Of a stretch of 64,000 nucleotides of DNA, positions 1-64,000 are shown piece after piece. The stretch covers positions 2,790,001-2,854,000 of the forward strand of contig NZ_CP041405.1 of the NCBI RefSeq assembly GCF_007066085.1, written 5' to 3'. The position numbers and the translations under genes were made by a program. Source of the DNA: Paenibacillus thiaminolyticus (lineage in GTDB: Bacteria > Bacillota > Bacilli > Paenibacillales > Paenibacillaceae). Numbering within the stretch: the first letter of the stretch is position 1; each line of letters starts with the position of its first letter. The notes under the pieces are model-generated. The model was not told the DNA's origin. It saw nothing but the letters and a program-made list of their open reading frames with translations, and did not search any database.

Positions 1-472
1 CGACGTTCGTGACGACATTTTGAATCGCGGCCACATCATCGGTCACCCGCTGGATGACCTCGCCGGAGCGGGCCGCAGTGAAGAAGCCGACCGATTGCAG
101 CTGCAGGTTACGGAACAGCCCCTGCCGCAGATCGGACATAATATGCTGGGTCACGAGCGTATTGAGATGGCTCTGCAGCACGCCGAGCATCCCGCTTGCG
201 ATCGGCAGCCCGACGAGCAGCGCGGCACAGGTCAGCAGCAGCGCCACATCCTTGTTCGGGATGGCGATGTCGATAATGCGCTGCATGACGAGCGGCGGCA
301 GCAGGCCGATAATGGCGCCGGAGAGCGCCAGAAAAACAATCCAGAAAAGCCGGAACAGATACGGTCGGAACAAGGCCCCGATCCGCTTGAAGGACACGTC
401 CTTCACCGAGACGCGCGGCTGCCCCTTCGCATCCCGAATGGGGACCGAGCGGTTGCCCCAGCCTTGGTACAT
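1..472 (-). CDS. ABC exporter (fused membrane and ATPase type), 5' part only
   Basis: The first 157 codons of a gene that runs off the left edge. The start ATG at 472 follows an AGGGGG ribosome site at about 7 bases. After a charged cytoplasmic leader of about 35 residues come the first two membrane helices of a type I exporter fold, then QHIMSDLRQGLF, FFTAARSGEVIQRVTDD and AAIQNVV, which are typical of the ABC_membrane domain of half-size multidrug or lipid exporters. The ATPase domain would lie outside the window. Substrate cannot be told. A TATAAT-like hexamer (TTATAATAG on the minus strand near 570) could be its -10 box, but I see no convincing -35. Family call is firm, function is not. 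Confidence 0.85.
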   Translation of the reverse strand, partial: MYQGWGNRSVPIRDAKGQPRVSVKDVSFKRIGALFRPYLFRLFWIVFLALSGAIIGLLPPLVMQRIIDIAIPNKDVALLLTCAALLVGLPIASGMLGVLQSHLNTLVTQHIMSDLRQGLFRNLQLQSVGFFTAARSGEVIQRVTDDVAAIQNVVTNV

Positions 473-654
473 TCAGATTCCCCCTCATCATCCGGCTTCT
501 CTCCCCATTTACGCCGATATATGTCTTGCCTTACACTGTCACCATTGTAGTACTGTGATGTTGATTCTATTATAATCGCAATTATGTCGTTAGGAAGACA
601 TTGTCTGGAGAAAAAACGGGGGTAATCCACGTGACTCGCTGCACAGCTCTCGAA

Positions 655-837
655 AATCCTGCGATAACACAGGATTCTTCACCGGCCCTCTCTCTGAAAA
701 AAGAAATCCTGCTAAAGTGCAGCAATTCGCGGCGCCATGGCTTGATATGGAGGGGAACCGGGTGAAAAGCTGCATTCTGGCAGGAATTTTGTTAAAAAGT
801 CGAAAAACCAAGAGAAAAACCTGCGCTTTTGCAGTAA
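655..837 (+). repeat. Four-palindrome intergenic element, copy A
   Basis: Four imperfect palindromes of the form CCTGC-N5-GCAGG, usually followed by AATT, begin near 658, 708, 769 and 819, so the spacing is 50, 61 and 50 bp. The same four-unit layout, in the same orientation, recurs at about 48251-48437 and 49828-50012. I do not recognise it as a named repeat family. Ends are approximate. Confidence 0.75.
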
Positions 838-846
838 TTAGGCCGC

Positions 847-990
847 AAGAGACACCGAGCAGTTCGTTTTCTGCGCTGATGAGATATTGGTCATAAGAGA
901 CAAAGAGCAGTTCGTTTTCTGCGCTGATGGGATATTGGTCATAAGAGACAAAGAGCAGTTCGTTCCCTGAGCTGATGGGATATTGGTCAT
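847..990. repeat. 48-bp tandem repeat, three copies
   Basis: Three consecutive 48-bp units start at 847, 895 and 943. Each begins AAGAGACA and carries GAGCAGTTCGTT and GATATTGGTCAT. They differ at only a few positions, and a fourth unit breaks off after AAGAGG at 991. The period is a multiple of three, but no frame looks translated. Confidence 0.9.
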
Positions 991-1252
991 AAGAGGCTAG
1001 GGGGATGGATCTATAGACTTATGTACTGCACGCCGCGTCGTCCCGCTCAACGACAGTATTGATTTATCAATTTGCCTGGGAACCTCGGCTTACCGGGTTT
1101 GCTCCGTACAGGTTTTGCATATACTTCTGCCCATTGCATCTTTCGTAGCAATTCTGCTCTATGCAGGCATTTCAAGTAAGGCTTTAGTATAAGCAGAACT
1201 TGCAGACTAAGGTGGACTTGCATGCTAAACAGGTTAAGTAGCTTCACAGACT

Positions 1253-1305
1253 AGCAAACTAAGCAGGTAAGCTGACGAAGCAAACTAAGCAGGCTAAGCT
1301 GACGA
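1253..1305. repeat. 26/27-bp tandem repeat, two copies
   Basis: AGCAAACTAAGCAGG, then an optional C, then TAAGCTGACGA, occurs at 1253-1278 and again at 1279-1305. Shorter decayed fragments (AAGCAG, CTAAGC) extend on both sides from about 1160 to 1350. Confidence 0.75.
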
Positions 1306-1398
1306 AGCAGCTTTGCAAGTTAAACAGTGTGCAGGTCTTACAAGCTAAGCAGCCTATCTACTTAACCTTCACCCCAGCTAGCCGCGCACCACGCGTGC

Positions 1399-1427
1399 AA
1401 AAAAGAGAGCAGTCCGCGACTGCTCTC
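1399..1427 (-). terminator. Rho-independent terminator of the nan operon
   Basis: On the minus strand GAGAGCAGTC, a 3-base loop and GACTGCTCTC form a perfect 10-bp stem followed by TTTTTT. It lies about 130 bases past the stop of the RpiR gene and is the evident end of the nanE-ROK-rpiR transcript. Confidence 0.85.
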
Positions 1428-1559
1428 CGGCTGAGGCCATCAAAATCCATAATGGCGTTCCATACGGGAAAGAAAGCAAAGGGGCCCCCAGAAAACGCGC
1501 CAGCATCGCTTGTCAAGGTTGCCAGCCCCCACGGATGCTATCCCCTTAACCTGTCTGCC

Positions 1560-2423
1560 CTACAGCAGCTTCTCAATGACGGCGTTCGCCGTGCTCTCCT
1601 TGTTGTCGATCGATTCCTGGTACGTGCGCTTAAAATACTCGACATACAGCACATCCAGCAAGTACAGCTGCGCGATCTTCGCGGACAAGGAGCCGCCCTG
1701 GAGCGGGCCCTCATTCGCTCCGCAGAGGAGCGTAACGTCCGAGTGCAGCGTCAACGGAGATTTGACGAAGCGGGTGATCGAGATGATCTTGGCCCCCTTC
1801 TCCTTCGCTTTCTTCGCGGCCTCGATCGTGTCCTTGGTCGAGCCCGAGTACGAGAACATGACCGCCACGTCGCGCTCGGTCATGAGGGCGGCCGACATCA
1901 TCTGAAGATGGGAGTCGAAGGAGCATTCCGTCTTTCTCGTGATGCGCATAAATTTGTTCTTCGCTTCGAGTGCGGTAATCAAGGACGTGCCCACGCCAAA
2001 AAAATGAATGCGTTCCGCCTGAATCATATAGCCGATCGCCTTCTCGATATCGTCCGCCTTGAGGAGGTCATACGTCTCGTTGATCGCATTGACATTCGTG
2101 GTCAATACTTTGGATGCCACCTGCTCGATCGTGTCGTCCATCCCGATCTGCTCGGTCAGCTGCGGGATTTCATTTTCCGCCGTAATGCTGTGCGCCAATG
2201 CGATCTTGAACTCCTGATAGCCCTTGAAAGTAAGCGACTTGCAGAACCGGAAAATGCTCGATTCCCCAACGTCGCAGGCATCGGCCAGATCAGTGATGGA
2301 CATATAGATGACGCTTCTCGTATGCTCCAATATATAATCCGCTACTTTGCGCTCGGTGTTCGTGAAGGAATTATACATGGAATGAATGCGGGTCAGAATA
2401 CTTATATTACGCAGTGCATCCAC
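1560..2423 (-). CDS. RpiR/MurR-family transcriptional regulator
   Basis: A 287-residue regulator. Residues 1-80 form the HTH_6 domain (NSFTNTERKVADYIL, then a helix-turn-helix with CDVGESSIFRFCKSL). Residues about 125-260 form a SIS sugar-isomerase fold (HFFGVGTSLI, FSYSGSTKDTIEAA) that in this family binds a phosphosugar. It lies 15 bases after the ROK kinase and is the last gene of the nanE operon, so the inferred effector is ManNAc-6-P or GlcNAc-6-P and the inferred target the promoter at 4135-4164. The first start is a GTG abutting a GGGGGG run, too close for an ideal ribosome site, so the true start may be slightly downstream or translation may be coupled. Repressor or activator is not decidable from sequence. 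Confidence 0.9.
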   Translation of the reverse strand: MDALRNISILTRIHSMYNSFTNTERKVADYILEHTRSVIYMSITDLADACDVGESSIFRFCKSLTFKGYQEFKIALAHSITAENEIPQLTEQIGMDDTIEQVASKVLTTNVNAINETYDLLKADDIEKAIGYMIQAERIHFFGVGTSLITALEAKNKFMRITRKTECSFDSHLQMMSAALMTERDVAVMFSYSGSTKDTIEAAKKAKEKGAKIISITRFVKSPLTLHSDVTLLCGANEGPLQGGSLSAKIAQLYLLDVLYVEYFKRTYQESIDNKESTANAVIEKLL

Positions 2424-2438
2424 CCCCCTAGTGTATAT

Positions 2439-3317
2439 TTACGGCAAAAAACGCGATGCGGCGCCCAACAGCCCCGCCTTGTTCCCGAGCGAAGCCTTGA
2501 CGATGCGAACCCCGGCGAAGCTGGCCATAATGAACTCCTTCGTCCGCGCTTCCGCCTGACGGACCAGCTCGTCCCGCTCCATGACGCCGCCGCCGATCAC
2601 GATGGCGGAAGGATTGAAGATATGGACGATGGACGCCAGCCCGGCCGCGACTTCCGTGATCCAGCCGTCAACGACACGCCGCAGCGGCTCGTTGCCCTTG
2701 TCTATTTTATCAAATAATATCCGCCCGTTGATACATTCCGGATCAACCTGCCGCGCCATATGGACGAGTGCCGTCGTCGAGGCGAATTTCTCGTAATACG
2801 GCTTGAATTCCGGATCGCGGCCTTCCGCCCAAGCATGCGTCATCATATGGCCGAACTCGGCGGCCACGCCGTTCGCCCCCCGGTAAATGCCGCCATTCAT
2901 GACGATCGCGCCGCCGATGCCTGTGCCATAGGTCAGACACAGGAAGTCGGCATAGGAGCGGCCGGCGCCGAAGCGGCCCTCGCCCAATGCAGCCGCATTA
3001 ACATCATTCTCAACCCGGACCGGCTTGCCGAACCGCTCCGTCAGCCTGTCCGCGATGCGCATCCCCGTGTACCCCGGAATATTTTCATTGGCGTAGACGA
3101 TCACCCCCGCATCCGCATCGACCTGTCCCGCCGTGCTGACGGCAATCGCATCATAGCCGCTGTACTCCTCCAGATGAGCTATAAGCTTCCCGATGACATG
3201 CTCGCCGCCGCGCTTGCTCTCGGTCTCGTATTCCTGGAACCGCTCAATCCGTCCCGACTCGTCGCACAGGCCGATCTTGGTCGTCGTCCCGCCAATATCC
3301 GCCGCCACAATTTTCAT
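2439..3317 (-). CDS. ROK-family sugar kinase, probable N-acetylmannosamine kinase
   Basis: A 292-residue ASKHA-fold kinase. The phosphate-binding loop ADIGGTTTKIGLCD is at residues 5-18, followed by VENDVNAAALGE (catalytic Asp in ENDVN), TYGTGIGGAIV and GGGVM. It sits between nanE and an RpiR regulator, so phosphorylation of ManNAc to ManNAc-6-P, the substrate of NanE, is the likely role. The canonical ROK zinc motif (CxCGxxGC) is absent: after AAEFGHMM the region has no cysteines and is instead rich in charged and aromatic residues. That pattern exists in some firmicute ROK kinases but makes substrate prediction weaker. A glucokinase-like activity cannot be excluded. Confidence 0.85.
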   Translation of the reverse strand: MKIVAADIGGTTTKIGLCDESGRIERFQEYETESKRGGEHVIGKLIAHLEEYSGYDAIAVSTAGQVDADAGVIVYANENIPGYTGMRIADRLTERFGKPVRVENDVNAAALGEGRFGAGRSYADFLCLTYGTGIGGAIVMNGGIYRGANGVAAEFGHMMTHAWAEGRDPEFKPYYEKFASTTALVHMARQVDPECINGRILFDKIDKGNEPLRRVVDGWITEVAAGLASIVHIFNPSAIVIGGGVMERDELVRQAEARTKEFIMASFAGVRIVKASLGNKAGLLGAASRFLP

Positions 3318-3383
3318 AACGAACGCCCTGCCCTTCTATATGCGCTGTGTAGAACACAATCAGAGCATCATGACTAGACGATG

Positions 3384-4082
3384 CTATTCAGCCCGCTCAA
3401 TGGCCTGTACGAAGCGCTTCGTAATCTCCATCGGTCTCGTAATCGCCGAGCCGACGACGGCTGTATGCACGCCGAGATCGAATGCCCGCTTCAGCTCCTC
3501 CGGCGTCGAGATGCCGCCTTCCGCGATGACCGGGACGGGGGAAGCGGCCGCAAGCTTCTCCAGCAGCTCGAAGTCCGGCAGCGCCTTGCCCCGGGTCGCT
3601 TCCGTATAGCCGCTCAGCGTCGTGCCGATGCAGTCGAAGCCCAGCTCGATCGCGGTCATGGCCTCCTCGTAGGTGGAGCAATCCGCCATAAACAATTGAT
3701 CCAGATACTTCGCTTTTAACTGCGGGAACTGCTCGGCAATCGTCGTTCCGTCCGGCCGCACCCGATCCGTCGCGTCAATGGCGATAATATCGACGCCTTC
3801 GCGATAGAGCAGTCCGACTTCCCGGTCCGTCGGCGTAATGAACACATCCGAGCCTTCATAGTCCTGCTTGATAATGCCGATGATCGGCAGCTTCACCTGC
3901 TTCTTCATCTCCTGAATATCTTCGACGCTGTTCGCGCGGATTCCCGCCGCTCCGCCCAGGAAGGCGGCATACGCCATTCTCCCCATGATGAACGGGCTGT
4001 GCAGCGGTTCATCCGGCAGCGCCTGGCAAGACACGATCAGCTTTCCTTTGACCTGTTCAAATACAGTGGCATTTCGGTTCAT
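3384..4082 (-). CDS. nanE: N-acetylmannosamine-6-phosphate 2-epimerase
   Basis: A 232-residue (beta/alpha)8-barrel epimerase that turns ManNAc-6-P into GlcNAc-6-P in sialic-acid and ManNAc breakdown. Diagnostic stretches are [44 protein letters not shown] and VIAEGGI followed by [11 protein letters not shown]. The length is normal for NanE. It is the first gene of a minus-strand operon with the ROK kinase (66-base gap) and the RpiR regulator. GTGGAG about 9 bases upstream serves the ATG at 4082. No sialic-acid lyase or transporter lies in the window, so the pathway is completed elsewhere or the operon serves ManNAc only. Confidence 0.95.
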
Positions 4083-4134
4083 CTGTATGCATCTCCACGT
4101 AAGTAATGTATTTCTTCACTCCGAAGTTATCCTT

Positions 4135-4164
4135 ACTATATCACCGTACGGACCATACAGTAAA
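4135..4164 (-). promoter_or_regulatory. Promoter of the nanE operon with overlapping dyad
   Basis: On the minus strand TTTACT (-35), an 18-base spacer and TATAGT (-10) form a sigma-A promoter about 50 bases upstream of nanE. The promoter is also an imperfect inverted repeat (ACTGTAT ... ATATAGT), a plausible operator for the RpiR regulator encoded at the end of the operon. Confidence 0.55.
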
Positions 4165-4291
4165 TTATTTTCTTTTTATGTTTTACTTTTGAAAAAAATT
4201 TCTTCCCATTATAACTCCATGGACATGGTCACGTGTGTGAGCTCCGGAATGGCTTCCGTCACATTATGCAAACTTTCGGGAACATTTGTCA

Positions 4292-4320
4292 TTGATTCCC
4301 CCCGGGGCATTCTTTATACT
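4292..4320 (+). promoter_or_regulatory. Sigma-A promoter of the lysP leader
   Basis: TTGATT at 4292-4297, a 17-base spacer and TATACT at 4315-4320. It lies about 55 bases upstream of the lysine aptamer and is divergent to the nan operon. Confidence 0.7.
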
Positions 4321-4374
4321 TAACGAATATAACGTGCCATTGTGCACATCATGCAAATCCTCATCCTATCCGAG

Positions 4375-4553
4375 ATGAGGTAGAGGTTGCGGTTGTTAGT
4401 AGTAGCTCTGCGGAGGCGGGAAGCGCCGAGGAGGCAGAGGGAAAGGAACCACCGCCGAAGTCTGCGGGCATCTTCCAGCACGCGGGCTGGGGCTGTTGCC
4501 GAAAGGCGCAGCACTGTCATACGGGACTACCCGTTCCCGTATGGTGCGCTATC
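4375..4553 (+). promoter_or_regulatory. Lysine riboswitch (L-box)
   Basis: The aptamer begins with GAGGTAGAGG, which pairs with the closing CTATCTT near 4550 as helix P1. Between them are the conserved AGTAG, GGAAAGG, CGCCGAAG, GGGGCTGTTGCCG, CTGTCA and GTGCGCTATC blocks of the lysC/lysP-type L-box. The element lies directly upstream of an amino-acid permease and ahead of an intrinsic terminator, so bound lysine should stop transcription of the permease. The call is by motif order only; no covariance search was run. Confidence 0.9.
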
Positions 4554-4583
4554 TTTTAAGGAAGGGTATGATGGGGACGGTCT

Positions 4584-4617
4584 AACCGTCGGACGTGATA
4601 CGCTCGAACGGTTTTTT
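4584..4617 (+). terminator. Riboswitch-controlled terminator
   Basis: AACCGT...ACGGTT closes an interrupted stem (AACCGTCGGACG against CGCTCGAACGGTT) followed by TTTTTT. The preceding GACGGTCTAACCGTC offers a competing pairing, as expected for an anti-terminator. Confidence 0.75.
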
Positions 4618-4677
4618 GTCATGTCGCCGCTCCTTCCGACCACTGTTCAATTACCAAGGAAGCGAGGGTTTTCAACA

Positions 4678-6129
4678 ATGAAGGCAACAGAAGATAATCG
4701 GCAGTCCGGGCTGCGCCGCAGCCTGAAGACCCGTCATATTACGATGATCGCGCTTGGGGGCTCCATCGGCACAGGGCTGTTCCTGGCCAGCGGCGGAGCC
4801 ATCGCCCAAGCGGGACCGGGCGGCGCGCTCGCCGCCTATATTGCCGTCGGCATCATGGTCTACTTCCTGATGACCAGTCTGGGGGAGCTGGCAACCTATA
4901 TGCCGGATCCCGGATCGTTCAGCACCTATGCGACGCGCTTCGTCGATCCGTCGTTCGGGTTCGCGCTGGGCTGGAATTTCTGGTTCAACTGGGCGATTAC
5001 GATCGCTTCGGAGCTGGTGGCCGCTACGCTCATCATCAAGTACTGGTTCCCTGACAGCAATTCATTTATATGGAGTCTGCTCTTCCTCAGCGTCATCTTC
5101 TTGCTGAATTTTTTGTCCGTCAAAGGCTATGGGGAGTCCGAATATTGGTTCGCTATCATTAAAATCGCAACGGTTGTTATATTCCTCGTCGTCGGCGTGC
5201 TCATGATCTTCGGCATCCTGGGCAGCGAACGCGTCGGCTTTGAAAATTTCCGGATCGGAGACGGTCCGTTCCACGGCGGATTTTTCGCGCTGCTCGGCGT
5301 CTTCATGGCGGCAGGATACTCGTTCCAGGGCACCGAGCTCGTCGGGGTCGCCGCCGGCGAGAGCGAGAACCCGCGCGAGAGCGTGCCGCGCGCCATCCGG
5401 CAGGTATTCTGGCGGATCCTGCTGTTCTACGTGTGCGCCATCTTCGTTATCGCGCTGCTGATTCCGTACACGCATCCGAGCTTGCTGGCCAGCGATGTGG
5501 ACAGCATCAACACGAGCCCGTTCACGCTCGTCTTCGAGAAGGCCGGATTCGCGTTCGCAGCCGCGATTATGAATGCCGTCATTCTGACCTCCGTGCTGTC
5601 AGCCGGCAACTCGGGCATGTATGCCTCGACGCGCGTTCTCTGGGTTCTCGCGAAGGAAGGCAAGGCGCCCAAGTTCTTGAGCAAGCTGAACAAACGCGGC
5701 GTTCCGATCAATGCGCTCATCATCACGACGATTATCGGCATGCTCGCCTTCCTGGCCACCTTCTTCGGGGACGGCGTCGTCTATATTTGGCTTTTGAACG
5801 CCTCCGGCATGTGCGGCTTCATCGCTTGGCTCGGCATCGCGGTCAGCCATTACCGCTTCCGGCGGGCCTTCGTGAAGCAAGGCCACGATCTGAAGGAATT
5901 GCCTTATAAGGCGAGATTCTTCCCGTTCGGCCCGCTGTTCGCCTTCGCGCTCTGTATGATCGTCATTGTCGGACAGAACTATCAGGCCTTCACCGGGGAA
6001 GGCATCGACTGGAAGGGATTATTGATGACCTATATCGGTCTTCCGATCTTCCTCTCCGTCTGGCTCGGTTACAAATGGAAGCACCGGACGAAAATGATTC
6101 CGCTGGACGAATGCAAATTCGACACCTGA
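4678..6129 (+). CDS. lysP: Lysine-specific amino-acid permease (APC family)
   Basis: A 483-residue membrane transporter with about 12 helices. The amino end RRSLKTRHITMIALGGSIG followed by TGLFLASGGAI is the first helix and substrate loop of the AAT/LysP group. Later FLSVKGYGESEYWFA, FQGTELVGVAAGES and ARFFPFGP are typical of LysP. It takes up lysine with protons. The lysine riboswitch immediately upstream is independent evidence for the substrate. I chose the ATG at 4678 because it follows AAGGAAGCGAGGG and starts the family homology; the open frame extends back through the riboswitch, but that part is leader RNA. A strong terminator follows at 6151. Confidence 0.93.
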   Translation: MKATEDNRQSGLRRSLKTRHITMIALGGSIGTGLFLASGGAIAQAGPGGALAAYIAVGIMVYFLMTSLGELATYMPDPGSFSTYATRFVDPSFGFALGWNFWFNWAITIASELVAATLIIKYWFPDSNSFIWSLLFLSVIFLLNFLSVKGYGESEYWFAIIKIATVVIFLVVGVLMIFGILGSERVGFENFRIGDGPFHGGFFALLGVFMAAGYSFQGTELVGVAAGESENPRESVPRAIRQVFWRILLFYVCAIFVIALLIPYTHPSLLASDVDSINTSPFTLVFEKAGFAFAAAIMNAVILTSVLSAGNSGMYASTRVLWVLAKEGKAPKFLSKLNKRGVPINALIITTIIGMLAFLATFFGDGVVYIWLLNASGMCGFIAWLGIAVSHYRFRRAFVKQGHDLKELPYKARFFPFGPLFAFALCMIVIVGQNYQAFTGEGIDWKGLLMTYIGLPIFLSVWLGYKWKHRTKMIPLDECKFDT

Positions 6130-6150
6130 TCCGAATCATACGAGGATACG

Positions 6151-6197
6151 GCCCGCTTGCGCGTGGGGATTTTCCCTCCCGCGCAAGCGGGCTTTTT
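6151..6197 (+). terminator. Terminator after lysP
   Basis: GCCCGCTTGCGCG and CGCGCAAGCGGGC form a perfect 13-bp stem followed by TTTTTC. It separates lysP from cydA. Confidence 0.85.
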
Positions 6198-6284
6198 CGG
6201 CTTCCGCGAATTGGGTAATCATGCATATTCCGCACCTATTTTCCACACACTAAGCGGAAATGACAGCAGAAGAGGTGTGTTTGT

Positions 6285-7658
6285 ATGGATTCCGTTACGA
6301 TGACCCGCTCCCTGTTCGGCACGTCGATGGCTTTCCACATTATATTCGCGACGCTGGGGGTCGGCATGTCGCTCATGATCGTGTTCGCGGAGATTATGTA
6401 CTGGCGCAAGAAGGATTCGGATTATGCGATCATGGCGAAGCGCTGGACCAAAACATTAGGCATCCTGCTCGGCGTCGCCATTCCATCAGGCACCATCGTC
6501 GGCGTCATGCTCGCTCTCCTGTGGCCGGGCTTCATGGAAATCGTCGGCCATGTCATCGCGCTTCCGTTCCAGATTGAGATCTGGGCTTTTTTCTTCGAGG
6601 CTTTGTTTATGGCCATCTACTTCTACGCAGCGGATCGCTTGACCCATGGCATGCGCATCTTGAGCGTCTTCTTCGTCATGGTCGGAGCCAGCGCCTCCGC
6701 CGCGCTGATCACGGCCGCACAGGCATGGATGAATACGCCGGCCGGCTTCCGCATCGTCGACGGGAAGATTACCGACGTCGATCCGTGGGCGGCTTTCTTC
6801 AATCCTTCGTATGCGACCTCGGCGCTGCACGTGCTGAGCACGGCCTATATGACCGGCGCCTTCTTCGTCGTGACGGTCGCGGCCTGGCGCCTGCTCAAGC
6901 GCAATGTGACGGAGCGGGAAGCAGCTTATCACCGCAAGGGGCTTATGCTCGGCCTCGTCATCGGGCTCGTCATGACGCTCGCCACCGCGCTGAACGGCCA
7001 TGCCGCCGCCCAATCGATGTACCGCCACAATCCAGAGAAGCTGGCTGCGGCCGAGGCGCTGTTCGAGACGACGACCCATGCTCCGCTCGTCCTCGGCGGC
7101 ATTCCCGATCCCGAGACGCGGACGATCAAGTATGGCATCGAATTCCCGGGCATGCTCAGCTTCCTCGCCTCGAACCGGTTCGATGCCGAGGTGAAGGGGC
7201 TCAATGAGATTCCGCGCGAGGATTGGCCGCCGCTCTTCGTCCACACCTTGTTCAATCTAATGGTCGTCATCGGCTTCGGCCTGCTCGGGCTGGCGCTTGT
7301 CGTCGTGCTGTGGCGCGCGTTCACGCGCAAGTCGCCGCGCCCGTATCCGCGCTGGCTCCGCTATGTGCTGGCCGTCACCGGACCGCTGTCGCTGCTGTCC
7401 ATCGAGATCGGCTGGATTTTCAGCTGCTCCGCGCGCCAGCCGTGGACCATCTACCGCATCCAACGCACGTCGGAAGCGGCACTGCAGAGCGACAATATGG
7501 GCTCGTTGTTCCTCCTCTTCGTCGGCATCTATGTGCTGCTGCTCGTGCTGACGGCGCTCGTGCTCCGCTTCTACTTCCGGCGGCATCCCGTCTCCGCGGA
7601 GCTGCAGGAGCCGACGCCGGATCATGACCGTCCGCATACGGAGGAGGCATTCACATGA
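6285..7658 (+). CDS. cydA: Cytochrome bd-type quinol oxidase subunit I
   Basis: A 457-residue membrane subunit that oxidises quinol and carries the three haems of a bd-type terminal oxidase. FGTSMAFHIIFATLGVG holds the first haem-ligand His at residue 18. GFMEIVGHVIALPFQIEIWAF, ALHVLSTAYMTGAFFV and GHAAAQSM follow in family order, and the Q-loop is of the short type usual in Bacillota. The near-universal GRQPW motif is ARQPW here, in a CSARQPWTIY context. AGAGGTG precedes the ATG. The stop overlaps the cydB start by 4 bases, so the two are translationally coupled. I saw no clear redox-regulator operator upstream. The subunit call is firm; the exact haem content is not predictable. Confidence 0.92.
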   Translation: MDSVTMTRSLFGTSMAFHIIFATLGVGMSLMIVFAEIMYWRKKDSDYAIMAKRWTKTLGILLGVAIPSGTIVGVMLALLWPGFMEIVGHVIALPFQIEIWAFFFEALFMAIYFYAADRLTHGMRILSVFFVMVGASASAALITAAQAWMNTPAGFRIVDGKITDVDPWAAFFNPSYATSALHVLSTAYMTGAFFVVTVAAWRLLKRNVTEREAAYHRKGLMLGLVIGLVMTLATALNGHAAAQSMYRHNPEKLAAAEALFETTTHAPLVLGGIPDPETRTIKYGIEFPGMLSFLASNRFDAEVKGLNEIPREDWPPLFVHTLFNLMVVIGFGLLGLALVVVLWRAFTRKSPRPYPRWLRYVLAVTGPLSLLSIEIGWIFSCSARQPWTIYRIQRTSEAALQSDNMGSLFLLFVGIYVLLLVLTALVLRFYFRRHPVSAELQEPTPDHDRPHTEEAFT

Positions 7659-8692
7659 CCGACGCCACAATCGCCATTTCGATCTTGTGGGTGTTCCTGT
7701 TCGTCTACAGCCTGCTCGGCTCCGTCGATTTCGGGGCCGGCTTCTGGTCGATGATCTACGGCCGCCGCAGCGAGGACGGCCGGGCCGCCGAGCTGGCCAA
7801 CCGGTATTTATCTCCTTCGTGGAAGGTTACCAACACGTTCCTGGTCCTGTTCGTCGTCGCGCTCGTCGGATTTTTCCCCGGGGCGACGCTCGGGCTCGCT
7901 TCCGTGCTGCTCGTCCCGGTCTGTCTCGTGCTCGTGCTGCTCACGCTGCGCAGCGCCTTCCTCGTGTACGGATATTCCGTCCATCGGTACGGACGCACGA
8001 TCAGCATCATCTCGGGCGTGACCGGGCTGCTCATCCCGGGGCTGCTCGTCTCGGTCCTCCCCGTGACGCTCGGCGGCTTCATTATGGAGACTCCGGACGG
8101 CGGGCTGATGCTCGACTTCGGGAAGCTGCTGGCCAGCCCGACGCTGTATGCCCACCTCGCCTTCGGCTACGCGACAGAGCTGTTCTTCTCGGCTCTGTTC
8201 CTGGCCGATTACTCCCGCGAGGCGCGCGATATCGCGACCTACCGCATCTACCGGCGCTGGGCCGTCATCTTCGGCCCCTTCAGCCTGCTGACCGCGCTCG
8301 CCGTCACGCTTACCGTGCAGCCGGAGGCTGCGTGGATCGTGGCGGGCTTCCGTGAGCAGCGGGTCGGCTTCACGCTGTCCGCCGCCGCCTTCGTCATTGG
8401 CTATGCGTGTCTGTTCGTCCCGCGCCAAGACGGCTGGAAGGGGCATTCCCGAGCCGCCGTCGTGCTCGTTATTTTGCAGTACGCCTTCGCCAGCTACGCG
8501 TACGGGAGAGCCCATCTGCCTTACATTATTTATCCGCAGCTGACGATTGAAGCGAGCATCACGAATCCTGCGATCTTCCGCTCGCTGCTCATCAGCTATA
8601 TCGTCAGCGCCCTGCTGCTCGTTCCGGTCTTTTATTTGTTCTGGAAGCTGTTTTTGAAGGACCGGCGCTACTTCGAGAACAAGCCGGAATGA
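7655..8692 (+). CDS. cydB: Cytochrome bd-type quinol oxidase subunit II
   Basis: A 345-residue partner of CydA with about eight or nine helices. It begins with the family pattern LWVFLFVYSLLGSVDFGAGFW. The ATG overlaps the cydA stop (ATGA), as expected for stoichiometric synthesis. The cydCD transporter genes usually needed for bd assembly are not in this window. A short gap of 113 bases leads to the next gene without an obvious terminator. Confidence 0.92.
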   Translation: MTDATIAISILWVFLFVYSLLGSVDFGAGFWSMIYGRRSEDGRAAELANRYLSPSWKVTNTFLVLFVVALVGFFPGATLGLASVLLVPVCLVLVLLTLRSAFLVYGYSVHRYGRTISIISGVTGLLIPGLLVSVLPVTLGGFIMETPDGGLMLDFGKLLASPTLYAHLAFGYATELFFSALFLADYSREARDIATYRIYRRWAVIFGPFSLLTALAVTLTVQPEAAWIVAGFREQRVGFTLSAAAFVIGYACLFVPRQDGWKGHSRAAVVLVILQYAFASYAYGRAHLPYIIYPQLTIEASITNPAIFRSLLISYIVSALLLVPVFYLFWKLFLKDRRYFENKPE

Positions 8693-8805
8693 CAGAAGCG
8701 GTATGGGCGTGGTACAGTGAAAGGGCGCATAAAGGAGCAATGGGGGCGCGCGTCCGTGGATCAGGCTGGGAGCTGGCGGATGCCGCGCTTGCGAGGAGGA
8801 ATTCC

Positions 8806-11295
8806 ATGAAATACTTGTACGAGTTCATCGAACACCAGGATGACATGCCGTTCCGCATGTTCGTCAACAGCGTGGATCATATTCAATTCCATTGGCACAA
8901 AGAGGTGGAGTTGATCTGCGTCCTGCAGGGGAGCGTGCGGATCTATGTCGGCCAGCACAATCATGATTATCATCCCGGCGATTTCCTGTTCATCAACAGC
9001 TTGTCTGCGCACAAAATCGAAAAGACGGGTCAGGACAATGTATTGTTGGCCCTGCAATTCAGTCCGGAACTGCTCGAGCGGCCCATGCATATTCATTGCA
9101 GCTCGCTTGACCGCGGGGCCGACGGCAAGCCTGCGCATGACAAGCTTCGTCATTACTTGGCTCGAATGGCGTGGGAGTTGAACAAAAAGCCGCCCGGCTA
9201 CCGTTCTTGCGCTGTAGGGCTGCTGCATATGCTGATCGGGCATCTGGTGCGTTCCTTCCCGCACGAGGCGCTTCCGGATGGCGAACCTGGCGCCGAGCCA
9301 GGCAACGATTATGAGCTCAGACGGTTGAACCGGGTGCTTCAATATATTGATAAGCATTACAGCAAAAAGATTACGCTGCAGGACATCGCGCGGCAAGAAC
9401 ATTTAAGCCTGCACTATTTTTCCCATTTTTTCAAAGACAAGATCGGCATCCCGTTCCAAAAATACTTGACGCTTGTCCGCTTGGAGAAATCAGTCGAGCT
9501 GCTCGCCGGCACCAATAAAAACGTAACCCAAATCGCTTCGGAATGCGGCTTCGCTAATGTGAAAGCCTTCAACACCTATTTCAAGGAAAAGTACGGCACC
9601 ACCCCGACGGGCTACCGGGAGAAGCAGGAGCGGGACACACTCAAAAAAAGCAGCCGCTGGAATGTGAACACGAGCGCAATCCATGGCGCTTATTACGATA
9701 TCGACACGATCCAGGCAATGGATTCCTTATACGCTTATCTGGAGCGCGGCTACGAGCTGCCGCTCAGCTCCCCGCTGGCCAGCGACAGCATCACCATCGA
9801 TATTCACGCCGATGATCCGGTTCATCCCTACGAGCCCAACTGGAGGATGCTCACCACGGCAGGGCGGGCGATTGAGGGACTCCGCGCCGATTGGCAGGAA
9901 CAGTTCCGGGAGATGCAGTCCAGGCTGAAGTTCCGTTACATTCGCTTTCACGGAATTTTCAACGACGAGATGATGATCTATAACGAGGCGGAAGACGGCA
10001 TGCCCGTCTATAACTGGTCTTACGTGGATCGGCTTTACGACTTTCTGTTAAGCGCCGGAACAAGGCCTTTTGTCGAGCTGAGCTTTATGCCTTCACTGCT
10101 GCGCCGTTCCGACGAGACCATTTTTTGGTGGAAGGGAAATATCTCGCCCCCTCGCGACATGGAGAAATGGACGGAGCTGGTGCGCCAGTTCGTGCGCCAT
10201 TGCGTAAACCGGTACGGGCTGGAGGAGGTGAAGCAATGGTATTTTGAAGTATGGAACGAGCCGGACCTGGAGGGGATCTGCTGGGCGGGAACCCGGGAGG
10301 AGTACTTTCGTTTTTACCAAGCTACGGCCGGAGCGATCAAATCGGTGGATTCCGAACTGAGAACGGGCGGTCCGGCGCTGGGTTACGGATCGATATGGAA
10401 CGACACATGGACGGAAGACTTTTTCAACTATTGCAAGACCTCCCAAGCGCCGCTTGATTTCTTCTCGTTCCACGTCTATTCCGAGTACCCGTTCACCAAG
10501 TATGAAGAGCGGCTGACTACAATCATGCCGCCTGATTTTTACGGCAGGACGATCGAGCGAGTCCGCGGCAAGCTGCAGGCCGCCCAGCTCCCCGTGATGC
10601 CGGAACTTCATGTTACGGAGTGGAATTTCTCGCTCTACGACCGGAATTATATTCACGACACGATGTTCATGGCCCCGTTTATTTTGCGGCATGCGCTGCA
10701 GTCCCAGGGGAGTCTCCATTCGCTCGGCTTTTGGTCGTTCACGGACGTGTTCGAGGAGAGCCAGGCCGTTCCCGCCATCTTGCACGGCGGCTTCGGCTTA
10801 TTCAACCGCAATGGATTAAGGAAGCCCGCCTATTACGCGTTCGAGCTTCTCGCCAAGCTGACAGGAAATCTGCTCCGGCAGGGCGAAGGGTATGCCATTG
10901 CCACATCGGGCGAAGACTATTCGATTCTGCTGTACCATTACGTTCATGTCGATCCTTTGTTCGCGAGCGGCGATTGGTCCGGGCTGACGGAGCGGGACAG
11001 ATATAGGGTATTTGAGGAAAAAGGGGATCTTGAAGTCGCGCTTCATCTCGACGGGCTATCAGGGGATTATAAGGCGACAACGTACCGGCTCGACCGCGAT
11101 CATGGCTCGCTGTTCGACGAGTGGGCGCGCATGGGGGCTCCCGGTACGCCGGGCGAGGAGGAGATCGATTATTTACGGCGGAGAACCGGGCCGGCCGTCA
11201 CGGTGGAGTTCCTCGAAGCCGTCTCCTCCTTCGATCGCCGCTTCGTGATTCCGCCGCATGGCGTACAGCTTGTTACCTTGCAGCGCCAATATTGA
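8806..11295 (+). CDS. AraC-type regulator fused to a GH39 glycoside hydrolase
   Basis: An 829-residue two-part protein. Residues about 20-110 are a cupin sugar-sensing domain (HWHKEVELICVLQG, HPGDFLFINS). Residues about 180-280 are an AraC double helix-turn-helix (ITLQDIARQEHLS, FQKYLTLVRLEKS, VTQIASECGFANV, TPTGYREK). From about 330 to the end is a GH39 beta-xylosidase-like barrel with acid/base Glu485 in VWNEPD and nucleophile Glu605 in VTEWN. There is no signal peptide, so it acts in the cytoplasm. The ATG at 8806 follows GAGGAGG; an open frame reaches back to the cydB stop but lacks a site. Next come a terminator, a PTS IIC and a GH3 enzyme, suggesting a beta-glycoside module. The hydrolase half may be an active enzyme or a ligand sensor. 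Confidence 0.9.
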   Translation: MKYLYEFIEHQDDMPFRMFVNSVDHIQFHWHKEVELICVLQGSVRIYVGQHNHDYHPGDFLFINSLSAHKIEKTGQDNVLLALQFSPELLERPMHIHCSSLDRGADGKPAHDKLRHYLARMAWELNKKPPGYRSCAVGLLHMLIGHLVRSFPHEALPDGEPGAEPGNDYELRRLNRVLQYIDKHYSKKITLQDIARQEHLSLHYFSHFFKDKIGIPFQKYLTLVRLEKSVELLAGTNKNVTQIASECGFANVKAFNTYFKEKYGTTPTGYREKQERDTLKKSSRWNVNTSAIHGAYYDIDTIQAMDSLYAYLERGYELPLSSPLASDSITIDIHADDPVHPYEPNWRMLTTAGRAIEGLRADWQEQFREMQSRLKFRYIRFHGIFNDEMMIYNEAEDGMPVYNWSYVDRLYDFLLSAGTRPFVELSFMPSLLRRSDETIFWWKGNISPPRDMEKWTELVRQFVRHCVNRYGLEEVKQWYFEVWNEPDLEGICWAGTREEYFRFYQATAGAIKSVDSELRTGGPALGYGSIWNDTWTEDFFNYCKTSQAPLDFFSFHVYSEYPFTKYEERLTTIMPPDFYGRTIERVRGKLQAAQLPVMPELHVTEWNFSLYDRNYIHDTMFMAPFILRHALQSQGSLHSLGFWSFTDVFEESQAVPAILHGGFGLFNRNGLRKPAYYAFELLAKLTGNLLRQGEGYAIATSGEDYSILLYHYVHVDPLFASGDWSGLTERDRYRVFEEKGDLEVALHLDGLSGDYKATTYRLDRDHGSLFDEWARMGAPGTPGEEEIDYLRRRTGPAVTVEFLEAVSSFDRRFVIPPHGVQLVTLQRQY

Positions 11296-11303
11296 AGATG
11301 CAG

Positions 11304-11334
11304 ACACCCTTTTTGACATAAAGGGTGTTTTTTT
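11304..11334 (+). terminator. Terminator after the AraC-GH39 gene
   Basis: ACACCCTTT and AAAGGGTGT form a stem with a short loop and a run of seven T. It ends the AraC-GH39 transcript, so the PTS/GH3 pair needs its own promoter. Confidence 0.85.
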
Positions 11335-11422
11335 GCTGTATCGGGGCGCGTTCTCCTCTTCCCGTTCCGATTCACTGCGGCAAGAAGAACAAAAAACAAC
11401 CACAGGGTCGGCAACAAAGGCC

Positions 11423-11438
11423 AAGAAAACGCATTCAT
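11423..11438 (+). promoter_or_regulatory. Possible catabolite-responsive element (cre)
   Basis: AAGAAAACGCATTCAT matches the cre consensus WTGNNARCGNWWWCAW at 15 of 16 positions. It lies about 55 bases upstream of the PTS IIC start, a location consistent with CcpA repression of a sugar operon. No operator for the AraC half was identified. Confidence 0.45.
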
Positions 11439-11490
11439 TTTCATCTACACTGAGTGTGCACGAATGAATCAACATAAGGAGGAACGGCCT

Positions 11491-12738
11491 ATGGATCGGT
11501 TTATGAAGTGGATGAATGAACGTTTTGCCCCCAAATTAGATACATTCACGAAAAATGTATGGGTTGCCTCGATCCAGGACTCGATCATGATTGCTCTGCC
11601 GATGGTGTTTATCGGCTCTCTGATTACACTGCTGTCGATCCTGAACGATTTTATCCCGGGAATGCCGGATTTGTCGCCGGTCTCGACCTTCAGCTTCGGC
11701 CTGCTGGGGCTATTCATCGCTTTTCTCACTCCATATAAAGTGATGGAGCAGAAAGAACGCCATAAAATCAAACTGATTGCGGGCTGTACCGGACTAGCCT
11801 TCTACCTGATGCTGCTGAAGCCGACGTTCGGGGAAGACGGAACGATCAGCTTCATCCTGGAGCGGTTCGGCCCGAGCGGCATGTTCACTTCGCTCATCGT
11901 CGGCGTGCTTGTCGCGGTTGTCTTCAGCGCGTTTCACAAGTTCTCTTTTTTCAAAAAAGATACGAGTCTTCCGGAATTCATCGTCGATTGGTTCGACTTT
12001 CTCGTGCCGATTGCCTTGATCTTGGGTGCCGGATGGGTCCTGACGTATCCGCTGCAGTTCGACATCTTCGTCTTGATCTTGAATGTGTTCGAACCGCTGA
12101 ACCAGATTAGCCAGAGCTTGCTCGGGTTCGTGCTGTTCAATTTCATCGGAGTGTTCCTGTATTCCTTCGGAGTCAGCCCGTGGGTGCTGATGCCGATATT
12201 TTTCGCCATCTGGCTGCCGGCCATTGAAGCCAACGCCGCCGCTGTCGCCCAGGGCATGGAGCCAATGAATATCAACACCTTCGAGACCTTCTTCTCCGGT
12301 TGGGTCGGCGTAGGCGGCATGGGCGCCACGCTGCCGCTGGTCATCTGGTTCCTCTTCGCCAAATCGAAGCGGCTGAGCGCCATCGGCAAGACGACGCTGG
12401 TGCCTTCGCTGTTCAATATCAATGAGCCGGTCATCTATGGTGCCCCTATCGCGTTCAATCCGATCTTGATGATCCCGATGTGGATTAACGGATTGATTGT
12501 TCCGATTATCGTCTATGTCGCGCTGGATCTTGGTCTTGCCGCCATTCCAAGCCAACTGTTCCAGATGTGGTATACCCCGCTTGGCATCTCGACTTACATC
12601 GTGTCGGGACTTGGCGGATTGCTCTTGTTGGCAGTGGTCCTGCTTATCATGTTCGCCGTCTGGTTCCCTTTCTTCAAAGCGTATGACATGCAGGAATGCC
12701 GCAAAGAACAACTAGCGCAAACGAAAAAAGAGATATGA
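11491..12738 (+). CDS. PTS cellobiose/lactose-family IIC permease
   Basis: A 415-residue integral membrane protein of the lactose/cellobiose PTS family. The start region (FMKWMNERFAPKLDTFTKNVWVAS) and SIMIALPMVFIGSL are diagnostic, as are NINEPVIYGAPIAFNP and the late PMWINGLIVPII. It would carry a beta-glucoside across the membrane while it is phosphorylated. No IIA or IIB gene is adjacent, and the downstream enzyme is an ordinary GH3 hydrolase rather than a phospho-beta-glucosidase, so the phosphate donor must come from elsewhere or the permease works unusually. The ATG at 11491 is chosen for AAGGAGG 9 bases upstream; an earlier in-frame ATG at 11464 has no site. Confidence 0.88.
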   Translation: MDRFMKWMNERFAPKLDTFTKNVWVASIQDSIMIALPMVFIGSLITLLSILNDFIPGMPDLSPVSTFSFGLLGLFIAFLTPYKVMEQKERHKIKLIAGCTGLAFYLMLLKPTFGEDGTISFILERFGPSGMFTSLIVGVLVAVVFSAFHKFSFFKKDTSLPEFIVDWFDFLVPIALILGAGWVLTYPLQFDIFVLILNVFEPLNQISQSLLGFVLFNFIGVFLYSFGVSPWVLMPIFFAIWLPAIEANAAAVAQGMEPMNINTFETFFSGWVGVGGMGATLPLVIWFLFAKSKRLSAIGKTTLVPSLFNINEPVIYGAPIAFNPILMIPMWINGLIVPIIVYVALDLGLAAIPSQLFQMWYTPLGISTYIVSGLGGLLLLAVVLLIMFAVWFPFFKAYDMQECRKEQLAQTKKEI

Positions 12739-12762
12739 CAGCATGATACAGGAGGTCTGACA

Positions 12763-15075
12763 ATGAAAACAGTAACTGAATCGGATATGATACTGACGCA
12801 ATTGACGCTGGAAGAAAAAGCGTCGCTATGCGCGGGATTGAACATGTGGATGACCAAAAGCGTCGATCGGCTGAATATTCCTGCGATCGCCATGTATGAC
12901 GGCACGAACGGAATCCGAAAAACAGCCAGCATGGAAGAACTCGGAATCTTCGGGGACAATGTGCCGGCTACGTGCTACCCGACGGGTTCGGCGATCGGCT
13001 CATCGTGGAACGTAGAGCTGCTGCGCGAACTCGGCGTCGCGCTTGGCAAGGAAGGAAGAGAGCTCGATGTCGAAATATTGCTCGGACCGGGCATCAATAT
13101 GAAGCGAACTCCGCTCGGCGGGCGCAACTTCGAATATTATTCGGAGGATCCATGCCTGACAGGAGAACTGGGCGCCGCCTTCGTGGACGGGCTGCAAAGC
13201 CAGGGCGTGGCAGCATCCGTCAAGCACTTCGCATGCAACAATCAGGAGTACGAGAAGATGATCACCAGTTCGGAGGTTGATGAGCGCACGCTGCGTGAAA
13301 TCTATCTCAGCGCGTTCGAACGAATTGTAAAAAAGGCGAATCCGTGGACGATCATGTGCTCTTACAACCTGCTCAATGGCGAGTACACCAGTGAGAACGA
13401 GTTCTTGCTGAAGAAAATTCTGCGGGAAGAATGGGGATATGACGGCGTCGTCCTCTCCGACTGGACCGCCGTTGACAATCGTGTCAAGGGCATCAAAGCA
13501 GGTCTTGATCTGGAGATGCCGGGCCCGGCCCACTACAATACGAAGGCCATCGTCGAGGCGGTGCAATCCGGAGAATTAGAAGAGCGGCAATTGGACACGT
13601 GCGTAAGAAGAATTCTGGAGCTGGTTCGCCGGACGAGAGAGCATCGGGGGGTAGAGCTCCCATCCGCCGAAGAGCGGCATAAGCTGGCCCGCCGTGCGGC
13701 CGCCGAGAGCATGGTTCTGCTGAAAAACGATAAGGGGCTGCTCCCGCTACAGCCTGAACGCCTGTCATCCGTCGCCGTCATCGGCCGATTCGCAAAGCAG
13801 CCAAGAATCCAAGGGGCGGGAAGCGCCAAGGTGACACCGACGCAGGTCGATATCCCTTGGGATGAGATGCAAGACATCGCCGGAGAGCGCCTTGAGCTTC
13901 GCTATGCGGAAGGCTATGCTCAAGATAGCCCGCCCGATACGATTGACGAATGCTTGATCGAGGAGAGCGTCGCATTGGCCAGACGTTCGGATGTAGCAAT
14001 CATCTTTGCCGGACAACCTGAATCCTCTGAATCGGAAGGGCTCGACATCGCCTCGATCGACTTGCCGTGCCATCAGAGTAAGCTGATTCAAGCGGTAGCC
14101 GATGCCCAACCGAATTGTATCGTCGTTCTTAGCAGCGGTACCGCCCTCGTCATGCGCCCTTGGATTGATCAAGTATCTTGCGTGATTCAGGGCTGGCTGT
14201 CCGGGCAAGGCGGAGGCCGAGCCATCGCCGAAATTCTGTTCGGCCTCGTCAATCCGTCGGGCAAGCTGTCGGAGACATTCCCAGTCAAGCTGTCGGACAC
14301 CCCTTCGTATCTGTACCCGCGCGGCGAGAACGGCAAGCTGTTTTATAGGGAAGGGCTGTTCACCGGATACCGATATTATGATCGGAAGCAGTTGGAGCCT
14401 CAGTTCCCGTTCGGCCACGGCTTGTCCTATACGACATTCGAGTACGTGTCGCTCGAGGCGGTTCAGACGGGAGACGAAGTGCATGTCACCTGCGCTATTC
14501 GCAATACAGGCACCCGAAGCGGCAAGGAAATCATCCAGTTGTATGTGAATGACGAGGAATGCCTGTGGCAGCGTCCAGACAAAGAATTGAAGGCTTTTGC
14601 GAAGGTAAACCTGGAGCCGGGAGAAACGAAAATGGTTCATTTTACGTTAGACCGGCGGGACTTTTCGTATTACAACACCAAGCAGCAGCGCTGGGTAGCC
14701 GATATGGGCTTTTTCAATATCCTCGCGGGAAGCTCCTCCCGTGATATCCGGCTTCGCTGCCGGCTGCACTGTGATTTCGGCACGCAGCAAGCCGTACAAT
14801 TTCACACCTTCAGCCTGCTCAGCGATTGGCTGCGCTATTCCCATTCGCGGGCGGTGCTGGAGGAATACCTGGCGGATATGAATCGGCATGCGGAAGAGGC
14901 CGTCATCTTGAACGAGGAGTTCATCGGATTCTGGAATGATTTCCCGTTAATTAAAATTATTCAAATGTTCGGCCAGCAATGGCTTCAAGACACATCGCCT
15001 CATCTCGTCATCGAGGAGATGCTGGAGCGCGTAGCGCGCTGCCAACCTGCTGATGAGGAATTGCCGGAGCGCTAG
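12763..15075 (+). CDS. GH3-family beta-glucosidase
   Basis: A 770-residue cytoplasmic glycosidase without signal peptide. Residues about 40-290 are the GH3 barrel: YDGTNGIR, LGPGINMKRTPLGGRNFEYYSEDP, VKHFACNNQE and the nucleophile Asp233 in VVLSDW. Residues about 320-530 are the GH3 C-terminal sandwich (VAVIGRFAKQPRIQGAGSAKV). A fibronectin-III-like domain with QLYVND and ELKAFAKV follows near 570-650. About 110 extra residues at the C terminus have no family I recognise. CAGGAGGTCTGACA gives a good ribosome site, and the gap to the PTS gene is only 24 bases, so they form an operon. It likely removes terminal glucose from beta-glucosides. Confidence 0.9.
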   Translation: MKTVTESDMILTQLTLEEKASLCAGLNMWMTKSVDRLNIPAIAMYDGTNGIRKTASMEELGIFGDNVPATCYPTGSAIGSSWNVELLRELGVALGKEGRELDVEILLGPGINMKRTPLGGRNFEYYSEDPCLTGELGAAFVDGLQSQGVAASVKHFACNNQEYEKMITSSEVDERTLREIYLSAFERIVKKANPWTIMCSYNLLNGEYTSENEFLLKKILREEWGYDGVVLSDWTAVDNRVKGIKAGLDLEMPGPAHYNTKAIVEAVQSGELEERQLDTCVRRILELVRRTREHRGVELPSAEERHKLARRAAAESMVLLKNDKGLLPLQPERLSSVAVIGRFAKQPRIQGAGSAKVTPTQVDIPWDEMQDIAGERLELRYAEGYAQDSPPDTIDECLIEESVALARRSDVAIIFAGQPESSESEGLDIASIDLPCHQSKLIQAVADAQPNCIVVLSSGTALVMRPWIDQVSCVIQGWLSGQGGGRAIAEILFGLVNPSGKLSETFPVKLSDTPSYLYPRGENGKLFYREGLFTGYRYYDRKQLEPQFPFGHGLSYTTFEYVSLEAVQTGDEVHVTCAIRNTGTRSGKEIIQLYVNDEECLWQRPDKELKAFAKVNLEPGETKMVHFTLDRRDFSYYNTKQQRWVADMGFFNILAGSSSRDIRLRCRLHCDFGTQQAVQFHTFSLLSDWLRYSHSRAVLEEYLADMNRHAEEAVILNEEFIGFWNDFPLIKIIQMFGQQWLQDTSPHLVIEEMLERVARCQPADEELPER

Positions 15076-15084
15076 TAAGCGATG

Positions 15085-15119
15085 CAGCTCCTTCCGGGCC
15101 TATGCCTTGGAAGGAGCTG
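15085..15119. terminator. Hairpin between convergent genes, probable weak terminator
   Basis: CAGCTCCTTCC and GGAAGGAGCTG form a perfect 11-bp stem between the convergent GH3 and GlnL-type genes. Neither strand has a clean T-run after it, so it may act weakly or in both directions. Confidence 0.5.
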
Positions 15120-15141
15120 TCTTGCTGTGCAGGAGGATGGT

Positions 15142-16065
15142 TCACAGGCCGGGGGCTGAGGACTCGATATAAAACACGTACAAAAATTTTCTCAGATTAA
15201 TTTTGGAAGCGGATGACTTGTTCTGTTCCTCCAGCTCCCGCATGCGCAGGCGCACTTCCTGAAAATCGAATAAACGGGATGCGAAGTATTCGAAGGTCGG
15301 GTTGCCGTAATCGCTCAAGCCTAGCGACGCCAAATTGGTAAGCGCTTGCAATGTTAAGCGGCGGATACGCTGCTCGATCGCGCGCACGTCCTTCTGCAGG
15401 TGGGCATCGGAACCAGCCTCCTTGCCGCTGCGGAGCGCCACCTGTTCGTAGATGGTCTTGAGCGGGGGCAGATCCGGCAGGATGCTATGCCCTTGCTCCT
15501 GTTCCTTGAGCCAGGTCATAATCCGAATCAGATCGGGAGCGCCCGCTTCACCGGCAATCCCCAATTGCAGCAGCAAGGACCGGGCCTGTTGTTCGATCGG
15601 TTTTTCCTTGTTGAGAGGAATGCCCGGCGCGGCATCCGCGGTCCCGGACCTTTCCAGCGTGCGAAGCGAATTGCGGATCGTCTGCATCGACTTCTCCAGC
15701 AGCAGATGATCGGAGACGCGCCGCAGCACGGCCAACACCTCCAGACGGTTAATCGGCTTTTGGATAAACGTATCGACGCCTTGCTGGTAAGCCTCGCCAA
15801 TCATTTCCTTATTCTCCACCTGGGAGATCATAATGAATCTGCCGCTGTACTTTTCATCACGCAGCGCTTTGACGGTCTCAATCCCGTCGCGCCCCGGCAT
15901 GAGCAGGTCGAGGATGACAATGTCCGCCTCCCGGACAGCGGACGCGGAAGCATAGGAACCGTCCCCCGCTTCGCCGACGACCTCTCCCAGGCCGCTCTCG
16001 TCGACGATGCGCGATAACATTTTGCGGACGGCAGGGTCGTCTTCAACCAGATAAAATTTCAACAA
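15142..16065 (-). CDS. GlnL (YcbB)-type response regulator
   Basis: A 307-residue regulator. Residues 1-120 are a receiver domain (LVEDDP, phospho-acceptor Asp53 in VILDLLMPG, Lys in FIQKPIN). After a variable linker, residues about 170-300 match the YcbB-type DNA-binding domain of B. subtilis GlnL (LTLQALTNLASLGLSDYGNPTFEYFASRLFDFQEVR). The start is TTG behind GGGAGG. It follows its kinase by 34 bases and closes a six-gene minus-strand cluster with a glutamine-type ABC importer. In B. subtilis GlnL senses glutamine through GlnK and turns on glsA-glnT; here the neighbouring importer is the natural target. Confidence 0.87.
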   Translation of the reverse strand: MLKFYLVEDDPAVRKMLSRIVDESGLGEVVGEAGDGSYASASAVREADIVILDLLMPGRDGIETVKALRDEKYSGRFIMISQVENKEMIGEAYQQGVDTFIQKPINRLEVLAVLRRVSDHLLLEKSMQTIRNSLRTLERSGTADAAPGIPLNKEKPIEQQARSLLLQLGIAGEAGAPDLIRIMTWLKEQEQGHSILPDLPPLKTIYEQVALRSGKEAGSDAHLQKDVRAIEQRIRRLTLQALTNLASLGLSDYGNPTFEYFASRLFDFQEVRLRMRELEEQNKSSASKINLRKFLYVFYIESSAPGL

Positions 16066-16099
16066 CGTTGACAGCCTCCCTTTCGATCGATCAACCTCT

Positions 16100-17353
16100 T
16101 CAAGTCAGCCGCTCCACAGGAATCCGGATCTCGAAGCATGTGTTCCCGGGAGCGCTGCGGACACGGATGTCTCCATCAAGCAAACGCACGATATCGGCGG
16201 CGTGCGACAGTCCGATGCCTGTGGAAGAGTTCCCTTCGGCATCGAATTTGGTCGTGAATCCGGGATGAAAGATCAAATCGAGTTCATCGGCGGATATGCC
16301 CGGGCCGTCGTCCATGACGGAGAACAAGATGGATTGGTCGCGGAGATCGACGTGCACCCGGATGCGGCCTTGATGCGGCAGCGCTTCTACGGCATTCGAT
16401 ACGATGTTGTTGAGTACGGAGAGAAGCGGATAAATTTCGGTGGTGGACAGATTGATGTCGCATTCGGCCTGGATGTCTGCGCTTTTGCCGAGCAGCAAGC
16501 CATAATTCGCATTGGCCCGCGTCACCATGGCGCATAGTTCGGCAATCGAGATGCGCTTGGACAGCATCCGTTCCTGCTGGATAATTTTGAATAAGCCGGA
16601 TAAAATCCGTTCCGAATCCTTTTTCACCTCATGCACATGCTCCGCGATATGAAGCGCCTGTGCCGCGCCCGGGTGAGATTCGGTTTTGAGCGTTCGGTAC
16701 AACCGGTAGCTTTCCCGCGTAATTTCTTCAATATGGGACATTGACTTGCGAAGATAGATGGCCTCTTCGAACAGATCCGAATTAATGAGCATTAACCGCT
16801 CTAACTCCTTCTGCCTCTGTTCTCCCAATGCCCGAACTTGACGAATCGCCAGCATATTGCATAAGCCTACGGCAAAAAAGCTGCGCAGTAAGCCAACGAG
16901 AATGATCAGCATTGCCTCATGAACCGTCATGTTCGGCGGCGTGCCGGCAGCGAACCGAACGAGCAATTCCGCCCCATTCGATACGATATCCGCCAACGCG
17001 CCGAATATGGCGACTTTGACATGATATTCTACGTTGGCTTTCAATTTGAGCAGGAAGATCATCGCCGCGAAGGTGACATAATAAAAAAATACGGGCATAT
17101 GCTGCATCAATCCTTCGTCTATCGGGATGCCATGCAGCAGCGTTCCTAACATGATGCGGAAGACAACGACGAAGGCGCCCACGGCGATGCCGGTCGCAAG
17201 CACAGGCACAGAGAACCATAGCAGTCCGAAAAAATAGGCCATAATTCCGAGCGAGAAGCGAAAATCGCCGCCAAACGGGGTGATCTTCATTTCGCCCAGC
17301 AATCCCGTCGATAAGAGAATGATGCTCCAAATGAGCAGCCTGTGATCTCGCAC
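16100..17353 (-). CDS. GlnK (YcbA)-type sensor histidine kinase
   Basis: A 417-residue membrane kinase. The first 190 residues hold about six hydrophobic helices with short loops, with no large extracellular sensor, as in B. subtilis GlnK. A helical dimerisation region with the likely phospho-acceptor around SMSHIEEIT follows, then an HATPase domain (LLSVLNNIVSNAVEAL, VMDDGPGIS, GFTTK, STGIGLSHAADIVRLLDG). The GTG start has a rather distant AAAGGGG, so its efficiency is doubtful. Directly upstream are the importer permeases, downstream the GlnL regulator. Inferred signal: external glutamine or glutamate, possibly by contact with the transporter. Confidence 0.85.
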   Translation of the reverse strand: MRDHRLLIWSIILLSTGLLGEMKITPFGGDFRFSLGIMAYFFGLLWFSVPVLATGIAVGAFVVVFRIMLGTLLHGIPIDEGLMQHMPVFFYYVTFAAMIFLLKLKANVEYHVKVAIFGALADIVSNGAELLVRFAAGTPPNMTVHEAMLIILVGLLRSFFAVGLCNMLAIRQVRALGEQRQKELERLMLINSDLFEEAIYLRKSMSHIEEITRESYRLYRTLKTESHPGAAQALHIAEHVHEVKKDSERILSGLFKIIQQERMLSKRISIAELCAMVTRANANYGLLLGKSADIQAECDINLSTTEIYPLLSVLNNIVSNAVEALPHQGRIRVHVDLRDQSILFSVMDDGPGISADELDLIFHPGFTTKFDAEGNSSTGIGLSHAADIVRLLDGDIRVRSAPGNTCFEIRIPVERLT

Positions 17354-17448
17354 GCTGATCGTATCGCCCCTTTCCTCCCGATGCCCTCAACGTCCTCCCT
17401 CTTATCGTACAGGAAAAGAGCCCATTTTGTCTCGCAAAATATCCATTT

Positions 17449-18099
17449 TCAGGAACGTCTGCTTTCCAGCTTTAGTGAAGCGATCGACAGCACGTAATTG
17501 ACCACGAAGTACAGCAGCGCCGCAAACACGAACGTCGGAATGACGTAGTTGACATTCTGGCCGTTAATGATATTGACATGATTCATCAGCTCCGGCAGCG
17601 CAATGACGACCGCCAGCGACGTGTCCTTCAGCAGAGAGATGAATTGGCTCACCATGGGCGGCACCATGCGGCGCAGCGCGATCGGGAGCACGATATGCCT
17701 CAGCGTCTGCACCTGCGTCAAGCCGGAAGAACGCCCTGCTTCAATCAGGCCCTTCTCGACGGAATTCAGTCCGCCCCGCACGATCTCGGAGATCATCGCG
17801 GACTCGAAAATAACAAGCGCAATGACCGCGGCGGTAAATTTGTCAAGCTTAATGCCGAGCTGGGGCAGGGCGAAATAGGTAAAAAAGATAATCAGCAGCA
17901 GCGGCAGGTTGCGAATCATCTCGACGAGGACCGCGAATAATTTGCCCAGCACCGGCACCTTGGCGTACCGGACCGTGCCGACCAGGACGCTGATGACAAA
18001 GCTGAGTGCAATCGAGATCAGAGCCACCTCGATCGTAATGAGAAAGCCCTGCAGCAGAAATTGAATATTGACGGGGGACAGCGCTCCGAGAAAGTCCAT
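17449..18099 (-). CDS. Amino-acid ABC importer permease (GlnP-like)
   Basis: A 216-residue HisM/GlnP-type permease with five helices. FLQGFLITIEVALISIALS starts the His/Glu/Gln/Arg-opine domain; the EAA loop reads EAGRSSGLTQVQTLRHIVLPIALRRMVPP. Its ATG overlaps the stop of the preceding permease by one base (TAATG), so the two subunits are coupled and probably form a heterodimer. No terminator is seen before the kinase gene 95 bases on. Confidence 0.9.
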   Translation of the reverse strand: MDFLGALSPVNIQFLLQGFLITIEVALISIALSFVISVLVGTVRYAKVPVLGKLFAVLVEMIRNLPLLLIIFFTYFALPQLGIKLDKFTAAVIALVIFESAMISEIVRGGLNSVEKGLIEAGRSSGLTQVQTLRHIVLPIALRRMVPPMVSQFISLLKDTSLAVVIALPELMNHVNIINGQNVNYVIPTFVFAALLYFVVNYVLSIASLKLESRRS

Positions 18100-18770
18100 T
18101 AGGCCTCAACTCCTTTGCCGGTCTGATACTTCTGTTCCAGGAAACGAATGCCGAAGCTCAGCGGAATCGTCAAAAGCAAGTAAAACGCCGCGGCAAAAAT
18201 GTACGTGCTGAACGTGTCGAAGGTGTCGGAATTAATCAGATCGGCTTGGTACATCAAGTCCGAGGCCGACAGCACGGTCAAGATAGAAGAATTTTTTACT
18301 AGGTTCAAAAATTGGTTGCCCAACGGCGGAATGACTAATTTGATCGCCTGCGGCAGGATGACATGCCGCAATGCTTGAATATAGGTCAGCCCGGAGGAGC
18401 GTGCCGCTTCCATCTGTCCGGCGGGAACCGCCTGGATGCCGGCGCGAATCACCTCCGCGATAAAGGCAGAGGTATATACCGTCAAGGCGGTTAGTCCGGC
18501 CGCAAACGGCACCAGAAGGGCGCCCGTCAACAGCGGCAAGCCAACGAGAACAAAAATGGCGATCAGCATCAGCGGGATATTGCGAAGAAACTCGACATAT
18601 GCGGTGCCGAACCATTGCAGCGGCTTGATGGGGGTAATGCGGAATACGGCAATTACGGCGCCGAGGATAAAGCTCGCGAACAGTGAAATGACGCTGACTG
18701 CAACGGTCCCCCCCAATCCGATTAAGTAACGGTCGAGATGCTCGGTAAGGACGTTAAATTGAATCAACAT
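18099..18770 (-). CDS. Amino-acid ABC importer permease (GlnM-like)
   Basis: A 223-residue partner permease of the same family, with LIGLGGTVAVSVISLFASFILGAVIAV at the amino end and an EAA loop EAARSSGLTYIQALRHVILPQAI. I place the start at ATG 18770 because AAGGGGGAAACT precedes it; the open frame continues 12 codons upstream without a better site. Together with the next permease it forms the membrane pore of a glutamine-type importer. Confidence 0.9.
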   Translation of the reverse strand: MLIQFNVLTEHLDRYLIGLGGTVAVSVISLFASFILGAVIAVFRITPIKPLQWFGTAYVEFLRNIPLMLIAIFVLVGLPLLTGALLVPFAAGLTALTVYTSAFIAEVIRAGIQAVPAGQMEAARSSGLTYIQALRHVILPQAIKLVIPPLGNQFLNLVKNSSILTVLSASDLMYQADLINSDTFDTFSTYIFAAAFYLLLTIPLSFGIRFLEQKYQTGKGVEA

Positions 18771-18856
18771 AGTTTCCCCCTTCCAGGATGGGTCAGCTTC
18801 GGTCACGGTTTTCTAAAAAGGGGGCGAGCGCCTGCTCCCCCCTCACTGCACTTGGT

Positions 18857-19663
18857 TTAGTTCGGTTTTTTGCCGATCCATTTCTCAAAGATCCGGTCAT
18901 ATTCGCCACTGTCCTTCAGTTCCTTCAAGGTCTCATTGACCACTTTGACGAACTCTTCATCGCCTTTCCGGATTCCGATGCCATAAGGCTCATCCGTGAA
19001 GGTCTCATCCAGGACGCGGAAGTTGGTGTCCTGCTGCGCCATCCCGTACAGCAACGCATTGTCGGTCGTCAGGGCGTGGCCTTGGCCCGCTTTCAAGGCC
19101 GTAAACGCCTCGGCATAGTTCTCGAATTCAAGGATCTGCGCATCCGGCGCCGATTCGCGAATATTTTTGGCGGATGTCGATCCTTTGGCGGTCAACACTT
19201 TCGACTCCTTGGTCAGATCTTTGATGGAGTTGAGCGGGCTGTCAACGGGAACGAGCAGCGATTGGCCAGCCGTAAAATAAACGTCCGAAAAATCGATTTC
19301 CTTTTTCCGATCATCCGTAATCGTCATCGTTGCGATAATGAAGTCAATGTCGCCATTCTTCAGCATCGGAATGCGCGTTTTGGACGTCACTTCCATCAGC
19401 TCGATCGCGTTTTCGTCGCCGAGCACCTTTTTCGCGATCTGCTTCGCGATGTCGATATCGAGACCCTGCACTTCCCCGGTGCCCGGATCCTTCAGCCCGA
19501 ACAGATTCAGATCGTACTTCACCCCGGCAACGATTTTGCCTCTCTTTTTAATCTGGTCGATCGTTCCTTCGCTTCCGGCGGATGTTTGGGAGCATGCGGA
19601 TAAAGCGCTTACAAGTAATGCGGCGGCTACGGCCGCCCCGATAACTTTAAACCAACGTTTCAT
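18857..19663 (-). CDS. Amino-acid-binding lipoprotein (GlnH-like)
   Basis: A 268-residue extracellular binding lipoprotein. The signal peptide ends in a lipobox (VSALSAC), with the lipidated Cys near residue 25. The mature part is an SBP_bac_3 domain (IVAGVKYDLNLFG, GLDIDIAKQIAKK, MTITDDRKKEIDFS) as in glutamine- and glutamate-binding proteins, including the PYGIGIRKGD hinge strand near the end. Start ATG 19663 follows AAGGAGTG. It lies between the ATPase and the permeases. Glutamine rather than glutamate is inferred mainly from the GlnKL-type neighbours. Confidence 0.9.
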   Translation of the reverse strand: MKRWFKVIGAAVAAALLVSALSACSQTSAGSEGTIDQIKKRGKIVAGVKYDLNLFGLKDPGTGEVQGLDIDIAKQIAKKVLGDENAIELMEVTSKTRIPMLKNGDIDFIIATMTITDDRKKEIDFSDVYFTAGQSLLVPVDSPLNSIKDLTKESKVLTAKGSTSAKNIRESAPDAQILEFENYAEAFTALKAGQGHALTTDNALLYGMAQQDTNFRVLDETFTDEPYGIGIRKGDEEFVKVVNETLKELKDSGEYDRIFEKWIGKKPN

Positions 19664-19734
19664 TAAGAACACTCCTTTTTTATTCGATTCGATGCCGAGC
19701 TGCTATCTGGGTAACTTCGTGATCAAAAGCAGCC

Positions 19735-20463
19735 TTAGTGGTTTAATATCCGGCTGAGGAATACTCTCGCCCTCTCCTCCCGCGGGCTGGTAAAAAAGTC
19801 GGCCGGCTCCGCCTCTTCAATAATCCGTCCTTGATCCATAAACACGATGCGATCCGCCACTTCTCTCGCGAAGCCCATCTCATGGGTGACGACGACCATC
19901 GTCATTCCTTCCTTGGCCAGCGTTCTCATGACATCGAGCACTTCTCCGATCGTCTCCGGATCGAGCGCCGAGGTAGGCTCATCGAACAGCATAATTTTCG
20001 GCTTCATCGCCAATCCCCGCGCGATCGCGACGCGCTGCTGCTGGCCTCCCGACAGCTGTGACGGGTAAGCCTTCGCTTTATCGGCAATGCCCACCTTCTC
20101 CAGGTTCAACATCGCCGCCTGCTCGGCTTCTTGCCTCGACATGCCGGCGACTTGTATCGGAGCGAGCGTTATGTTTTCCAGCACGGTCTTATGAGGGTAC
20201 AGGTTGAAATGCTGGAACACCATCCCGATATTCCGACGCAATTGATTGATGTCGGTCGACTTATCATTGACCCGGACACCATCCACGATCAGCTCGCCGT
20301 CCGTAACCGCTTCCAAGCGGTTGATGCAGCGCACCATCGTGCTCTTCCCGGAGCCGCTCGGTCCGATGACGACGACCACTTCCCCCTGCTTAATCGACAA
20401 GTTAATATCCTTCAACACGTGGAATTTGCCGTAATGCTTGTTAATTTGATGGAATTGAATCAT
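19735..20463 (-). CDS. Amino-acid ABC importer ATPase (GlnQ-like)
   Basis: A 242-residue ATPase: Walker [11 protein letters not shown]-loop [17 protein letters not shown], signature [17 protein letters not shown], Walker [15 protein letters not shown], and switch His in [16 protein letters not shown]. The group is the polar amino-acid importer ATPases (GlnQ/ArtP). Its ATG at 20463 follows AAGGGGGG. It is the first gene of the cluster ATPase, binding protein, two permeases, kinase and regulator, all on the minus strand. Confidence 0.92.
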
Positions 20464-20534
20464 TGCTTTCCCCCCTTTGCGCCGGAATGAAATCGGTGAT
20501 AACAAACAGGTTAATAGGAAAACAACGGAAAACT

Positions 20535-20550
20535 ACCGAATCCGACAAAA
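20535..20550 (-). promoter_or_regulatory. Possible GlnL-type direct repeat
   Basis: On the minus strand TTTTGT-CGGA-TTCGGT lies about 70 bases upstream of the ATPase gene. B. subtilis GlnL is reported to bind TTTTGT-N4-TTTTGT; the spacing agrees exactly and the second half matches 4 of 6 bases. AT-rich DNA nearby makes chance agreement possible. Confidence 0.3.
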
Positions 20551-20621
20551 TTAAAATAATAAAATTTATAGGGAAATGCGCAGCATATCGATCGCGGACC
20601 TGCTCTCCCAAGGCCGGGCAC

Positions 20622-20660
20622 AAAAAAATCACCTTCAAGCCAGCGGCTTTCAAGGTGATT
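20622..20660 (-). terminator. Terminator after the NarL-type regulator
   Basis: On the minus strand AATCACCTT and AAGGTGATT enclose an inner AAGCC/GGCTT stem and are followed by seven T. It ends the sensor-kinase-regulator transcript 22 bases after the stop. Confidence 0.9.
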
Positions 20661-20681
20661 TTCTTCAACCTGTTCACAACG

Positions 20682-21362
20682 CTACAATTCCGGTCCGCCC
20701 TGCAGAAGATGATGCTTCATGGCATACTCGACAAGCTGGCTTCGGCGCGTTACATTCAGCTTATTCATCATTCTCGTCTTATGCGTATCGACGGTCTTGA
20801 TGCTGACCATCAATTCCCGGGCGGTCTCCACCAGGGTATAGCCTCTGGCGAGAAAGCGGAGCACTTCGATCTCCCGCGGGCTCAACAGCCGGTAAGGATC
20901 GCCGGCTTCCGAATTATGCGCCGTTTTTTTCAGCATCGACGACAGCAGTATCCGCGTTTCCTGCGGCCGCAGGTAGACATATCCGCTCATCACCGAATCA
21001 ATGGCTGTGTACAGCTCTTCATCCACCGCCGCCTTCGGAATATAGCCGGATGCTCCCGCCCGCATGATCGATGTGACATAATCTTCATCTTCATGCATGG
21101 TGAGGACGATGACTTTCGCCTGCTCATGGCGCTGCTTGATCTCGGCAAGCACCTGGATGCCGTCCAGGCGCGGCATGCTGATGTCGAGCAGCAACAGATG
21201 CGGCTGGACTTCCTCATACAGCCGCAGGGCCTCCACGCCATCGGCGGCTTCGCCCACCACCTGGAAGGAAGGCTTTTTGTGCAATAGCAGCTTCAAGCCT
21301 GCCCGGAGCAACGCGTGGTCATCCGCGATCATGATCTTGACGGTCTGAATGGTCTGTTCCAT
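20682..21362 (-). CDS. NarL/UhpA-type response regulator
   Basis: A 226-residue regulator: receiver domain with acidic pocket ADDH and phospho-acceptor Asp60 (LLLLDISMP), then a LuxR-type helix-turn-helix at about 155-215 (LSPREIEVLRFLARGYT, IKTVDTHKTRMMNKL). Start ATG 21362 follows AAAGGGGACAGTG; a GTG one codon upstream is possible. It overlaps the kinase gene by 44 bases. With the kinase and a PhnD-like lipoprotein it forms a three-component sensor facing a divergent organophosphate antiporter gene, its most likely target. Confidence 0.9.
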   Translation of the reverse strand: MEQTIQTVKIMIADDHALLRAGLKLLLHKKPSFQVVGEAADGVEALRLYEEVQPHLLLLDISMPRLDGIQVLAEIKQRHEQAKVIVLTMHEDEDYVTSIMRAGASGYIPKAAVDEELYTAIDSVMSGYVYLRPQETRILLSSMLKKTAHNSEAGDPYRLLSPREIEVLRFLARGYTLVETARELMVSIKTVDTHKTRMMNKLNVTRRSQLVEYAMKHHLLQGGPEL

Positions 21363-22791
21363 CACTGTCCCCTTTGTCCAGCGCTAGCGGGATGGACGCC
21401 CGAAGCTCGGTCCCGCCGGCACTCATCGTTGTCACATGGAAGGAACCGCCAAGGAGCTCGGCTCTTTCCTTCATGCCGTATATTCCGATCCGCTGCTGCT
21501 CGCGCGCCCGTACGAAATCTTCCGGATCGATGCCGTGACCATTGTCCTGAATCGTCAACTGAATGCGAGAATCGGAGACGTCCATCCTGATCTCAATCCG
21601 GCTCGCCGCCGCATGCTTCACGACATTGGTCAAGCTCTCCTGCAAAATCCGGTACAAGGCGACCGCGATATGACTGCCGATGGCGATATCCGCGTCGGGA
21701 ACGGACAGGAGCACCGCAATCTTGTGCTTCTCTTCGAATTTTTGCGCATATTTCTTGATGGCCGGAATCAAACCCAGCTCGTCCAAAATCGGCGGTCTTA
21801 ACTCTACCGCCAAATCCCGGATCTCCCGCAAAATCCCGGCCGCCATATCGCGGCTGGCATACAGCAGCTCCCGCTGCTCGGCATCCTTCGCTTCATTGGC
21901 CAGCACGCGCATCGTCACCATCAGCGACGTGAGCGCCTGGCTCGTCTCATCATGCAGCTCGCGCGAGATTCTCTTTCTCTCATCCTCCTGCGCGGACAGC
22001 AGCTTCAAGATCAGCGTATCCCGCAGCCGATCTTTGTGCTGCAGCTCGATCAGCAGCTTTTCGACTTCAATGTTGGAGTCAATCAGGTTATTTGCCATTT
22101 CATTGAACGCCTGCGCCAGCTTCCCTACCTCATCATCGCTCGTCACCTGCGCCCGCAAAGACAGCTTCCCGGCCGATATCCCGGTCGCCACGGCAACGAG
22201 ATCGTTGATCGGCTTCGTAATGAAGCGGGTAACATAATACGTAATGCCGGCCGTGGCCGCGCACACCACTAATGCCGCGACAATCAGTTCCCCGATTTTC
22301 ATAAAAATATAGGCCCGGGCCTGCGTCTCCTCCATGCCAACCCGTACGAATCCTACATCTCCCCCCTCGATGGGGACCAGGATGTCATGAATGCGGCCTT
22401 CATCCGTTAGCAGCGTAGCGGCCTGCTGCCCGTTCGAGCCATCGGGCAAGTGCGCGGTCCGGATGCCTCGCGGGAGTTGTCCGGAGAACGTGTCCCCGAC
22501 CAGACCGTTGTTACTGTTGAGGACCAGGATATAGCGAACATCTTCGTTCGTCTTCTGTGCCTGGGAGATGAGCAAGTGAAGCAAAAATTGATCATCCGTT
22601 AAAATGTAATCCGAGCTTAAAGCCGCAATATTGTGCGCGATATTGGCGCCGCGCTTCTTCAGTTCCTCTGCCATCATGCTCGTCAGCGAGTCCCAGATGA
22701 TCGAGCCGAGGACCAGTGCAAGAAAGATCAGGGCGGCGAAGATGGTGCCGAATATTTTCTGGTTAATCCGAAGCCTGCCCATCCATCTCAT
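21319..22791 (-). CDS. Sensor histidine kinase (HisKA_3, NarX/UhpB-like)
   Basis: A 490-residue kinase. Two membrane helices (about 10-30 and 165-190) bracket an extracellular domain of roughly 130 residues. A HAMP domain follows (RFITKPINDLVAVATGI), then the HisKA_3 box ISRELHDETSQALTSL with the phospho-acceptor His, and an HATPase domain (LQESLTNVVKHA, QDNGHGID, GIYGMKERAELLGG). The start ATG overlaps the stop of the upstream lipoprotein gene by four bases. This tight three-gene order suggests that the lipoprotein delivers the ligand signal to this kinase. Confidence 0.9.
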   Translation of the reverse strand: MRWMGRLRINQKIFGTIFAALIFLALVLGSIIWDSLTSMMAEELKKRGANIAHNIAALSSDYILTDDQFLLHLLISQAQKTNEDVRYILVLNSNNGLVGDTFSGQLPRGIRTAHLPDGSNGQQAATLLTDEGRIHDILVPIEGGDVGFVRVGMEETQARAYIFMKIGELIVAALVVCAATAGITYYVTRFITKPINDLVAVATGISAGKLSLRAQVTSDDEVGKLAQAFNEMANNLIDSNIEVEKLLIELQHKDRLRDTLILKLLSAQEDERKRISRELHDETSQALTSLMVTMRVLANEAKDAEQRELLYASRDMAAGILREIRDLAVELRPPILDELGLIPAIKKYAQKFEEKHKIAVLLSVPDADIAIGSHIAVALYRILQESLTNVVKHAAASRIEIRMDVSDSRIQLTIQDNGHGIDPEDFVRAREQQRIGIYGMKERAELLGGSFHVTTMSAGGTELRASIPLALDKGDSDGTDHSDRQDHDRG

Positions 22792-23738
22792 AGGCGGGGG
22801 CCTCGCGACGCAGGCTTGTCCCTGTAAGCGGTCTCATAGAGCCGCGGATCGAAGGGAACGAAGCGATCGATGAATAGCCCATCCAGTGCAGGCTTCATCG
22901 CTTCCTGCTCATGCATGGACAGAAAAATTTCTTGCAACATCCGCTTTTCTTCCTCCGGCAAGCTGCTGCTGATGACGACGGGACTGGTGCCTGCCGGCTT
23001 CGATTTGGCGATAATATACAAGGAATCAGCCAAGTCCGGGTTTTTCCGCTTGGCCTGCTCGTAGACCAGGCTGTTCACCGCCGCGGCATCCACGACCCGG
23101 TCAATGATGGCTTTGAGCGAGCTGTCATGATTGTAGGTATACACAGAGCGTCCGAAAAAATGCTCCGGCGTTTCCCCGATTTCCGCTAGCCGCTCACTAA
23201 TGAAAAAATAACTGGAATAGCTGGCAGGGTCGGTAATGGCGATGCTTTTCCCCTTCAAATCGTTAATATCGGTCATCCCGCTATCGCGATTGACGACCAG
23301 ATAACCATAATAATAGGGCACTCCCATTCGCTCCTGCATCGCAATCGCTTCAAGCCCCTCGGCTTGCTTTTGCTTATAGGTCAGATAGGCCCCTGACGAC
23401 AGCAGAGCGAGATCCGCCCCGCCATTCATCATTAACATGGTGATTTCATTGTAGCTCTTGCGCTGAATCAGTATCGCGGGCCGGTTCAGCTTCTCTCCCA
23501 CATAATCGGCAATCGCTTGATAATAATTGATGGTATCCGTCGGTGACAGCACACTGGAAATCGCCACTCGAACCGGTGAAGGCGAATCGTCCCGGGAATC
23601 GAGCGGCGCATTTTCCGTCTCGGCAAACACAATGTCATAGCTGGCACTCCCGGCCGTACACCCCGATATCATCGCGGCCAGCAGCATCAGAAGCAGCATC
23701 CTTCTCACGCCTGGCAGCCTGATCCTCATTCTATTCAT
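22788..23738 (-). CDS. PhnD-like substrate-binding lipoprotein, sensor component
   Basis: A 316-residue lipoprotein with lipobox AAMISGC. The mature part is a PhnD/phosphonate-type binding domain (VRVAISSVLSPTDTINYYQAIADYVGEKL, GADLALLSSGAY, DLKGKSIAITDPASYSSYFF). In S. aureus a related protein, HptA, binds hexose phosphate and works with the kinase HptS. No transporter permease or ATPase is adjacent, and the gene overlaps the kinase, so sensing rather than uptake is the likely role. AGGGAGGGAG lies about 13 bases before the ATG. Confidence 0.85.
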   Translation of the reverse strand: MNRMRIRLPGVRRMLLLMLLAAMISGCTAGSASYDIVFAETENAPLDSRDDSPSPVRVAISSVLSPTDTINYYQAIADYVGEKLNRPAILIQRKSYNEITMLMMNGGADLALLSSGAYLTYKQKQAEGLEAIAMQERMGVPYYYGYLVVNRDSGMTDINDLKGKSIAITDPASYSSYFFISERLAEIGETPEHFFGRSVYTYNHDSSLKAIIDRVVDAAAVNSLVYEQAKRKNPDLADSLYIIAKSKPAGTSPVVISSSLPEEEKRMLQEIFLSMHEQEAMKPALDGLFIDRFVPFDPRLYETAYRDKPASRGPRL

Positions 23739-24136
23739 GATGCGTGTAGGCTCCCTCCCTCGAAGGCGCCCATCTCGGAGGCGCTTTTTTGCATCCCCAA
23801 GTATAGCATGAAAAGCATGCCCTCTCTATATACGATGCCCTTTCCAATAGATTTTAAGAGTTTATGCCTACTCATCCCGGGCGGTGTAGGATTTTTTCCG
23901 ACATCACTCTCGATAACTCCTACAAAAAATCAGAACTTTGCTGATAGTATCGCAGCTTGCCTAAGCCCGATAATGAAAAGCGAGGAAAGCAAACAGAAAG
24001 ACAGGGGGGGTGGAATAAGACAGTGAACAGCCAATAGACAGCACGCTAATGAAACCGGTTCCCCAAACCGTTGAAATGCATCGTGCCCACCGTAATCATA
24101 TTTTATTATCAACAGCTAAGAATCGAGGTTGATCGC
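23739..24136. other. Divergent control region between sensor cassette and antiporter
   Basis: No gene here. A GCGCC/GGCGC hairpin with TTTTTT on the plus strand lies at about 23766-23791, inside the leader of the lipoprotein gene. An interrupted inverted repeat GTAGGA ... TCCTAC (about 23886-23925) lies between the two start regions and is a candidate regulator site. No sigma-A promoter stands out for either direction. Confidence 0.45.
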
Positions 24137-25501
24137 ATGATTTCCTTTTTGAAGCCTAGAGTAAGCGCTGCCAAGGTTCCGCCCGAGCAAGTCCAAAAAA
24201 CGTATAAGCGCTTCCGGGTCCAATCCTTGCTTGGTGTTTTCTTCGGCTACATGGCCTATTACATCGTTCGCAACAATTTTGCCTTATCGACGCCTCATCT
24301 TCAAAACGACCTCCACCTCAGCGCGACGGAAGTCGGTCTGCTGAGCAGCTGCATGCTCATTGCCTATGGAATCAGTAAAGGCCTGATGAGCAGCCTTGCG
24401 GATAAAGCCGATCCGAAAAGGTATATGGCGTTAGGCCTTCTCATGTGCGCGTTGGTCAATATTATGCTGGGCTTCTCTACGGCATTCTGGATGTTCGCCG
24501 GGCTCGTCATCTTGAACGGCATCTTTCAGGGAATGGGAGTCGGCCCCAGCTTCATCACGATCGCGAACTGGTTCCCGCGCAGACAGAGAGGCGTCGTCGG
24601 CGCCATCTGGAACATCTCGCATAATATCGGCGGCGGGATCGTTGCCCCTGTCGTTGGCGTCGGCTTCGCCATGCTTGGCCAGGAGCACTGGCAAGCGGCA
24701 AGCTATCAAGTGCCGGCGGCGGTTGCCATCGTGTTCGCCTTGATCGTATTGGCACTGACGAAGGGCTCTCCGGTCAATGAAGGCTTGCCGCCATTGAATG
24801 AAATGGTTCAAGATGACTCCGATCCGGCGATGAATGTCAAATCGGATTCCAAGCCGCCGGAAGATATGACCGTCTGGCAAATTTTCAAAAGTTATGTCTT
24901 GTTCAATAAAAACGCGTGGTTCGTCTCGTTCGTCGATGTATTCGTATACATGGTGCGCTTCGGTATTATCAGTTGGCTGCCGATCTATCTTTTGAATGTG
25001 AAAAATTTCACCAAAGCAGAGATGAGCGTCGCCTTTCTGTTTTTCGAATGGGCGGCCATCCCTTCCACGCTTCTGGTCGGGTACGTATCGGACCGGTTCT
25101 TCAAGGGGTACCGCATGCCGCCGGCTATCATTGCCATGGTCTTGATTTTCTTCTGCATCATCGGCTACTGGCAGAGCGGGTCGCTGGTGGTCACGACCAT
25201 CTTCGCGGCCATCATCGGATGTCTGATTTACATTCCGCAGTTCCTCGCTTCCGTGCAGACGTTGGAGGTCGTGCCCCCCTTTGCCGTTGGATCGGCGGTA
25301 GGTTTGCGCGGATTTATGAGCTATATTTTGGGCGCTTCCTTAGGGACTACCCTCTTCGGGTTCATGGTGGACCGGGTGGGCTGGAACGGCGGCTTCTATG
25401 TATTGCTGACCGCCGTAGTTTGCTGCATTATTTTCTGTATTCTGACCCATATGGGGGCCAAGGAAATGGAGCGTAACAAGCAGCAAGCTGTGAAATCGTA
25501 A
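24137..25501 (+). CDS. Organophosphate:phosphate antiporter (UhpT/PgtP family)
   Basis: A 454-residue MFS transporter of the OPA family with 12 helices. YMAYYIVRNNFALS, GLLSSCMLIAYGISKGLMSSLAD, NWFPRRQRGVVGAIWNISHNIGG and MVRFGIISWLPIYLL are family signatures. It exchanges an organic phosphate (hexose-6-P, glycerol-3-P or phosphoglycerate) for inorganic phosphate. Sequence alone does not separate UhpT from PgtP, and both subtypes can be paired with kinase-regulator systems. The ATG at 24137 follows GAGGTTGATCGC; the open frame reaches further back without a site. It is divergent to the sensor cassette. Confidence 0.88.
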   Translation: MISFLKPRVSAAKVPPEQVQKTYKRFRVQSLLGVFFGYMAYYIVRNNFALSTPHLQNDLHLSATEVGLLSSCMLIAYGISKGLMSSLADKADPKRYMALGLLMCALVNIMLGFSTAFWMFAGLVILNGIFQGMGVGPSFITIANWFPRRQRGVVGAIWNISHNIGGGIVAPVVGVGFAMLGQEHWQAASYQVPAAVAIVFALIVLALTKGSPVNEGLPPLNEMVQDDSDPAMNVKSDSKPPEDMTVWQIFKSYVLFNKNAWFVSFVDVFVYMVRFGIISWLPIYLLNVKNFTKAEMSVAFLFFEWAAIPSTLLVGYVSDRFFKGYRMPPAIIAMVLIFFCIIGYWQSGSLVVTTIFAAIIGCLIYIPQFLASVQTLEVVPPFAVGSAVGLRGFMSYILGASLGTTLFGFMVDRVGWNGGFYVLLTAVVCCIIFCILTHMGAKEMERNKQQAVKS

Positions 25502-25513
25502 GTTCAGTTCAGA

Positions 25514-25549
25514 GAAGCTCCTCCCGGGCAGATGCCCGACAGGAGCTTC
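25514..25549 (+). terminator. Hairpin terminator after the antiporter gene
   Basis: GAAGCTCCT and AGGAGCTTC with an inner CCCGGGC/GCCCGAC pairing, 13 bases after the stop. The T-run is poor (TTGT), so strength is uncertain. Confidence 0.6.
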
Positions 25550-25581
25550 TTGTCGTGCGGGCGGTGCTTGTGTCAAGAATG

Positions 25582-26607
25582 TTATTGGAGCTGGATGGTT
25601 TCAGCATAACTGTAGGGTATCAACTCATCATTCTGTGTTTCCTTCCAAGCCAATGTATCATGAGCAAAATCACTGATTTTACCTGAACCATAATATTCAA
25701 AATATTTTTGTACAAAACTTATCACTTCATGTTCTTGCGAAGTGAATAATTCATGTTCAAATTCCTCTAGCGAGGTAATTGTTATTCTGGTGAATCCATC
25801 CCGTTCCTCTTCCGTAGAAATCGAAATTTGATTCAATCCTTCAAGACATCCCAACACCATTTCATAATCTTTGGGGACAGGGCCGAATGGCTTGTGTATA
25901 TACGGTACACCACTGATCGACATTCGATTTCGTTTGTACATCAAAAAGTCAGCATACCATAGAAGCTTCATCAGCTTGGTTTTTAAAACTCCCTCCTGCC
26001 CGAAGTAGAAAATCATATGAAAAAACTTCTTCATATTGACCGCAGAAAATCCATTATTGACGGTGTTTTGGAAGGGTTTATATATCATTTCGAAGAGTTG
26101 CGAAGACATTCGTTCCAATTCATTTTCGGAAAAAAGCTGTGTAAACTTTTTCTCCACGGCATGCTGTTCTTCAGAAGTGAGCCTTACCTTGTTTTCTTCG
26201 TAGAACTTCAATATGGACTCTGGATTATTCTTTAGTAACTTCAGAACATGAATTTGGGTTGTTGAGGGCGAAGAACTTCCGCTTTCATACCTTTTTATCG
26301 TAGCAATTCCCATGTTCAAGATTTTTGAAAAGAGCGATTGAGTCAGGCCGAACTGCTGGCGTAACTCTTTAATCGACTCCGCATTGATCGAATGTTTATT
26401 TTCATATGCCTGGCTTAATTTTTTCAAGGTTTCCGTGCCCAATTTCTCATCGGTAACGTCATTTCCGCATATGTTACATTTCATATACTGCTCAATAATA
26501 TCAAATGGCTCCTTCCGGAATGTATACCTTGCTTCTCTTTCAAGAACCTCGACCTCACGTTCACATTGGCAATGATCGCAGAATCTGATTCTATTGTCAT
26601 ATTTCAT
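25582..26607 (-). CDS. MqsA-type antitoxin with C-terminal Panacea (SocA/DUF4065) domain
   Basis: A 341-residue antitoxin in three parts. Residues 1-55 carry paired zinc-binding cysteines (FCDHCQCE and KCNICGND) as in MqsA. Residues about 75-135 are a helix-turn-helix (IKELRQQFGLTQSLFSKILNMG, IKRYESGSSSPS). Residues about 195-320 form a Panacea/SocA domain (KLMKLLWYADFLMYKRN, GVPYIHKPFGPVPKDYEMVLGCL). The ATG at 26607 is chosen for GGAGGG six bases upstream; a GTG 16 codons earlier lacks a site. The gene follows the MqsR-like toxin in the same operon. It should neutralise the toxin and bind the two palindromes at 27037-27090. Base composition is more AT-rich than the neighbours, suggesting acquisition. 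Confidence 0.87.
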   Translation of the reverse strand: MKYDNRIRFCDHCQCEREVEVLEREARYTFRKEPFDIIEQYMKCNICGNDVTDEKLGTETLKKLSQAYENKHSINAESIKELRQQFGLTQSLFSKILNMGIATIKRYESGSSSPSTTQIHVLKLLKNNPESILKFYEENKVRLTSEEQHAVEKKFTQLFSENELERMSSQLFEMIYKPFQNTVNNGFSAVNMKKFFHMIFYFGQEGVLKTKLMKLLWYADFLMYKRNRMSISGVPYIHKPFGPVPKDYEMVLGCLEGLNQISISTEEERDGFTRITITSLEEFEHELFTSQEHEVISFVQKYFEYYGSGKISDFAHDTLAWKETQNDELIPYSYAETIQLQ

Positions 26608-26660
26608 AAGTGGCCCTCCATCATGTAATCGCTTCTTGACGAGCGTAATCTCCACCCGCC

Positions 26661-27002
26661 CTAAGGTTCATCTTCGTGGAAGGATAGACATACGCATCCA
26701 CGTCTTTCGGTTTCATCTTTCAGCTTAATATAAGCCATAATTCCGTTAATTTCGTTTTTGAAGACCCATATTACTAGACCACTAGCTATATCCCCATAAT
26801 CAAGACTTGGTCCAGAATGATAATGGGTAGGTTCAAGGTCCAATACACATTCCCAAGCCTCTTCAACATCTGTAAGCCCTAGGTCTGCAAGATGCTGAAG
26901 ATACGACACGCCGTTCCGAGTCCGTGCTACAAAATGTCTCCGACCTGTACGAATAAATTCCTTCATCTTAGTTAAAAACTGTTCCTTAGATAAATCACTC
27001 AC
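26661..27002 (-). CDS. MqsR-family toxin (mRNA interferase type)
   Basis: A 113-residue protein. The pattern GVSYLQHLADLGLT, VLDLEPTHYHSGPS, IWVFKNEINGIMAYIKLK and CVCLSFHEDEP follows the MqsR fold, whose founding member cleaves mRNA at GCU. The lysine of the E. coli FYKSM motif is His here (HYHSG), and the usual C-terminal tail is short. It starts with GTG behind GGAGGG. The gene precedes its antitoxin, as in E. coli mqsRA, and lies directly downstream of an operator-flanked promoter. The family call rests on motif order; activity is inferred. Confidence 0.82.
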   Translation of the reverse strand: MSDLSKEQFLTKMKEFIRTGRRHFVARTRNGVSYLQHLADLGLTDVEEAWECVLDLEPTHYHSGPSLDYGDIASGLVIWVFKNEINGIMAYIKLKDETERRGCVCLSFHEDEP

Positions 27003-27036
27003 TCACGACGGCCCTCCTTATAACCTCCCCAATGAA

Positions 27037-27090
27037 GTATCATTTGATACCAAAATTTTATCACAAACTCCCTAAAGTATCAATTGATAC
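27037..27090 (-). promoter_or_regulatory. Autoregulated promoter of the toxin-antitoxin operon
   Basis: Two near-identical 14-bp palindromes, GTATCATTTGATAC (27037-27050) and GTATCAATTGATAC (27077-27090), flank and overlap a sigma-A promoter on the minus strand: -35 TTGATA (27078-27083, inside the upstream palindrome), a 17-base spacer and -10 TAAAAT (27055-27060). This is the expected layout for repression by the HTH antitoxin. Confidence 0.85.
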
Positions 27091-27120
27091 AAAAAAATTT
27101 ATACATTATATATAATAAAT

Positions 27121-27154
27121 AGGCCCCGGTTCCGCCTGCACGGAACCGGGGCCT
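27121..27154 (-). terminator. Terminator after the transglutaminase-like gene
   Basis: AGGCCCCGGTTCCG and CGGAACCGGGGCCT form a perfect 14-bp stem with a 6-base loop, followed on the minus strand by ATTTATTATAT. It insulates the toxin-antitoxin promoter from upstream read-through. Confidence 0.8.
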
Positions 27155-27181
27155 TATAGAGAGGAAGAGGACTACCGTAAG

Positions 27182-28396
27182 TTAGGGCGAAGCCGGAATC
27201 GTAATCTCCACGATCCGATCCTCGCTGTTCGTCAGCGACGAGACGCGGTATTCCAGCGAAGCGGGAAGACCGAGCATCGCTACCATGTCATGCAGATCCG
27301 ATCGGAGCTGCAGCTCGTCGCCTTCATACCGAAGCTGCATCCGCTCGCTGCCGGACTCGAGGGCCGTCTGGAACCGCTCGGCCAGGGTGGAGGCGTCATG
27401 AACGGCGCGTTCGGCCAGGAGCACGTCCGGGCTCCATACCTTCTCCAGTTGGCGGGCGAAGCTGCTCAGCGCGCCGCCCTCCGCCTTCATCTGATCGACG
27501 GCCAACGCATAGGCCCGGTCGGCGGCCGGAGCCTGCTCCGCCGTCCAGATATGATCGCCCCGCATCTCTTCATCGGTGCGCAAATAATACGTATACCGAA
27601 TCTGGCCGTCCCGGTTAGGCAGCGGGTCGTCCCAAGTCGCATCCAAGTGGTACCATGAACCGTCCAGCTGCACCAGATTCCAAGCATGCAGCGTGCCGCC
27701 CGCCTCGCCTTCGATAATTTGGCCCGGAATGCCCGCTTCAATCAGCATGGCATGTACCAGCAGCGCGTAGCCCTGGCACACGGTCTTGCCCTCGGTCAGC
27801 GCTTCGTACGCCGTGAACTTGGTCATTCCCTCGTCGTAGGTGAGATGGCTTACGACATAGTCGTGTATCGCTTTCACCTTCTGATGCGGCGAATCATCCG
27901 GGGCCGTAATCTCCTGCACAATCTCATGGGCGCGGTTCAAGACGAACTGCGTTTGTTCCCGCGTTTCTCTATATTCGACATATACGGTGACGAGCGCATA
28001 ATCGACGCTCCCTTTCCATTGGAACGAATACTTGCTTACGTTGTACCTGATAAATGGATCAGAATGAAGCGCGGCCGACAACGCTTCCGTCACCTGCGCC
28101 GTCAGCGTGTCCGTACTGCCTTCATAACGGAAAGAGGAGATACCCTCCCGCTCCGTGAACCGTTCCTCGAACCATTTCGTCATCGCCTTCGCATCATTCA
28201 GCACGACTTCGAAGGGACGGGCTTCCACCGTCGGCCACAGGGCTAGTCCGGCCACTACGCTGACGATGAAGCAGCCCAAGAGCAGAATACGCAATACGGA
28301 GAACGAGGAGCGCCGTCTTGGCCGCTTCCGGATAGCCGTTCCCTCATCGTATTCCCCGCCCAATCGCACGTCTGCATCAACCAATCCGCAACCCAC
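27182..28396 (-). CDS. Membrane-anchored transglutaminase-like protein
   Basis: A 404-residue protein with a short Arg-rich cytoplasmic start, one membrane helix (about 31-52), then an extracellular transglutaminase/cysteine-protease-like domain at about 165-290. The triad is visible: Cys in KTVCQGYA, His in GTLHAWNLV, Asp in YHLDATWDD. Such proteins may act on envelope peptides, but no substrate is known. The upstream GTG start sits on top of its own purine run; a TTG four codons later is better spaced from AAAGGTGG, so the exact start is uncertain. A strong terminator follows. Confidence 0.8.
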   Translation of the reverse strand: MGCGLVDADVRLGGEYDEGTAIRKRPRRRSSFSVLRILLLGCFIVSVVAGLALWPTVEARPFEVVLNDAKAMTKWFEERFTEREGISSFRYEGSTDTLTAQVTEALSAALHSDPFIRYNVSKYSFQWKGSVDYALVTVYVEYRETREQTQFVLNRAHEIVQEITAPDDSPHQKVKAIHDYVVSHLTYDEGMTKFTAYEALTEGKTVCQGYALLVHAMLIEAGIPGQIIEGEAGGTLHAWNLVQLDGSWYHLDATWDDPLPNRDGQIRYTYYLRTDEEMRGDHIWTAEQAPAADRAYALAVDQMKAEGGALSSFARQLEKVWSPDVLLAERAVHDASTLAERFQTALESGSERMQLRYEGDELQLRSDLHDMVAMLGLPASLEYRVSSLTNSEDRIVEITIPASP

Positions 28397-28629
28397 CTTT
28401 CCATCCGGCGGTGTTGTCCGCCTTTGGTGGTTCGTATCGTACCATATGGGTTTTGCAGATGCTGTCTAGTTATGGAAGGCGCTCCGCCGTTCCCGTTCTC
28501 TGACGATTCTATTCCGCTCGACAGTGTCCATCAGCAACAGTGCGGGTTCCGGCTTGTTCCGCCTGGACATCCCTTTCCCCCCTTCCTGGAAAAAGACGAG
28601 CCGTAGCGAATCGATGCGGCATTTGCCTA

Positions 28630-28669
28630 TAAAAAAATGCGCAACCAGCCTAAAAAAACGGTTGCGCAT
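28630..28669 (-). terminator. Terminator after the alpha/beta hydrolase gene
   Basis: On the minus strand ATGCGCAACC and GGTTGCGCAT form a 10-bp stem with a T-rich loop and a run of seven T. It lies eight bases after the stop. Confidence 0.9.
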
Positions 28670-28677
28670 CATCGGAT

Positions 28678-29655
28678 TCAAGTTAATAATGTCTGCCGCG
28701 CCGCAGGCGCCCGCTCCGGATAAGAACAAGGCATCTCGGCCGACAGCCCCAGATGCCAGCGGAAGAACGGGAGCACCTCCGGCCAGAAGCGGGGATCCTG
28801 CTCCGAGCAGCTATGCCCCGGACTGTCGACGAAGACGTGCTGCTGCGGATACGCCAGCCGGGTCAGAATCCCTTCCAGTTCCCCGGCCGGGATGAAGCCG
28901 TCCCCCCGGGAATGCACCATCAACACCGGCACCCGGCCTTCCGTCCGGCCCTCGTTGTCGGACAGCGAGCGGGCCAGATCCAGCTCTTCATAGACCGACA
29001 CGGGAATCTGGGAGCGGTACAGCCAGATACGCGGAATAACCGTAGCGAGCGGATAAGACGGCAGCCGCCGGCGGCGCAGCTCCGCAGCGACCAGGGTCAA
29101 TGGGCGCGCAGGCATGGAATCTGTCACCAGCGCCTGCACATCGAGTCCGCTATCGAGCGCCATGACGGCGCCGAAGCCGCCCAACGAATGGCCGAGCACC
29201 CCGATTCGCTCCGGCTCGACGTCGGAACGGGTGCGCACATATCGAACCGCGGCGAGCAGGTCATCGCGGAACAAAAGCGGCGAAGGGGCCTTGACCGCCC
29301 CGCTGTCTCCATGGCTGCTGACATCATACAGCAGCAGATTGAAGCCGGCATCCGCCAGCGGATAAGCGTAGCGGAGCACGCGCTCGCGGTTCGAGCCCCA
29401 TCCGTGGCACAGGATGATGACCGGAGCACGCTTCGCCGGCGTGTTCCCCTTGCCCCAGACGAACCAGCCATGCAGCGTGGCGCATCCGTCGAAGGAGACG
29501 CGCTCGAACGGGCGCTCCGGCTCATTCCGCACCGGCAATTGCCGTGGAGACTGGCTCTTCACCGCCAGCGTCCAGGTTCCTCCGGCGAGGCAGCCCAGCG
29601 CGGCCATCGCCCCCATGCTGTAGGACCACAGATCAGTCATCTCTGTCATATTCAT
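28678..29655 (-). CDS. Alpha/beta hydrolase, membrane-anchored
   Basis: A 325-residue hydrolase with one amino-terminal hydrophobic helix (about 11-33). The fold is seen in VIILCHGWGSNRE (oxyanion region), nucleophile Ser in GVLGHSLGGFG, acidic residue in VHSRGDGF and catalytic His in DSPGHSCSE. It resembles Hydrolase_4/YqkD-type esterases; the substrate is unknown. The ATG at 29655 follows GTGAGG. It is a single-gene unit with its own terminator. Confidence 0.82.
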   Translation of the reverse strand: MNMTEMTDLWSYSMGAMAALGCLAGGTWTLAVKSQSPRQLPVRNEPERPFERVSFDGCATLHGWFVWGKGNTPAKRAPVIILCHGWGSNRERVLRYAYPLADAGFNLLLYDVSSHGDSGAVKAPSPLLFRDDLLAAVRYVRTRSDVEPERIGVLGHSLGGFGAVMALDSGLDVQALVTDSMPARPLTLVAAELRRRRLPSYPLATVIPRIWLYRSQIPVSVYEELDLARSLSDNEGRTEGRVPVLMVHSRGDGFIPAGELEGILTRLAYPQQHVFVDSPGHSCSEQDPRFWPEVLPFFRWHLGLSAEMPCSYPERAPAARQTLLT

Positions 29656-30082
29656 ATCGCCTCACTTTCCGGTTCATCCATCCCATCGGTGCCGCAGCCG
29701 TCGTTGCATGTCCGGCATGCATTGGGAGCGGCGATGTGCAGGATCGTTTGTTGAAAATCTTCTTATATCAGCAGCCGCCACAATGGCTATCCTTCCCGAA
29801 ATCAATTTACTTTTATTGTATACCATATGTCCAAATTTTCCTAGATTTACGGCTCAAGATGCCATAAAAGCAAGCTTGCAAAGGGATCAACCGCTGCCTT
29901 CCGGAAAACATCCATTTGCTGCGGTTCGTTTCCACGAACTCCAACATCCTAAATTTTGCCGTAACTGTTCAAATATTGCGATAGAAAACCGATAACTTCA
30001 GTATTATGGCGAGATGCCCGTGCTGCCCGCCAAGCGGCCCCGGCACGCATCTACCCCTTGAGGGAGAAAGGAAGGATTGAAT
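29656..30082. other. Intergenic region with a sigma-D promoter
   Basis: About 430 bases without a supportable gene between the hydrolase and the FlxA-like gene. The right half is AT-rich. Apart from the promoter at 29970-29995 I see no terminator, repeat or conserved RNA. Confidence 0.5.
29970..29995 (+). promoter_or_regulatory. Probable sigma-D (motility sigma) promoter
   Basis: CAAA (-35), a 14-base spacer and ACCGATAA (-10) resemble the sigma-D/FliA consensus TAAA-N14-16-GCCGATAT, with the CCGATA core intact. It lies about 90 bases upstream of the FlxA-like gene. Confidence 0.5.
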
Positions 30083-30448
30083 ATGAATGTATCTGCGGTA
30101 TCTGCAGGCGGCCTAGCCAGCACTGGCAGCGGTGCAGCCAGCGGCATCGACCGGCAAATTGAAAGGCTCAATAAACGAAAAGCCGTCATTGCGGAGAAAA
30201 TGTTGGCCGTCGCTACGGGCGACGATGAACAAAAGGTGAAGGACGAAAAAATAAAGGCGCTCAAGATGGAGATGCAAGTCATTGACATGCAAATTCAGCA
30301 GCTGCTGAAGAAAAAAATGGAGATGGAGAAGAAAAAACAAGACCCGACCCAAGCAGACGAGGGGGATATCGGGCCTTCGATTAGCGAACTGATTCAACCG
30401 GACAATAAGCCGCAGGGCGATTCTGTTTTTATTGATTTGAAGCTCTAG
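30083..30448 (+). CDS. FlxA-like coiled-coil protein
   Basis: A 121-residue cytoplasmic protein. After a low-complexity Ser/Gly/Ala start, residues 25-90 are a charged heptad-rich coil (IDRQIERLNKRKAVIAEKM, MEMQVIDMQIQQLLKKKMEMEKKK) matching the FlxA-like family. E. coli flxA is transcribed by the flagellar sigma factor, and a matching promoter lies upstream here, so a motility link is inferred; the molecular role is unknown. Start ATG 30083 follows AAGGAAGG at 7 bases; a TTG two codons earlier is less well placed. Confidence 0.75.
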   Translation: MNVSAVSAGGLASTGSGAASGIDRQIERLNKRKAVIAEKMLAVATGDDEQKVKDEKIKALKMEMQVIDMQIQQLLKKKMEMEKKKQDPTQADEGDIGPSISELIQPDNKPQGDSVFIDLKL

Positions 30449-30656
30449 TCCGGGGGTTCCTCCCCGCAATAGGAAGCTCCCTTCGCGCGCTCCGGCATCT
30501 CGCTTGCGGTTCATCGCAGCGCCCCATGCCGGAGCCCCCGAAGGGGCGATCTCTCCTCCGCTGCCGTCTTCGCCCTTGTGCGGGGACTCGACTCTCCTTT
30601 GGCAGCAGCGTCTCTCTCGAATCAGCTAGCAGCAGCAGTTCTGCCGCATGGTTCCG

Positions 30657-31310
30657 CTATCCCAAGGTCCGGGCAAGCCGGACGAAGCGGGCGGCATGTT
30701 CTGCCATCCCCGCGTAATTGCCGGAACGGATGTCCTCGCCCCGGACGAGCTTCGAGCCAAGCCCGAATGCCGAGGCGCCAGCCGCGGCATAAGCTTCCAT
30801 CGTCGACAGATCGACGCCGCCAGTCGCCATAATCGGAATATGGGCCAGCGGACCGCGAATCTCGCGGATATAATTCGGCCCCAGCGTGCCAAGCGGGAAC
30901 AGCTTGACCGCCTTGGCCCCGGCATTCCACGCCCGCACGATCTCCGTCGGGGTCAGCACACCGGGCCATACATCGACGCCGCGCGCAGCAGCATAGTCGA
31001 TGACGGCCTCGTCCAGATTCGGCGAGATGAGGAACTCCGCTCCCGCCGCCAATGCCTCTCGGGCCATATCGGCATCCAGCACCGTACCTGCGCCGATGAA
31101 GGCGCGCCCCTCGAACCGATTCCGCCACCGGCGAATGATATCCGGAGCGCCTTCGGTATTCATGGTGACCTCCATGAACCGGATCCCGCCGGTTACCAGC
31201 GCTTCCCCTGCCTGATCGGCAGCTTCTCCGGTAAAGCCGCGGAATATGGCGACAATCCTTTCCTGCAGCATGAGTGAGGTTAGATCTTCCTTGCGAGCCG
31301 GATACTCCAT
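30657..31310 (-). CDS. KDPG/KHG aldolase (Eda-like)
   Basis: A 217-residue class I aldolase that splits 2-keto-3-deoxy-6-phosphogluconate or a related acid into pyruvate and a triose phosphate. IVAIFRG, GGIRFMEVTMNT, FIGAGTVLDA, FLISPNLD, PGVLTPTEI, and AVKLFPLG with the Schiff-base Lys fit the family. The ATG at 31310 follows AGGAGG at 7 bases, and the family homology begins there. The next gene upstream on the same strand is a ROK sugar kinase, 84 bases away. The two may form a sugar-acid unit, but no dehydratase or KDG kinase is nearby. Confidence 0.88.
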   Translation of the reverse strand: MEYPARKEDLTSLMLQERIVAIFRGFTGEAADQAGEALVTGGIRFMEVTMNTEGAPDIIRRWRNRFEGRAFIGAGTVLDADMAREALAAGAEFLISPNLDEAVIDYAAARGVDVWPGVLTPTEIVRAWNAGAKAVKLFPLGTLGPNYIREIRGPLAHIPIMATGGVDLSTMEAYAAAGASAFGLGSKLVRGEDIRSGNYAGMAEHAARFVRLARTLG

Positions 31311-31394
31311 CCTTCCGCCTCCTTCCCGGCACTTCTTATCGTGACAGCCGATAGGGCTGTTCGTTCGCTTCGCATGGAGGCGAGGCTCCAATCG

Positions 31395-32378
31395 TTATAT
31401 GATCCCCTCGCCCGTCTGCCGCAGCTTCTCGGCCCGGCGCTTGGCGAAGGCCGCGCTGCCGATGACGCCTCCGTCATCGATTAATTCGCCCTGGCGAATC
31501 GTGAGCCGCTCCAGATAGCCGTGATAGACGGAGCGGGACAGCGTCTCCCGCACCGGCTTCAACAGCCGGTCGCCGGCCATGGCGCCGCCGCCGCCGATGA
31601 CGATGACATCCGGGCTCAGCAGCGAGATGGAATATGACAGTCCAGTTCCGAGCACCTGGCCGGTATATTCCATAATCTCGATGGCGAGCGCATCTCCTTC
31701 GTCATATGCCTGCGAGACATCGGCCGCAGACAGTTCTCCCCGCTCGTACGGGCCGCGCAGCAGGCTCTCGCGTCCTCCCTCCAGCGCTTGCTTCGCTTGG
31801 CGCACGATGCCTGTCGCGGAGACCACCGTCTCCAGGCACCCGGTCAGCCCGCATCCGCACGGGGTCGTCTCGCCCGGAATGGCGACATGGCCCAGTTCTC
31901 CCGCCATGAAGCCGCTTCCGTAATAGAGCTCCCCTTGCACGACGGTAGCTGCCGCCAATCCGGTCCCGATGGTGACGCCATGCACGACGCCCGCGCCCCG
32001 GCCGGCTCCGCTCATCGCCTCGCCATAGACGTACATCCGGACATCGTTATCGATGAATACCGGCACGCCGACCTTAGCGCTAAGCCGTCCGGAGACATCT
32101 ACATTATTCCATTTCAGATTGGACGCGAAGATGCTCACGCCGCGCTCCGGATCGATGAACCCCGGGATTCCGGCGCCGACAGCCAGGAGAAGGCTGCGAT
32201 CCGCGTCGAACTGAACGAACAGCTCATCAATCATATTGGCGATCTTGTCCAACACATGGTCGACGCCAAGCGCCGATTCCGTAGGCCGCTTCAGCTTTCC
32301 AACCATTTCATACCGCTCATTTACCAGGCCGCACACGATATTCGTGCCGCCGACATCGATCCCTACCATATATTGCAT
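31395..32378 (-). CDS. ROK-family sugar kinase (glucokinase-like)
   Basis: A 327-residue kinase with VGIDVGGTNIVCGLV (phosphate loop), FIDNDVRMYVYGE (Asn-Asp catalytic region), HVAIPGETTPCGCGLTGCLE (complete ROK zinc motif) and VIVIGGGGAM. This is the canonical glucokinase-type ROK set, unlike the cysteine-less ROK kinase at 2439. It is followed by a KDPG aldolase gene. Glucose is the default substrate guess; fructose or another hexose is possible. Confidence 0.85.
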   Translation of the reverse strand: MQYMVGIDVGGTNIVCGLVNERYEMVGKLKRPTESALGVDHVLDKIANMIDELFVQFDADRSLLLAVGAGIPGFIDPERGVSIFASNLKWNNVDVSGRLSAKVGVPVFIDNDVRMYVYGEAMSGAGRGAGVVHGVTIGTGLAAATVVQGELYYGSGFMAGELGHVAIPGETTPCGCGLTGCLETVVSATGIVRQAKQALEGGRESLLRGPYERGELSAADVSQAYDEGDALAIEIMEYTGQVLGTGLSYSISLLSPDVIVIGGGGAMAGDRLLKPVRETLSRSVYHGYLERLTIRQGELIDDGGVIGSAAFAKRRAEKLRQTGEGII

Positions 32379-32426
32379 CCTGGTCTCCTGCCCTTCCTTC
32401 TTGTTCGATAGCTCTGTTTGATCCGT

Positions 32427-32435
32427 ATTATAGCA
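32427..32435 (-). promoter_or_regulatory. Extended -10 promoter of the ROK kinase
   Basis: TGCTATAAT on the minus strand, about 50 bases upstream of the kinase ATG. It has the TGN extension and no recognisable -35. The rest of the 374-base gap (32379-32752) holds a plus-strand TATAAT near 32650 that may serve the small membrane protein gene, and nothing else I can name. Confidence 0.55.
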
Positions 32436-32752
32436 CGAGAGGCGCCGATCTTTTGCGTGAATACATCACCGGATTACAAATTTCCCGCAAACGATGAGGG
32501 AGGGCTTCAGCCGGCAAGCCCGGTTCAAAGGCGCAACCGGTGCCTGCAGCTGCCTTCGACGGCGGAACTGCAGCATTTTCCTCCAATTTGCCTCAAAATC
32601 GCCTTAATCTTGGAATCATAATAGAAGACGCGGGGACAGCAAATCGTTATAATGATACTGTGATGTATATCACTACATATGGAAGGCTAGATTTGGTTAT
32701 AGATGTGCAATCAGGAGCAACGCTCAACCATCGGTTCAAGAGGTGATTATTC

Positions 32753-32962
32753 ATGACATACGTCGATATCAGTTCCATAAGCCCGCAGTTGTTCGTGACG
32801 GTGCTGTTTTTTCTGCTCATCGTGTGTCCGCTCGTCAGTCTGGGGATCGTCCGTCTCTTTCAGCAGCGTGTGAAGATCGGCATCACCTACATTGCTTCCG
32901 CCATCGTCTCTTACGTCGTCTTTCTAATCGCTGCCGAATTTGTGCACAAGACATGGGGGTAA
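32753..32962 (+). CDS. Small two-helix membrane protein of unknown function
   Basis: A 69-residue protein with two hydrophobic segments (about 11-32 and 42-62) joined by a short basic loop (RLFQQRVK), and a short KTWG tail. The ATG follows AGAGGTGATTATTC, a good site, and a strong terminator follows 29 bases after the stop, so it is a complete small gene. I do not recognise the family and assign no function. Confidence 0.7.
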   Translation: MTYVDISSISPQLFVTVLFFLLIVCPLVSLGIVRLFQQRVKIGITYIASAIVSYVVFLIAAEFVHKTWG

Positions 32963-32991
32963 CGGGGCACCCCGTCATACCGTTCGTCCGG

Positions 32992-33021
32992 AGCATCCTT
33001 GCGGATAAGGATGCTTTTTTT
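32992..33021 (+). terminator. Terminator after the small membrane protein gene
   Basis: AGCATCCTT and AAGGATGCT form a 9-bp stem with a 6-base loop and a run of at least six T. Confidence 0.9.
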
Positions 33022-33137
33022 GATCCAATCGCCACATCAATGGGACAGGCAAGAACCTGTTGCAACGGCACAAAGCCCCCGCCGCCAATTCCCCCGCCTG
33101 CAGGGCGGAGAAAAAGCGATGAGGGCTAAGCATTACA

Positions 33138-33872
33138 TCATTCGCTGCCGTCGTTCTCGATGGGCGGAATTTCTAATTCGGGATCGACGGAGTCATTATC
33201 TTCCTTCGGCTGCTCAGGCTTCTTCACCTGCAAGCCCGCCTTCTCGTAGAAGGCCGATTTGAGCGTATTGAACTGCGTCGTGTAATCGTTGAACTGCGTC
33301 TTCAATTCTTCGACCTGGCGGTAAGCTTCATTCCGCTCCGCGACCGCCTTATTGATCGACTTCAGCTTCGTATCCTCCGACTTCAGCTGCTCGTACAGCG
33401 ACTGCTCATGTTCAATCCACTTCTCGTAGCTCTCGAAGAGCGACTTGAACGTGTCATACCGCTTCACATACGCTTGATAGGCTTCTTCCGCCGGCTTCTT
33501 CAGCTCCTCTTCCTTCAGATTCGCGATGATGCCGTCCATCTCGCCAATCTGATCGCGCGCCTCGTCCAACTGGGCCTTCATCTGCTCCAGCACCTGCTTG
33601 CGCTCGGCGAGCGCCTGATTCGTATTGTCGATCAGCGTCTGCACGTTACGGTTATCCTGCTTGCCTTGATTAATAATGGAAATGTATTGCTTCTCATCTT
33701 TATCTTCAAGGGTTTTCAGCGAGCTCATCGCGGCCGGCACGTTCACTTCCGTCGACGAAGCCTTCTCGAACCGGTCGAAAATTTGCGTCGTCGGCGATGC
33801 GCCGCATCCTGATATCGCCACGGCGATGGACAATATAGCCGCCGCTGCCCCCCATGTTCTCAATCCTGCCAC
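33138..33872 (-). CDS. YkyA-type putative cell-wall-binding lipoprotein
   Basis: A 244-residue lipoprotein with lipobox AVAISGC. The mature protein is almost entirely helical and charged (LADRK-type heptads; EQMKAQLDEARDQIGEMDG, YEKWIEHEQSLYEQLK), as in the YkyA family, and ends in an acidic, proline-rich tail. The role in B. subtilis is poorly defined. The start is GTG behind GGGAGG. It lies 23 bases after the polysaccharide deacetylase and is probably cotranscribed with it, consistent with a cell-wall context. Confidence 0.85.
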   Translation of the reverse strand: MAGLRTWGAAAAILSIAVAISGCGASPTTQIFDRFEKASSTEVNVPAAMSSLKTLEDKDEKQYISIINQGKQDNRNVQTLIDNTNQALAERKQVLEQMKAQLDEARDQIGEMDGIIANLKEEELKKPAEEAYQAYVKRYDTFKSLFESYEKWIEHEQSLYEQLKSEDTKLKSINKAVAERNEAYRQVEELKTQFNDYTTQFNTLKSAFYEKAGLQVKKPEQPKEDNDSVDPELEIPPIENDGSE

Positions 33873-33895
33873 TCTTCGTACCTCCCTAGTTCCTG

Positions 33896-34753
33896 CTACA
33901 GACGCTTGTCATGATGGAAATTGCAGGCAAAGTGGGCGTTCGGATCATAGACCTCGAACTCATACCCTTTGCTCTGGATATACTCGATAATTGACGGCAA
34001 AGCAGCCAGTGTCTGTTCGCGATCATGCATCAGGATGACCTCCACGTCCTCCGTCAGTCCGGCCTTGACCTGCTCCAGAATCCGATTCGGCTGCCCGACA
34101 TATTGCCAGTCCAGCGAATCGAGCGTCCAGTCCCACATCTTGAATCCGGCCTGCGCGATATCGCCGCGGAATGATTTCCCAATCTGCGGAGCGCTGCCGT
34201 ATGGAGCCCGGATAAGCGTCGGTGTCACGCCGGTCAGATCGTTGACGATGCCTTGGGCTTCCTGGAATTCCTTGATGAAATTCCCTGAACCGCCGCTCTT
34301 ATACAACTTGTTGTAATCATGGGACATGCTGTGAAGGCCCGGATAATGGCCGTCTTCCACGATACGCTTCACCGCGTCGGGATAGGTTCTCATATTGTCG
34401 CCAAGCATGAAGAACGTTGCCTTGATACCGTTTTTGTCCAACAGATCCAGCATGTCGTTCGAATACTTGCTTGGTCCGTCATCGAATGTAAGATAGGCGA
34501 CCTTGCGGGTCATGCCGTTATATTCCTTCGGCACTTCCTTCTCGACCGCTGCCGAGGCGAATGCGGCTACTTCCGTGACAACCAGTTCACTGCCGGTCGC
34601 CGACGCGGTGCCGGTGCCTATCAGACTCTTGGCGACCGAATAAGCACCATAGCAAATGCCAATAACGAGCAGCAACAATACCGTCCGCCCGATCCATCTC
34701 TTCTTGCTCTTCCGCTTCCGTGTGTTTCTCGACATCACGTTTCGATCATTCAT
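33896..34753 (-). CDS. Polysaccharide deacetylase (NodB family), membrane-anchored
   Basis: A 285-residue protein with a very basic start (RNTRKRKSKKRW), one membrane helix at about 22-42, and an extracellular NodB domain. Motif 1 is TFDDGPSKY, motif 2 HSMSHD (the two metal His), motif 3 RAPYGS, motif 4 WTLDSLDW and motif 5 ILMHD. It most likely deacetylates peptidoglycan GlcNAc or a surface glycan. The ATG at 34753 follows GTGGAG at 7 bases; the open frame extends upstream but without homology or site. It is the first gene of a pair with the YkyA lipoprotein. Confidence 0.9.
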   Translation of the reverse strand: MNDRNVMSRNTRKRKSKKRWIGRTVLLLLVIGICYGAYSVAKSLIGTGTASATGSELVVTEVAAFASAAVEKEVPKEYNGMTRKVAYLTFDDGPSKYSNDMLDLLDKNGIKATFFMLGDNMRTYPDAVKRIVEDGHYPGLHSMSHDYNKLYKSGGSGNFIKEFQEAQGIVNDLTGVTPTLIRAPYGSAPQIGKSFRGDIAQAGFKMWDWTLDSLDWQYVGQPNRILEQVKAGLTEDVEVILMHDREQTLAALPSIIEYIQSKGYEFEVYDPNAHFACNFHHDKRL

Positions 34754-34984
34754 GCTCAATCTCCACTTCCTTCTCCTTCTTTCGACACTACTATAATACA
34801 AGTCTAGCATTTTGACATTACAGAAACATGACAAAAAGGGAAAATAAGCGGGATTAATATAAACAATGTTGTTACCATTACATAGAAAAGATATGGTAGG
34901 AATCGAGAGTCGTTCGGATAGAAAAACGAGGACAATCTAGTAAAAGAAAGGAAGCGCCCCAACTATTTATATTCATGGCATGCC

Positions 34985-35018
34985 AAAAAAATGACCCGGG
35001 AACGAAGCCCGGGTCATT
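34985..35018 (-). terminator. Terminator after the dehydrogenase gene
   Basis: On the minus strand AATGACCCGGG and CCCGGGTCATT form an 11-bp stem with a 7-base loop followed by TTTTTT. It ends the topB-dehydrogenase unit. Confidence 0.9.
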
Positions 35019-35048
35019 CCTGAGCGGCGTCTTCATCGCCGCCTTCTC

Positions 35049-36038
35049 CTAGCGATGGATGACATGCTGTGGAGAGCCTATCAGATAGGCACGAATATTA
35101 TCGGCAGCGATCGCGAGCAGGCGTTGGCGGGCTGCTTGCGAAGCCCAGGCCATATGGGGCGTGACGATAAGCCGCTGATGGGGCATGAGCAGCGGATGCG
35201 ATGCCGAAGGCGGCTCCTCCGCGAGCACATCCAGCAGGACGCCGCAGAGCCGCCCTTCCCGCAGCGCGCCGGCCACCTCCTGCTCATGCAGCAGCCCGCC
35301 GCGGGACGTATTAATGAGCACCGCCGTCCGCTTCATCTTCCCGATGAAGGTCCGGTTGACCATGCCGCGCGTCTCTTCGGTCAGCGGACAATGCAGCGAC
35401 ACGACATCCGCCTCGGCCAGCAGTTCATCCTGACTGACGAACCGAATCCCGGCTTCGCCTGCCGGCACCGTGCGGGTGGTTGCGATGACATCCATCCCGA
35501 ATGCCCGGGCCAGCCCGGCCACCTTGCGCCCGATCTGCCCGTAGCCGATGATGCCGAACGTCTTGCCGGCCAATTCCGTCTGCGGCGACAGCCCGTAGCT
35601 GAAGTCCGGCTGGCGGGACCAGCGGCCCCGCTTCACCGAGCGATCATGGGCTTCCACCCGGTGGCACCAGGCAAGGAGCAGGGCGAAGACGAATTGGGCG
35701 ACATTGTCCGCGCCGTACCCCGGGACGTTCGTCACGGTGATGCCCAGCGACTGCGCCGCATCGACATCGACGATGTCATAGCCAGTCGCCAGCACGCCGA
35801 TATAACGGAGCGACGGCAGCTTCCGCAGCGTCTCCGCAGTCAGCGGCGTCTTGTTCGTCAGCACGATATCCGCCCCTTGCGCCCGGGCATCAATCTCCTT
35901 CCTCTCCGTGCGCGGATACACCTCCACCTGCACTTCGGCCGCTGGAATACACGCCGCCTCCGCGACCGCTGCGCGCAGCACGTCCCAGCTCAGATCGCCG
36001 GGATTGAGCGCATGGCCGTCCAATATGACGATCCGCAT
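35049..36038 (-). CDS. D-2-hydroxyacid dehydrogenase (glycerate dehydrogenase-like)
   Basis: A 329-residue NAD-dependent oxidoreductase. The Rossmann loop is FGIIGYGQIGRKVAGLA, followed by HCPLTEETRGMVN, the catalytic Arg in NTSRGGLLHE, the acidic partner in LDVLAEEPP and the His in VTPHMAW. The closest pattern is hydroxypyruvate reductase/glycerate dehydrogenase; lactate or phosphoglycerate activity is less likely because the regulatory ACT domain is absent. It lies 39 bases after topB on the same strand and shares the terminator at 34985. Confidence 0.88.
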   Translation of the reverse strand: MRIVILDGHALNPGDLSWDVLRAAVAEAACIPAAEVQVEVYPRTERKEIDARAQGADIVLTNKTPLTAETLRKLPSLRYIGVLATGYDIVDVDAAQSLGITVTNVPGYGADNVAQFVFALLLAWCHRVEAHDRSVKRGRWSRQPDFSYGLSPQTELAGKTFGIIGYGQIGRKVAGLARAFGMDVIATTRTVPAGEAGIRFVSQDELLAEADVVSLHCPLTEETRGMVNRTFIGKMKRTAVLINTSRGGLLHEQEVAGALREGRLCGVLLDVLAEEPPSASHPLLMPHQRLIVTPHMAWASQAARQRLLAIAADNIRAYLIGSPQHVIHR

Positions 36039-36077
36039 CGCGGCTCTCGCCCCCTTCTCCTTTTCGCTTGCGCTTCC

Positions 36078-38210
36078 TTATTCGCCGTTCTGCTTCGCCA
36101 GCGCGGCCTTGAGCAGATCGCCCAGATTGTTGCCGAGCGGCTCCTGCTTCTCGAATTGCTTGACCAGCTTCCGCTCTTCATGCTTCTTGATTCGGCCGCC
36201 GCCTTCCTCCAGCTTCTCCGTAATGTTGCAAGGAAGGCACTGCACGAATTTGCCGGCTTTGCCGATTTTGAACTCCATTTTTTTATGGCATTGCGGGCAG
36301 CGCCGGTTCGACAGATTCTTCTCCTCCGAGCGCCGGTACTCGCATGATTTGTTGGAGCAGACGAGCCACTTGCCCCGCTTCCCCTTGCGCTCCATCAGCC
36401 GCGATCCGCACTCCGGGCAATGGCTGCTCGTCAGGTTATGCGGCTTATACTCCGCCTGGCTCCGCTTCACTTCGCTCACGAGCTGTTCCGTCATCTTGCG
36501 GATATCCGTCATGAAGGCAGACGTCTGAGCCGAACCGCGGGCAATCTGCTCCAGCTCGCGCTCCCACTGTGCCGTCAACTCCGGCGAACGAAGCTGCTCG
36601 GACACGAGGTTGATGAGCTGGGTCCCCTTGCCGGTCGGCTGGAGCGAAGAGCCTTGGCGTTCGATCGTGTCGGAGGAGACCAGCTTCTCGATGATATCCG
36701 CCCGGGTCGCCGGCGTGCCGAGTCCGTATTTCTCCATCTGGGTAAGCAGCGTAGCTTCGGTATATCTTGCAGGCGGCTTCGTCCGTCCGCGGCGGGTAAG
36801 GACGCGCTTCGCCTGCAGCCGTTGGCCCTGGGTGAGGCTCGGCAGGCGCTGCTCGGCCCTGCCCGCTTCGTCGGCATCGTCATCGTCATCCGCCAGCTCC
36901 CAATCGTTCTCATACGCCTTTTTCCAGCCGTTGTCGATGACCGTCTTGCCTTTCGCATGCAGCTGCTCCCCGCCCATGCCGATCGTGACCGCGACTTGCT
37001 CGTAACGGACCGGGGGCAAGAACAAGGCGAGGAAGCGGCGCGCGATGAGATCATAGAGCTTGCGCTCCTCCGGCGACAGATTGGCCAGCCGCAGCGGCTC
37101 ATCCGTAGGAATGATGGCGTGATGATCCGTCACCTTCGCATCATCGACGATGCGCTTCGTTACATGCAGCTTCCCGCGCAGGAGCGGCTTCGCGATCGCG
37201 GCGTACGGGCCAACGGCCATCGCATCCAGCCGCTCGGGCAGCGTCCCCGTCATATCGGAAGACAGATACCGGCTGTCCGTGCGCGGATACGTTACGAGCT
37301 TGTGCTGCTCGTACAGCCGCTGCAGCACATTCGACGTCTGCTTCGCGGAGAAGCCGTAGCGCCGGTTCGCGTCCCGCTGCAGCTCGGTCAAATCGTAAGC
37401 GAGCGGATGCGGCTCGCTCTTCTCCGACTTCTTCAAGCCGGAGATCAGCGCCTCGCGCCCTCTCAGCTTCTCGGTCAGCGCCGCAGCCTCTTCCAGCCGG
37501 AACAGGCGGGCATCCCCGCCCGGGGCGCGCCATGCGGCCTCGAAGCCGCCGAAGTCAGCGTGCACCGTCTCATATTCCTGCGATTGGAACTCCCGAATCT
37601 CCTGCTCCCGCTTCATCAGCATCGCCAGCGTCGGCGTCTGCACCCGGCCGGCGGACAACGGGGTCTCGAACTTGGTCGTCAGCGCCCGCGTCACATTCAA
37701 CCCGATGAGCCAATCGGCTTCGGCGCGGCAGCGGGCCGATTCATACAGCCGATCGAACGCCTTGCCGGGCTTCAATTGGCGGAAGCCCTCCCGAATCGCC
37801 TTGTCTGTCTGGGAGGAGATCCAGAGACGATGGAACGGCTTGTTCCACTTGACCATCTGCATAATCCAGCGGGCGAGCAATTCTCCTTCGCGTGCCGCGT
37901 CCGTCGCGACAATCAGGTCCTTCAGGTCCTGACGCTTGCAGAGCTGCTGGACGGCCTTGAATTGATGAGATGATTCCCGAAGCACCTTCAATCGCATCCG
38001 ATCCGGGATGATCGGCAGATCTTCCAGGCGCCAGGTCTGGTAGTTCTTATCGTAGTCTTCCGGCTCCGCCAGCCCGACCAGATGACCAAGCGCCCAGGTG
38101 ACGACATAATCAGGACCTTCAAAATATGTTTTATGCGAGTTGCGGCATCCGAGCACGCGCGCGAGCTCCCGCGCAACCGAAGGCTTTTCTGCCAGAACGA
38201 GTGATTTCAT
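36078..38210 (-). CDS. topB: DNA topoisomerase III
   Basis: A 710-residue type IA topoisomerase. The Toprim domain begins KSLVLAEKPSVARELARVLG; the acidic metal site is ATDAAREGEL. The catalytic Tyr308 sits in VTYPRTDSRYLS. QTPTLAMLM and HHAIIPTD are further family marks. The C terminus has two cysteine-rich zinc ribbons (CPECG...CSNKSCEYRR and CPQCHKKMEF...CLPC) and a basic tail. It relaxes and decatenates DNA through single-strand passage. AAGGAAGG precedes the ATG. The length is typical for Bacillota TopB. Confidence 0.95.
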   Translation of the reverse strand: MKSLVLAEKPSVARELARVLGCRNSHKTYFEGPDYVVTWALGHLVGLAEPEDYDKNYQTWRLEDLPIIPDRMRLKVLRESSHQFKAVQQLCKRQDLKDLIVATDAAREGELLARWIMQMVKWNKPFHRLWISSQTDKAIREGFRQLKPGKAFDRLYESARCRAEADWLIGLNVTRALTTKFETPLSAGRVQTPTLAMLMKREQEIREFQSQEYETVHADFGGFEAAWRAPGGDARLFRLEEAAALTEKLRGREALISGLKKSEKSEPHPLAYDLTELQRDANRRYGFSAKQTSNVLQRLYEQHKLVTYPRTDSRYLSSDMTGTLPERLDAMAVGPYAAIAKPLLRGKLHVTKRIVDDAKVTDHHAIIPTDEPLRLANLSPEERKLYDLIARRFLALFLPPVRYEQVAVTIGMGGEQLHAKGKTVIDNGWKKAYENDWELADDDDDADEAGRAEQRLPSLTQGQRLQAKRVLTRRGRTKPPARYTEATLLTQMEKYGLGTPATRADIIEKLVSSDTIERQGSSLQPTGKGTQLINLVSEQLRSPELTAQWERELEQIARGSAQTSAFMTDIRKMTEQLVSEVKRSQAEYKPHNLTSSHCPECGSRLMERKGKRGKWLVCSNKSCEYRRSEEKNLSNRRCPQCHKKMEFKIGKAGKFVQCLPCNITEKLEEGGGRIKKHEERKLVKQFEKQEPLGNNLGDLLKAALAKQNGE

Positions 38211-38356
38211 GCGTCCATTCCTTCCTTATCGATAATCTGAACCCATTATAGCATGGCGTTCAACAGCGGTACCGCCCCTTCCCCTGCCGCCAACGGACGC
38301 AGCCCCGAAAGAAGAATTTGTCTCTCGGGGCCCGCATGGCGATACATCGTTCCGGC

Positions 38357-39145
38357 TTAGAGCGAGCGGACGGCTCCCCCGTCGGCCAGCACCGCCTGTC
38401 CGGTCATATAGCTGTTCGCCGGCGAGGCGAGGAACGCGATCAGCGTCCCCATCTCCTCCGGGCTGCCGTATCGTCCGATAGGAATGCGGCGGCGCTGCTC
38501 CTCCTCGATCTGGCCGACCTCCACCTGCCGCGCCTCCGCGGCCAACTGGTCCAATTGGATGACGCGATCGGTCGCGAAGCGGCCCGGACCGACCGTATTG
38601 ATGAGAATATTGTCCCGTGCCAGCTCCGGAGCCAACGTCTTCGCAAGCCCGAGCACGCCGACCCGCAGGGTGGAGGAGACGATGAGATTCTCGATCGGCT
38701 CCTTATGTGCGGAGGAGGTCACATTGACGATGCGCCCGAACTTCTGGCCGCGCATATAAGGAAGCACGGCGCGAATGGAGCGGATATAGCTGAGCAGCGT
38801 CAGCTCGAAGCCGTGCTGCCAGGCCGAGTCGTCAATCTCATCGAAGGTTCCCGGTGCCGGCCCGCCGCAATTGTTGACCAGAATGTCGACCGTGCCGTAC
38901 CGCTCCACGGTAACGGCTACGATGCGTTCAATGTCTTGCGGGCGGGTAATATCCGCCACGACGGCAAGCGGCCGGCTGCCTGTCCGTGCCTCTATCTGTC
39001 CCGCCGCCTCGCGAACGGTCTCTTCCTGGCGGCCGACCAATGTCACGCGCGCCCCTTCCCCCGCCAGCGCGGAGGCTGCTGCCAATCCCAAGCCTTTGGA
39101 TGAGGCCAACACGATGGCCGTCTTGTCCTTCAGTTGCAAATCCAT
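38357..39145 (-). CDS. SDR-family protein with degenerate catalytic motif
   Basis: A 262-residue short-chain dehydrogenase fold. The cofactor loop is ASSKGLGLAAASALAGEGA rather than the classic TGxxxGxG; NNCGGPAPG and GRIVNVTSSAHKEP follow in order. The catalytic YxxxK is absent: the aligned segment reads LIVSSTLRVGVLG, with Ser and Arg in place of Tyr and Lys. A known BKR-like SDR subgroup shares both deviations, so this is not a sequencing error, but oxidoreductase activity is doubtful. Start ATG 39145 follows GAGGAG. Confidence 0.8.
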   Translation of the reverse strand: MDLQLKDKTAIVLASSKGLGLAAASALAGEGARVTLVGRQEETVREAAGQIEARTGSRPLAVVADITRPQDIERIVAVTVERYGTVDILVNNCGGPAPGTFDEIDDSAWQHGFELTLLSYIRSIRAVLPYMRGQKFGRIVNVTSSAHKEPIENLIVSSTLRVGVLGLAKTLAPELARDNILINTVGPGRFATDRVIQLDQLAAEARQVEVGQIEEEQRRRIPIGRYGSPEEMGTLIAFLASPANSYMTGQAVLADGGAVRSL

Positions 39146-39350
39146 AGATACCCGGCTCCTCTCCTGTAAAATACGGCAAGTCTGCCGCACGCCGCGGCAG
39201 ATTCGACATGCACCTGCGATGCTGCTATCGACATTATACCAAATTCAACCACTTTCTTCGTAATCCTCCTCCCTGGTTGTGCTATGATAAGGGAATGGAC
39301 AACCGCGGCCCGCACGCCGCGGCCGCTATCGCAAGGAGGGATTCCACGCC

Positions 39351-40058
39351 TTGAACGCGTTCACGCTGAAGCTGCTCGCGCTCGCACTCATGCTGCTCGA
39401 TCATATTCATTTTTATTTCCCGGATTCTCCCGACTGGTTCCATAGCGCGGGACGGCTGGCCGCCCCCATCTTCTTCTTCTTCGCGGCGGAAGGCTACGCC
39501 CATACGCGCGACATCCGGCGCTACATGCTGCGCATGTTCATTTTCGCTCTGGTGATGGCGGCAGGCAGCGAGCTGCTGACGTTGGCCATGCCGGGCGGCA
39601 CGATTGACAATAACATCTTCCTCTCGCTCTTCGCCGCGCTCGTGCTGATGGCAGCGTTGGACTGGGCGAGATCGTCAGGCCAGACGGCGGGAGGCATCCT
39701 GATCTGCGGCACGATTATGGGAGCCATGTTCTTCGTCGAGTACGGCTTGCTGGCGGTGTCGATGGCGATCGTCTTCCATCTGCTTCGAGGCACCAAAGCG
39801 ATGATGCCGGCGTTCATCCTCTCTTCTCTCGTGCTCTCGCTCGCCCCGTACGCCCATGTGCACCGAGAGGAGATGTGGACGGCGCATTACCTGTTCGTGG
39901 TCAATCCGCAATGGATGATGATCTTTGCCATCCCGCTGATAATGGCCTATAACAGAGAACGAGGCCCGGACCAGCCATGGGCCAAGTACGTATTCTATTT
40001 CTTTTATCCACTGCATGTGTGGATTCTATATGCCATCAGCTGGCTGGCCGCGGCATAG
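39351..40058 (+). CDS. TraX-family membrane protein
   Basis: A 235-residue membrane protein with about seven helices. TLKLLALALMLLDHIHFYF, GRLAAPIFFFFAAEGYAHTR and FYPLHVWILY match the TraX family (acyltransferase-like; in plasmid F it acetylates pilin). It starts with TTG behind AAGGAGGGA at 9 bases. There are no conjugation genes around, so its role in this chromosome is unknown. Confidence 0.85.
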   Translation: MNAFTLKLLALALMLLDHIHFYFPDSPDWFHSAGRLAAPIFFFFAAEGYAHTRDIRRYMLRMFIFALVMAAGSELLTLAMPGGTIDNNIFLSLFAALVLMAALDWARSSGQTAGGILICGTIMGAMFFVEYGLLAVSMAIVFHLLRGTKAMMPAFILSSLVLSLAPYAHVHREEMWTAHYLFVVNPQWMMIFAIPLIMAYNRERGPDQPWAKYVFYFFYPLHVWILYAISWLAAA

Positions 40059-40257
40059 GCCGCCCCATGTCAGCCGTGCATTCCCCGCTTACTCGCAGCG
40101 TGAAGCAGAGCAAACGAGATGATAATATGGTAAAATAGTCCTACTACTGATAGACTATCAAGCAGCAATGCCGCTGCTGCGGGAAACATAGGCCAAGTCC
40201 TAGCAATGATAGAATCTGATACATGCTAAGATACATAACTTCATGAGGAGAGATGAC

Positions 40258-40998
40258 ATGAAAAATAGATGGTTCATCGGACTCGCGTTCGTGATGCTGC
40301 TTGCCGCATTTGCAACCGGAGCGTTGGCCGCCGGGTCGTACAAGCTGATCGTGGACGGGAAGAAAATAGATGCGGACATCCGGGACATCAACGGCACCGT
40401 CTATGTGCCGTTGCGCACCGTCTCGGAAGCGCTTGGGGCCGCCGTGCGCTATGACAAGACCAGCCAGACGATTACGCTCCATTCGTCTCCGCGTGCTGCA
40501 CCGGCCGCGCAAGATGCGGCGGATGAATCGCGCAAGGGTTCCCGGCAGCATCCGGCTTCGCTGGGCGAGACGGTGGCCTTTGCGGCGGGCAACGGAGCCG
40601 ATGCGACGGCGACAGGAAGCATAACCATCGAGGAGATTGTTAGAGGGAAGGAAGCATGGGATCAAATCTATGCGACGAACCGCTTCAACAAAGCGCCGCG
40701 CAAAGGCTATGAATACATATTGGCAAAAGTGACCGTCAGCATCGACTCTCACGCCAACCCGGACGCGGCGGTCGATGTCAACGCGTTCGACTTCACCCTG
40801 GTCTCATCCGCCGGCGCCGATTACCCCGCAGTCGCGGTCGTCACTCCGGATCCCCCGCTCCGGACGAAGATATATGTCGGCGGCACCTATACGGGATGGG
40901 CCGCCTTCCAGGTCCGTCATGACGACGCGGAGCCGCTCATCGCGAACGGCCGCAAACACGACGGCACGAGCGGCCTGTGGTTCAAGACCGTTCCATAA
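40258..40998 (+). CDS. Secreted protein with copper-amine-oxidase stalk domain and DUF4352-like domain
   Basis: A 246-residue exported protein. A signal peptide of about 24 residues ends ATGALAAG. Residues about 27-75 are a stalk domain (KLIVDGKKIDADIRDINGT, VPLRTVSEALGAAVRYD), common in Paenibacillus envelope proteins. After a low-complexity linker, residues about 125-240 look like a DUF4352 immunoglobulin-like domain (YILAKVTVSIDSH, FTLVSSAGADY, GWAAFQV). No enzymatic function is implied. Start ATG 40258 follows GAGGAGAGATGAC; an ATG five codons earlier sits on the ribosome site. Confidence 0.78.
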   Translation: MKNRWFIGLAFVMLLAAFATGALAAGSYKLIVDGKKIDADIRDINGTVYVPLRTVSEALGAAVRYDKTSQTITLHSSPRAAPAAQDAADESRKGSRQHPASLGETVAFAAGNGADATATGSITIEEIVRGKEAWDQIYATNRFNKAPRKGYEYILAKVTVSIDSHANPDAAVDVNAFDFTLVSSAGADYPAVAVVTPDPPLRTKIYVGGTYTGWAAFQVRHDDAEPLIANGRKHDGTSGLWFKTVP

Positions 40999-41005
40999 CA
41001 ACAAC

Positions 41006-41042
41006 GAAGCCGCAGCATCCCTGGCTTAGGGAGGCTGCGGCT
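41006..41042. terminator. Hairpin between convergent genes
   Basis: AGCCGCAGC and GCTGCGGCT with an inner TCCCT/AGGGA form a long stem between the stalk-domain gene and tatA. Neither side has a strong T-run; TTCGTTGTTGTT on the minus side is the better one. Confidence 0.5.
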
Positions 41043-41055
41043 GATTGCGTTGGGC

Positions 41056-41256
41056 CTATGGAAGCTTTTTCAGCTCGATCGTCTCTCTGTCTTCCTCTTC
41101 CTTACCGTCATCGGTCAGGCCGCGGGTGGAATTGCGGAATTCCCGCAGCGTATCGCCGAATGCGCGGCCGAGCTGCGGCAGCTTCGCCGGGCCGAAGAGC
41201 AACAGCGCCAGCATCAAAATAATGACCAGGCCGGAAATCCCGATATTGTTCAGCAT
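41056..41256 (-). CDS. tatA: Twin-arginine translocase subunit TatA
   Basis: A 66-residue TatA/E protein: a short amino end, one helix (GISGLVIILMLALLLFGPAKLPQLG, seen here only by its halves GLVIILML and LLLFGPAKLP), an amphipathic helix with GRAFGDTLREFRNS, and an acidic tail. Start ATG 41256 follows AGGAGGTGGCCTCC. It ends an operon of cytochrome c, Tat-exported subunit, GMC dehydrogenase, tatC and tatA, so it probably serves mainly that exported complex. Confidence 0.92.
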   Translation of the reverse strand: MLNNIGISGLVIILMLALLLFGPAKLPQLGRAFGDTLREFRNSTRGLTDDGKEEEDRETIELKKLP

Positions 41257-41288
41257 GGAGGCCACCTCCTTCCTTGAAGATGTGAGGG

Positions 41289-42020
41289 CTACGGACTGGC
41301 AGACGAGGCATCCAGCCGGCGGGAATAGGCAGCGGACAGACAAATGCTCAGTTCGAACAACGCGATCAGCGGGATGGTTACCGACAAATGCGAGACGACA
41401 TCGGGCGGCGAGATGCATGCCCCGACAATCGTCAATCCGAGGTAGGCAGGCTTCCGGATGCGGCGCAGCTTATCCGGCGTCATGAGTTCCAGCCGGGTCA
41501 GGAACAGGACCACGACCGGCATCTCGAAGGCAATGCCGAGCGGGAAGACGATATTGAACATCAACGTGAAATACCGGTCGATGCCATAAATCTCCGCCGC
41601 CCCAATGCTGCGGTTCATCTGCATCAGGAATTCCAGCATCATCGGGAACACAAGGTAATAGCTGAAGGCAACCCCCAGCAGGAACATCAGGAAGGAGGCG
41701 GGCACATAAGCCAGCGCCGCCAGCGCCTCTACTTCCGTCAACCCCGGGCGGACGAACGCCCACAGCTGATAAAAGAGGACAGGCAGCGACAGCAGCACAG
41801 CGAAGAGCAGGGCGCACTTCATATAGACGAACAGCCCGTCCGTGAACGCGAACACGTTCCATTGGATTCCGAGCTTGGCTGGACGCGACTTCAGCAGAAC
41901 CAGCAGCCGCGGCGATAAGTATACCCCGACGCACAGCATCGCAATGAACCACGAAGTGAACACAATCAGCCGCTTGCGCAGTTCCGTCAAATGCAGAATC
42001 AGTTCTTCCTGGTTATTCAT
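41289..42020 (-). CDS. tatC: Twin-arginine translocase subunit TatC
   Basis: A 243-residue protein with six helices. LILHLTELRKRLIVF at the start is the TatC signature that recognises the twin-arginine signal, and PGLTEVEALAAL, FAFGVAFSYY-like FLLGVAFSYYLVFP and FEMPVVVLFL follow. Start ATG 42020 follows AAGGGG; an in-frame start eight codons earlier has no site. With TatA it makes a minimal Gram-positive TatAC translocase placed next to a clear Tat substrate. Confidence 0.93.
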   Translation of the reverse strand: MNNQEELILHLTELRKRLIVFTSWFIAMLCVGVYLSPRLLVLLKSRPAKLGIQWNVFAFTDGLFVYMKCALLFAVLLSLPVLFYQLWAFVRPGLTEVEALAALAYVPASFLMFLLGVAFSYYLVFPMMLEFLMQMNRSIGAAEIYGIDRYFTLMFNIVFPLGIAFEMPVVVLFLTRLELMTPDKLRRIRKPAYLGLTIVGACISPPDVVSHLSVTIPLIALFELSICLSAAYSRRLDASSASP

Positions 42021-42070
42021 TCGATCTCGCCCCTTGCCGGACAAGGTGAGGACGCGAAGGGTTTCCGCAT

Positions 42071-43792
42071 TTACGCCAACGGCCCTCCCTGCTTCAAATA
42101 CGTGAGAATGCCTTCCGCCGCGCGATAGGCAAGCGCGCCTACGGTGGCGGTCGGGTTGTACCCGCTGTTATGAGGGAAGGCCGACGCGCCGACGACGAAT
42201 ACATTATCCGCGTCCCACATTTGCATATAGTTATTGACGGCCGAAGTGGACGGATCGCTTCCCATAATGACGCCGCCCGTGTTATGCGTCGACTGGTACG
42301 GCACGATATTGTACGGGCCAAGCTCCCCATTGGAACCGGCCTTGCTCGGTTTCATTTCTTGCATAATCTCTGCGGACTTCGCAGCCATGAACTTGACCAA
42401 CTCGCGGTCCTGATCCTCGAAATCATACGTAATCCGGATCTGGGGAAGTCCATACGTATCCTTGTAGGTAGGGTCCAAATCAAGATAGTGGTGCCGCCAT
42501 GGCATATTTGCTCCTTGCGGCCCAACGCTCAGCGTGCGATACGCGTAATGCAACGAAGCCTTCTTGAATTCCTTGCCCCAGGAAGGCGTTCCCTCCGGAA
42601 CCGAGTTGTTGGCGATAGGCCGAAGGCCGGTCTGAGACAGGCGAATACCGGCTCCGTGAATGAAGTTGACATCCGAATGGTCGAAGTTGTCACCGTTGAA
42701 GTCATCAATTTCAATGCCCAGCGCTCCGGCGCCTGCATAGGTGTTGAACTCGCGGTCCTCATAAAATCCGGCGGCGGCCCCCCCATTCACTTGGTAGGCA
42801 TAGTTGCGGCCGATGACGCCCTGCCCGGTATCCGGGTTATAAGCCGTCCCCAGATTCGACAGCAGCAGCAGCTTCACGTTATTGAAGACGTAACTGGCCA
42901 AAATAACGACATCGGCAGGCTGAATGAACTCCTTGCGCGTCACCGTGTCCACGTAGACAACGCCCGTTGCTTTTTTGCCGCTATGTAAAATCTCGGTCAC
43001 ATTGGAGTTCGTCCGGATCTCCAGATTCCCCGTCTTCTCGGCGACTGGAATGACCGTCACGACCGGATCGGCCTTCGCTCCATATTCGCATCCGAATCGC
43101 TCACAGAAGGCGCAATATTGGCAGGCGGCCCGTGCGATGCCGTCCGGATTCGTATACGCTTGAGACAGATTCGCCGACGGCATCATGTACGGATGGTAGC
43201 CCAGCTTTTTGGAGGCTTCCTCGAACATGGTAATCGCCGGCGTTTTTTTCATGGGCGGCGTCGGGAACGGATTGGATCGCTTGCCGACCATCGGATTCTG
43301 CTCCTGCTCCCCGGAGATGCCGGCCATTTTCTCGAAGTTGTCGAAATAAGGCTCCAGCTCATCATAGGTAATGCCCCAGTCCTGAATGGTCATGCCGTCC
43401 GGAATCTTCTTTTTGCCGTAACGTTCCACCGTCTTCGTATAAATCTCGAAATCATACGGCAAAAACCGGAAATATTGGCCGTTCCAATGGATTCCGGCAC
43501 CGCCGAGACCTTCGCCCATCAGGAAGGAGCCATAGCTTCGCAGCGGCAGCGCCCGCTGGCTTTGTTGGTTGCGGAACGTGACCGTCTCCTTGGACAAGTC
43601 TTGCATCAGCTCATAGCGCTGGGCGTAGCGCAGCTCATCATGGACCATGAAATAGTCTTCCGTCTTGCGGCTCTTGCCCCGTTCCAGCCCGAGCACCTTG
43701 ATGCCTGCCTTGGTCAGCTCGGAAGCGATGACTCCTCCCGCCCAACCCATGCCGACGATCACGACGGGCACTTTCGGTAACTTCGTTGCCAT
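42071..43792 (-). CDS. GMC-family FAD dehydrogenase, large subunit
   Basis: A 573-residue flavoprotein. The FAD loop is VVIVGMGWAGGVIASELTKAG; GEGLGGAGIHWNGQ, ASYVFNNVKLLLLS and the C-terminal HNTGGVIMG with SGYNPTATVGALAYR complete the GMC pattern as in gluconate/sorbitol dehydrogenase catalytic subunits. A CQYCAFCERFGCEYG stretch has four close cysteines that could bind an Fe-S cluster, as reported for FAD glucose dehydrogenase. It has no signal of its own and is probably carried out with the Tat-tagged small subunit upstream (24-base gap). The substrate is a polyol or sugar acid by family, not proven. Confidence 0.88.
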   Translation of the reverse strand: MATKLPKVPVVIVGMGWAGGVIASELTKAGIKVLGLERGKSRKTEDYFMVHDELRYAQRYELMQDLSKETVTFRNQQSQRALPLRSYGSFLMGEGLGGAGIHWNGQYFRFLPYDFEIYTKTVERYGKKKIPDGMTIQDWGITYDELEPYFDNFEKMAGISGEQEQNPMVGKRSNPFPTPPMKKTPAITMFEEASKKLGYHPYMMPSANLSQAYTNPDGIARAACQYCAFCERFGCEYGAKADPVVTVIPVAEKTGNLEIRTNSNVTEILHSGKKATGVVYVDTVTRKEFIQPADVVILASYVFNNVKLLLLSNLGTAYNPDTGQGVIGRNYAYQVNGGAAAGFYEDREFNTYAGAGALGIEIDDFNGDNFDHSDVNFIHGAGIRLSQTGLRPIANNSVPEGTPSWGKEFKKASLHYAYRTLSVGPQGANMPWRHHYLDLDPTYKDTYGLPQIRITYDFEDQDRELVKFMAAKSAEIMQEMKPSKAGSNGELGPYNIVPYQSTHNTGGVIMGSDPSTSAVNNYMQMWDADNVFVVGASAFPHNSGYNPTATVGALAYRAAEGILTYLKQGGPLA

Positions 43793-43816
43793 AGCATCGC
43801 TCTCCTTACGCGGTTA

Positions 43817-44599
43817 TTAATGTTGGGTCATATGGCTGTGCAAGCTTTGCGGTTCCATCTCGACGAATTCGGGCTTCTCGATAATATTGAGGTAACTCAT
43901 CTGGTTGCCCGGGTAGCGTCTCATTCTCCATCCCATCATATCTTTGTTCCCGCCATAGAGCGGATCGGCGTAGACGCCTTCGAGCGTCAGCGCACGCAGC
44001 ATTTTGAAGAAGGCTCCCGTCGTCTCCCCATTATCCAGGAGGACATCCTTGCCTTCCTCGAACGCCTTGAGCACTTCATCCTGCTGACTCGCTTCCAGCT
44101 CGGTGAAGGTCTTGCCGTAATGCTTCGTGCTGAACATCTCCAACGCGTCCAATCCTAGCATGAACAGTTCATGGTGCTTGATGCTCGGGAAGCCGCCTTG
44201 CGTCGGCTCGCCCTTGAAAAACGGCCCCTGCATATATTCACGCGCATTAATTCCCCATTGGCCTGCCAGCTGGTGATCGATATAAAAGGCAACCCCAAGC
44301 TCGGCCGCGCCCTGCCCGATATCGTCTGCGGGGAAAATCCGTTCCACAGCCGCTTCCGTGAGGCGGAACTCCCGCTGATTGAAAAACATCAGCGCCTGGT
44401 TATGATCCGCAGCCTGCTGCGGCGCCGGCTGATTCGGAGCCGGCTGCGTCCCGGCGCCCGGCCGTACAGAACGATCGATGACCGCTCCTACGACACCCCC
44501 GACTATGGCTCCGCCAAGCGCCGCCCCGGACACTTTCAGAAATTGCCGGCGGGATTGGTCGCGGGCTTGGCCTTGCTGGTTGCTGCGTGTGTCCGCCAC
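43817..44599 (-). CDS. Gluconate 2-dehydrogenase subunit 3-family protein with Tat signal
   Basis: A 260-residue small subunit. The amino end carries a twin-arginine signal, SRRQFLKVSG, followed by a glycine-rich hydrophobic stretch and a Pro/Gln-rich linker. The rest (FNQREFRLTEAAVERIFPADD, GAAELGVAFYIDHQL) is the gluconate dehydrogenase gamma-subunit domain that escorts the FAD subunit. I prefer GTG 44599, six bases after AGGAGG; the ATG two codons earlier abuts that site. It lies upstream of the GMC gene in the same operon. Confidence 0.87.
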   Translation of the reverse strand: MADTRSNQQGQARDQSRRQFLKVSGAALGGAIVGGVVGAVIDRSVRPGAGTQPAPNQPAPQQAADHNQALMFFNQREFRLTEAAVERIFPADDIGQGAAELGVAFYIDHQLAGQWGINAREYMQGPFFKGEPTQGGFPSIKHHELFMLGLDALEMFSTKHYGKTFTELEASQQDEVLKAFEEGKDVLLDNGETTGAFFKMLRALTLEGVYADPLYGGNKDMMGWRMRRYPGNQMSYLNIIEKPEFVEMEPQSLHSHMTQH

Positions 44600-44943
44600 A
44601 TTCATCCTCCTTTTCTGAATTCGGCATCGAATCTTGCACTCACTCTTGAAGTCCGCTGCCCATGTAGTCACGCCTACACTCCGCTGTTCCTTACAAGTTT
44701 TGCGAAGCAAAACTCGCTACGAAAGCCGCTTCGAGTTCAAGCAACCTTCTCGGTGCTGAAAATCGGTCTTTTTAAAATGTTCATTTATACAGTCTTCTTT
44801 TATGTACGCTTACTATTTCCGTCCACAGGAACAATATGCATATGGTTGACGGCTTGCCGAGACCCGCCACGGCGCGAAAAAGGAGCGAAGATAACCTGCA
44901 TCTCCACTCCTCTGCGCCGCTTGGTGCGGACGGCGGCATCCGT
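44600..44943. other. Intergenic gap within the dehydrogenase cluster
   Basis: About 340 bases between cytochrome c and the small subunit gene. It holds a short hairpin (GTTTTGC-GAA-GCAAAAC, about 44696-44712) without a T-run. A weak promoter (TGGACG, 17 bases, TAAAAG on the minus strand, near 44800) might give a second start. No gene is supported. Confidence 0.4.
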
Positions 44944-45303
44944 TTATTTATGGGCAGACAGCCAGTCTACCAACGCGCTAATCTCATCCTCGCTCAATAC
45001 GCCCTTGAACGCCGTCATTCCGTTGCCTCCGTTATGGATGACAGTCGAGATTTCTTCCGGAGTGCGCGTCGCCCCGACCTTTTGCAGATTCGGGCCCACT
45101 TGTCCTTCCAGATTGGCTCCATGGCAGACGAGGCAGTTCTGCTTATAGACCGCCGCCGCGTCTACGGTAGCGGCAGGAGGCGTAGTCTGTTCCGGGGCCG
45201 TTCCCTGATTCGTGCCGGCCCCCTGCTTGTTCGCGGATCCGCAAGCAGCCAATCCGATGATGAGGGCTGCAGAGAAGATCATTATGGTCATTTTTTTGAA
45301 CAT
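44944..45303 (-). CDS. Membrane-anchored cytochrome c (c-551/CccB type)
   Basis: A 119-residue lipoprotein cytochrome. The lipobox is GLAAC (Cys21); a Gln/Thr/Pro-rich spacer follows; the haem motif is CLVCH (57-61) and the distal ligand is Met96 in GNGMTAF. It is one domain of about 75 residues, like B. subtilis c-551. Start ATG 45303 follows GAGGTGG. It is the first gene of the dehydrogenase operon and is the likely electron acceptor, passing electrons to a terminal oxidase. Confidence 0.9.
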   Translation of the reverse strand: MFKKMTIMIFSAALIIGLAACGSANKQGAGTNQGTAPEQTTPPAATVDAAAVYKQNCLVCHGANLEGQVGPNLQKVGATRTPEEISTVIHNGGNGMTAFKGVLSEDEISALVDWLSAHK

Positions 45304-45399
45304 CGCTTCATCCACCTCATATTCATGCCAAGAATACCGTTAGCATACCCACTCGTTGTCTCATCATGTATTTATCATTTTCCCTCAAATTAAATTATC

Positions 45400-45438
45400 C
45401 ACAATTTAATTGACCACAATTTTTGGTTGTGCTATAAA
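45400..45438 (+). promoter_or_regulatory. Promoter of gpx-ohrR with OhrR-like operator
   Basis: TTGACC (45410-45415), a 17-base spacer and TATAAA (45433-45438) form a good sigma-A promoter. The -35 box is embedded in ACAATTTAATTGA (from 45401), which matches the core of the B. subtilis OhrR operator TACAATTAAATTGTA at 11 of 13 bases. A second dyad, CACAA ... TTGTG, spans the spacer. Confidence 0.7.
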
Positions 45439-45488
45439 TGGGGGTAGTTAGTTGATACGTTACTTTTCGAATGCAAAGGAGCGGGTGA

Positions 45489-45971
45489 ATGATGGCAACG
45501 GTCTACGATTTTACGGTGAAGAAGCCGAATGGCGAATTAACGTCCTTGCGGGATTACGAAGGGCAATTGCTCCTTATCGTCAATACCGCGAGCAAATGCG
45601 GATTTACGCCGCAATTCAAGGAACTGCAGGCCTTGTATGACAAGTTCAAGGATCGCGGCTTCGCCGTGCTCGGCTTTCCGTGCGCCCAGTTCGGCAATCA
45701 AGAGTACGAGAAGACGGAGGAGACGATGGAGTTCTGTCAGGTGAATTACGGCGTCACCTTCCCGATGTTCGCGAAGGTCGATGTGAAGGGGCCAGAGGCC
45801 GATCCGTTGTTTTCCCATCTGACCCATGAGAAAAAAGGGCTGCTGGGCAGCACCGAGATCAAGTGGAATTTCACCAAATTCCTCGTCGGCAAAGACGGGC
45901 TCGTCGTGGACCGGTATGCACCGCAGACGAATCCGGCCAAGCTGGAAGATGAGATTGCGGCTCTGCTCTAG
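45489..45971 (+). CDS. Glutathione peroxidase-family thiol peroxidase
   Basis: A 160-residue peroxidase. VNTASKCGFTPQ carries the peroxidatic Cys37 (cysteine, not selenocysteine), then FPCAQFGNQE and KWNFTKFLVGKDG complete the active site. Bacterial members of this type usually use thioredoxin. The ATG at 45489, or the next codon, follows AAGGAGCGG. It forms an operon with the OhrR-like regulator starting 26 bases on, and its promoter overlaps an OhrR-like operator, so induction by organic hydroperoxides is expected. Confidence 0.93.
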   Translation: MMATVYDFTVKKPNGELTSLRDYEGQLLLIVNTASKCGFTPQFKELQALYDKFKDRGFAVLGFPCAQFGNQEYEKTEETMEFCQVNYGVTFPMFAKVDVKGPEADPLFSHLTHEKKGLLGSTEIKWNFTKFLVGKDGLVVDRYAPQTNPAKLEDEIAALL

Positions 45972-45997
45972 CGGGGCCAAGGTTAGGAGTGGTTGCG

Positions 45998-46471
45998 ATG
46001 ACGACATCCCATCTCCTGCCGCCGGATGAACGGCTGAAGCTGGATAACCAGCTCTGCTTCGCCATTTATGCGGCTTCCCGGGAATTGACGAAGCTATACC
46101 GGCCGCTTCTGGAGCGGCTGGAGCTGACCTACCCGCAATATCTCGCCCTCCTGGCGCTATGGGAACATGACGGCATGACGGTGAAGGAATTGGGTCACCG
46201 CTTATATTTGGACTCCGGCACGCTAACGCCGATGCTGAAGCGCATGGAGCAGCAAGGGCTGATTCGGCGGACTCGCGCCGCTGAGGATGAACGCAAGGTC
46301 ATCCTCTCGCTGACCGGCAAGGGCCATTCCTTGAAAAAGGAGGCGGCCTGCATCCCTGCCCAATTAGCGGAGCTGGTTGACAGCGCCCGGCTCGATCCGG
46401 CATGCCTGCTGCGCGACATCCGCACGCTGCTGGACCATTTGTCGCAGCATCCTCCGCAGCAGGCCGAATGA
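45998..46471 (+). CDS. ohrR: OhrR-like MarR-family peroxide-sensing repressor
   Basis: A 157-residue winged-helix regulator. KLDNQLCFAIYAASRELTKLY holds the reactive Cys20 equivalent to Cys15 of B. subtilis OhrR; LTYPQYLALLALWE, LYLDSGTLTPMLKRMEQQGLI and EDERKVILSLT form the DNA-binding wing. Only this one cysteine is in the sensor position, but a later pair (Cys in EAACIPA and PACLL) might allow a two-cysteine mechanism. Start ATG 45998 follows AGGAG. It should repress its own operon; here the partner is a glutathione peroxidase instead of the usual ohrA. Confidence 0.9.
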   Translation: MTTSHLLPPDERLKLDNQLCFAIYAASRELTKLYRPLLERLELTYPQYLALLALWEHDGMTVKELGHRLYLDSGTLTPMLKRMEQQGLIRRTRAAEDERKVILSLTGKGHSLKKEAACIPAQLAELVDSARLDPACLLRDIRTLLDHLSQHPPQQAE

Positions 46472-46475
46472 CGGT

Positions 46476-46503
46476 TTGACTTTTGGATAAAATATTCTAT
46501 AAT
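46476..46503 (+). promoter_or_regulatory. Promoter of the serS T-box leader
   Basis: TTGACT (46476-46481), a 16-base spacer and TATAAT (46498-46503), beginning five bases after the ohrR stop. Confidence 0.75.
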
Positions 46504-46514
46504 AATATCAATCA

Positions 46515-46740
46515 TGATACAGCTACCACGCCAATGAAGAGCATCCAACTCGGAGGCGTTCTCGATCGGATATAGACAGCCGCTTGTACCTGTCCTTGTC
46601 TCTAAGTGAACCGGGCCCGCCCGTTACCGCGGAACCAAGAGGATTCTCCGTCGCCTGCGCCTGAGCGGGAGCGGGAATCAAGTTGGGTGGCACCGCGAGC
46701 TAGCGCTCCTCGTCCCAATCGGATGAGGGGCGCTTTCTGT
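46515..46740 (+). promoter_or_regulatory. T-box leader of the seryl-tRNA synthetase gene
   Basis: The T-box sequence AAGTTGGGTGGCACCGCGAG lies at 46681-46700. It is followed by an intrinsic terminator (AGCGCTCCTC ... GAGGGGCGCT then TTT, 46703-46738). Uncharged tRNA would pair with GGTGGCACC-type bulge bases and prevent termination. Serine specificity is inferred from the gene downstream; I could not fold Stem I confidently enough to name the specifier codon. Confidence 0.9.
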
Positions 46741-46772
46741 TTATTTTCGGTAGATCGAAGGAGATGTGACGA

Positions 46773-48047
46773 ATGCTGGATATCAAATGGATTCGCAGCC
46801 ACCCGGATACGGTTCAGGAGGCGGCCCGGGTCAAAGGAATGGAGTTCGACGTGAATGAACTGCTTCAATGGGATGAAGCGAGAAGAGCGAGGCTGCAGGA
46901 GGCGGATACGCTCCGCCAAGCCCGCAATGAGGTTTCGGCCCGCATCGCGGCCTGTCTGCGCGATGGTCGGCGTGATGAAGCCGAGACGCTGAAGGCGAGC
47001 GTGCGGGAGATGAACGAGACGCTGGAGCGTCTGGAACGGGAACTCGGCGAAGCGGAGCGGGAATTCCGCCGCTGCATGCTGCTCGTTCCGAATCTGCCGG
47101 CGGCGGATTCTCCGGTCGGCGCTTCGGACGCCGACAATGTGGAGCTGCGGCGCGTCGGCGAGCCGCCACGCTTCACCTTCGAGCCGCTTGATCATGTTGA
47201 GCTCGGCGAGCGGCTTGGCCTGATCGACACGGAGCGCGGGGTGAAGGTCGCGGGCTCGCGCAGCTATTACTTGCGGCAGGCTGGCGTGCTGCTCCATCGG
47301 GCGGTGCAGCAGCTGGCGCTCGATCTGCTCGCCGACCGCGGCTTCACGCTGCTGGACGTGCCGCTCCTCGCGCGGGAGGAGGCGCTGGTCGGGACCGGCT
47401 TCTTCCCGCTTGGCGAGGAGCAGACATACGCGCTGCCCGAGGACGGCCTCTGGCTCGTCGGCACGTCGGAGGTCAGCCTCGCCGCGTATTACAGCGGCGA
47501 GATCGTGGACGTGAGCGAGCCGATCCGGCTGGCGGGCGCCTCGTCCTGCTTCCGCCGCGAAGTCGGCTCGGCCGGCCGGGATGTGCGCGGCCTGTACCGG
47601 GTTCACCAGTTCGCCAAGGTGGAACAGGTCGTGCTGACCCGCAGCGATCCGGCGGAATCGAACCGGATGCTGGAGGAGATGGTCGCCCACGCCGAGGACA
47701 TCCTTCATGCCCTGGAGCTGCCGTACCGCGTCATGGACGTCTGCACCGGCGACATGTCGCAGAAGACGTATAAGCAGTACGATATCGAGACGTGGATGCC
47801 CGGGCGCGCCGCTTACGGCGAGACCCACTCGGCCTCGAATCTGCTCGACTTCCAGGCGCGGCGGCTGCAGATCCGCTACCGTGACGAGGACGGGGCGCTC
47901 CAGTACTGCCACACCCTCAACAATACGGCCGTCGCCAGCCCGCGCATCCTGATTCCGCTGCTGGAGAATCATCAGCAGGCGGACGGATCGGTGCGGATCC
48001 CGGAAGCGCTGCGGCCATATATGCGCGGAATGGATCGCATCCAATAA
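46773..48047 (+). CDS. Seryl-tRNA synthetase, divergent type
   Basis: A 424-residue class II synthetase. Residues 1-110 are the long coiled-coil tRNA-binding arm. Motif 2 is SSCFRREVGSAGRDVRGLYRVHQFAKVE, seen here from SSCFRREVG to HQFAKVE; motif 3 is near the end (HTLNNTAVASPRILIPLLE). Two deviations from the usual bacterial enzyme are visible: the serine-binding TAE motif is TSE (about 231-233), and the segment before motif 3 reads YGETHSASNLLDFQARR rather than the common EISSCSNFEDFQ form. This recalls organellar or second-copy SerRS proteins, so it may be a paralogue of a housekeeping serS elsewhere. The T-box puts it under control of serine-tRNA charging. Confidence 0.88.
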   Translation: MLDIKWIRSHPDTVQEAARVKGMEFDVNELLQWDEARRARLQEADTLRQARNEVSARIAACLRDGRRDEAETLKASVREMNETLERLERELGEAEREFRRCMLLVPNLPAADSPVGASDADNVELRRVGEPPRFTFEPLDHVELGERLGLIDTERGVKVAGSRSYYLRQAGVLLHRAVQQLALDLLADRGFTLLDVPLLAREEALVGTGFFPLGEEQTYALPEDGLWLVGTSEVSLAAYYSGEIVDVSEPIRLAGASSCFRREVGSAGRDVRGLYRVHQFAKVEQVVLTRSDPAESNRMLEEMVAHAEDILHALELPYRVMDVCTGDMSQKTYKQYDIETWMPGRAAYGETHSASNLLDFQARRLQIRYRDEDGALQYCHTLNNTAVASPRILIPLLENHQQADGSVRIPEALRPYMRGMDRIQ

Positions 48048-48137
48048 GGGCCCTTACACAGGGCTTATCCCATAGGCATTGAATCATGACGCAGGGCAAG
48101 ACGGGATAACCGGGAATGGAAAGGCGGAAAGACGGGT

Positions 48138-48243
48138 GCGGGACTAACGGCGGAACTTCTGCGGAACTAGCTGCGGAACTAACGGCGGAACTTGCCGCGG
48201 AACTAGCCTTGGTACTAGCCGCGGAACTTGCCGCGGAAGATGC
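48138..48243. repeat. 12-bp tandem repeat, about nine copies
   Basis: Units of GCGGAACTNNCC/GCGGAACTAACG repeat every 12 bases (one unit is 11). On the minus strand an open frame reads them as Ala/Ser-rich peptide, but it lacks a ribosome site and runs into serS, so it is not called as a gene. The tract lies eight bases left of element copy B. Confidence 0.85.
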
Positions 48244-48250
48244 ATGAGGC

Positions 48251-48437
48251 AATCCTGCATTGGTGCAGGAATTTACGCTATTTCAGCCGCTATCTAATGA
48301 GATTCCTGCAAAAGTACATCATTTTTCCCGATTTTTACTCTCGATCCATGGGGATGGTCTACATTCCTGCTATTGTGCAGGAATTTCGGTAACGGGGGGA
48401 GCTTCACAAGAGAAAACTGTAATTTTGCAGTTTTATG
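48251..48437 (+). repeat. Four-palindrome intergenic element, copy B
   Basis: Palindromic units begin near 48254, 48305, 48366 and 48416 (spacing 51, 61, 50). Units 1 and 3 are the most complete: CCTGCATTGGTGCAGGAATTT and CCTGCTATTGTGCAGGAATTT differ only in the loop. Same order and orientation as copies A and C. Confidence 0.8.
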
Positions 48438-48463
48438 GCATGTCGATCTGTGAGCAGCAGGGC

Positions 48464-48510
48464 GGGGCTGTCTCCCTATAGCTATAAACTACTTACCGGG
48501 AACAGCCCCC
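48464..48510. terminator. Hairpin downstream of the stalk-domain gene
   Basis: GGGGCTGT and ACAGCCCC pair across a 28-base loop that may extend the stem by CCC/GGG. No T-run on either strand, so only a possible terminator for the minus-strand gene at 48649. Confidence 0.35.
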
Positions 48511-48570
48511 TTGTTTGCTGCCTATCCATTGTTTGGCCGGAGGTTTGATTGCATCCTTGTTCTCGCTCTA

Positions 48571-48706
48571 GACGGCGGTCTTGCTTGGTCTTGCTTCTTG
48601 CTTGCGGTCTTACTTCAGTCTTGCTTGCGGTCTTACTCGCAGTACGTGTTACTTGTAGTCTTGCGTGCTTGCGTTCTTACTTGCGGTCTTACTTGCGCTC
48701 TTGCCG
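48571..48706. repeat. Degenerate repeat of CTTGCGGTCTTACTT spanning a stop codon
   Basis: Imperfect copies of CTTGCGGTCTTACT and CTTGCTTGCGG alternate across this stretch. The stop codon of the minus-strand stalk-domain gene at 48649 lies inside it, so the repeat encodes the last 19 or so residues of that protein. Confidence 0.65.
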
Positions 48707-49668
48707 CTGCCCTCGGCGGCCGACGCATCCTTCCGCTTCTCGCCGGCAATGGCCGTCACTGCATCTGCGGAGGTCCGCAGCGATCGCTTGACCTCGAAGG
48801 TTCCCAGTTCGGCCGCCTTGCCGTCCTTGTCGATCTTGCCATATTTGACCGTGTCCTGAACCGGGAACGTATGCTGAAAATAGATTAGCGACGCCTCCCC
48901 TTCGGGCCGGGTTCCGCTCTCCTCCAGATAGGTATCCGGATTGGATGTCGTCCGTCCCTGCCATAACACTTCCGCCAGCCCCTCCTCATTCACGGCGATG
49001 TAGCTCTTCACATCCTTCACCGTAGAGTAGTAGCGCAAAGCTTCTCCTTCCGGGAATTCGATCTTGACCTCGAAGCCTTCGGCCCGATACGGCAGCTCAC
49101 GGTTCGGGAAGACGAAGGGCAGCAGCAAGGCTTCCTTGCGCGCATCCTCCAGCCCTCCGGTGCGCAGCACCTCATCCCGCCGCACCCGTTCCGGCGTCCG
49201 GATAATTGCCGTACGCGTGCTGTTGTTCCACTCCACCTCGCCGCCCAGCGCCTCGCTCACGAAGCGGAGCGGCACATACGTGTGGCCGTCAATGATTTTG
49301 ACCGGAGCCGCCAGCTCCACTTCTTTGCCGTTCACCCAAGCGGCCGTCTTATCCGCGACCAGCTTCACGGCATTCGACTTGCCCTTGGAATATACCCATA
49401 CCGTCTTGGTGGCCGCGTCCCATTTGTACGTAATCTCCTGGTCGTTCGAGTTGCCGAAGTAACTGTAATCATCAAAAGCAAATAACGGAACCATGATGTA
49501 ATTGCGCTCCCATCTCCATTCCGTTAGCTGAAATCCGTTCATGTACACATTGGTCGCCTTCCCGCCAGCCGCCGTATTGCCCGCCGCCTCCGCGTTCCCC
49601 GGTCCGGCCAATAATTGGAGTCCCAACCCGATGACCAGACATAATCCGGCTAGCATCCATTTGCGCAT
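48649..49668 (-). CDS. Secreted copper-amine-oxidase stalk-domain protein
   Basis: A 339-residue exported protein. A signal peptide of about 29 residues ends NAEAAG. Residues about 35-170 hold a stalk domain: NVYMNGFQLTEWRWERNYIMVPL, IDGHTYVPLRFVSEALGGEVEW and TAIIRTPE. The central part (about 180-310) has no family I recognise. The last 20 residues are low-complexity (SGKSASKTASKNAS) and are encoded by a degenerate DNA repeat that continues past the stop. The gene is bracketed by two copies of the four-palindrome element. No specific function assigned. Confidence 0.8.
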   Translation of the reverse strand: MRKWMLAGLCLVIGLGLQLLAGPGNAEAAGNTAAGGKATNVYMNGFQLTEWRWERNYIMVPLFAFDDYSYFGNSNDQEITYKWDAATKTVWVYSKGKSNAVKLVADKTAAWVNGKEVELAAPVKIIDGHTYVPLRFVSEALGGEVEWNNSTRTAIIRTPERVRRDEVLRTGGLEDARKEALLLPFVFPNRELPYRAEGFEVKIEFPEGEALRYYSTVKDVKSYIAVNEEGLAEVLWQGRTTSNPDTYLEESGTRPEGEASLIYFQHTFPVQDTVKYGKIDKDGKAAELGTFEVKRSLRTSADAVTAIAGEKRKDASAAEGSGKSASKTASKNASTQDYK

Positions 49669-49827
49669 CTTTCCTGCTCCTCTCGCATTCGATGTAGGTC
49701 CTGGTCGTGCTTCTATGTAAGGGATTCGCTATTCATCCAGCCGAACCCTTCTTCCAGATGCTGCAATCGGCGAAGTTTTGAAAAAAATGTCGAGGACCGG
49801 GGGGGAGTGGCGAACCAGACCGCGAAA

Positions 49828-50012
49828 AATACTGCAAAACTACATTAATTCTTCGAGCGGTCTTGGCGTGGAGAAGGAAGCCTGCAAATAGGCATCAATT
49901 TCGGCCCATCGCGGCGACTCCTTGGGAAATACAGGATAATTGATGTATTTTTGCAGGAATTCTATTGATTTTACGTGGTAACGAGATAAAATCCTGCACA
50001 TTTGCAGTTTTG
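49828..50012 (+). repeat. Four-palindrome intergenic element, copy C
   Basis: Units begin near 49831, 49881, 49942 and 49993 (spacing 50, 61, 51). Unit 3 (TTTTTGCAGGAATT) and unit 4 (ATCCTGCACATTTGCAGTTTT) are close to those of copies A and B; units 1 and 2 have lost some pairing. Same orientation as the other two. Confidence 0.75.
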
Positions 50013-50060
50013 CCCCTTAGCATTTCTTAGCATGACGAGAAGTAGGCTTGGTGCACTTTC

Positions 50061-50253
50061 CTAGCTTTCATTCGTGCAGCCATCTAGAAATAGTCTTCAT
50101 TCGTGCAACCTTCTAGAATAGCTTTCATGCGTGCAGCCTTCTAGAATAGCTTTCATGCGTGCAGCCAACTAGAATAATCTTCATTCGAGCGGCCGACCAG
50201 AATAGCTCTCATTATGACATGCAACGAGAATAGCCCTCATTCTTGCAACCAAC
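50061..50253. repeat. 28-bp tandem repeat, about seven copies
   Basis: Units of the type TAGAATAGCTTTCATGCGTG plus CAGCCTTC start at 50085, 50114, 50142, 50170, 50198 and 50226, with a partial first unit at 50061. Copies 3 and 4 are nearly identical; outer copies are decayed. It begins about 50 bases right of element copy C and ends just before lysE. Confidence 0.88.
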
Positions 50254-50263
50254 AGATATGAAA

Positions 50264-50896
50264 TTATAGGATTCCTTTGAGTGCGATGATAAACTCATAT
50301 AAAAAATAGCCCGCAAAACCAAATAAAATAAAACCGGCGATGATGGATACCCTTTTGATCATCGTTCTGCTCATAGCTTTCCTTGTGACCGCCACAATGG
50401 CTAGTAATCCAACATCATGGACGAGAATACCGGTTAAAATACCTGCACCCACGATTAAGAATTTTCCCGGTTGGGTCATATCATACGAATCCGAAAGTAC
50501 AGCTCCGAACACGGAGATCCAGAACACGAGGTTTCCCGGCGACACCGCTACAAGTAAACCATTGCGATAGGAGCTGAAAAAAGATTTGTTCGGTTTATCG
50601 CCAGCTAACGCAATATCTTGATCCGAGTTTTTGATAGAATCATAGCCTAAGAACGCCAAGAACCCTGCACCGATCAGCCACATTGGGATTTGAATGTAGG
50701 GTATGGCAAGTACGGAAGCCAAGCCCATATATAAGGCAATAATTAGTAGAAGATCGATGGTCATTCCGCCTAAGCCTACCGCCCAACCATGCATAAACCC
50801 CTTTTTCAGACCTTGCTTCGTCATTTCAACGGTCATTGCGCCTACCGGCATGGCAACGGCAAGCCCCGCTAGCAGATACGTGAAAAATAGATTCAA
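50264..50896 (-). CDS. LysE/RhtB-family amino-acid exporter
   Basis: A 210-residue membrane protein with six helices. The amino end LLAGLAVAMPVGAMTVEM matches the LysE/RhtB pattern GxxPGP-like substrate region, with GMTIDLLLIIALYMG and the central SPGNLVFWISVFGA. It should export an amino acid or related small molecule. The start is TTG with only a weak AGAAGTG site. The gene is notably AT-richer than its neighbours and lies at the edge of the repeat zone, so recent acquisition is possible. Confidence 0.85.
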   Translation of the reverse strand: MNLFFTYLLAGLAVAMPVGAMTVEMTKQGLKKGFMHGWAVGLGGMTIDLLLIIALYMGLASVLAIPYIQIPMWLIGAGFLAFLGYDSIKNSDQDIALAGDKPNKSFFSSYRNGLLVAVSPGNLVFWISVFGAVLSDSYDMTQPGKFLIVGAGILTGILVHDVGLLAIVAVTRKAMSRTMIKRVSIIAGFILFGFAGYFLYEFIIALKGIL

Positions 50897-51094
50897 CGAT
50901 AAACACTTCTTTCATAGGATGATGTCGTGATAAGTTCATATCCACTTTACTATAAGAATACATAGAAATAAATAATTATGCAAAAATAAGCGTGAAAATT
51001 CACTTTGGAAAGCATCCGACACGGCGAATGTACACAAAAGCAGACCGGAACTGCTCCGGCCTGCCTGTCTTTCGTCGCTATTCCTTCTTACTTC

Positions 51095-53872
51095 TTACTC
51101 CGCTGCGGGCTTGTTCTTCAAGCCGAGCACTTCCAAGCCGTAGATGCGCGCGGCCGTATCTCCGCCCTGCGTCGGCTTCTGCACGAGCAGACGGACGTAG
51201 CGTGCCTCGGTCTTCGCGATGGCGTGCTTGCTGGTCGCCTTGTCGTTGTCGATCACGGTAACCGCATCGCTCCAATTCTCTCCGTCCATGCTTAGCTGAA
51301 TCTTGAATTCACGCGTACTGAAGGCAGGGGATTCGCCGCCTGCTTCAGCATGGTGAACGACGAACTGGGTAATCGCATGCGCCTGCCCCAGATCGACCGA
51401 CAGCCAATGCTCGCCGCTGCCGACCGCGCACCACTTCGTGCTCATATCTCCGTCGACGGCAAATTGCGGCGCTTCGCTGTCATTCACGAAGCTGGACGCC
51501 TCCGTCTTCGCCCCGATCGCCAGATCCTCCGAGCGGAACGCCGCCTCTTTGGATACCGTAATCAGCTTGGATTTCGTCATGACATCTTCGCCGGCCTCGT
51601 TCTTGGCCTTCAGCGTTATCTCATACGTCCCTTCTTCCGCATAGCTCACCTTCGGATGACGCTCCTTGCTCGACGCAGGCGTGCCGCCCGGGAAGCTCCA
51701 TTCCCATTCCGCCGTAACCTCGGATGATTTGTCCGTCAGCTGCACGGCTTCTCCCGGCGCCACGAAGGTCTTATCGGCCTCGAAGTCCGCCTTCGGTGCC
51801 GGATAGGCCGGCCACTCGAACGATATCTCTGCCGAGCGGCCTTGCTTGTAGTGGCTATTCACCGGCACGACGGCCAGCTTCGTCTCCTGTTCCATGCCAT
51901 TCCGCTTCATCTCGGACACATAGTAATAGTTGTTGCCTGTCGCTCCGACGAACTCGCGGGAGCCGTCCGGCAGGACCCGGTACACCTCGTAGAGCAACGC
52001 ATCGTCGCCGAGCGGAGTCCAGGTCAAGCGGGCATCGGCATAAATGCCGTCGCGCACATCGTTCTCGATCAGCTTGAGATCGGAGACCTGCCCGACTTCC
52101 TCCGCTTTGTCGTCCAGATTGCCAATCTGGAGCCGGCCGATGTTGACCGCATATAGATTGTTGCTTGTCTTGCCTTCTACTTGAACCGAGACGCCGACGA
52201 TCTTCTGCCCCGCATACGGGCTCAAGTCGTAGACGGCACGCGTCCAATCGCCGTGAACCCCGGCCGCTTCGGCGGAAGCCGGCTTCACGATCTTGTACTC
52301 ATCCGGCGCCCCCTCCAAGGCTACGCCGATGTTAATGGCTGCCGCTTCGCTGTCATTGGATTGATAGATGAGCGACATTTGCAAGGCGGACGTCGCGTCG
52401 ATGTCGGTCTTGAACAGCTTCACGTTCGACGAAGCCCCCGGCGCGACCGTACCGAGCAATCTGAGCGAGCTTCCGCCATAAAAGGAAGTGCCGAAATCGA
52501 AGCTAGGCTTCAGCTTCTGGCCTTGCTCGTCCACCATCCAGCGCCAGGTCGGCAATATATCCTGGAGGCTCCGGTTGAACCATTCGCGATCGCGCACCTT
52601 TGTGCCGTTCACGCTGAATTGCTTCCCGTTCCCCGTATTGAAATGCGTGATAAAGTCCGCCTTCGTAATCACCGTCTTGTCCACGATATCATGGGCAATG
52701 CCGCGCCAGGCGTTGCCTTGCGCCTTCGTATTCGACGGGTCCTTGTTCTCCCCGACCCAGAGCTTCTGCTCCTTCTCCATGAAATCCTGGATCGTCTTCG
52801 TCGTATTGAACGCCCAGTCCGGACGATACAGGCCGAGCGAGGTTACGGCTGTGCCGTCTTCCGGGAACAAGACCGGGAAGTTGTATTTGCCCTGGTAACC
52901 TCCGCCGCCTTCCAGATCCATGCCCGCATACAGATCGTATTGATCGCGCTTCAAGCTGTCGGCCAGCTTGGGCGAGTTCTGGAATGGCGTGACGTAATCA
53001 TATTGGCCTTCTTTTTTGAATTGCCAGCGGAAGTCGATGAACATCTGATCCGCGACACGCTCTTCCCCGTCTTGGAAGAACATGCTGTTCTTGTCCGTCA
53101 AGGCGCCCTGCCATTTGACCGGCCCCTCCTTAATCATCGAATCGTACCAGATGATTTCCATATGGGACGGCTTCTTTTTTTGCATATATTTCACAAACTG
53201 CTGCATAAGCTGCGCATCTTCCGCTGTCGTCCCCTGCGTCTCCTGGTTGATGAACCACCCGTCGAAGCCGTAATACGAGGCGACTTCAATCAGCTTATCC
53301 GCGACCGGGAACGATCCGTCCTCCTTCTGCTGAACCAGATCACGCAGCCATTCGATCTTGCCGCCATGCTCCGTCTGCGGCAGGAAAACGGTTCCATACA
53401 CCGGAACGCCGTTCTTATGTGCTGCATCGATGACATCCGCGCTTGGAGGCACAATCAGTCCTTCCCCTGCCGAACCGCCCCACATAATGAGCTTGTCCAC
53501 ATACTGCCAGTAGCTGAACGCATAGCCATGGAACTGATCGTTCCCTTGCGACGGCGCGCCGCTTGTGCTTTTATACATGGACGCGAGCGCCATGACCTTC
53601 GGCTCCGTCTTGGCGTTCGGATTCACTTTGTGGCCCTGCACCCGTTCGGTATTCAGCTTCACCGAGCTGCGGTTGAATGGCGCATCCTTGTCTGTCTGCG
53701 GCGACCATTCCAGCAAGGTGTCCGGATACCAATAGGACGAATGCGGCTGCGCAGCATGGGCTTGTCCGGCCCAGCCGGTGAGCGCGCCGGCGATCATCGC
53801 CGTGCTGAGCAATAAGGCAAACTTGCGCTTCATATTGCTGCGGGACAGAACAGTTGGTTTTAGGCGTTTCAT
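51095..53872 (-). CDS. Secreted GH85 endo-beta-N-acetylglucosaminidase
   Basis: A 925-residue exported enzyme that cuts the chitobiose core of N-glycans. The signal peptide is long (cleavage after QAHAA, about residue 41). The GH85 barrel covers about 80-400, with the catalytic pair Asn209 and Glu211 in GFDGWFINQE, as in Endo-A and Endo-D. A jelly-roll-type region follows (about 430-600), then a fibronectin-like part, a PKD domain (about 700-790; YEITLKAKNEAGE) and a C-terminal F5/8-type C carbohydrate-binding domain (about 795-920). There is no LPXTG anchor. Start ATG 53872 follows GGAGGG at 7 bases. Two cre-like sites upstream suggest catabolite control. Confidence 0.92.
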   Translation of the reverse strand: MKRLKPTVLSRSNMKRKFALLLSTAMIAGALTGWAGQAHAAQPHSSYWYPDTLLEWSPQTDKDAPFNRSSVKLNTERVQGHKVNPNAKTEPKVMALASMYKSTSGAPSQGNDQFHGYAFSYWQYVDKLIMWGGSAGEGLIVPPSADVIDAAHKNGVPVYGTVFLPQTEHGGKIEWLRDLVQQKEDGSFPVADKLIEVASYYGFDGWFINQETQGTTAEDAQLMQQFVKYMQKKKPSHMEIIWYDSMIKEGPVKWQGALTDKNSMFFQDGEERVADQMFIDFRWQFKKEGQYDYVTPFQNSPKLADSLKRDQYDLYAGMDLEGGGGYQGKYNFPVLFPEDGTAVTSLGLYRPDWAFNTTKTIQDFMEKEQKLWVGENKDPSNTKAQGNAWRGIAHDIVDKTVITKADFITHFNTGNGKQFSVNGTKVRDREWFNRSLQDILPTWRWMVDEQGQKLKPSFDFGTSFYGGSSLRLLGTVAPGASSNVKLFKTDIDATSALQMSLIYQSNDSEAAAINIGVALEGAPDEYKIVKPASAEAAGVHGDWTRAVYDLSPYAGQKIVGVSVQVEGKTSNNLYAVNIGRLQIGNLDDKAEEVGQVSDLKLIENDVRDGIYADARLTWTPLGDDALLYEVYRVLPDGSREFVGATGNNYYYVSEMKRNGMEQETKLAVVPVNSHYKQGRSAEISFEWPAYPAPKADFEADKTFVAPGEAVQLTDKSSEVTAEWEWSFPGGTPASSKERHPKVSYAEEGTYEITLKAKNEAGEDVMTKSKLITVSKEAAFRSEDLAIGAKTEASSFVNDSEAPQFAVDGDMSTKWCAVGSGEHWLSVDLGQAHAITQFVVHHAEAGGESPAFSTREFKIQLSMDGENWSDAVTVIDNDKATSKHAIAKTEARYVRLLVQKPTQGGDTAARIYGLEVLGLKNKPAAE

Positions 53873-53964
53873 GAAAAATCCCTCCAAATGGTCCATTATG
53901 TATACTTTCACATGGAAATAATTTGTCTCCATTTTTCGCCTTGACCGCTTAAGCCCCAGCGAAA

Positions 53965-54011
53965 AAGATAACGCTTCCACACAACGACAAGTCCATTGTA
54001 AACGTTTGCGT
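53965..54011 (-). promoter_or_regulatory. Two cre-like sites upstream of the GH85 gene
   Basis: ACGCAAACGTTTACAA (53996-54011) matches the cre consensus at 15 of 16 positions and GTGGAAGCGTTATCTT (53965-53980) at 14 of 16, both on the minus strand. The 328-base gap 53873-54200 otherwise holds only the terminator at 54014 and no gene. Confidence 0.45.
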
Positions 54012-54013
54012 CA

Positions 54014-54053
54014 CAAAAAAAAGGGCAATTATCCCCAATCGGACAATCGCCTT
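54014..54053 (-). terminator. Terminator between the TPR and GH85 genes
   Basis: On the minus strand GGCGATTGTCC and GGATAATTGCC pair with one mismatch, followed by a run of eight T. It lies about 150 bases after the TPR gene and just upstream of the cre-like sites. Confidence 0.85.
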
Positions 54054-54200
54054 TAATTAATCTCCTGAACCTTTAATTAATCCACTACTAGGATTTCCGG
54101 ATTACCCTCTTCCTGGTACAGTTCAACAGTTTTTCAGCAAATACGGGAAGCAGCAGCAATGCTTCAACGCTTACAACGGAATGCCGGGATATGTGCCCTG

Positions 54201-54878
54201 CTACCGCTTGAGCATGCTTTTCAGCACCCACTTCCGTTCTTCCCGCTTCTTGTAACGCGGCAGCGATCGATAGATCGCCACGGCCTGCTTCCACGCCTCC
54301 CGGGCTTCCTCCTTGCGGTCAAGCTGCTCGTATAGCTGACCAAGGCGGTAATACGATTCACATGATGACGAATGAACCTCCTGATAGGCCTGCAAAGCCT
54401 CAATCGCCCGGTTCTTGTCCGTCGCCGCATACAGAGAGGCAAGCCGAAGATGCGGCTGGCCGTATTTGACCCGGGCGTTCAGCTCCAACGCCTTCCTGAT
54501 GGCCGCTTCTCCCCGTTCCGGCTCGCCAGTGTGCAGCCAGCAGGTTCCGAGATCATCCCAGAATTCGGCTGAATGATCCATCGTCTCCTGCAGCGGCTCC
54601 AGCCATTGTCTCGCTTCCCGATAAGCTCTGCGCTCGATCAGCAGCCGGGCGAGCTCCATCTTAGCGGACACATCATGCGGGTTGGTGCCGAGCTGCTGCT
54701 TCAGCTTCCCGATCCGGCTTCTGCGCTTCAGCGGCTTAAGCAAGCTCGGCGACAGACCGACGAAGCGCCGATCGAGCACATATAGAATAAGCAGCAGCAC
54801 GATGATGGCTGCAATCGGATTGCCCAAAAGCCAAAATAGCATGCCAAAGGCCAGAAATTTGCTCACGTTCCATTCCAC
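54201..54878 (-). CDS. Membrane-anchored TPR protein
   Basis: A 225-residue protein with one amino-terminal membrane segment (about 8-35), a basic stretch, then three or four tetratricopeptide repeats at about 65-210 (AKMELARLLIERRAYREARQWL in outline, EFWDDLGTCWLHTGEPERGEAAI, SYYRLGQLYEQLDRKEEAREAWKQAV). TPRs bind partner proteins; none is indicated. The first GTG overlaps its purine run; a second GTG four codons later (VSKFLAF) is better spaced from AGGGGTGG, so the start is uncertain. Confidence 0.8.
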   Translation of the reverse strand: MEWNVSKFLAFGMLFWLLGNPIAAIIVLLLILYVLDRRFVGLSPSLLKPLKRRSRIGKLKQQLGTNPHDVSAKMELARLLIERRAYREARQWLEPLQETMDHSAEFWDDLGTCWLHTGEPERGEAAIRKALELNARVKYGQPHLRLASLYAATDKNRAIEALQAYQEVHSSSCESYYRLGQLYEQLDRKEEAREAWKQAVAIYRSLPRYKKREERKWVLKSMLKR

Positions 54879-54926
54879 CCCTACTAAGAATGATCCGAGT
54901 ATATCATAATCCGGGCACCGCCCACA

Positions 54927-55008
54927 CCTGCCCCCTCCCTGCCCGTTCCTGCCGGTTCATACCTGTTCCTGCACGTTCTTGTCGGTTCCTGCCCGTCCCT
55001 GCTCATCC
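54927..55008. repeat. Degenerate 10-12-bp C-rich repeat
   Basis: CCTGCCCGTTC, CCTGCCGGTTC, CCTGTTCCTGCACG and similar units recur about seven times. It is part of a 374-base gap (54879-55252) in which I see no gene and no clear promoter for the acetyltransferase. Confidence 0.65.
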
Positions 55009-55252
55009 ATGTCCCCGGCTTGTCCAATGCCATGATTTTCGGCTGCGGCTTGCGGTGCAACGAGATCGTGATTAAGGGGGCGCCCATGTCTTGATGGAGC
55101 CATGCCCGGAACGGTTGGCGGACTTGATTGGCCGGTTGTTATCGGAACGGCAGGGCGCGCCGGTATGCTGGCCGCTTGCAACCGGCGCCCCGATAGATTC
55201 ATAATAAGGGGAGCTTGTGACTTAGACTACGACTAGCGAAGAGGAGACATCT

Positions 55253-55816
55253 ATGGTATCGGAAAAAGAGAAAATGATCCGGGGCGAGCTGTACCGTGCT
55301 GGAGATGAAGAACTGGTGCGCGATCGCGAGCGGGCCAGACGATTGACCCGGCTGTATAATCAGACCATGGAAACGGATTACGAGGAGCGGACAAGACTGC
55401 TGCAATCGCTCTTCGGCAGCTTGGGAGAAGGGACCTATATCGAGCCGTCGTTCAAATGCGACTATGGCTACAACATTCATGTCGGAAGCCGGTTCTACGC
55501 CAATTTCGACTGTGTCATGCTCGATGTATGCGAGATTCGCATCGGCGACGACTGCTTCCTGGCGCCTGGCGTTCACATCTATACCGCTACCCACCCGCTG
55601 GATCCGATAGAGCGCAGCTCCGGGGCAGAGTTCGGCAGGCCTGTCACGATCGGCGATCGGGTCTGGATTGGCGGCCGGGCCGTCATCAATCCGGGCGTTA
55701 CGATTGGCAACAATGCCGTCATCGCTTCGGGAGCCGTCGTCACGAAGGATGTGCCTGATAATGTTGTCGTCGGTGGCAACCCGGCGCGCATCATCAAGAC
55801 GATCGACGTCAAATAG
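55253..55816 (+). CDS. Maltose/galactoside O-acetyltransferase (LbH type)
   Basis: A 187-residue acyltransferase. The amino end ([18 protein letters not shown]) is the Mac domain of maltose acetyltransferases. The rest is a left-handed beta-helix of hexapeptide repeats, with catalytic His in THPLD and the acetyl-CoA loop [11 protein letters not shown]...[16 protein letters not shown] in outline. It transfers acetyl groups to the 6-hydroxyl of sugars such as maltose or glucose. ATG 55253 follows GAGGAGACATCT. Confidence 0.92.
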
Positions 55817-55933
55817 CACAGCCGGACCGGACAGCGGTCCAACAAGCATAACAGCCGGATACGGGCCAGGGCGGCTCCGCATCCGGCTAACGCCGATCGG
55901 TGAGTCACACGATGATGGCCCCGGGCTCCGAAG

Positions 55934-56506
55934 CTATGCCTTCATCCCGGTCATCACGTAATATTGTTCGGAAGGAAAAGAGACGCTGATCTCCTTGAAG
56001 CCGATCTGCAGCATCGCATGCAGCAGATCATCGGACAATATCCGGTGAGCGGGCGGCGGGCCTTCCTGCGGCTTCTTCACATCCCACTCGGCGATCAGCG
56101 CGCGGCCGCCGGGCTTCAGAAGACGGTGGATCTCCTTCAAGCCCTGCTCTGGCGGCTCCACCTCATGCAGCACGAGCGAGGCGATGACATGATCGGCCGC
56201 CCCATCCGGCAGCGGCATGCGTTCAATCTCCCCTAGCTGGCTCTGGATATGGCTGATCCCTTCCTGACGGGCCCGCTTTTGCAGTTCCTCCAGCATCTGC
56301 GGCTCGGCATCCAGCGCAATCACCTTGCCGCGGGTCAGCTTCGCTGCAGGCAGGGTGAAATATCCTGTGCCTGCGCCGATATCGACAACCGTATCGCCAT
56401 CCTCGATGTTCAATAATGCGACAAGGCGCTCAGGGGGGAGCGATTGACGGCGTTCCGGACTGTCCAGCCTCGCCATGTTCTCCGGGTTGAAGCGACGTTC
56501 TGACAT
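55934..56506 (-). CDS. Class I SAM-dependent methyltransferase
   Basis: A 190-residue methyltransferase. The SAM-binding loop is VVDIGAGTGYFTLPAA, followed by the acidic residue in VIALDAEPQML and motif IV-like DHVIASLVLHEVEP. It is of the UbiE/Methyltransf_11 type. The substrate is unknown. AAGGAGGAGAAGAA precedes the ATG at 56506. Not obviously in an operon with the thioredoxin gene 141 bases upstream. Confidence 0.88.
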   Translation of the reverse strand: MSERRFNPENMARLDSPERRQSLPPERLVALLNIEDGDTVVDIGAGTGYFTLPAAKLTRGKVIALDAEPQMLEELQKRARQEGISHIQSQLGEIERMPLPDGAADHVIASLVLHEVEPPEQGLKEIHRLLKPGGRALIAEWDVKKPQEGPPPAHRILSDDLLHAMLQIGFKEISVSFPSEQYYVMTGMKA

Positions 56507-56647
56507 TTCTTCTCCTCCTTGACAATCAACCTGTTGCGCGGCGGCTTCCTAAGGAAGACCGCCACAAATCTCATCTGCATTCATCTTAACGAAGAAGCGT
56601 AAAGCCAACAACAGAGGGAAGTCCCGATTCTATCCGGACCTTCCGCA

Positions 56648-56977
56648 TTAAAAATCGGCTTCATGAGCGCTCTCTATCATGTCCAGCAGTACGGATAGCG
56701 GCTGGGTTCCTACCTTTCTCGAGAACTCCCTGCCCTCCTTGAACACAACAAGCGAGGGAATGCCTTGAAGCTGGTAACGAACGGCGGCGACGAAGTTCAC
56801 ATCCGCATTGCATGCGGCGATGCTTGCCCGCCCCCCGGCTTCGGCGGCCAACTGCTCCAAGACGGGAGCCATCGCTTGGCAAGGCTTGCACCACGGCGCC
56901 CAAAATTCAACCAATACAATCGGATGCTTCCGTATATGCTCCTCAAAAGTAGCATCCGTCAGTTCCACGACCGGCAC
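56648..56977 (-). CDS. Thioredoxin-family protein
   Basis: A 109-residue thioredoxin. The active site is FWAPWCKPCQ (Cys30, Cys33), with Lys instead of the usual Gly after the first Cys, and the cis-Pro is in GIPSLVVFKEG. CNADVNFVAAVRYQLQ corresponds to the DVDxxxxLAxxxxV segment. It reduces disulphides or acts in peroxide defence. The start is GTG behind GGGGGTGG. The variant WCKPC makes it an accessory rather than the main thioredoxin. Confidence 0.9.
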   Translation of the reverse strand: MPVVELTDATFEEHIRKHPIVLVEFWAPWCKPCQAMAPVLEQLAAEAGGRASIAACNADVNFVAAVRYQLQGIPSLVVFKEGREFSRKVGTQPLSVLLDMIESAHEADF

Positions 56978-57051
56978 GAGACCACCCCCTTCTCTCTATT
57001 ATATACCCCTACCCGTATCATTTCATGCTAAAAATTAAATGTGTTAGCCAC

Positions 57052-57092
57052 AAAAAAACGGATCAGCCTGGATTGTATCCTGGCCGATCCGT
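57052..57092 (-). terminator. Terminator downstream of the serine hydrolase gene
   Basis: On the minus strand ACGGATCGGCC and GGCTGATCCGT form an 11-bp stem with one mismatch and a run of seven T. It lies about 220 bases after the hydrolase stop; the stretch 57093-57310 holds no gene I can support. Confidence 0.85.
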
Positions 57093-57310
57093 GTGTGAAC
57101 AAGCAATGAATGATGTCTTCCCTTGCGGCAGCTTCCTTGCCTCCGACATCCGCTGCCTACGCACAAAAGAACGCGTGATCACCGATGATGAGCAGCACCG
57201 CTGCCCACTGGGTGAATGTAAAAGGTATCCGCCTCAGGCCTATCCCTCCTATTCACGAACCGGGCCGCAGACTCGATTGGCCTCTCCCGTTCCATTTCTG
57301 TAGCGGACAG

Positions 57311-59239
57311 CTAGGCAATGTAATGAAAGAAATGCCAATCGGCCATTAGCAGGATGAAACTGATAAGCAGCCCCGCTGTAGCTGCGCGGAGCCATCTTTG
57401 CCCTCTGGAATACGGAGTGTTCCTGCCTATCCAAAGAGAGAGAGCAAAGAATAGACCCGCAAGCATCGCTAGTATCCAATTGATCGTAATCCCATAGTTC
57501 AACCGTTCGACAAGGAGATGCGGATTGCCGACAACGTCCATGAGCAGCAACAACACATTAATGATGATAGCGGTACCGCATAGGAGAGCCGCTGCGAACC
57601 ATCGATTGGTGTTGCTTGAAGGCACAATTCCCTTTTTTCTCCGTACAAGCCAGCGGAGGAATAGCCCAAGCGGGGCTAACAAAAAGAATCCAATCGCGAT
57701 GACAGCAATAACCAGATAGGCCATCAGCGCCGGGACCGATCGGCCCGGCTTGACCGGAAGCAAATCCATTGCTTGCCCGCCGCTTAGCCGCGTTATTTGT
57801 CCTTCTGACTTATCAACGTACAAGATAGGCGCCATCATCTGCAGACTCTGATAATTGGTCTTCTCCAAGGTGTAGATATAGGGACGAACCTGCTTATAAT
57901 ATCCCGATCTTCCCATCACGGTCAAGGTAAGATCATGTTCGCCCTTTGCCTCCAGACGAATGAGCCCCAGATAGGCCATCACTTCCTGGATCGTGGTGAA
58001 GGTATTGCGCGAGAGCACATAGTATCCGGCCGCTTCGCTTGACGGCGGCAGCTCCTCTCCAAGCTGCGCGGGCTCCTCTTCGTTATTTCCTATGAGCAAG
58101 TTTATCAGATGAGGCACGATCACGCGTTCCACCTCTGTATTGACTAAGACGACAATCCCCAGCTTTTCCTCCGGAACGACCGCGAAATTGCTGGAGAAGC
58201 CAATCGTGCCCCCACTATGCCCCAGCGTGCGGGGATGTGCGTTGTATTCCCAGAAGCCATGCGCATTGGACAGGAGATCCTCGTGCGGCGTATAGCTCCG
58301 GGCAAGCATCGTATGCAGTGTCTGGCGATTGCGGAACAGCGGGCTCTCTTCAGCCGTCAGCGCTAGGGCGAAGCGGGCCAGATCCTCCGCCGTTCCCTGC
58401 ATAGCGCCTGCAGGATAATACGGAATAACATACTTGTCTCTGGGCTCGAAGCCTCCTCCCGCTGCGACCGCATAGCCTGTCGCTTCGGCCTCCTTCAAAT
58501 CCGGATGATCCTGCAATGCCGGATGGCCGGAGGTATGGTTCATGTCCAGCGGACGTAAAATCCGCTTCATCTCATAGTCGGAAAACCGTTCCCCGCTTAC
58601 CTTCTCCACCACCAATGCCGCCAAGGCGGTCGCGAAGTTGGAGTAGGACATGACTGTGCCAGGCTCGAATATTTGCTCGGGTTGGGAAGACAGCAGCACC
58701 TCATCGAGGGACGCCAATTCCCCTGACGGCTTGATAAAGAAGCCCCCCGAATATTCCTCGAAGCCCGCGGTATGGCTCATCAGATCCAGCATCGTAACCG
58801 GTTGGTCGTAGCGAAGCTTCTCTGCGAACTCCTGAGGCAAATACGCCCTGATATCCTGATCCAGCTCGATCTGTCCCGCTTCCGCCAACTGCATGACGGA
58901 GGTCCAGACGAACAGCTTGTTGATTGAGCCGAAGCCAAACACCGTCTTGGCGGGGTCTACAGGGATGTGCTTCTCTACATTGGCATACCCGTAACCTTTG
59001 GAAAAGATAATGCTGTCCCCTCTCGTTACCACGACCGCGGCGCCGGGAGTGGAGGTTCCGATATAGTCATTCACATAGCTATCGATCTCTTGCTCAAGCT
59101 TGGCGTAGGGAATACCGGAAGGGGTCCGCTCAGAGCCCGCTTCCTCCGCCCGGGCCGGGATCGAAAATGCAGGCAACAGCAGAACGCTAATCATGAGTGC
59201 GGCGACGAATTTGTTCCATATGTTCATGTTCCTGTACAT
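57311..59239 (-). CDS. Beta-lactamase-family serine hydrolase with C-terminal membrane helices
   Basis: A 642-residue exported enzyme. A signal peptide (about 1-31) leads to a penicillin-binding-protein-like domain at about 45-390: SxxK motif in GFGSINKLF, Tyr-x-Asn in SYSNFATAL and third motif LGHSGGTIG. About 130 residues of unassigned domain follow, then about five membrane helices (500-642). It is related to class C beta-lactamases, esterases and D-peptide hydrolases, not a confirmed resistance enzyme. ATG 59239 follows AGGAGTACCCGC. It closes a cluster of regulator, kinase, ATPase and FtsX permease, so detoxifying or trimming an envelope-active peptide is a reasonable guess. Confidence 0.87.
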   Translation of the reverse strand: MYRNMNIWNKFVAALMISVLLLPAFSIPARAEEAGSERTPSGIPYAKLEQEIDSYVNDYIGTSTPGAAVVVTRGDSIIFSKGYGYANVEKHIPVDPAKTVFGFGSINKLFVWTSVMQLAEAGQIELDQDIRAYLPQEFAEKLRYDQPVTMLDLMSHTAGFEEYSGGFFIKPSGELASLDEVLLSSQPEQIFEPGTVMSYSNFATALAALVVEKVSGERFSDYEMKRILRPLDMNHTSGHPALQDHPDLKEAEATGYAVAAGGGFEPRDKYVIPYYPAGAMQGTAEDLARFALALTAEESPLFRNRQTLHTMLARSYTPHEDLLSNAHGFWEYNAHPRTLGHSGGTIGFSSNFAVVPEEKLGIVVLVNTEVERVIVPHLINLLIGNNEEEPAQLGEELPPSSEAAGYYVLSRNTFTTIQEVMAYLGLIRLEAKGEHDLTLTVMGRSGYYKQVRPYIYTLEKTNYQSLQMMAPILYVDKSEGQITRLSGGQAMDLLPVKPGRSVPALMAYLVIAVIAIGFFLLAPLGLFLRWLVRRKKGIVPSSNTNRWFAAALLCGTAIIINVLLLLMDVVGNPHLLVERLNYGITINWILAMLAGLFFALSLWIGRNTPYSRGQRWLRAATAGLLISFILLMADWHFFHYIA

Positions 59240-59258
59240 GCGGGTACTCCTCTCGAGT

Positions 59259-61595
59259 CTATTCCATAATCAGCCCATACGCTGTGATCCGCTTGATTCT
59301 GCGCGACACCAACAGCGCTACGACATAAGCGAGTACCGTCATCGCGATGCAGAGCTTCGTGATAAGCGGGACAGGGATGATGAAGCGCGCATGGGACAGG
59401 CCGGCATCAAAAAGAATCAGCTTCAGCACGGAATTGGTATACAGGCAGCCCAGCACGCCGCCGGCGATGATGCCCGCGATGACGATGGGCATGAGGCAAA
59501 GTGCAATCTGAGTCATCAACTGGAACGTGGTGTAGCCTATCGCTTTGAGAATGCCGAACTCTCTTTTTCGCTTAATGAGGCTCGCGTTAATGACCAGATA
59601 GAGGAGCAAGACGACGACCAGCGCGGTGATCGCCACAATGACCGCCATGACGGCAAAGATGGCTGTAATATATCCCTCGCTCTGGCTCTCTAACGATTGA
59701 TTCACATCCGTGATCGCCTGAATCCGGCTGCCGTACGCCGATTCGGCGGCGTGAATAAAGTCCGCATTCGCCGTATCTTCCAGATAGACGTTAATGGACA
59801 TGCCCTGGTGACCGGGTACAAGATGCTGTACGCCCGCCATCGTTAATGAGGCTCCATGGTTCCCTCTGTGAAGCGACTGGTTCAACCCGGTAATCAGAAA
59901 CGGATAGGAGGCCTCCCCCAATCCGGCATGAATCGTGTCGCCGACGGATTTGCCGAGCTGTCTGGCCAGTCCCCGGGTAACGGCAATCTCGTTATCATAT
60001 TGCGGATAACGGCCTTCATAGATAGTCGGATTATCCAGCTTGCCGTAATCGTCGGAGATCTCGGTCGTCACTAGTTGCCCCTCTATCGACGTTGTTATAT
60101 AGTCCAAAATATTTGCTTTCTCCACTCCCGGCATCTGTTCGATTCGCTTCAGCAGCTCCCCGCTGTCATGACCGGGCGCAACCTGAATCCCGATGTCTGG
60201 GGTCTCGGCGCCAACCAGCTGGAAAAAGGCCGTTTTATCTTCTGCGGCATTGTAGTACAAGACAACCGAGAACACCGAAGCAAAGGTAATCGCGGCCATA
60301 ATACCGGCGATCATCAGATTATGCCTGCGGTTCGCCAGCATCGCTTTGCAAGCCAGCAGCAAGGAAAGGCCGCCCGCAGCCTGATCCAGCGGGAGCGGAT
60401 TCCGTCTGAAATTATGGGGCTGGATCCCTCGCCGCAGAGCCGCAGCCGGGTGCAGCATATGAATGCGCCGCGAAGAGAGCAGCGTCACCGCCAGCACCAG
60501 CAAGACCATGATCAGCACGGTGAGCAGATCCGTTCCGGTATGGATGCCTCCCGGCCACAGCAGCCCCGTCACAAAAGAGAGGACGGCTCCGAATGCCGGC
60601 ATCGCCGCATAAGAAACGGCTGTGCCTGCCGCACTGGCGGGAAGGGCGATCAGCATATACTGCAACCCAATCGACGACACAATCTGCAGGCTGGTATAGC
60701 CCAACGCCTTGAGCACCCCAATGTTCACCATTTCCTCCTCAATGCCGTTCGTGATGTGGAACTTGATGACAAGGAGCGACGCCAGCACGATCACCGCCGC
60801 GAAGGCGATCAGAATCAGGGCGACGACATGAACGGTCATCATGCTGCTGTCGGCCATGTCCAGGTTCGCGCTCCAAAAGCCGGAGTCCGCAGCCGCATAC
60901 AATTGCGGGAATTGCTTGTGAAAGTCACGTAATAAAGAGCCGGATTGTTCACTATTCCTTACTTGAGCAGACAGCAGGATACCGTCGGACGCAGGTCCGA
61001 GTTCGGCAGACAGTTGGAGGTAGGCCGCATCCGGCAAATAGAATTTGAGCATGGCGAGCTTGGTCGTCCCCATCAAGGCGGACTCGAAAAAACCGGCTAC
61101 ACGGTACCGATACGTCTTATTGTGATAGGTAAATGCGATGGAATCTCCCAGCTGGTAGCCGCCGGCCTTCAGTCCATAAGGGATATACATCCCGTCTTCC
61201 ATGCCGGAAGCGGACTCCCCAACCAGCTTCAGCGGCGCGATGTCGCGGCGGCTATCTGCATTCAACAGGGCAAGACGAATGCTGAAGTCGTTGTTGTTGT
61301 AACGAATCGTAGCCGCGGGGAGAAAAATCATCTGCTCCGTGACGCTTCCGATTACGCCTGGGTATCCATTGAGAAAATCCGCGTAAGGCTGCTGAAAGTC
61401 CGCCTTGTTCATCACCATGCTGACATGCGCATCATGCAGCTCATCCACCTTGTCTTCGTAAAAGGAGTTCATCGAAGACGTAATCGTCATGCCGATGTTC
61501 AGCAGCAGCGAAGCGGCAAATATCAAAACGAACAGCGAGATCGCCGCGCTTTTCCCTTGTCTGATATTGGCAATGGCGAGGTCGGCTATTCTCAC
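59259..61595 (-). CDS. FtsX-type ABC transporter permease with two FtsX domains
   Basis: A 778-residue permease. One helix at about 17-40, a large extracellular domain (about 45-245), three helices (250-390) with the first FtsX core (LVIKFHITNGIEEEMVNIGVLKALGYT in outline), one helix near 425, a second extracellular domain (about 450-640) and a second FtsX core (650-770; LIKRKREFGILKAIGYT). The doubled layout is typical of MacB/LolE-like and peptide-defence exporters. The GTG start lies one base after the ATPase stop. Function is inferred: extrusion or removal of a membrane-bound compound. Confidence 0.9.
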   Translation of the reverse strand: MRIADLAIANIRQGKSAAISLFVLIFAASLLLNIGMTITSSMNSFYEDKVDELHDAHVSMVMNKADFQQPYADFLNGYPGVIGSVTEQMIFLPAATIRYNNNDFSIRLALLNADSRRDIAPLKLVGESASGMEDGMYIPYGLKAGGYQLGDSIAFTYHNKTYRYRVAGFFESALMGTTKLAMLKFYLPDAAYLQLSAELGPASDGILLSAQVRNSEQSGSLLRDFHKQFPQLYAAADSGFWSANLDMADSSMMTVHVVALILIAFAAVIVLASLLVIKFHITNGIEEEMVNIGVLKALGYTSLQIVSSIGLQYMLIALPASAAGTAVSYAAMPAFGAVLSFVTGLLWPGGIHTGTDLLTVLIMVLLVLAVTLLSSRRIHMLHPAAALRRGIQPHNFRRNPLPLDQAAGGLSLLLACKAMLANRRHNLMIAGIMAAITFASVFSVVLYYNAAEDKTAFFQLVGAETPDIGIQVAPGHDSGELLKRIEQMPGVEKANILDYITTSIEGQLVTTEISDDYGKLDNPTIYEGRYPQYDNEIAVTRGLARQLGKSVGDTIHAGLGEASYPFLITGLNQSLHRGNHGASLTMAGVQHLVPGHQGMSINVYLEDTANADFIHAAESAYGSRIQAITDVNQSLESQSEGYITAIFAVMAVIVAITALVVVLLLYLVINASLIKRKREFGILKAIGYTTFQLMTQIALCLMPIVIAGIIAGGVLGCLYTNSVLKLILFDAGLSHARFIIPVPLITKLCIAMTVLAYVVALLVSRRIKRITAYGLIME

Positions 61596-61596
61596 C

Positions 61597-62358
61597 TCAC
61601 CACCCCATTTCGGTCAAAAACGCATGGAGCCGCTCCTGCCGATCGCGATTCTGATCCGCATCATAGGCGCCCAAATCGAGCTCCCCGCCAATCATGCCGT
61701 CGCGCAGGTAAAGAATCCGGTTGCCCCGTAAAGCCGTTTTGATATCATGGGTGACCACGACCATGCTCTGTCCATTCCGGTTGACCTCGGTCATGACATC
61801 CAGCACGCTGTCGCTGGATGCGGAATTAAGCGCCCCGGTAGGCTCATCGGCGAACACCATTTTCGGATGGTTGATCAGGGCGCGCACAATGCCGGCCCGC
61901 TGCGCTTCGCCGCCGGACAACTGGGAGGGGAAGTTGCCCCACACCGATTCAGGCAAGTCCACCTGGGCAAGCAGCCGCTTCGCTGTGGCAGCAACGGACT
62001 GCTTGTTCTTATTCACCAACAGTCCGCACGCCAGCACATTATCCAGCACGCTCATATTGTCCAGCAGACAGATGTGCTGGAACACGAACCCGCAATAATG
62101 TCTGCGGAACACAGCAAGCTGATCATGACTCAGCTTGGTGAGATTTTTCCCGATGAAATGAACCTCCCCGAGCGAGGGCTTATCCATGCCGGAGAGCGCG
62201 TAGAGGAGCGTCGACTTGCCCGAACCGGAGCTGCCCATAATAATCGTAAAATCTCCTTCCAGCAGGCTGATGTCCACATTTTTCAGCACATGCCGCTGAA
62301 TTCCGCCCGTAGAGAACGTTTTGCATAATTTCTCGGTTCGAAGTATCGTATTTTGCAT
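61597..62358 (-). CDS. ABC transporter ATPase (MacB/LolD/BceA type)
   Basis: A 253-residue ATPase: Walker A GSSGSGKST, Q-loop VFQHICLLDNMSV, signature LSGGEAQRAGIVRAL, Walker B MVFADEPTGALN, His switch VVVTHDIKT. This is the group that pairs with FtsX permeases. I prefer ATG 62358 (12 bases after AAAGGA); an ATG four codons earlier touches that site. Downstream the permease gene is coupled; upstream is the kinase gene after 115 bases. Confidence 0.9.
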   Translation of the reverse strand: MQNTILRTEKLCKTFSTGGIQRHVLKNVDISLLEGDFTIIMGSSGSGKSTLLYALSGMDKPSLGEVHFIGKNLTKLSHDQLAVFRRHYCGFVFQHICLLDNMSVLDNVLACGLLVNKNKQSVAATAKRLLAQVDLPESVWGNFPSQLSGGEAQRAGIVRALINHPKMVFADEPTGALNSASSDSVLDVMTEVNRNGQSMVVVTHDIKTALRGNRILYLRDGMIGGELDLGAYDADQNRDRQERLHAFLTEMGW

Positions 62359-62473
62359 GCATGCGGTCATTCCTTTGCTTGAAGTGGAGTGCGGATTGGA
62401 CTACAGTCCCATCATACAAAACCAATTCTTATCCAGTCTTTGCTCATTCCTTAACCAATCCTTAATTCCATCA

Positions 62474-63733
62474 TTAGCGGAGCTTGATTCGGAGGGTAAC
62501 GGTAAACCCGTCGTCGCGGTTATGGCATTCGATATCGCCCTGCATGCTCTGCATGAGATATTGGGAGATGAACAAGCCAAGCCCTGCCCCGGAATGGCTC
62601 GCGATATTATGGCCCCGGTAAAACTTGTTGAACAGCAGCGGCAATTCTTCCTGACTTACGCCATTCCCGTAATCCATGATGTCCATCTGCAAATGAGCGG
62701 GGGTGAGTACAGAGGAGATAGTAATGGCGGTGCCGGCATATTTGTAAGAGTTGCTTATAATATTGTCAAAGACTTGCTGCAAGCGCATCACATCCGTGAC
62801 GATGATGCATTCCGGGATGGGGCCGCACGAAATCTGCCCGTCATAATTCACGTTCGCGACGATATCCTCCAGCACGCGGCTAGATTCCTCGGTTGCATTG
62901 ACCTTCAGCTCGGTCAGCTCCTCCAGCGTCGCATGGAACATATCGGTCACCAGCAAGTTAATTTGCTCCGCCTTCGAATGGATCATTTGCAGCTGCTTGA
63001 TCGCTTTCTCATCGGTCGCGCGAAGCAGCATCAGTTCGCTGATCGCCTTAATGGAGGCGACGGGCGTTTTGACGTCATGGCTCAGACTGGCTACGAGCTC
63101 CTTTTTGCTGCGGTTGGCCTCATACTCGCTCTGCCGCGCCGCCGCGAGCTCCTCGCGCATGATGTCGAAGCTCTCGGTGAACGCGCCGAACGGATTGTTT
63201 TTGTCCATGTGCAGAGGGATATCCAAGTTCCCCCGTGCCACATTGAGGGCAAAGCTTTGCAGCTTTTTGAACGGCTTCCAGATGACATGATTCAAAAAAA
63301 GAATATAGAGCACACATAATATGGCCATCACGGTAAAAGTAATCAGGATCGCGGCAACAAGCTGTTTCTTGGTTTGCAGCGCCTTTTGTTCGTAGTCATC
63401 ATGAATGATGAGCTTGCCTGCGGCCGCTCCATGCACGGTAACATCCAGTATGGAAGCCCGTTTTTTGATGGCGTCATACAAGGTGATGGGGCGTCCATCC
63501 GCCGACTGGTAACGCACGTTCCCGCTCTGATCCAATACGACAAATGGCTGCGTGATGCCGCTGTAATCACCCTGCTCGAGCCGATCCCAGTTGCTTTCCA
63601 CCGTCTTCAGCACTTGGTTGGCCATGACAACATCCACATCCCTGCTTACTTCCGGCCCAATCACCCGCATCGACAGAACAAGGCCGGCGGCCAATACAAC
63701 AAGCATCGTCACGAGAAATCCCCTCGTCCTCAT
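62474..63733 (-). CDS. Sensor histidine kinase
   Basis: A 419-residue kinase with two helices (about 5-25 and 125-150) around a roughly 95-residue extracellular sensor, a HAMP-like linker, HisKA box ASLSHDVKTPVASIK with the phospho-acceptor His, and HATPase domain (VFDNIISNSYKYAG, DYGNGVSQEE, SGAGLGLFIS). It is not the short-sensor type of classic BceS, so it may detect its ligand directly. Start ATG 63733 follows GGAGGATGG and overlaps the end of the response-regulator gene by 4 bases (ATGA). Confidence 0.88.
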   Translation of the reverse strand: MRTRGFLVTMLVVLAAGLVLSMRVIGPEVSRDVDVVMANQVLKTVESNWDRLEQGDYSGITQPFVVLDQSGNVRYQSADGRPITLYDAIKKRASILDVTVHGAAAGKLIIHDDYEQKALQTKKQLVAAILITFTVMAILCVLYILFLNHVIWKPFKKLQSFALNVARGNLDIPLHMDKNNPFGAFTESFDIMREELAAARQSEYEANRSKKELVASLSHDVKTPVASIKAISELMLLRATDEKAIKQLQMIHSKAEQINLLVTDMFHATLEELTELKVNATEESSRVLEDIVANVNYDGQISCGPIPECIIVTDVMRLQQVFDNIISNSYKYAGTAITISSVLTPAHLQMDIMDYGNGVSQEELPLLFNKFYRGHNIASHSGAGLGLFISQYLMQSMQGDIECHNRDDGFTVTLRIKLR

Positions 63734-64000
63734 CGCTGTCCATCCTCCAGCACATATCCCGTTCCCCACACCGTTTTGATATATTGGGGCTTATTCGGGT
63801 CGGTTTCTATTTTCTCGCGCACATGACGAATATGCACGTTCAAGGTTCCGTCCCCGGTAAAAGAGTCCTCCCACACCTTGGCGAACAGTTCTTCCTTCGG
63901 GACGACCCGATTCTTGTTGCGCGCCAAATAGCAGAGCAACTTGTATTCCAAGGCCTTGAACTTGACCTCCCTCCCGTTCACGCGGACACGGGACAGCTCG
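63730..64000 (-). CDS. OmpR-family response regulator, C-terminal part
   Basis: The last 90 codons of a gene that enters from the right edge. Visible is the winged-helix DNA-binding domain: ELSRVRVNGREVKFKALEYK opens it, then LLCYLARNKNRVV, ELFAKVWEDSF, NVHIRHVREKIE and the wing IKTVWGTGYVL. The receiver domain lies outside the window. Its stop overlaps the kinase start, and the five-gene set regulator-kinase-ATPase-permease-hydrolase is probably one operon or regulon. Confidence 0.9.
   Translation of the reverse strand, partial: ELSRVRVNGREVKFKALEYKLLCYLARNKNRVVPKEELFAKVWEDSFTGDGTLNVHIRHVREKIETDPNKPQYIKTVWGTGYVLEDGQR

Follow-up and report, generated by a model that had tools for sequence, protein, structure and literature searches.

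An intergenic element of four palindromic sites at fixed spacing, dispersed in more than a hundred copies in Paenibacillus thiaminolyticus, is probably a platform for a DNA-binding protein

Introduction

The chromosome of Paenibacillus thiaminolyticus carries, between its genes, more than a hundred copies of a 186 bp element made of four 24 bp palindromic sites (consensus AATTNCTGCANNNNTGCAGNAATT), whose starts are 51, 61 and 50 bp apart when read in one orientation. Judging from its sequence, this element, called tetrad below, is probably a platform for four pairs of a DNA-binding protein. Comparison of copies shared between genomes supports the view that tetrads are kept by natural selection, the spacing being under selection while the sequence drifts. 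A frequent explanation of the palindromes dispersed in bacterial genomes is that they are hairpins copied by a RAYT. In vertically inherited tetrads, conservation bears on the spacing and the site, not on pairing, and the sequence of the sites shifts genome-wide in concert. This pattern points to a DNA-binding protein and offers a direct way to learn what such repeats do.

Results

The window, a stretch of 64,000 nucleotides (G000:C1:2790001-2854000) from the 6.61-Mb, one-contig genome G000, contains three tetrads:

654..839, minus strand: tetrad A, sites at 654-677, 704-727, 765-788 and 816-839 (50-61-51 in the plus reading, i.e. 51-61-50 on the minus strand)
48250..48435, plus strand: tetrad B, sites at 48250-48273, 48301-48324, 48362-48385 and 48412-48435 (51-61-50)
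49827..50012, minus strand: tetrad C, sites at 49827-49850, 49877-49900, 49938-49961 and 49989-50012

A preliminary description had reported three copies with four palindromes each, and all were found where it placed them, the best bounds being those given above. The 50/61/50-type spacing that it proposed holds in general, but tetrad A reads 50/61/51 once aligned as 24 bp sites. Its view that all copies share one orientation had to be given up: the rule that the 51 bp gap comes first, and the model R1 described below, both place B on the plus strand and A and C on the minus strand. As a tetrad is nearly mirror-symmetric, its orientation is easily misread. The lack of long identity among copies is real, since 21 non-redundant copies have only 36% of spacer letters in common (25% is expected from composition), versus 77% in the site cores. 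In spacer 1, identity among copies is 41%, which may reflect further signals, or common ancestry of the copies.

Using a matrix trained on 1.26 Mb of G000, window included, tetrads A, B and C scored 104, 100 and 106; when the window was shuffled 60 times with its dinucleotides kept, no score exceeded -41. A pattern for a single site, with up to 3 mismatches allowed, matched 12 times in the window, where 0.61 matches were expected, and 443 + 453 times across the whole of G000, versus 12 + 17 in the reversed control. R1, a sequence-only model built from 21 copies, recognised tetrad A (G000:2790654-2790838:-, E 1.7e-25), tetrad B (E 1.3e-31) and tetrad C (E 7.4e-29). The genome search proposed with the preliminary description gave at least 155 R1 matches in G000, some of them partial; tetrad counts obtained with R1 are lower bounds, since the number of candidates scored was 150 in the G000 search and 139 in that of the genus. 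Both a lack of further copies and a loss of the spacing were looked for and neither was found, so that the initial proposal stands on this point.

Two results give an unbiased view of the spacing, several other pattern searches having restricted it in advance. Distances between palindromes, counted with no spacing requirement, peaked at 50/51, 61, 111/112 and 162 bp in all four stretches sampled, although the window alone contributes only 2-3 counts at each peak. Then, in 1.264 Mb of G000, clusters of at least four sites, defined solely by a maximal gap of 75 bp from one site to the next, contained a 50/51 - 60..62 - 50/51 unit in 44 cases out of 44. Forty of them were exactly 51-61-50 in either orientation, and the middle gap was 62 bp in three clusters and 60 bp in one. 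These 44 sampled tetrads lie 26 on the plus and 18 on the minus strand. The gap-free alignment of the 21 copies is no evidence for a fixed length, because its copies were picked for a 61 bp middle gap (one further copy, which ran off its 20-kb piece, was dropped).

Sites are rarely found outside tetrads. At a score of 10, the site matrix detected 241 sites, versus 11 in the reversed sequence (1.26 Mb, the same DNA as used for training). At a score of 18 or more, 200 sites were found versus 1 in the reversed control; only 6 of the 200 were more than 180 bp from any other site, and among the remainder, several that lie outside tetrads adjoin IS110-type insertions. The 150 listed copies of G000 are spread uniformly along the chromosome (KS p 0.75), at one per roughly 30-40 kb. 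Their strands (88 plus, 62 minus) follow no clear rule with respect to the replichores. Tandem tetrads about 319 bp apart were seen at G000:C1:3824702, 3825021 and 3825339 (partial), and again at 3901003 and 3901322.

The intergenic bias expected from the preliminary description was confirmed with gene calls from a purpose-made codon-usage caller: among the 42 of the 44 tetrads with callable flanking genes, 41 overlap no gene, and one touches a doubtful 174-bp ORF by 37 bp, in DNA of 76-83% coding density. Flanking gene pairs were convergent in 13 cases, co-directional in 23 and divergent in 6. These data bear on the possibility that tetrads are operators of an ordinary transcription regulator. 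Their palindromic, homodimer-like sites and a genome-specific dialect (see below) would suit a regulon, and the available part of PMC4046817 describes Lrp-type factors as occupying several dimer sites at regular intervals and as able to wrap DNA. We nevertheless consider a regulon improbable, as only 6/42 pairs are divergent whereas divergent pairs account for 29% of the intergenic DNA in gaps of at least 250 bp, lone sites are few, and the genes beside tetrads showed no common class. For this last point, 675 ORFs near tetrads were clustered and 14 clusters were viewed, the widest of which look like common families. The broadest one has 9 members from 7 sources; its longest member resembles by eye a cupin/AraC-type protein, and others are ABC- and sugar-transport-like. 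A binder encoded beside the tetrads was dropped as a candidate, since the widest of the 14 clusters viewed look like common families.

The distribution of the element was then examined at the family level. A two-site pattern matched in 53 of 295 Paenibacillaceae genomes, belonging to 13 of 19 genera; some of the 53 have a single match, the match in G126 is a simple repeat, and four genomes have one control match each. Within the genus, R1 found matches in 13 of 19 genomes, with at least 139 in G000, G001, G007, G011 and G014 and 1-64 in the others. The remaining 6 of the 19 gave no R1 match, which means that the function of tetrads is dispensable. In public genomes, at least 112 loci have the two inner sites. 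Among the matches listed, with the family taken from the records, the outer sites were also present in 63 of 81 Paenibacillaceae loci versus 0 of 31 other loci; the 49 loci without all four sites are thus 18 from Paenibacillaceae and 31 from elsewhere. The 63 full tetrads, obtained by a search limited to gaps of 60-62 and 49-52 bp, come from 27 Paenibacillaceae genomes, two P. timonensis strains being counted apart. None of 19 viral loci with inner sites had the outer ones, and a viral origin was dropped. Outside the family but in the same order, G039 yielded 25 tetrads in 20 pieces picked for matches, 10 of them spaced 51-62-51 and the rest within one base of this at each gap. In G020, the tetrads at the listed places are spaced as in G000.

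Selection was assessed on copies inherited at the same locus. Seven groups of orthologous tetrads, giving ten pairs among G000, G011 and G001, were collected in 400-454 kb of synteny. In the ten pairs, changes affected 60 of 720 positions in site cores, 40 of 239 in loops, 221 of 896 in spacers and 770 of 2745 in flanks. Site cores therefore change 3-fold less than spacers; all ten pairs showed a lower rate of change in the core than in the spacer (Fisher 8e-19 with columns pooled). When groups C and H are left out, changes amount to 31/504 in cores and 146/628 in spacers. Spacers diverge about as flanks do, but gain or lose few bases: indel events numbered 4 in cores, 1 in loops, 5 in spacers and 62 in flanks. 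Eight of the 10 events inside elements come from group C, in which the alignment suffers from IS110-type insertions; without this group, 2 events remain in about 1,490 element columns, versus 45 in about 2,180 flank columns, a flank count that is raised by minisatellites in some flanks. The G001 ortholog of tetrad A has no indel at all in the element, despite a 42% spacer difference. In group H (G000:C1:3128813 / G011:C1:6684073, apparently orthologous), flanks differ by 3.7% and spacers by 24%, possibly as a result of tetrad replacement or conversion.

The constraint on the sites of these seven tetrads shared between species is not explained by mobility alone. From the conserved spacing and drifting sequence, the preliminary description had put forward, as one option, selection on structure. 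Selection on the spacing is supported by the site and length constraint in orthologs; an RNA fold, one of the structures it had suggested, is not.

Indeed, no compensatory changes were detected for local pairing or for pairing of sites 1:4 or 2:3. Local hairpins in the G000 copies showed no covariation, 73.1% of positions being paired versus 73.7% after shuffling, with 422 of 500 shuffles at least equal (one arm-covariation test within G000 used 26 non-redundant copies out of 44). Long-range pairing of sites 1:4 and 2:3 gave no covariation either (70.9% versus 72.4% shuffled). The RNAalifold consensus was weak, at just -6.1 kcal/mol with a covariation term of +0.09, and Rfam at its gathering score gave no match at the elements. 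RNA folding, local or long-range, was dropped on the basis of the missing covariation and the consensus energy. More broadly, an array of RNA or DNA hairpins, acting as terminator, mRNA-stability element or cruciform, would account for the palindromic nature of each site, and also for IS110-ended insertions (see below) near the palindrome centre, as they occur in REPs in the available part of PMC1525189. Beyond the pairing data, the frozen spacer length has no evident role for independent hairpins, and such an array is very improbable in our eyes. Elsewhere in the window, the sole Rfam match is a lysine riboswitch at 4373-4559 (RF00168, 118.6 bits).

The two arms of a site are nevertheless related, in a way that was revealed by comparing genomes. 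In the 63 tetrads from 27 genomes, complementarity was scored at the five outer arm positions, which are untouched by the search pattern. It was found in 752 of 1,260 cells, versus 599 +/- 15 when arms were shuffled over all genomes (0 of 500 shuffles as high), and 747 +/- 13 when they were shuffled within each genome (182 of 500 as high). The same holds when the count is limited to sites 1 and 4, or to the 12 genomes with at least two tetrads. An eight-position version, with the two P. timonensis strains merged, gave 1285 versus 1158 +/- 17 (all genomes) and 1303 +/- 16 (within genome). Left and right arms thus covary between genomes, not within them: they match because both match the dialect of their genome, not each other. 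Such a per-genome dialect would fit a homodimer acting in trans, unlike a pairing constraint. A dialect could also arise from a founder copy in each genome; the far-diverged spacers argue against this.

Half-sites also obey a mirror grammar. In G039, they mirror about the centre of the element (1L=4R, 1R=4L, 2L=3R, 2R=3L), GATG being present at 2R in 18 of 25 tetrads and at 3L in 16 of 25. In G000, CTGC occupies 73 of 84 outward-facing half-sites and 32 of 84 inward-facing ones. The 63 other tetrads behave similarly at sites 1 and 4, with CTGC in 98/126 outward versus 60/126 inward half-sites (Fisher 1e-6). Their inner sites go in the same sense, outward over inward, which is partly set by the search pattern; as this pattern fixes CTGCA at 2L and CAG at 3R, the all-site figure of 221 versus 128 of 252 is partly built in. 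Spacers 1 and 3 of G039 have no inverted similarity, and an inverted duplication was dropped as the origin of the dyad. The mirrored half-sites make the whole element a dyad, though not an inverted duplication.

Mobility does contribute to the spread of tetrads. A young subfamily comprises 15 of the 44 sampled copies, and complete or partial CAGGCTGTTG/CAACAGCCTG ends are visible by eye in its flanks, at the left of 14/15 and at the right of 8/15. The sole full copy of an element with such ends is a 2,095-bp IS in G011 (L147:7864-9958; G011:C1:6387864-6389958), encoding a 416-aa IS110 transposase (PF01548 + PF02371), for which reason an IS1182-like label for the CAGGCTGTTG ends was rejected. 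The 3' non-coding end of this IS contains three tetrad sites, plus an apparent damaged fourth. A 476-bp element of G000 corresponds to its first 185 and last 293 bp, and shorter elements of 154-701 bp with the same ends exist in G000, G011 and G001. The young subfamily is therefore carried by an IS110 element and by deletion derivatives of it, and part of the spread is hitch-hiking.

Tetrads are also targets of such elements. Those with CAGGCTGTTG-type ends are inserted in palindromes of other tetrads, near the palindrome centre. In G011, the 2,095-bp IS lies in the first site of tetrad A, and the remainder of the tetrad was not found on the far side of the insertion. Tetrad C is orthologous in G011, G007 and G001, and CAGGCTGTTG-ended insertions interrupt it in G011 and G001. 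In the window itself, no IS110-type ends were seen by eye around A or C in the printed flanks.

Could tetrads be nothing but IS110 passengers, spread by these elements and their deletion derivatives without a function of their own? The young subfamily, the tetrad sites inside the G011 IS and the G000 element matching both its ends speak for it. But the 29 other tetrads of the 44, which are very diverse, have no paired IS110-type ends in the flanks inspected by eye (300 bp left, 200 bp right; in one of them the fourth site is interrupted by an element of this kind). Tetrads with orthologs are also under constraint, and tetrads with other arm dialects exist in 27 genomes. Moreover, insertion of IS110-ended elements into tetrad palindromes means that the tetrads were at those places earlier. 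We hold a pure passenger status to be scarcely credible.

Tetrad B is contained in a unit of another type:

48060..48109, plus strand: left end of the B-type unit (CCCATAGGCATTGAATCATGACGCAGGGCAAGACGGGA)
48464..48509, plus strand: right end of the B-type unit, a hairpin (GGGGCTGTCTCCC ... GGGAACAGCCCC), terminator-like by eye

The unit runs from near CCCATAGGCATTG to near GGGAACAGCCCC and encloses the tetrad and its minisatellite; its ends are MITE-like, not IS110-type. The left-end query gave 6 matches in the fetched DNA, 4 of which (window copy included) have a right end no more than 900 bp away. At the same intergenic place, tetrad B is absent in G011, G007, G001 and G009. The old non-autonomous mobile element evoked in the preliminary description is thus partly recovered, in the IS110-borne subfamily and in the MITE-ended unit of B; mobility by itself does not account for the seven shared tetrads, constrained at their sites.

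The main rival of a docking array is a REPIN-like, semi-selfish and non-autonomous element, whose palindromes would be recognised by a transposase or recombinase that acts in trans and is itself inherited vertically; the tetrad would then be a synaptic structure, and its copies long-lived. The uneven copy number across the genus (R1 gives from 0 to at least 139) and the 53/295 family genomes with a pattern match agree with it, as do the dyad symmetry and the lineage dialects, the MITE-like ends of B-type units and the absence of B from orthologous places. On the other hand, PF01797 (Y1, which includes RAYTs) is matched in 6 of 13 R1-positive versus 3 of 6 R1-negative genomes of the genus, and G000, G001, G004, G005 and G018 have tetrads without it. 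Site conservation in vertically inherited copies is unexpected for dead transposon copies, and tetrads as a whole showed no shared end or target duplication. We regard this scenario as unlikely, yet well ahead of the other alternatives. A RAYT/Y1 partner in particular was dropped, with no PF01797 match in G000 and no tracking of tetrads in the genus. G014, an assembly of many contigs, has 32 PF01797 matches, many of them fragmentary or at contig ends, compared to at most 8 in each of the 18 other genomes of the genus.

Discussion

We favour, as the rather probable reading, that a tetrad is a DNA-level docking array for homodimers of one unlinked DNA-binding protein, forming a two-fold-symmetric complex, and that these complexes are chromosome-structuring or insulating nodes. 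Four homodimers of a single sequence-specific protein would bind the four 24 bp palindromes. With sites 5, 6 and 5 turns apart at about 10.2 bp per turn, the dimers would all occupy the same side of the helix, and could assemble cooperatively into one two-fold-symmetric nucleoprotein complex over about 186 bp. The strong half-sites (CTGC) would face outward, with weaker variants (CTGT, GATG) toward the dyad. More than a hundred complexes, placed between genes, may then act as structuring or insulating nodes, which is the least certain step. Tetrads persist at shared loci, are dispensable and are evenly spread, which suggests such a chromosome-organising or insulating role.

The arithmetic of the spacing is as follows: 51+61+50 makes 162 bp, or 16 turns at 10.1 bp, and the 164 bp of G039 make 16 turns at 10.25 bp, in both cases as 5-6-5 turns. 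Phasing requires about 10.2, not 10.5 bp per turn, and a helical repeat below 10.5 would suggest wrapped or supercoiled DNA. No spacing variants shifted by 10-11 bp were found among tetrads, so that a constraint on phase cannot be distinguished from one on length alone. DNA-binding phasing is the best fit among the options initially offered, the phase itself being unproved. A wider proposal, that over a hundred four-dimer, two-fold-symmetric sites of the same plan per chromosome constitute a chromatin-like code, with a coevolving dialect in each genome, organising intergenic DNA in Paenibacillaceae via a protein family new to that role, is put forward tentatively, as a possibility that may well turn out wrong.

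How do tetrads compare with known systems? IS110/IS1111 insertion sequences insert site-specifically. Here, insertion is into palindromes, and one such element carries a tetrad as cargo; 29/44 sampled tetrads have no IS110 ends around them in the flanks inspected. The composition and spacing of BIMEs and of RIB/RIP elements vary, whereas the tetrad has one fixed, four-site, dyad-symmetric plan. It shares with them an organisation as intergenic arrays of palindromic units, theirs being bound by gyrase or IHF, both of which bind enterobacterial palindromic units according to the available part of PMC2267715.

As described in the accessible parts of PMC8049555 and PMC3733652, REPs are high-copy intergenic palindromes and REPINs are two inverted palindromes around a diverse spacer; the accessible part of PMC1525189 reports IS insertion into REP palindromes, IS110 foremost. 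Tetrads resemble these RAYT-associated systems as high-copy intergenic palindromes targeted by IS110. They differ by their four sites, frozen spacing, absence of hairpin covariation, scarcity of lone sites and absence of PF01797 in G000. The GTAG/CGTC tag of REP families, as given in that part of PMC3733652, is absent from the AATTNCTGCANNNNTGCAGNAATT consensus, judged by reading the matrix. Ss-LrpB, in the available part of PMC4046817, binds several regularly spaced palindromes, one dimer each, cooperatively and with possible wrapping of the DNA. Tetrads also have several regularly spaced palindromes, and the site TTGCAAAATTTGCAA resembles CTGCANNNNTGCAG; however, Ss-LrpB has three juxtaposed sites at its own promoter, whereas tetrads are more than a hundred and dispersed. 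No recognisable description of the tetrad was found in open-licence PMC papers, and its novelty is therefore provisional.

Finally, each of the three tetrads of the window has a minisatellite less than 50 bp away, with unlike unit lengths:

846..996: minisatellite beside tetrad A, 48 bp x 3.1, 7 bp away
48137..48239 (left bound approximate): minisatellite beside tetrad B, inside the B-type unit, 12 bp x 8.5 (or 36 bp x 2.8), 11 bp away
50061..50230 (right bound approximate): minisatellite beside tetrad C, 28 bp x 5-7, 49 bp away

Palindrome-induced slippage, or a common tolerance of junk DNA, are our guesses for this association. It is also seen in the sample of 44: outside the young subfamily, a minisatellite lies at most 200 bp away from 17 of 29 tetrads, versus 156 of 1,180 random intergenic windows (13%), the repeat units varying from place to place.
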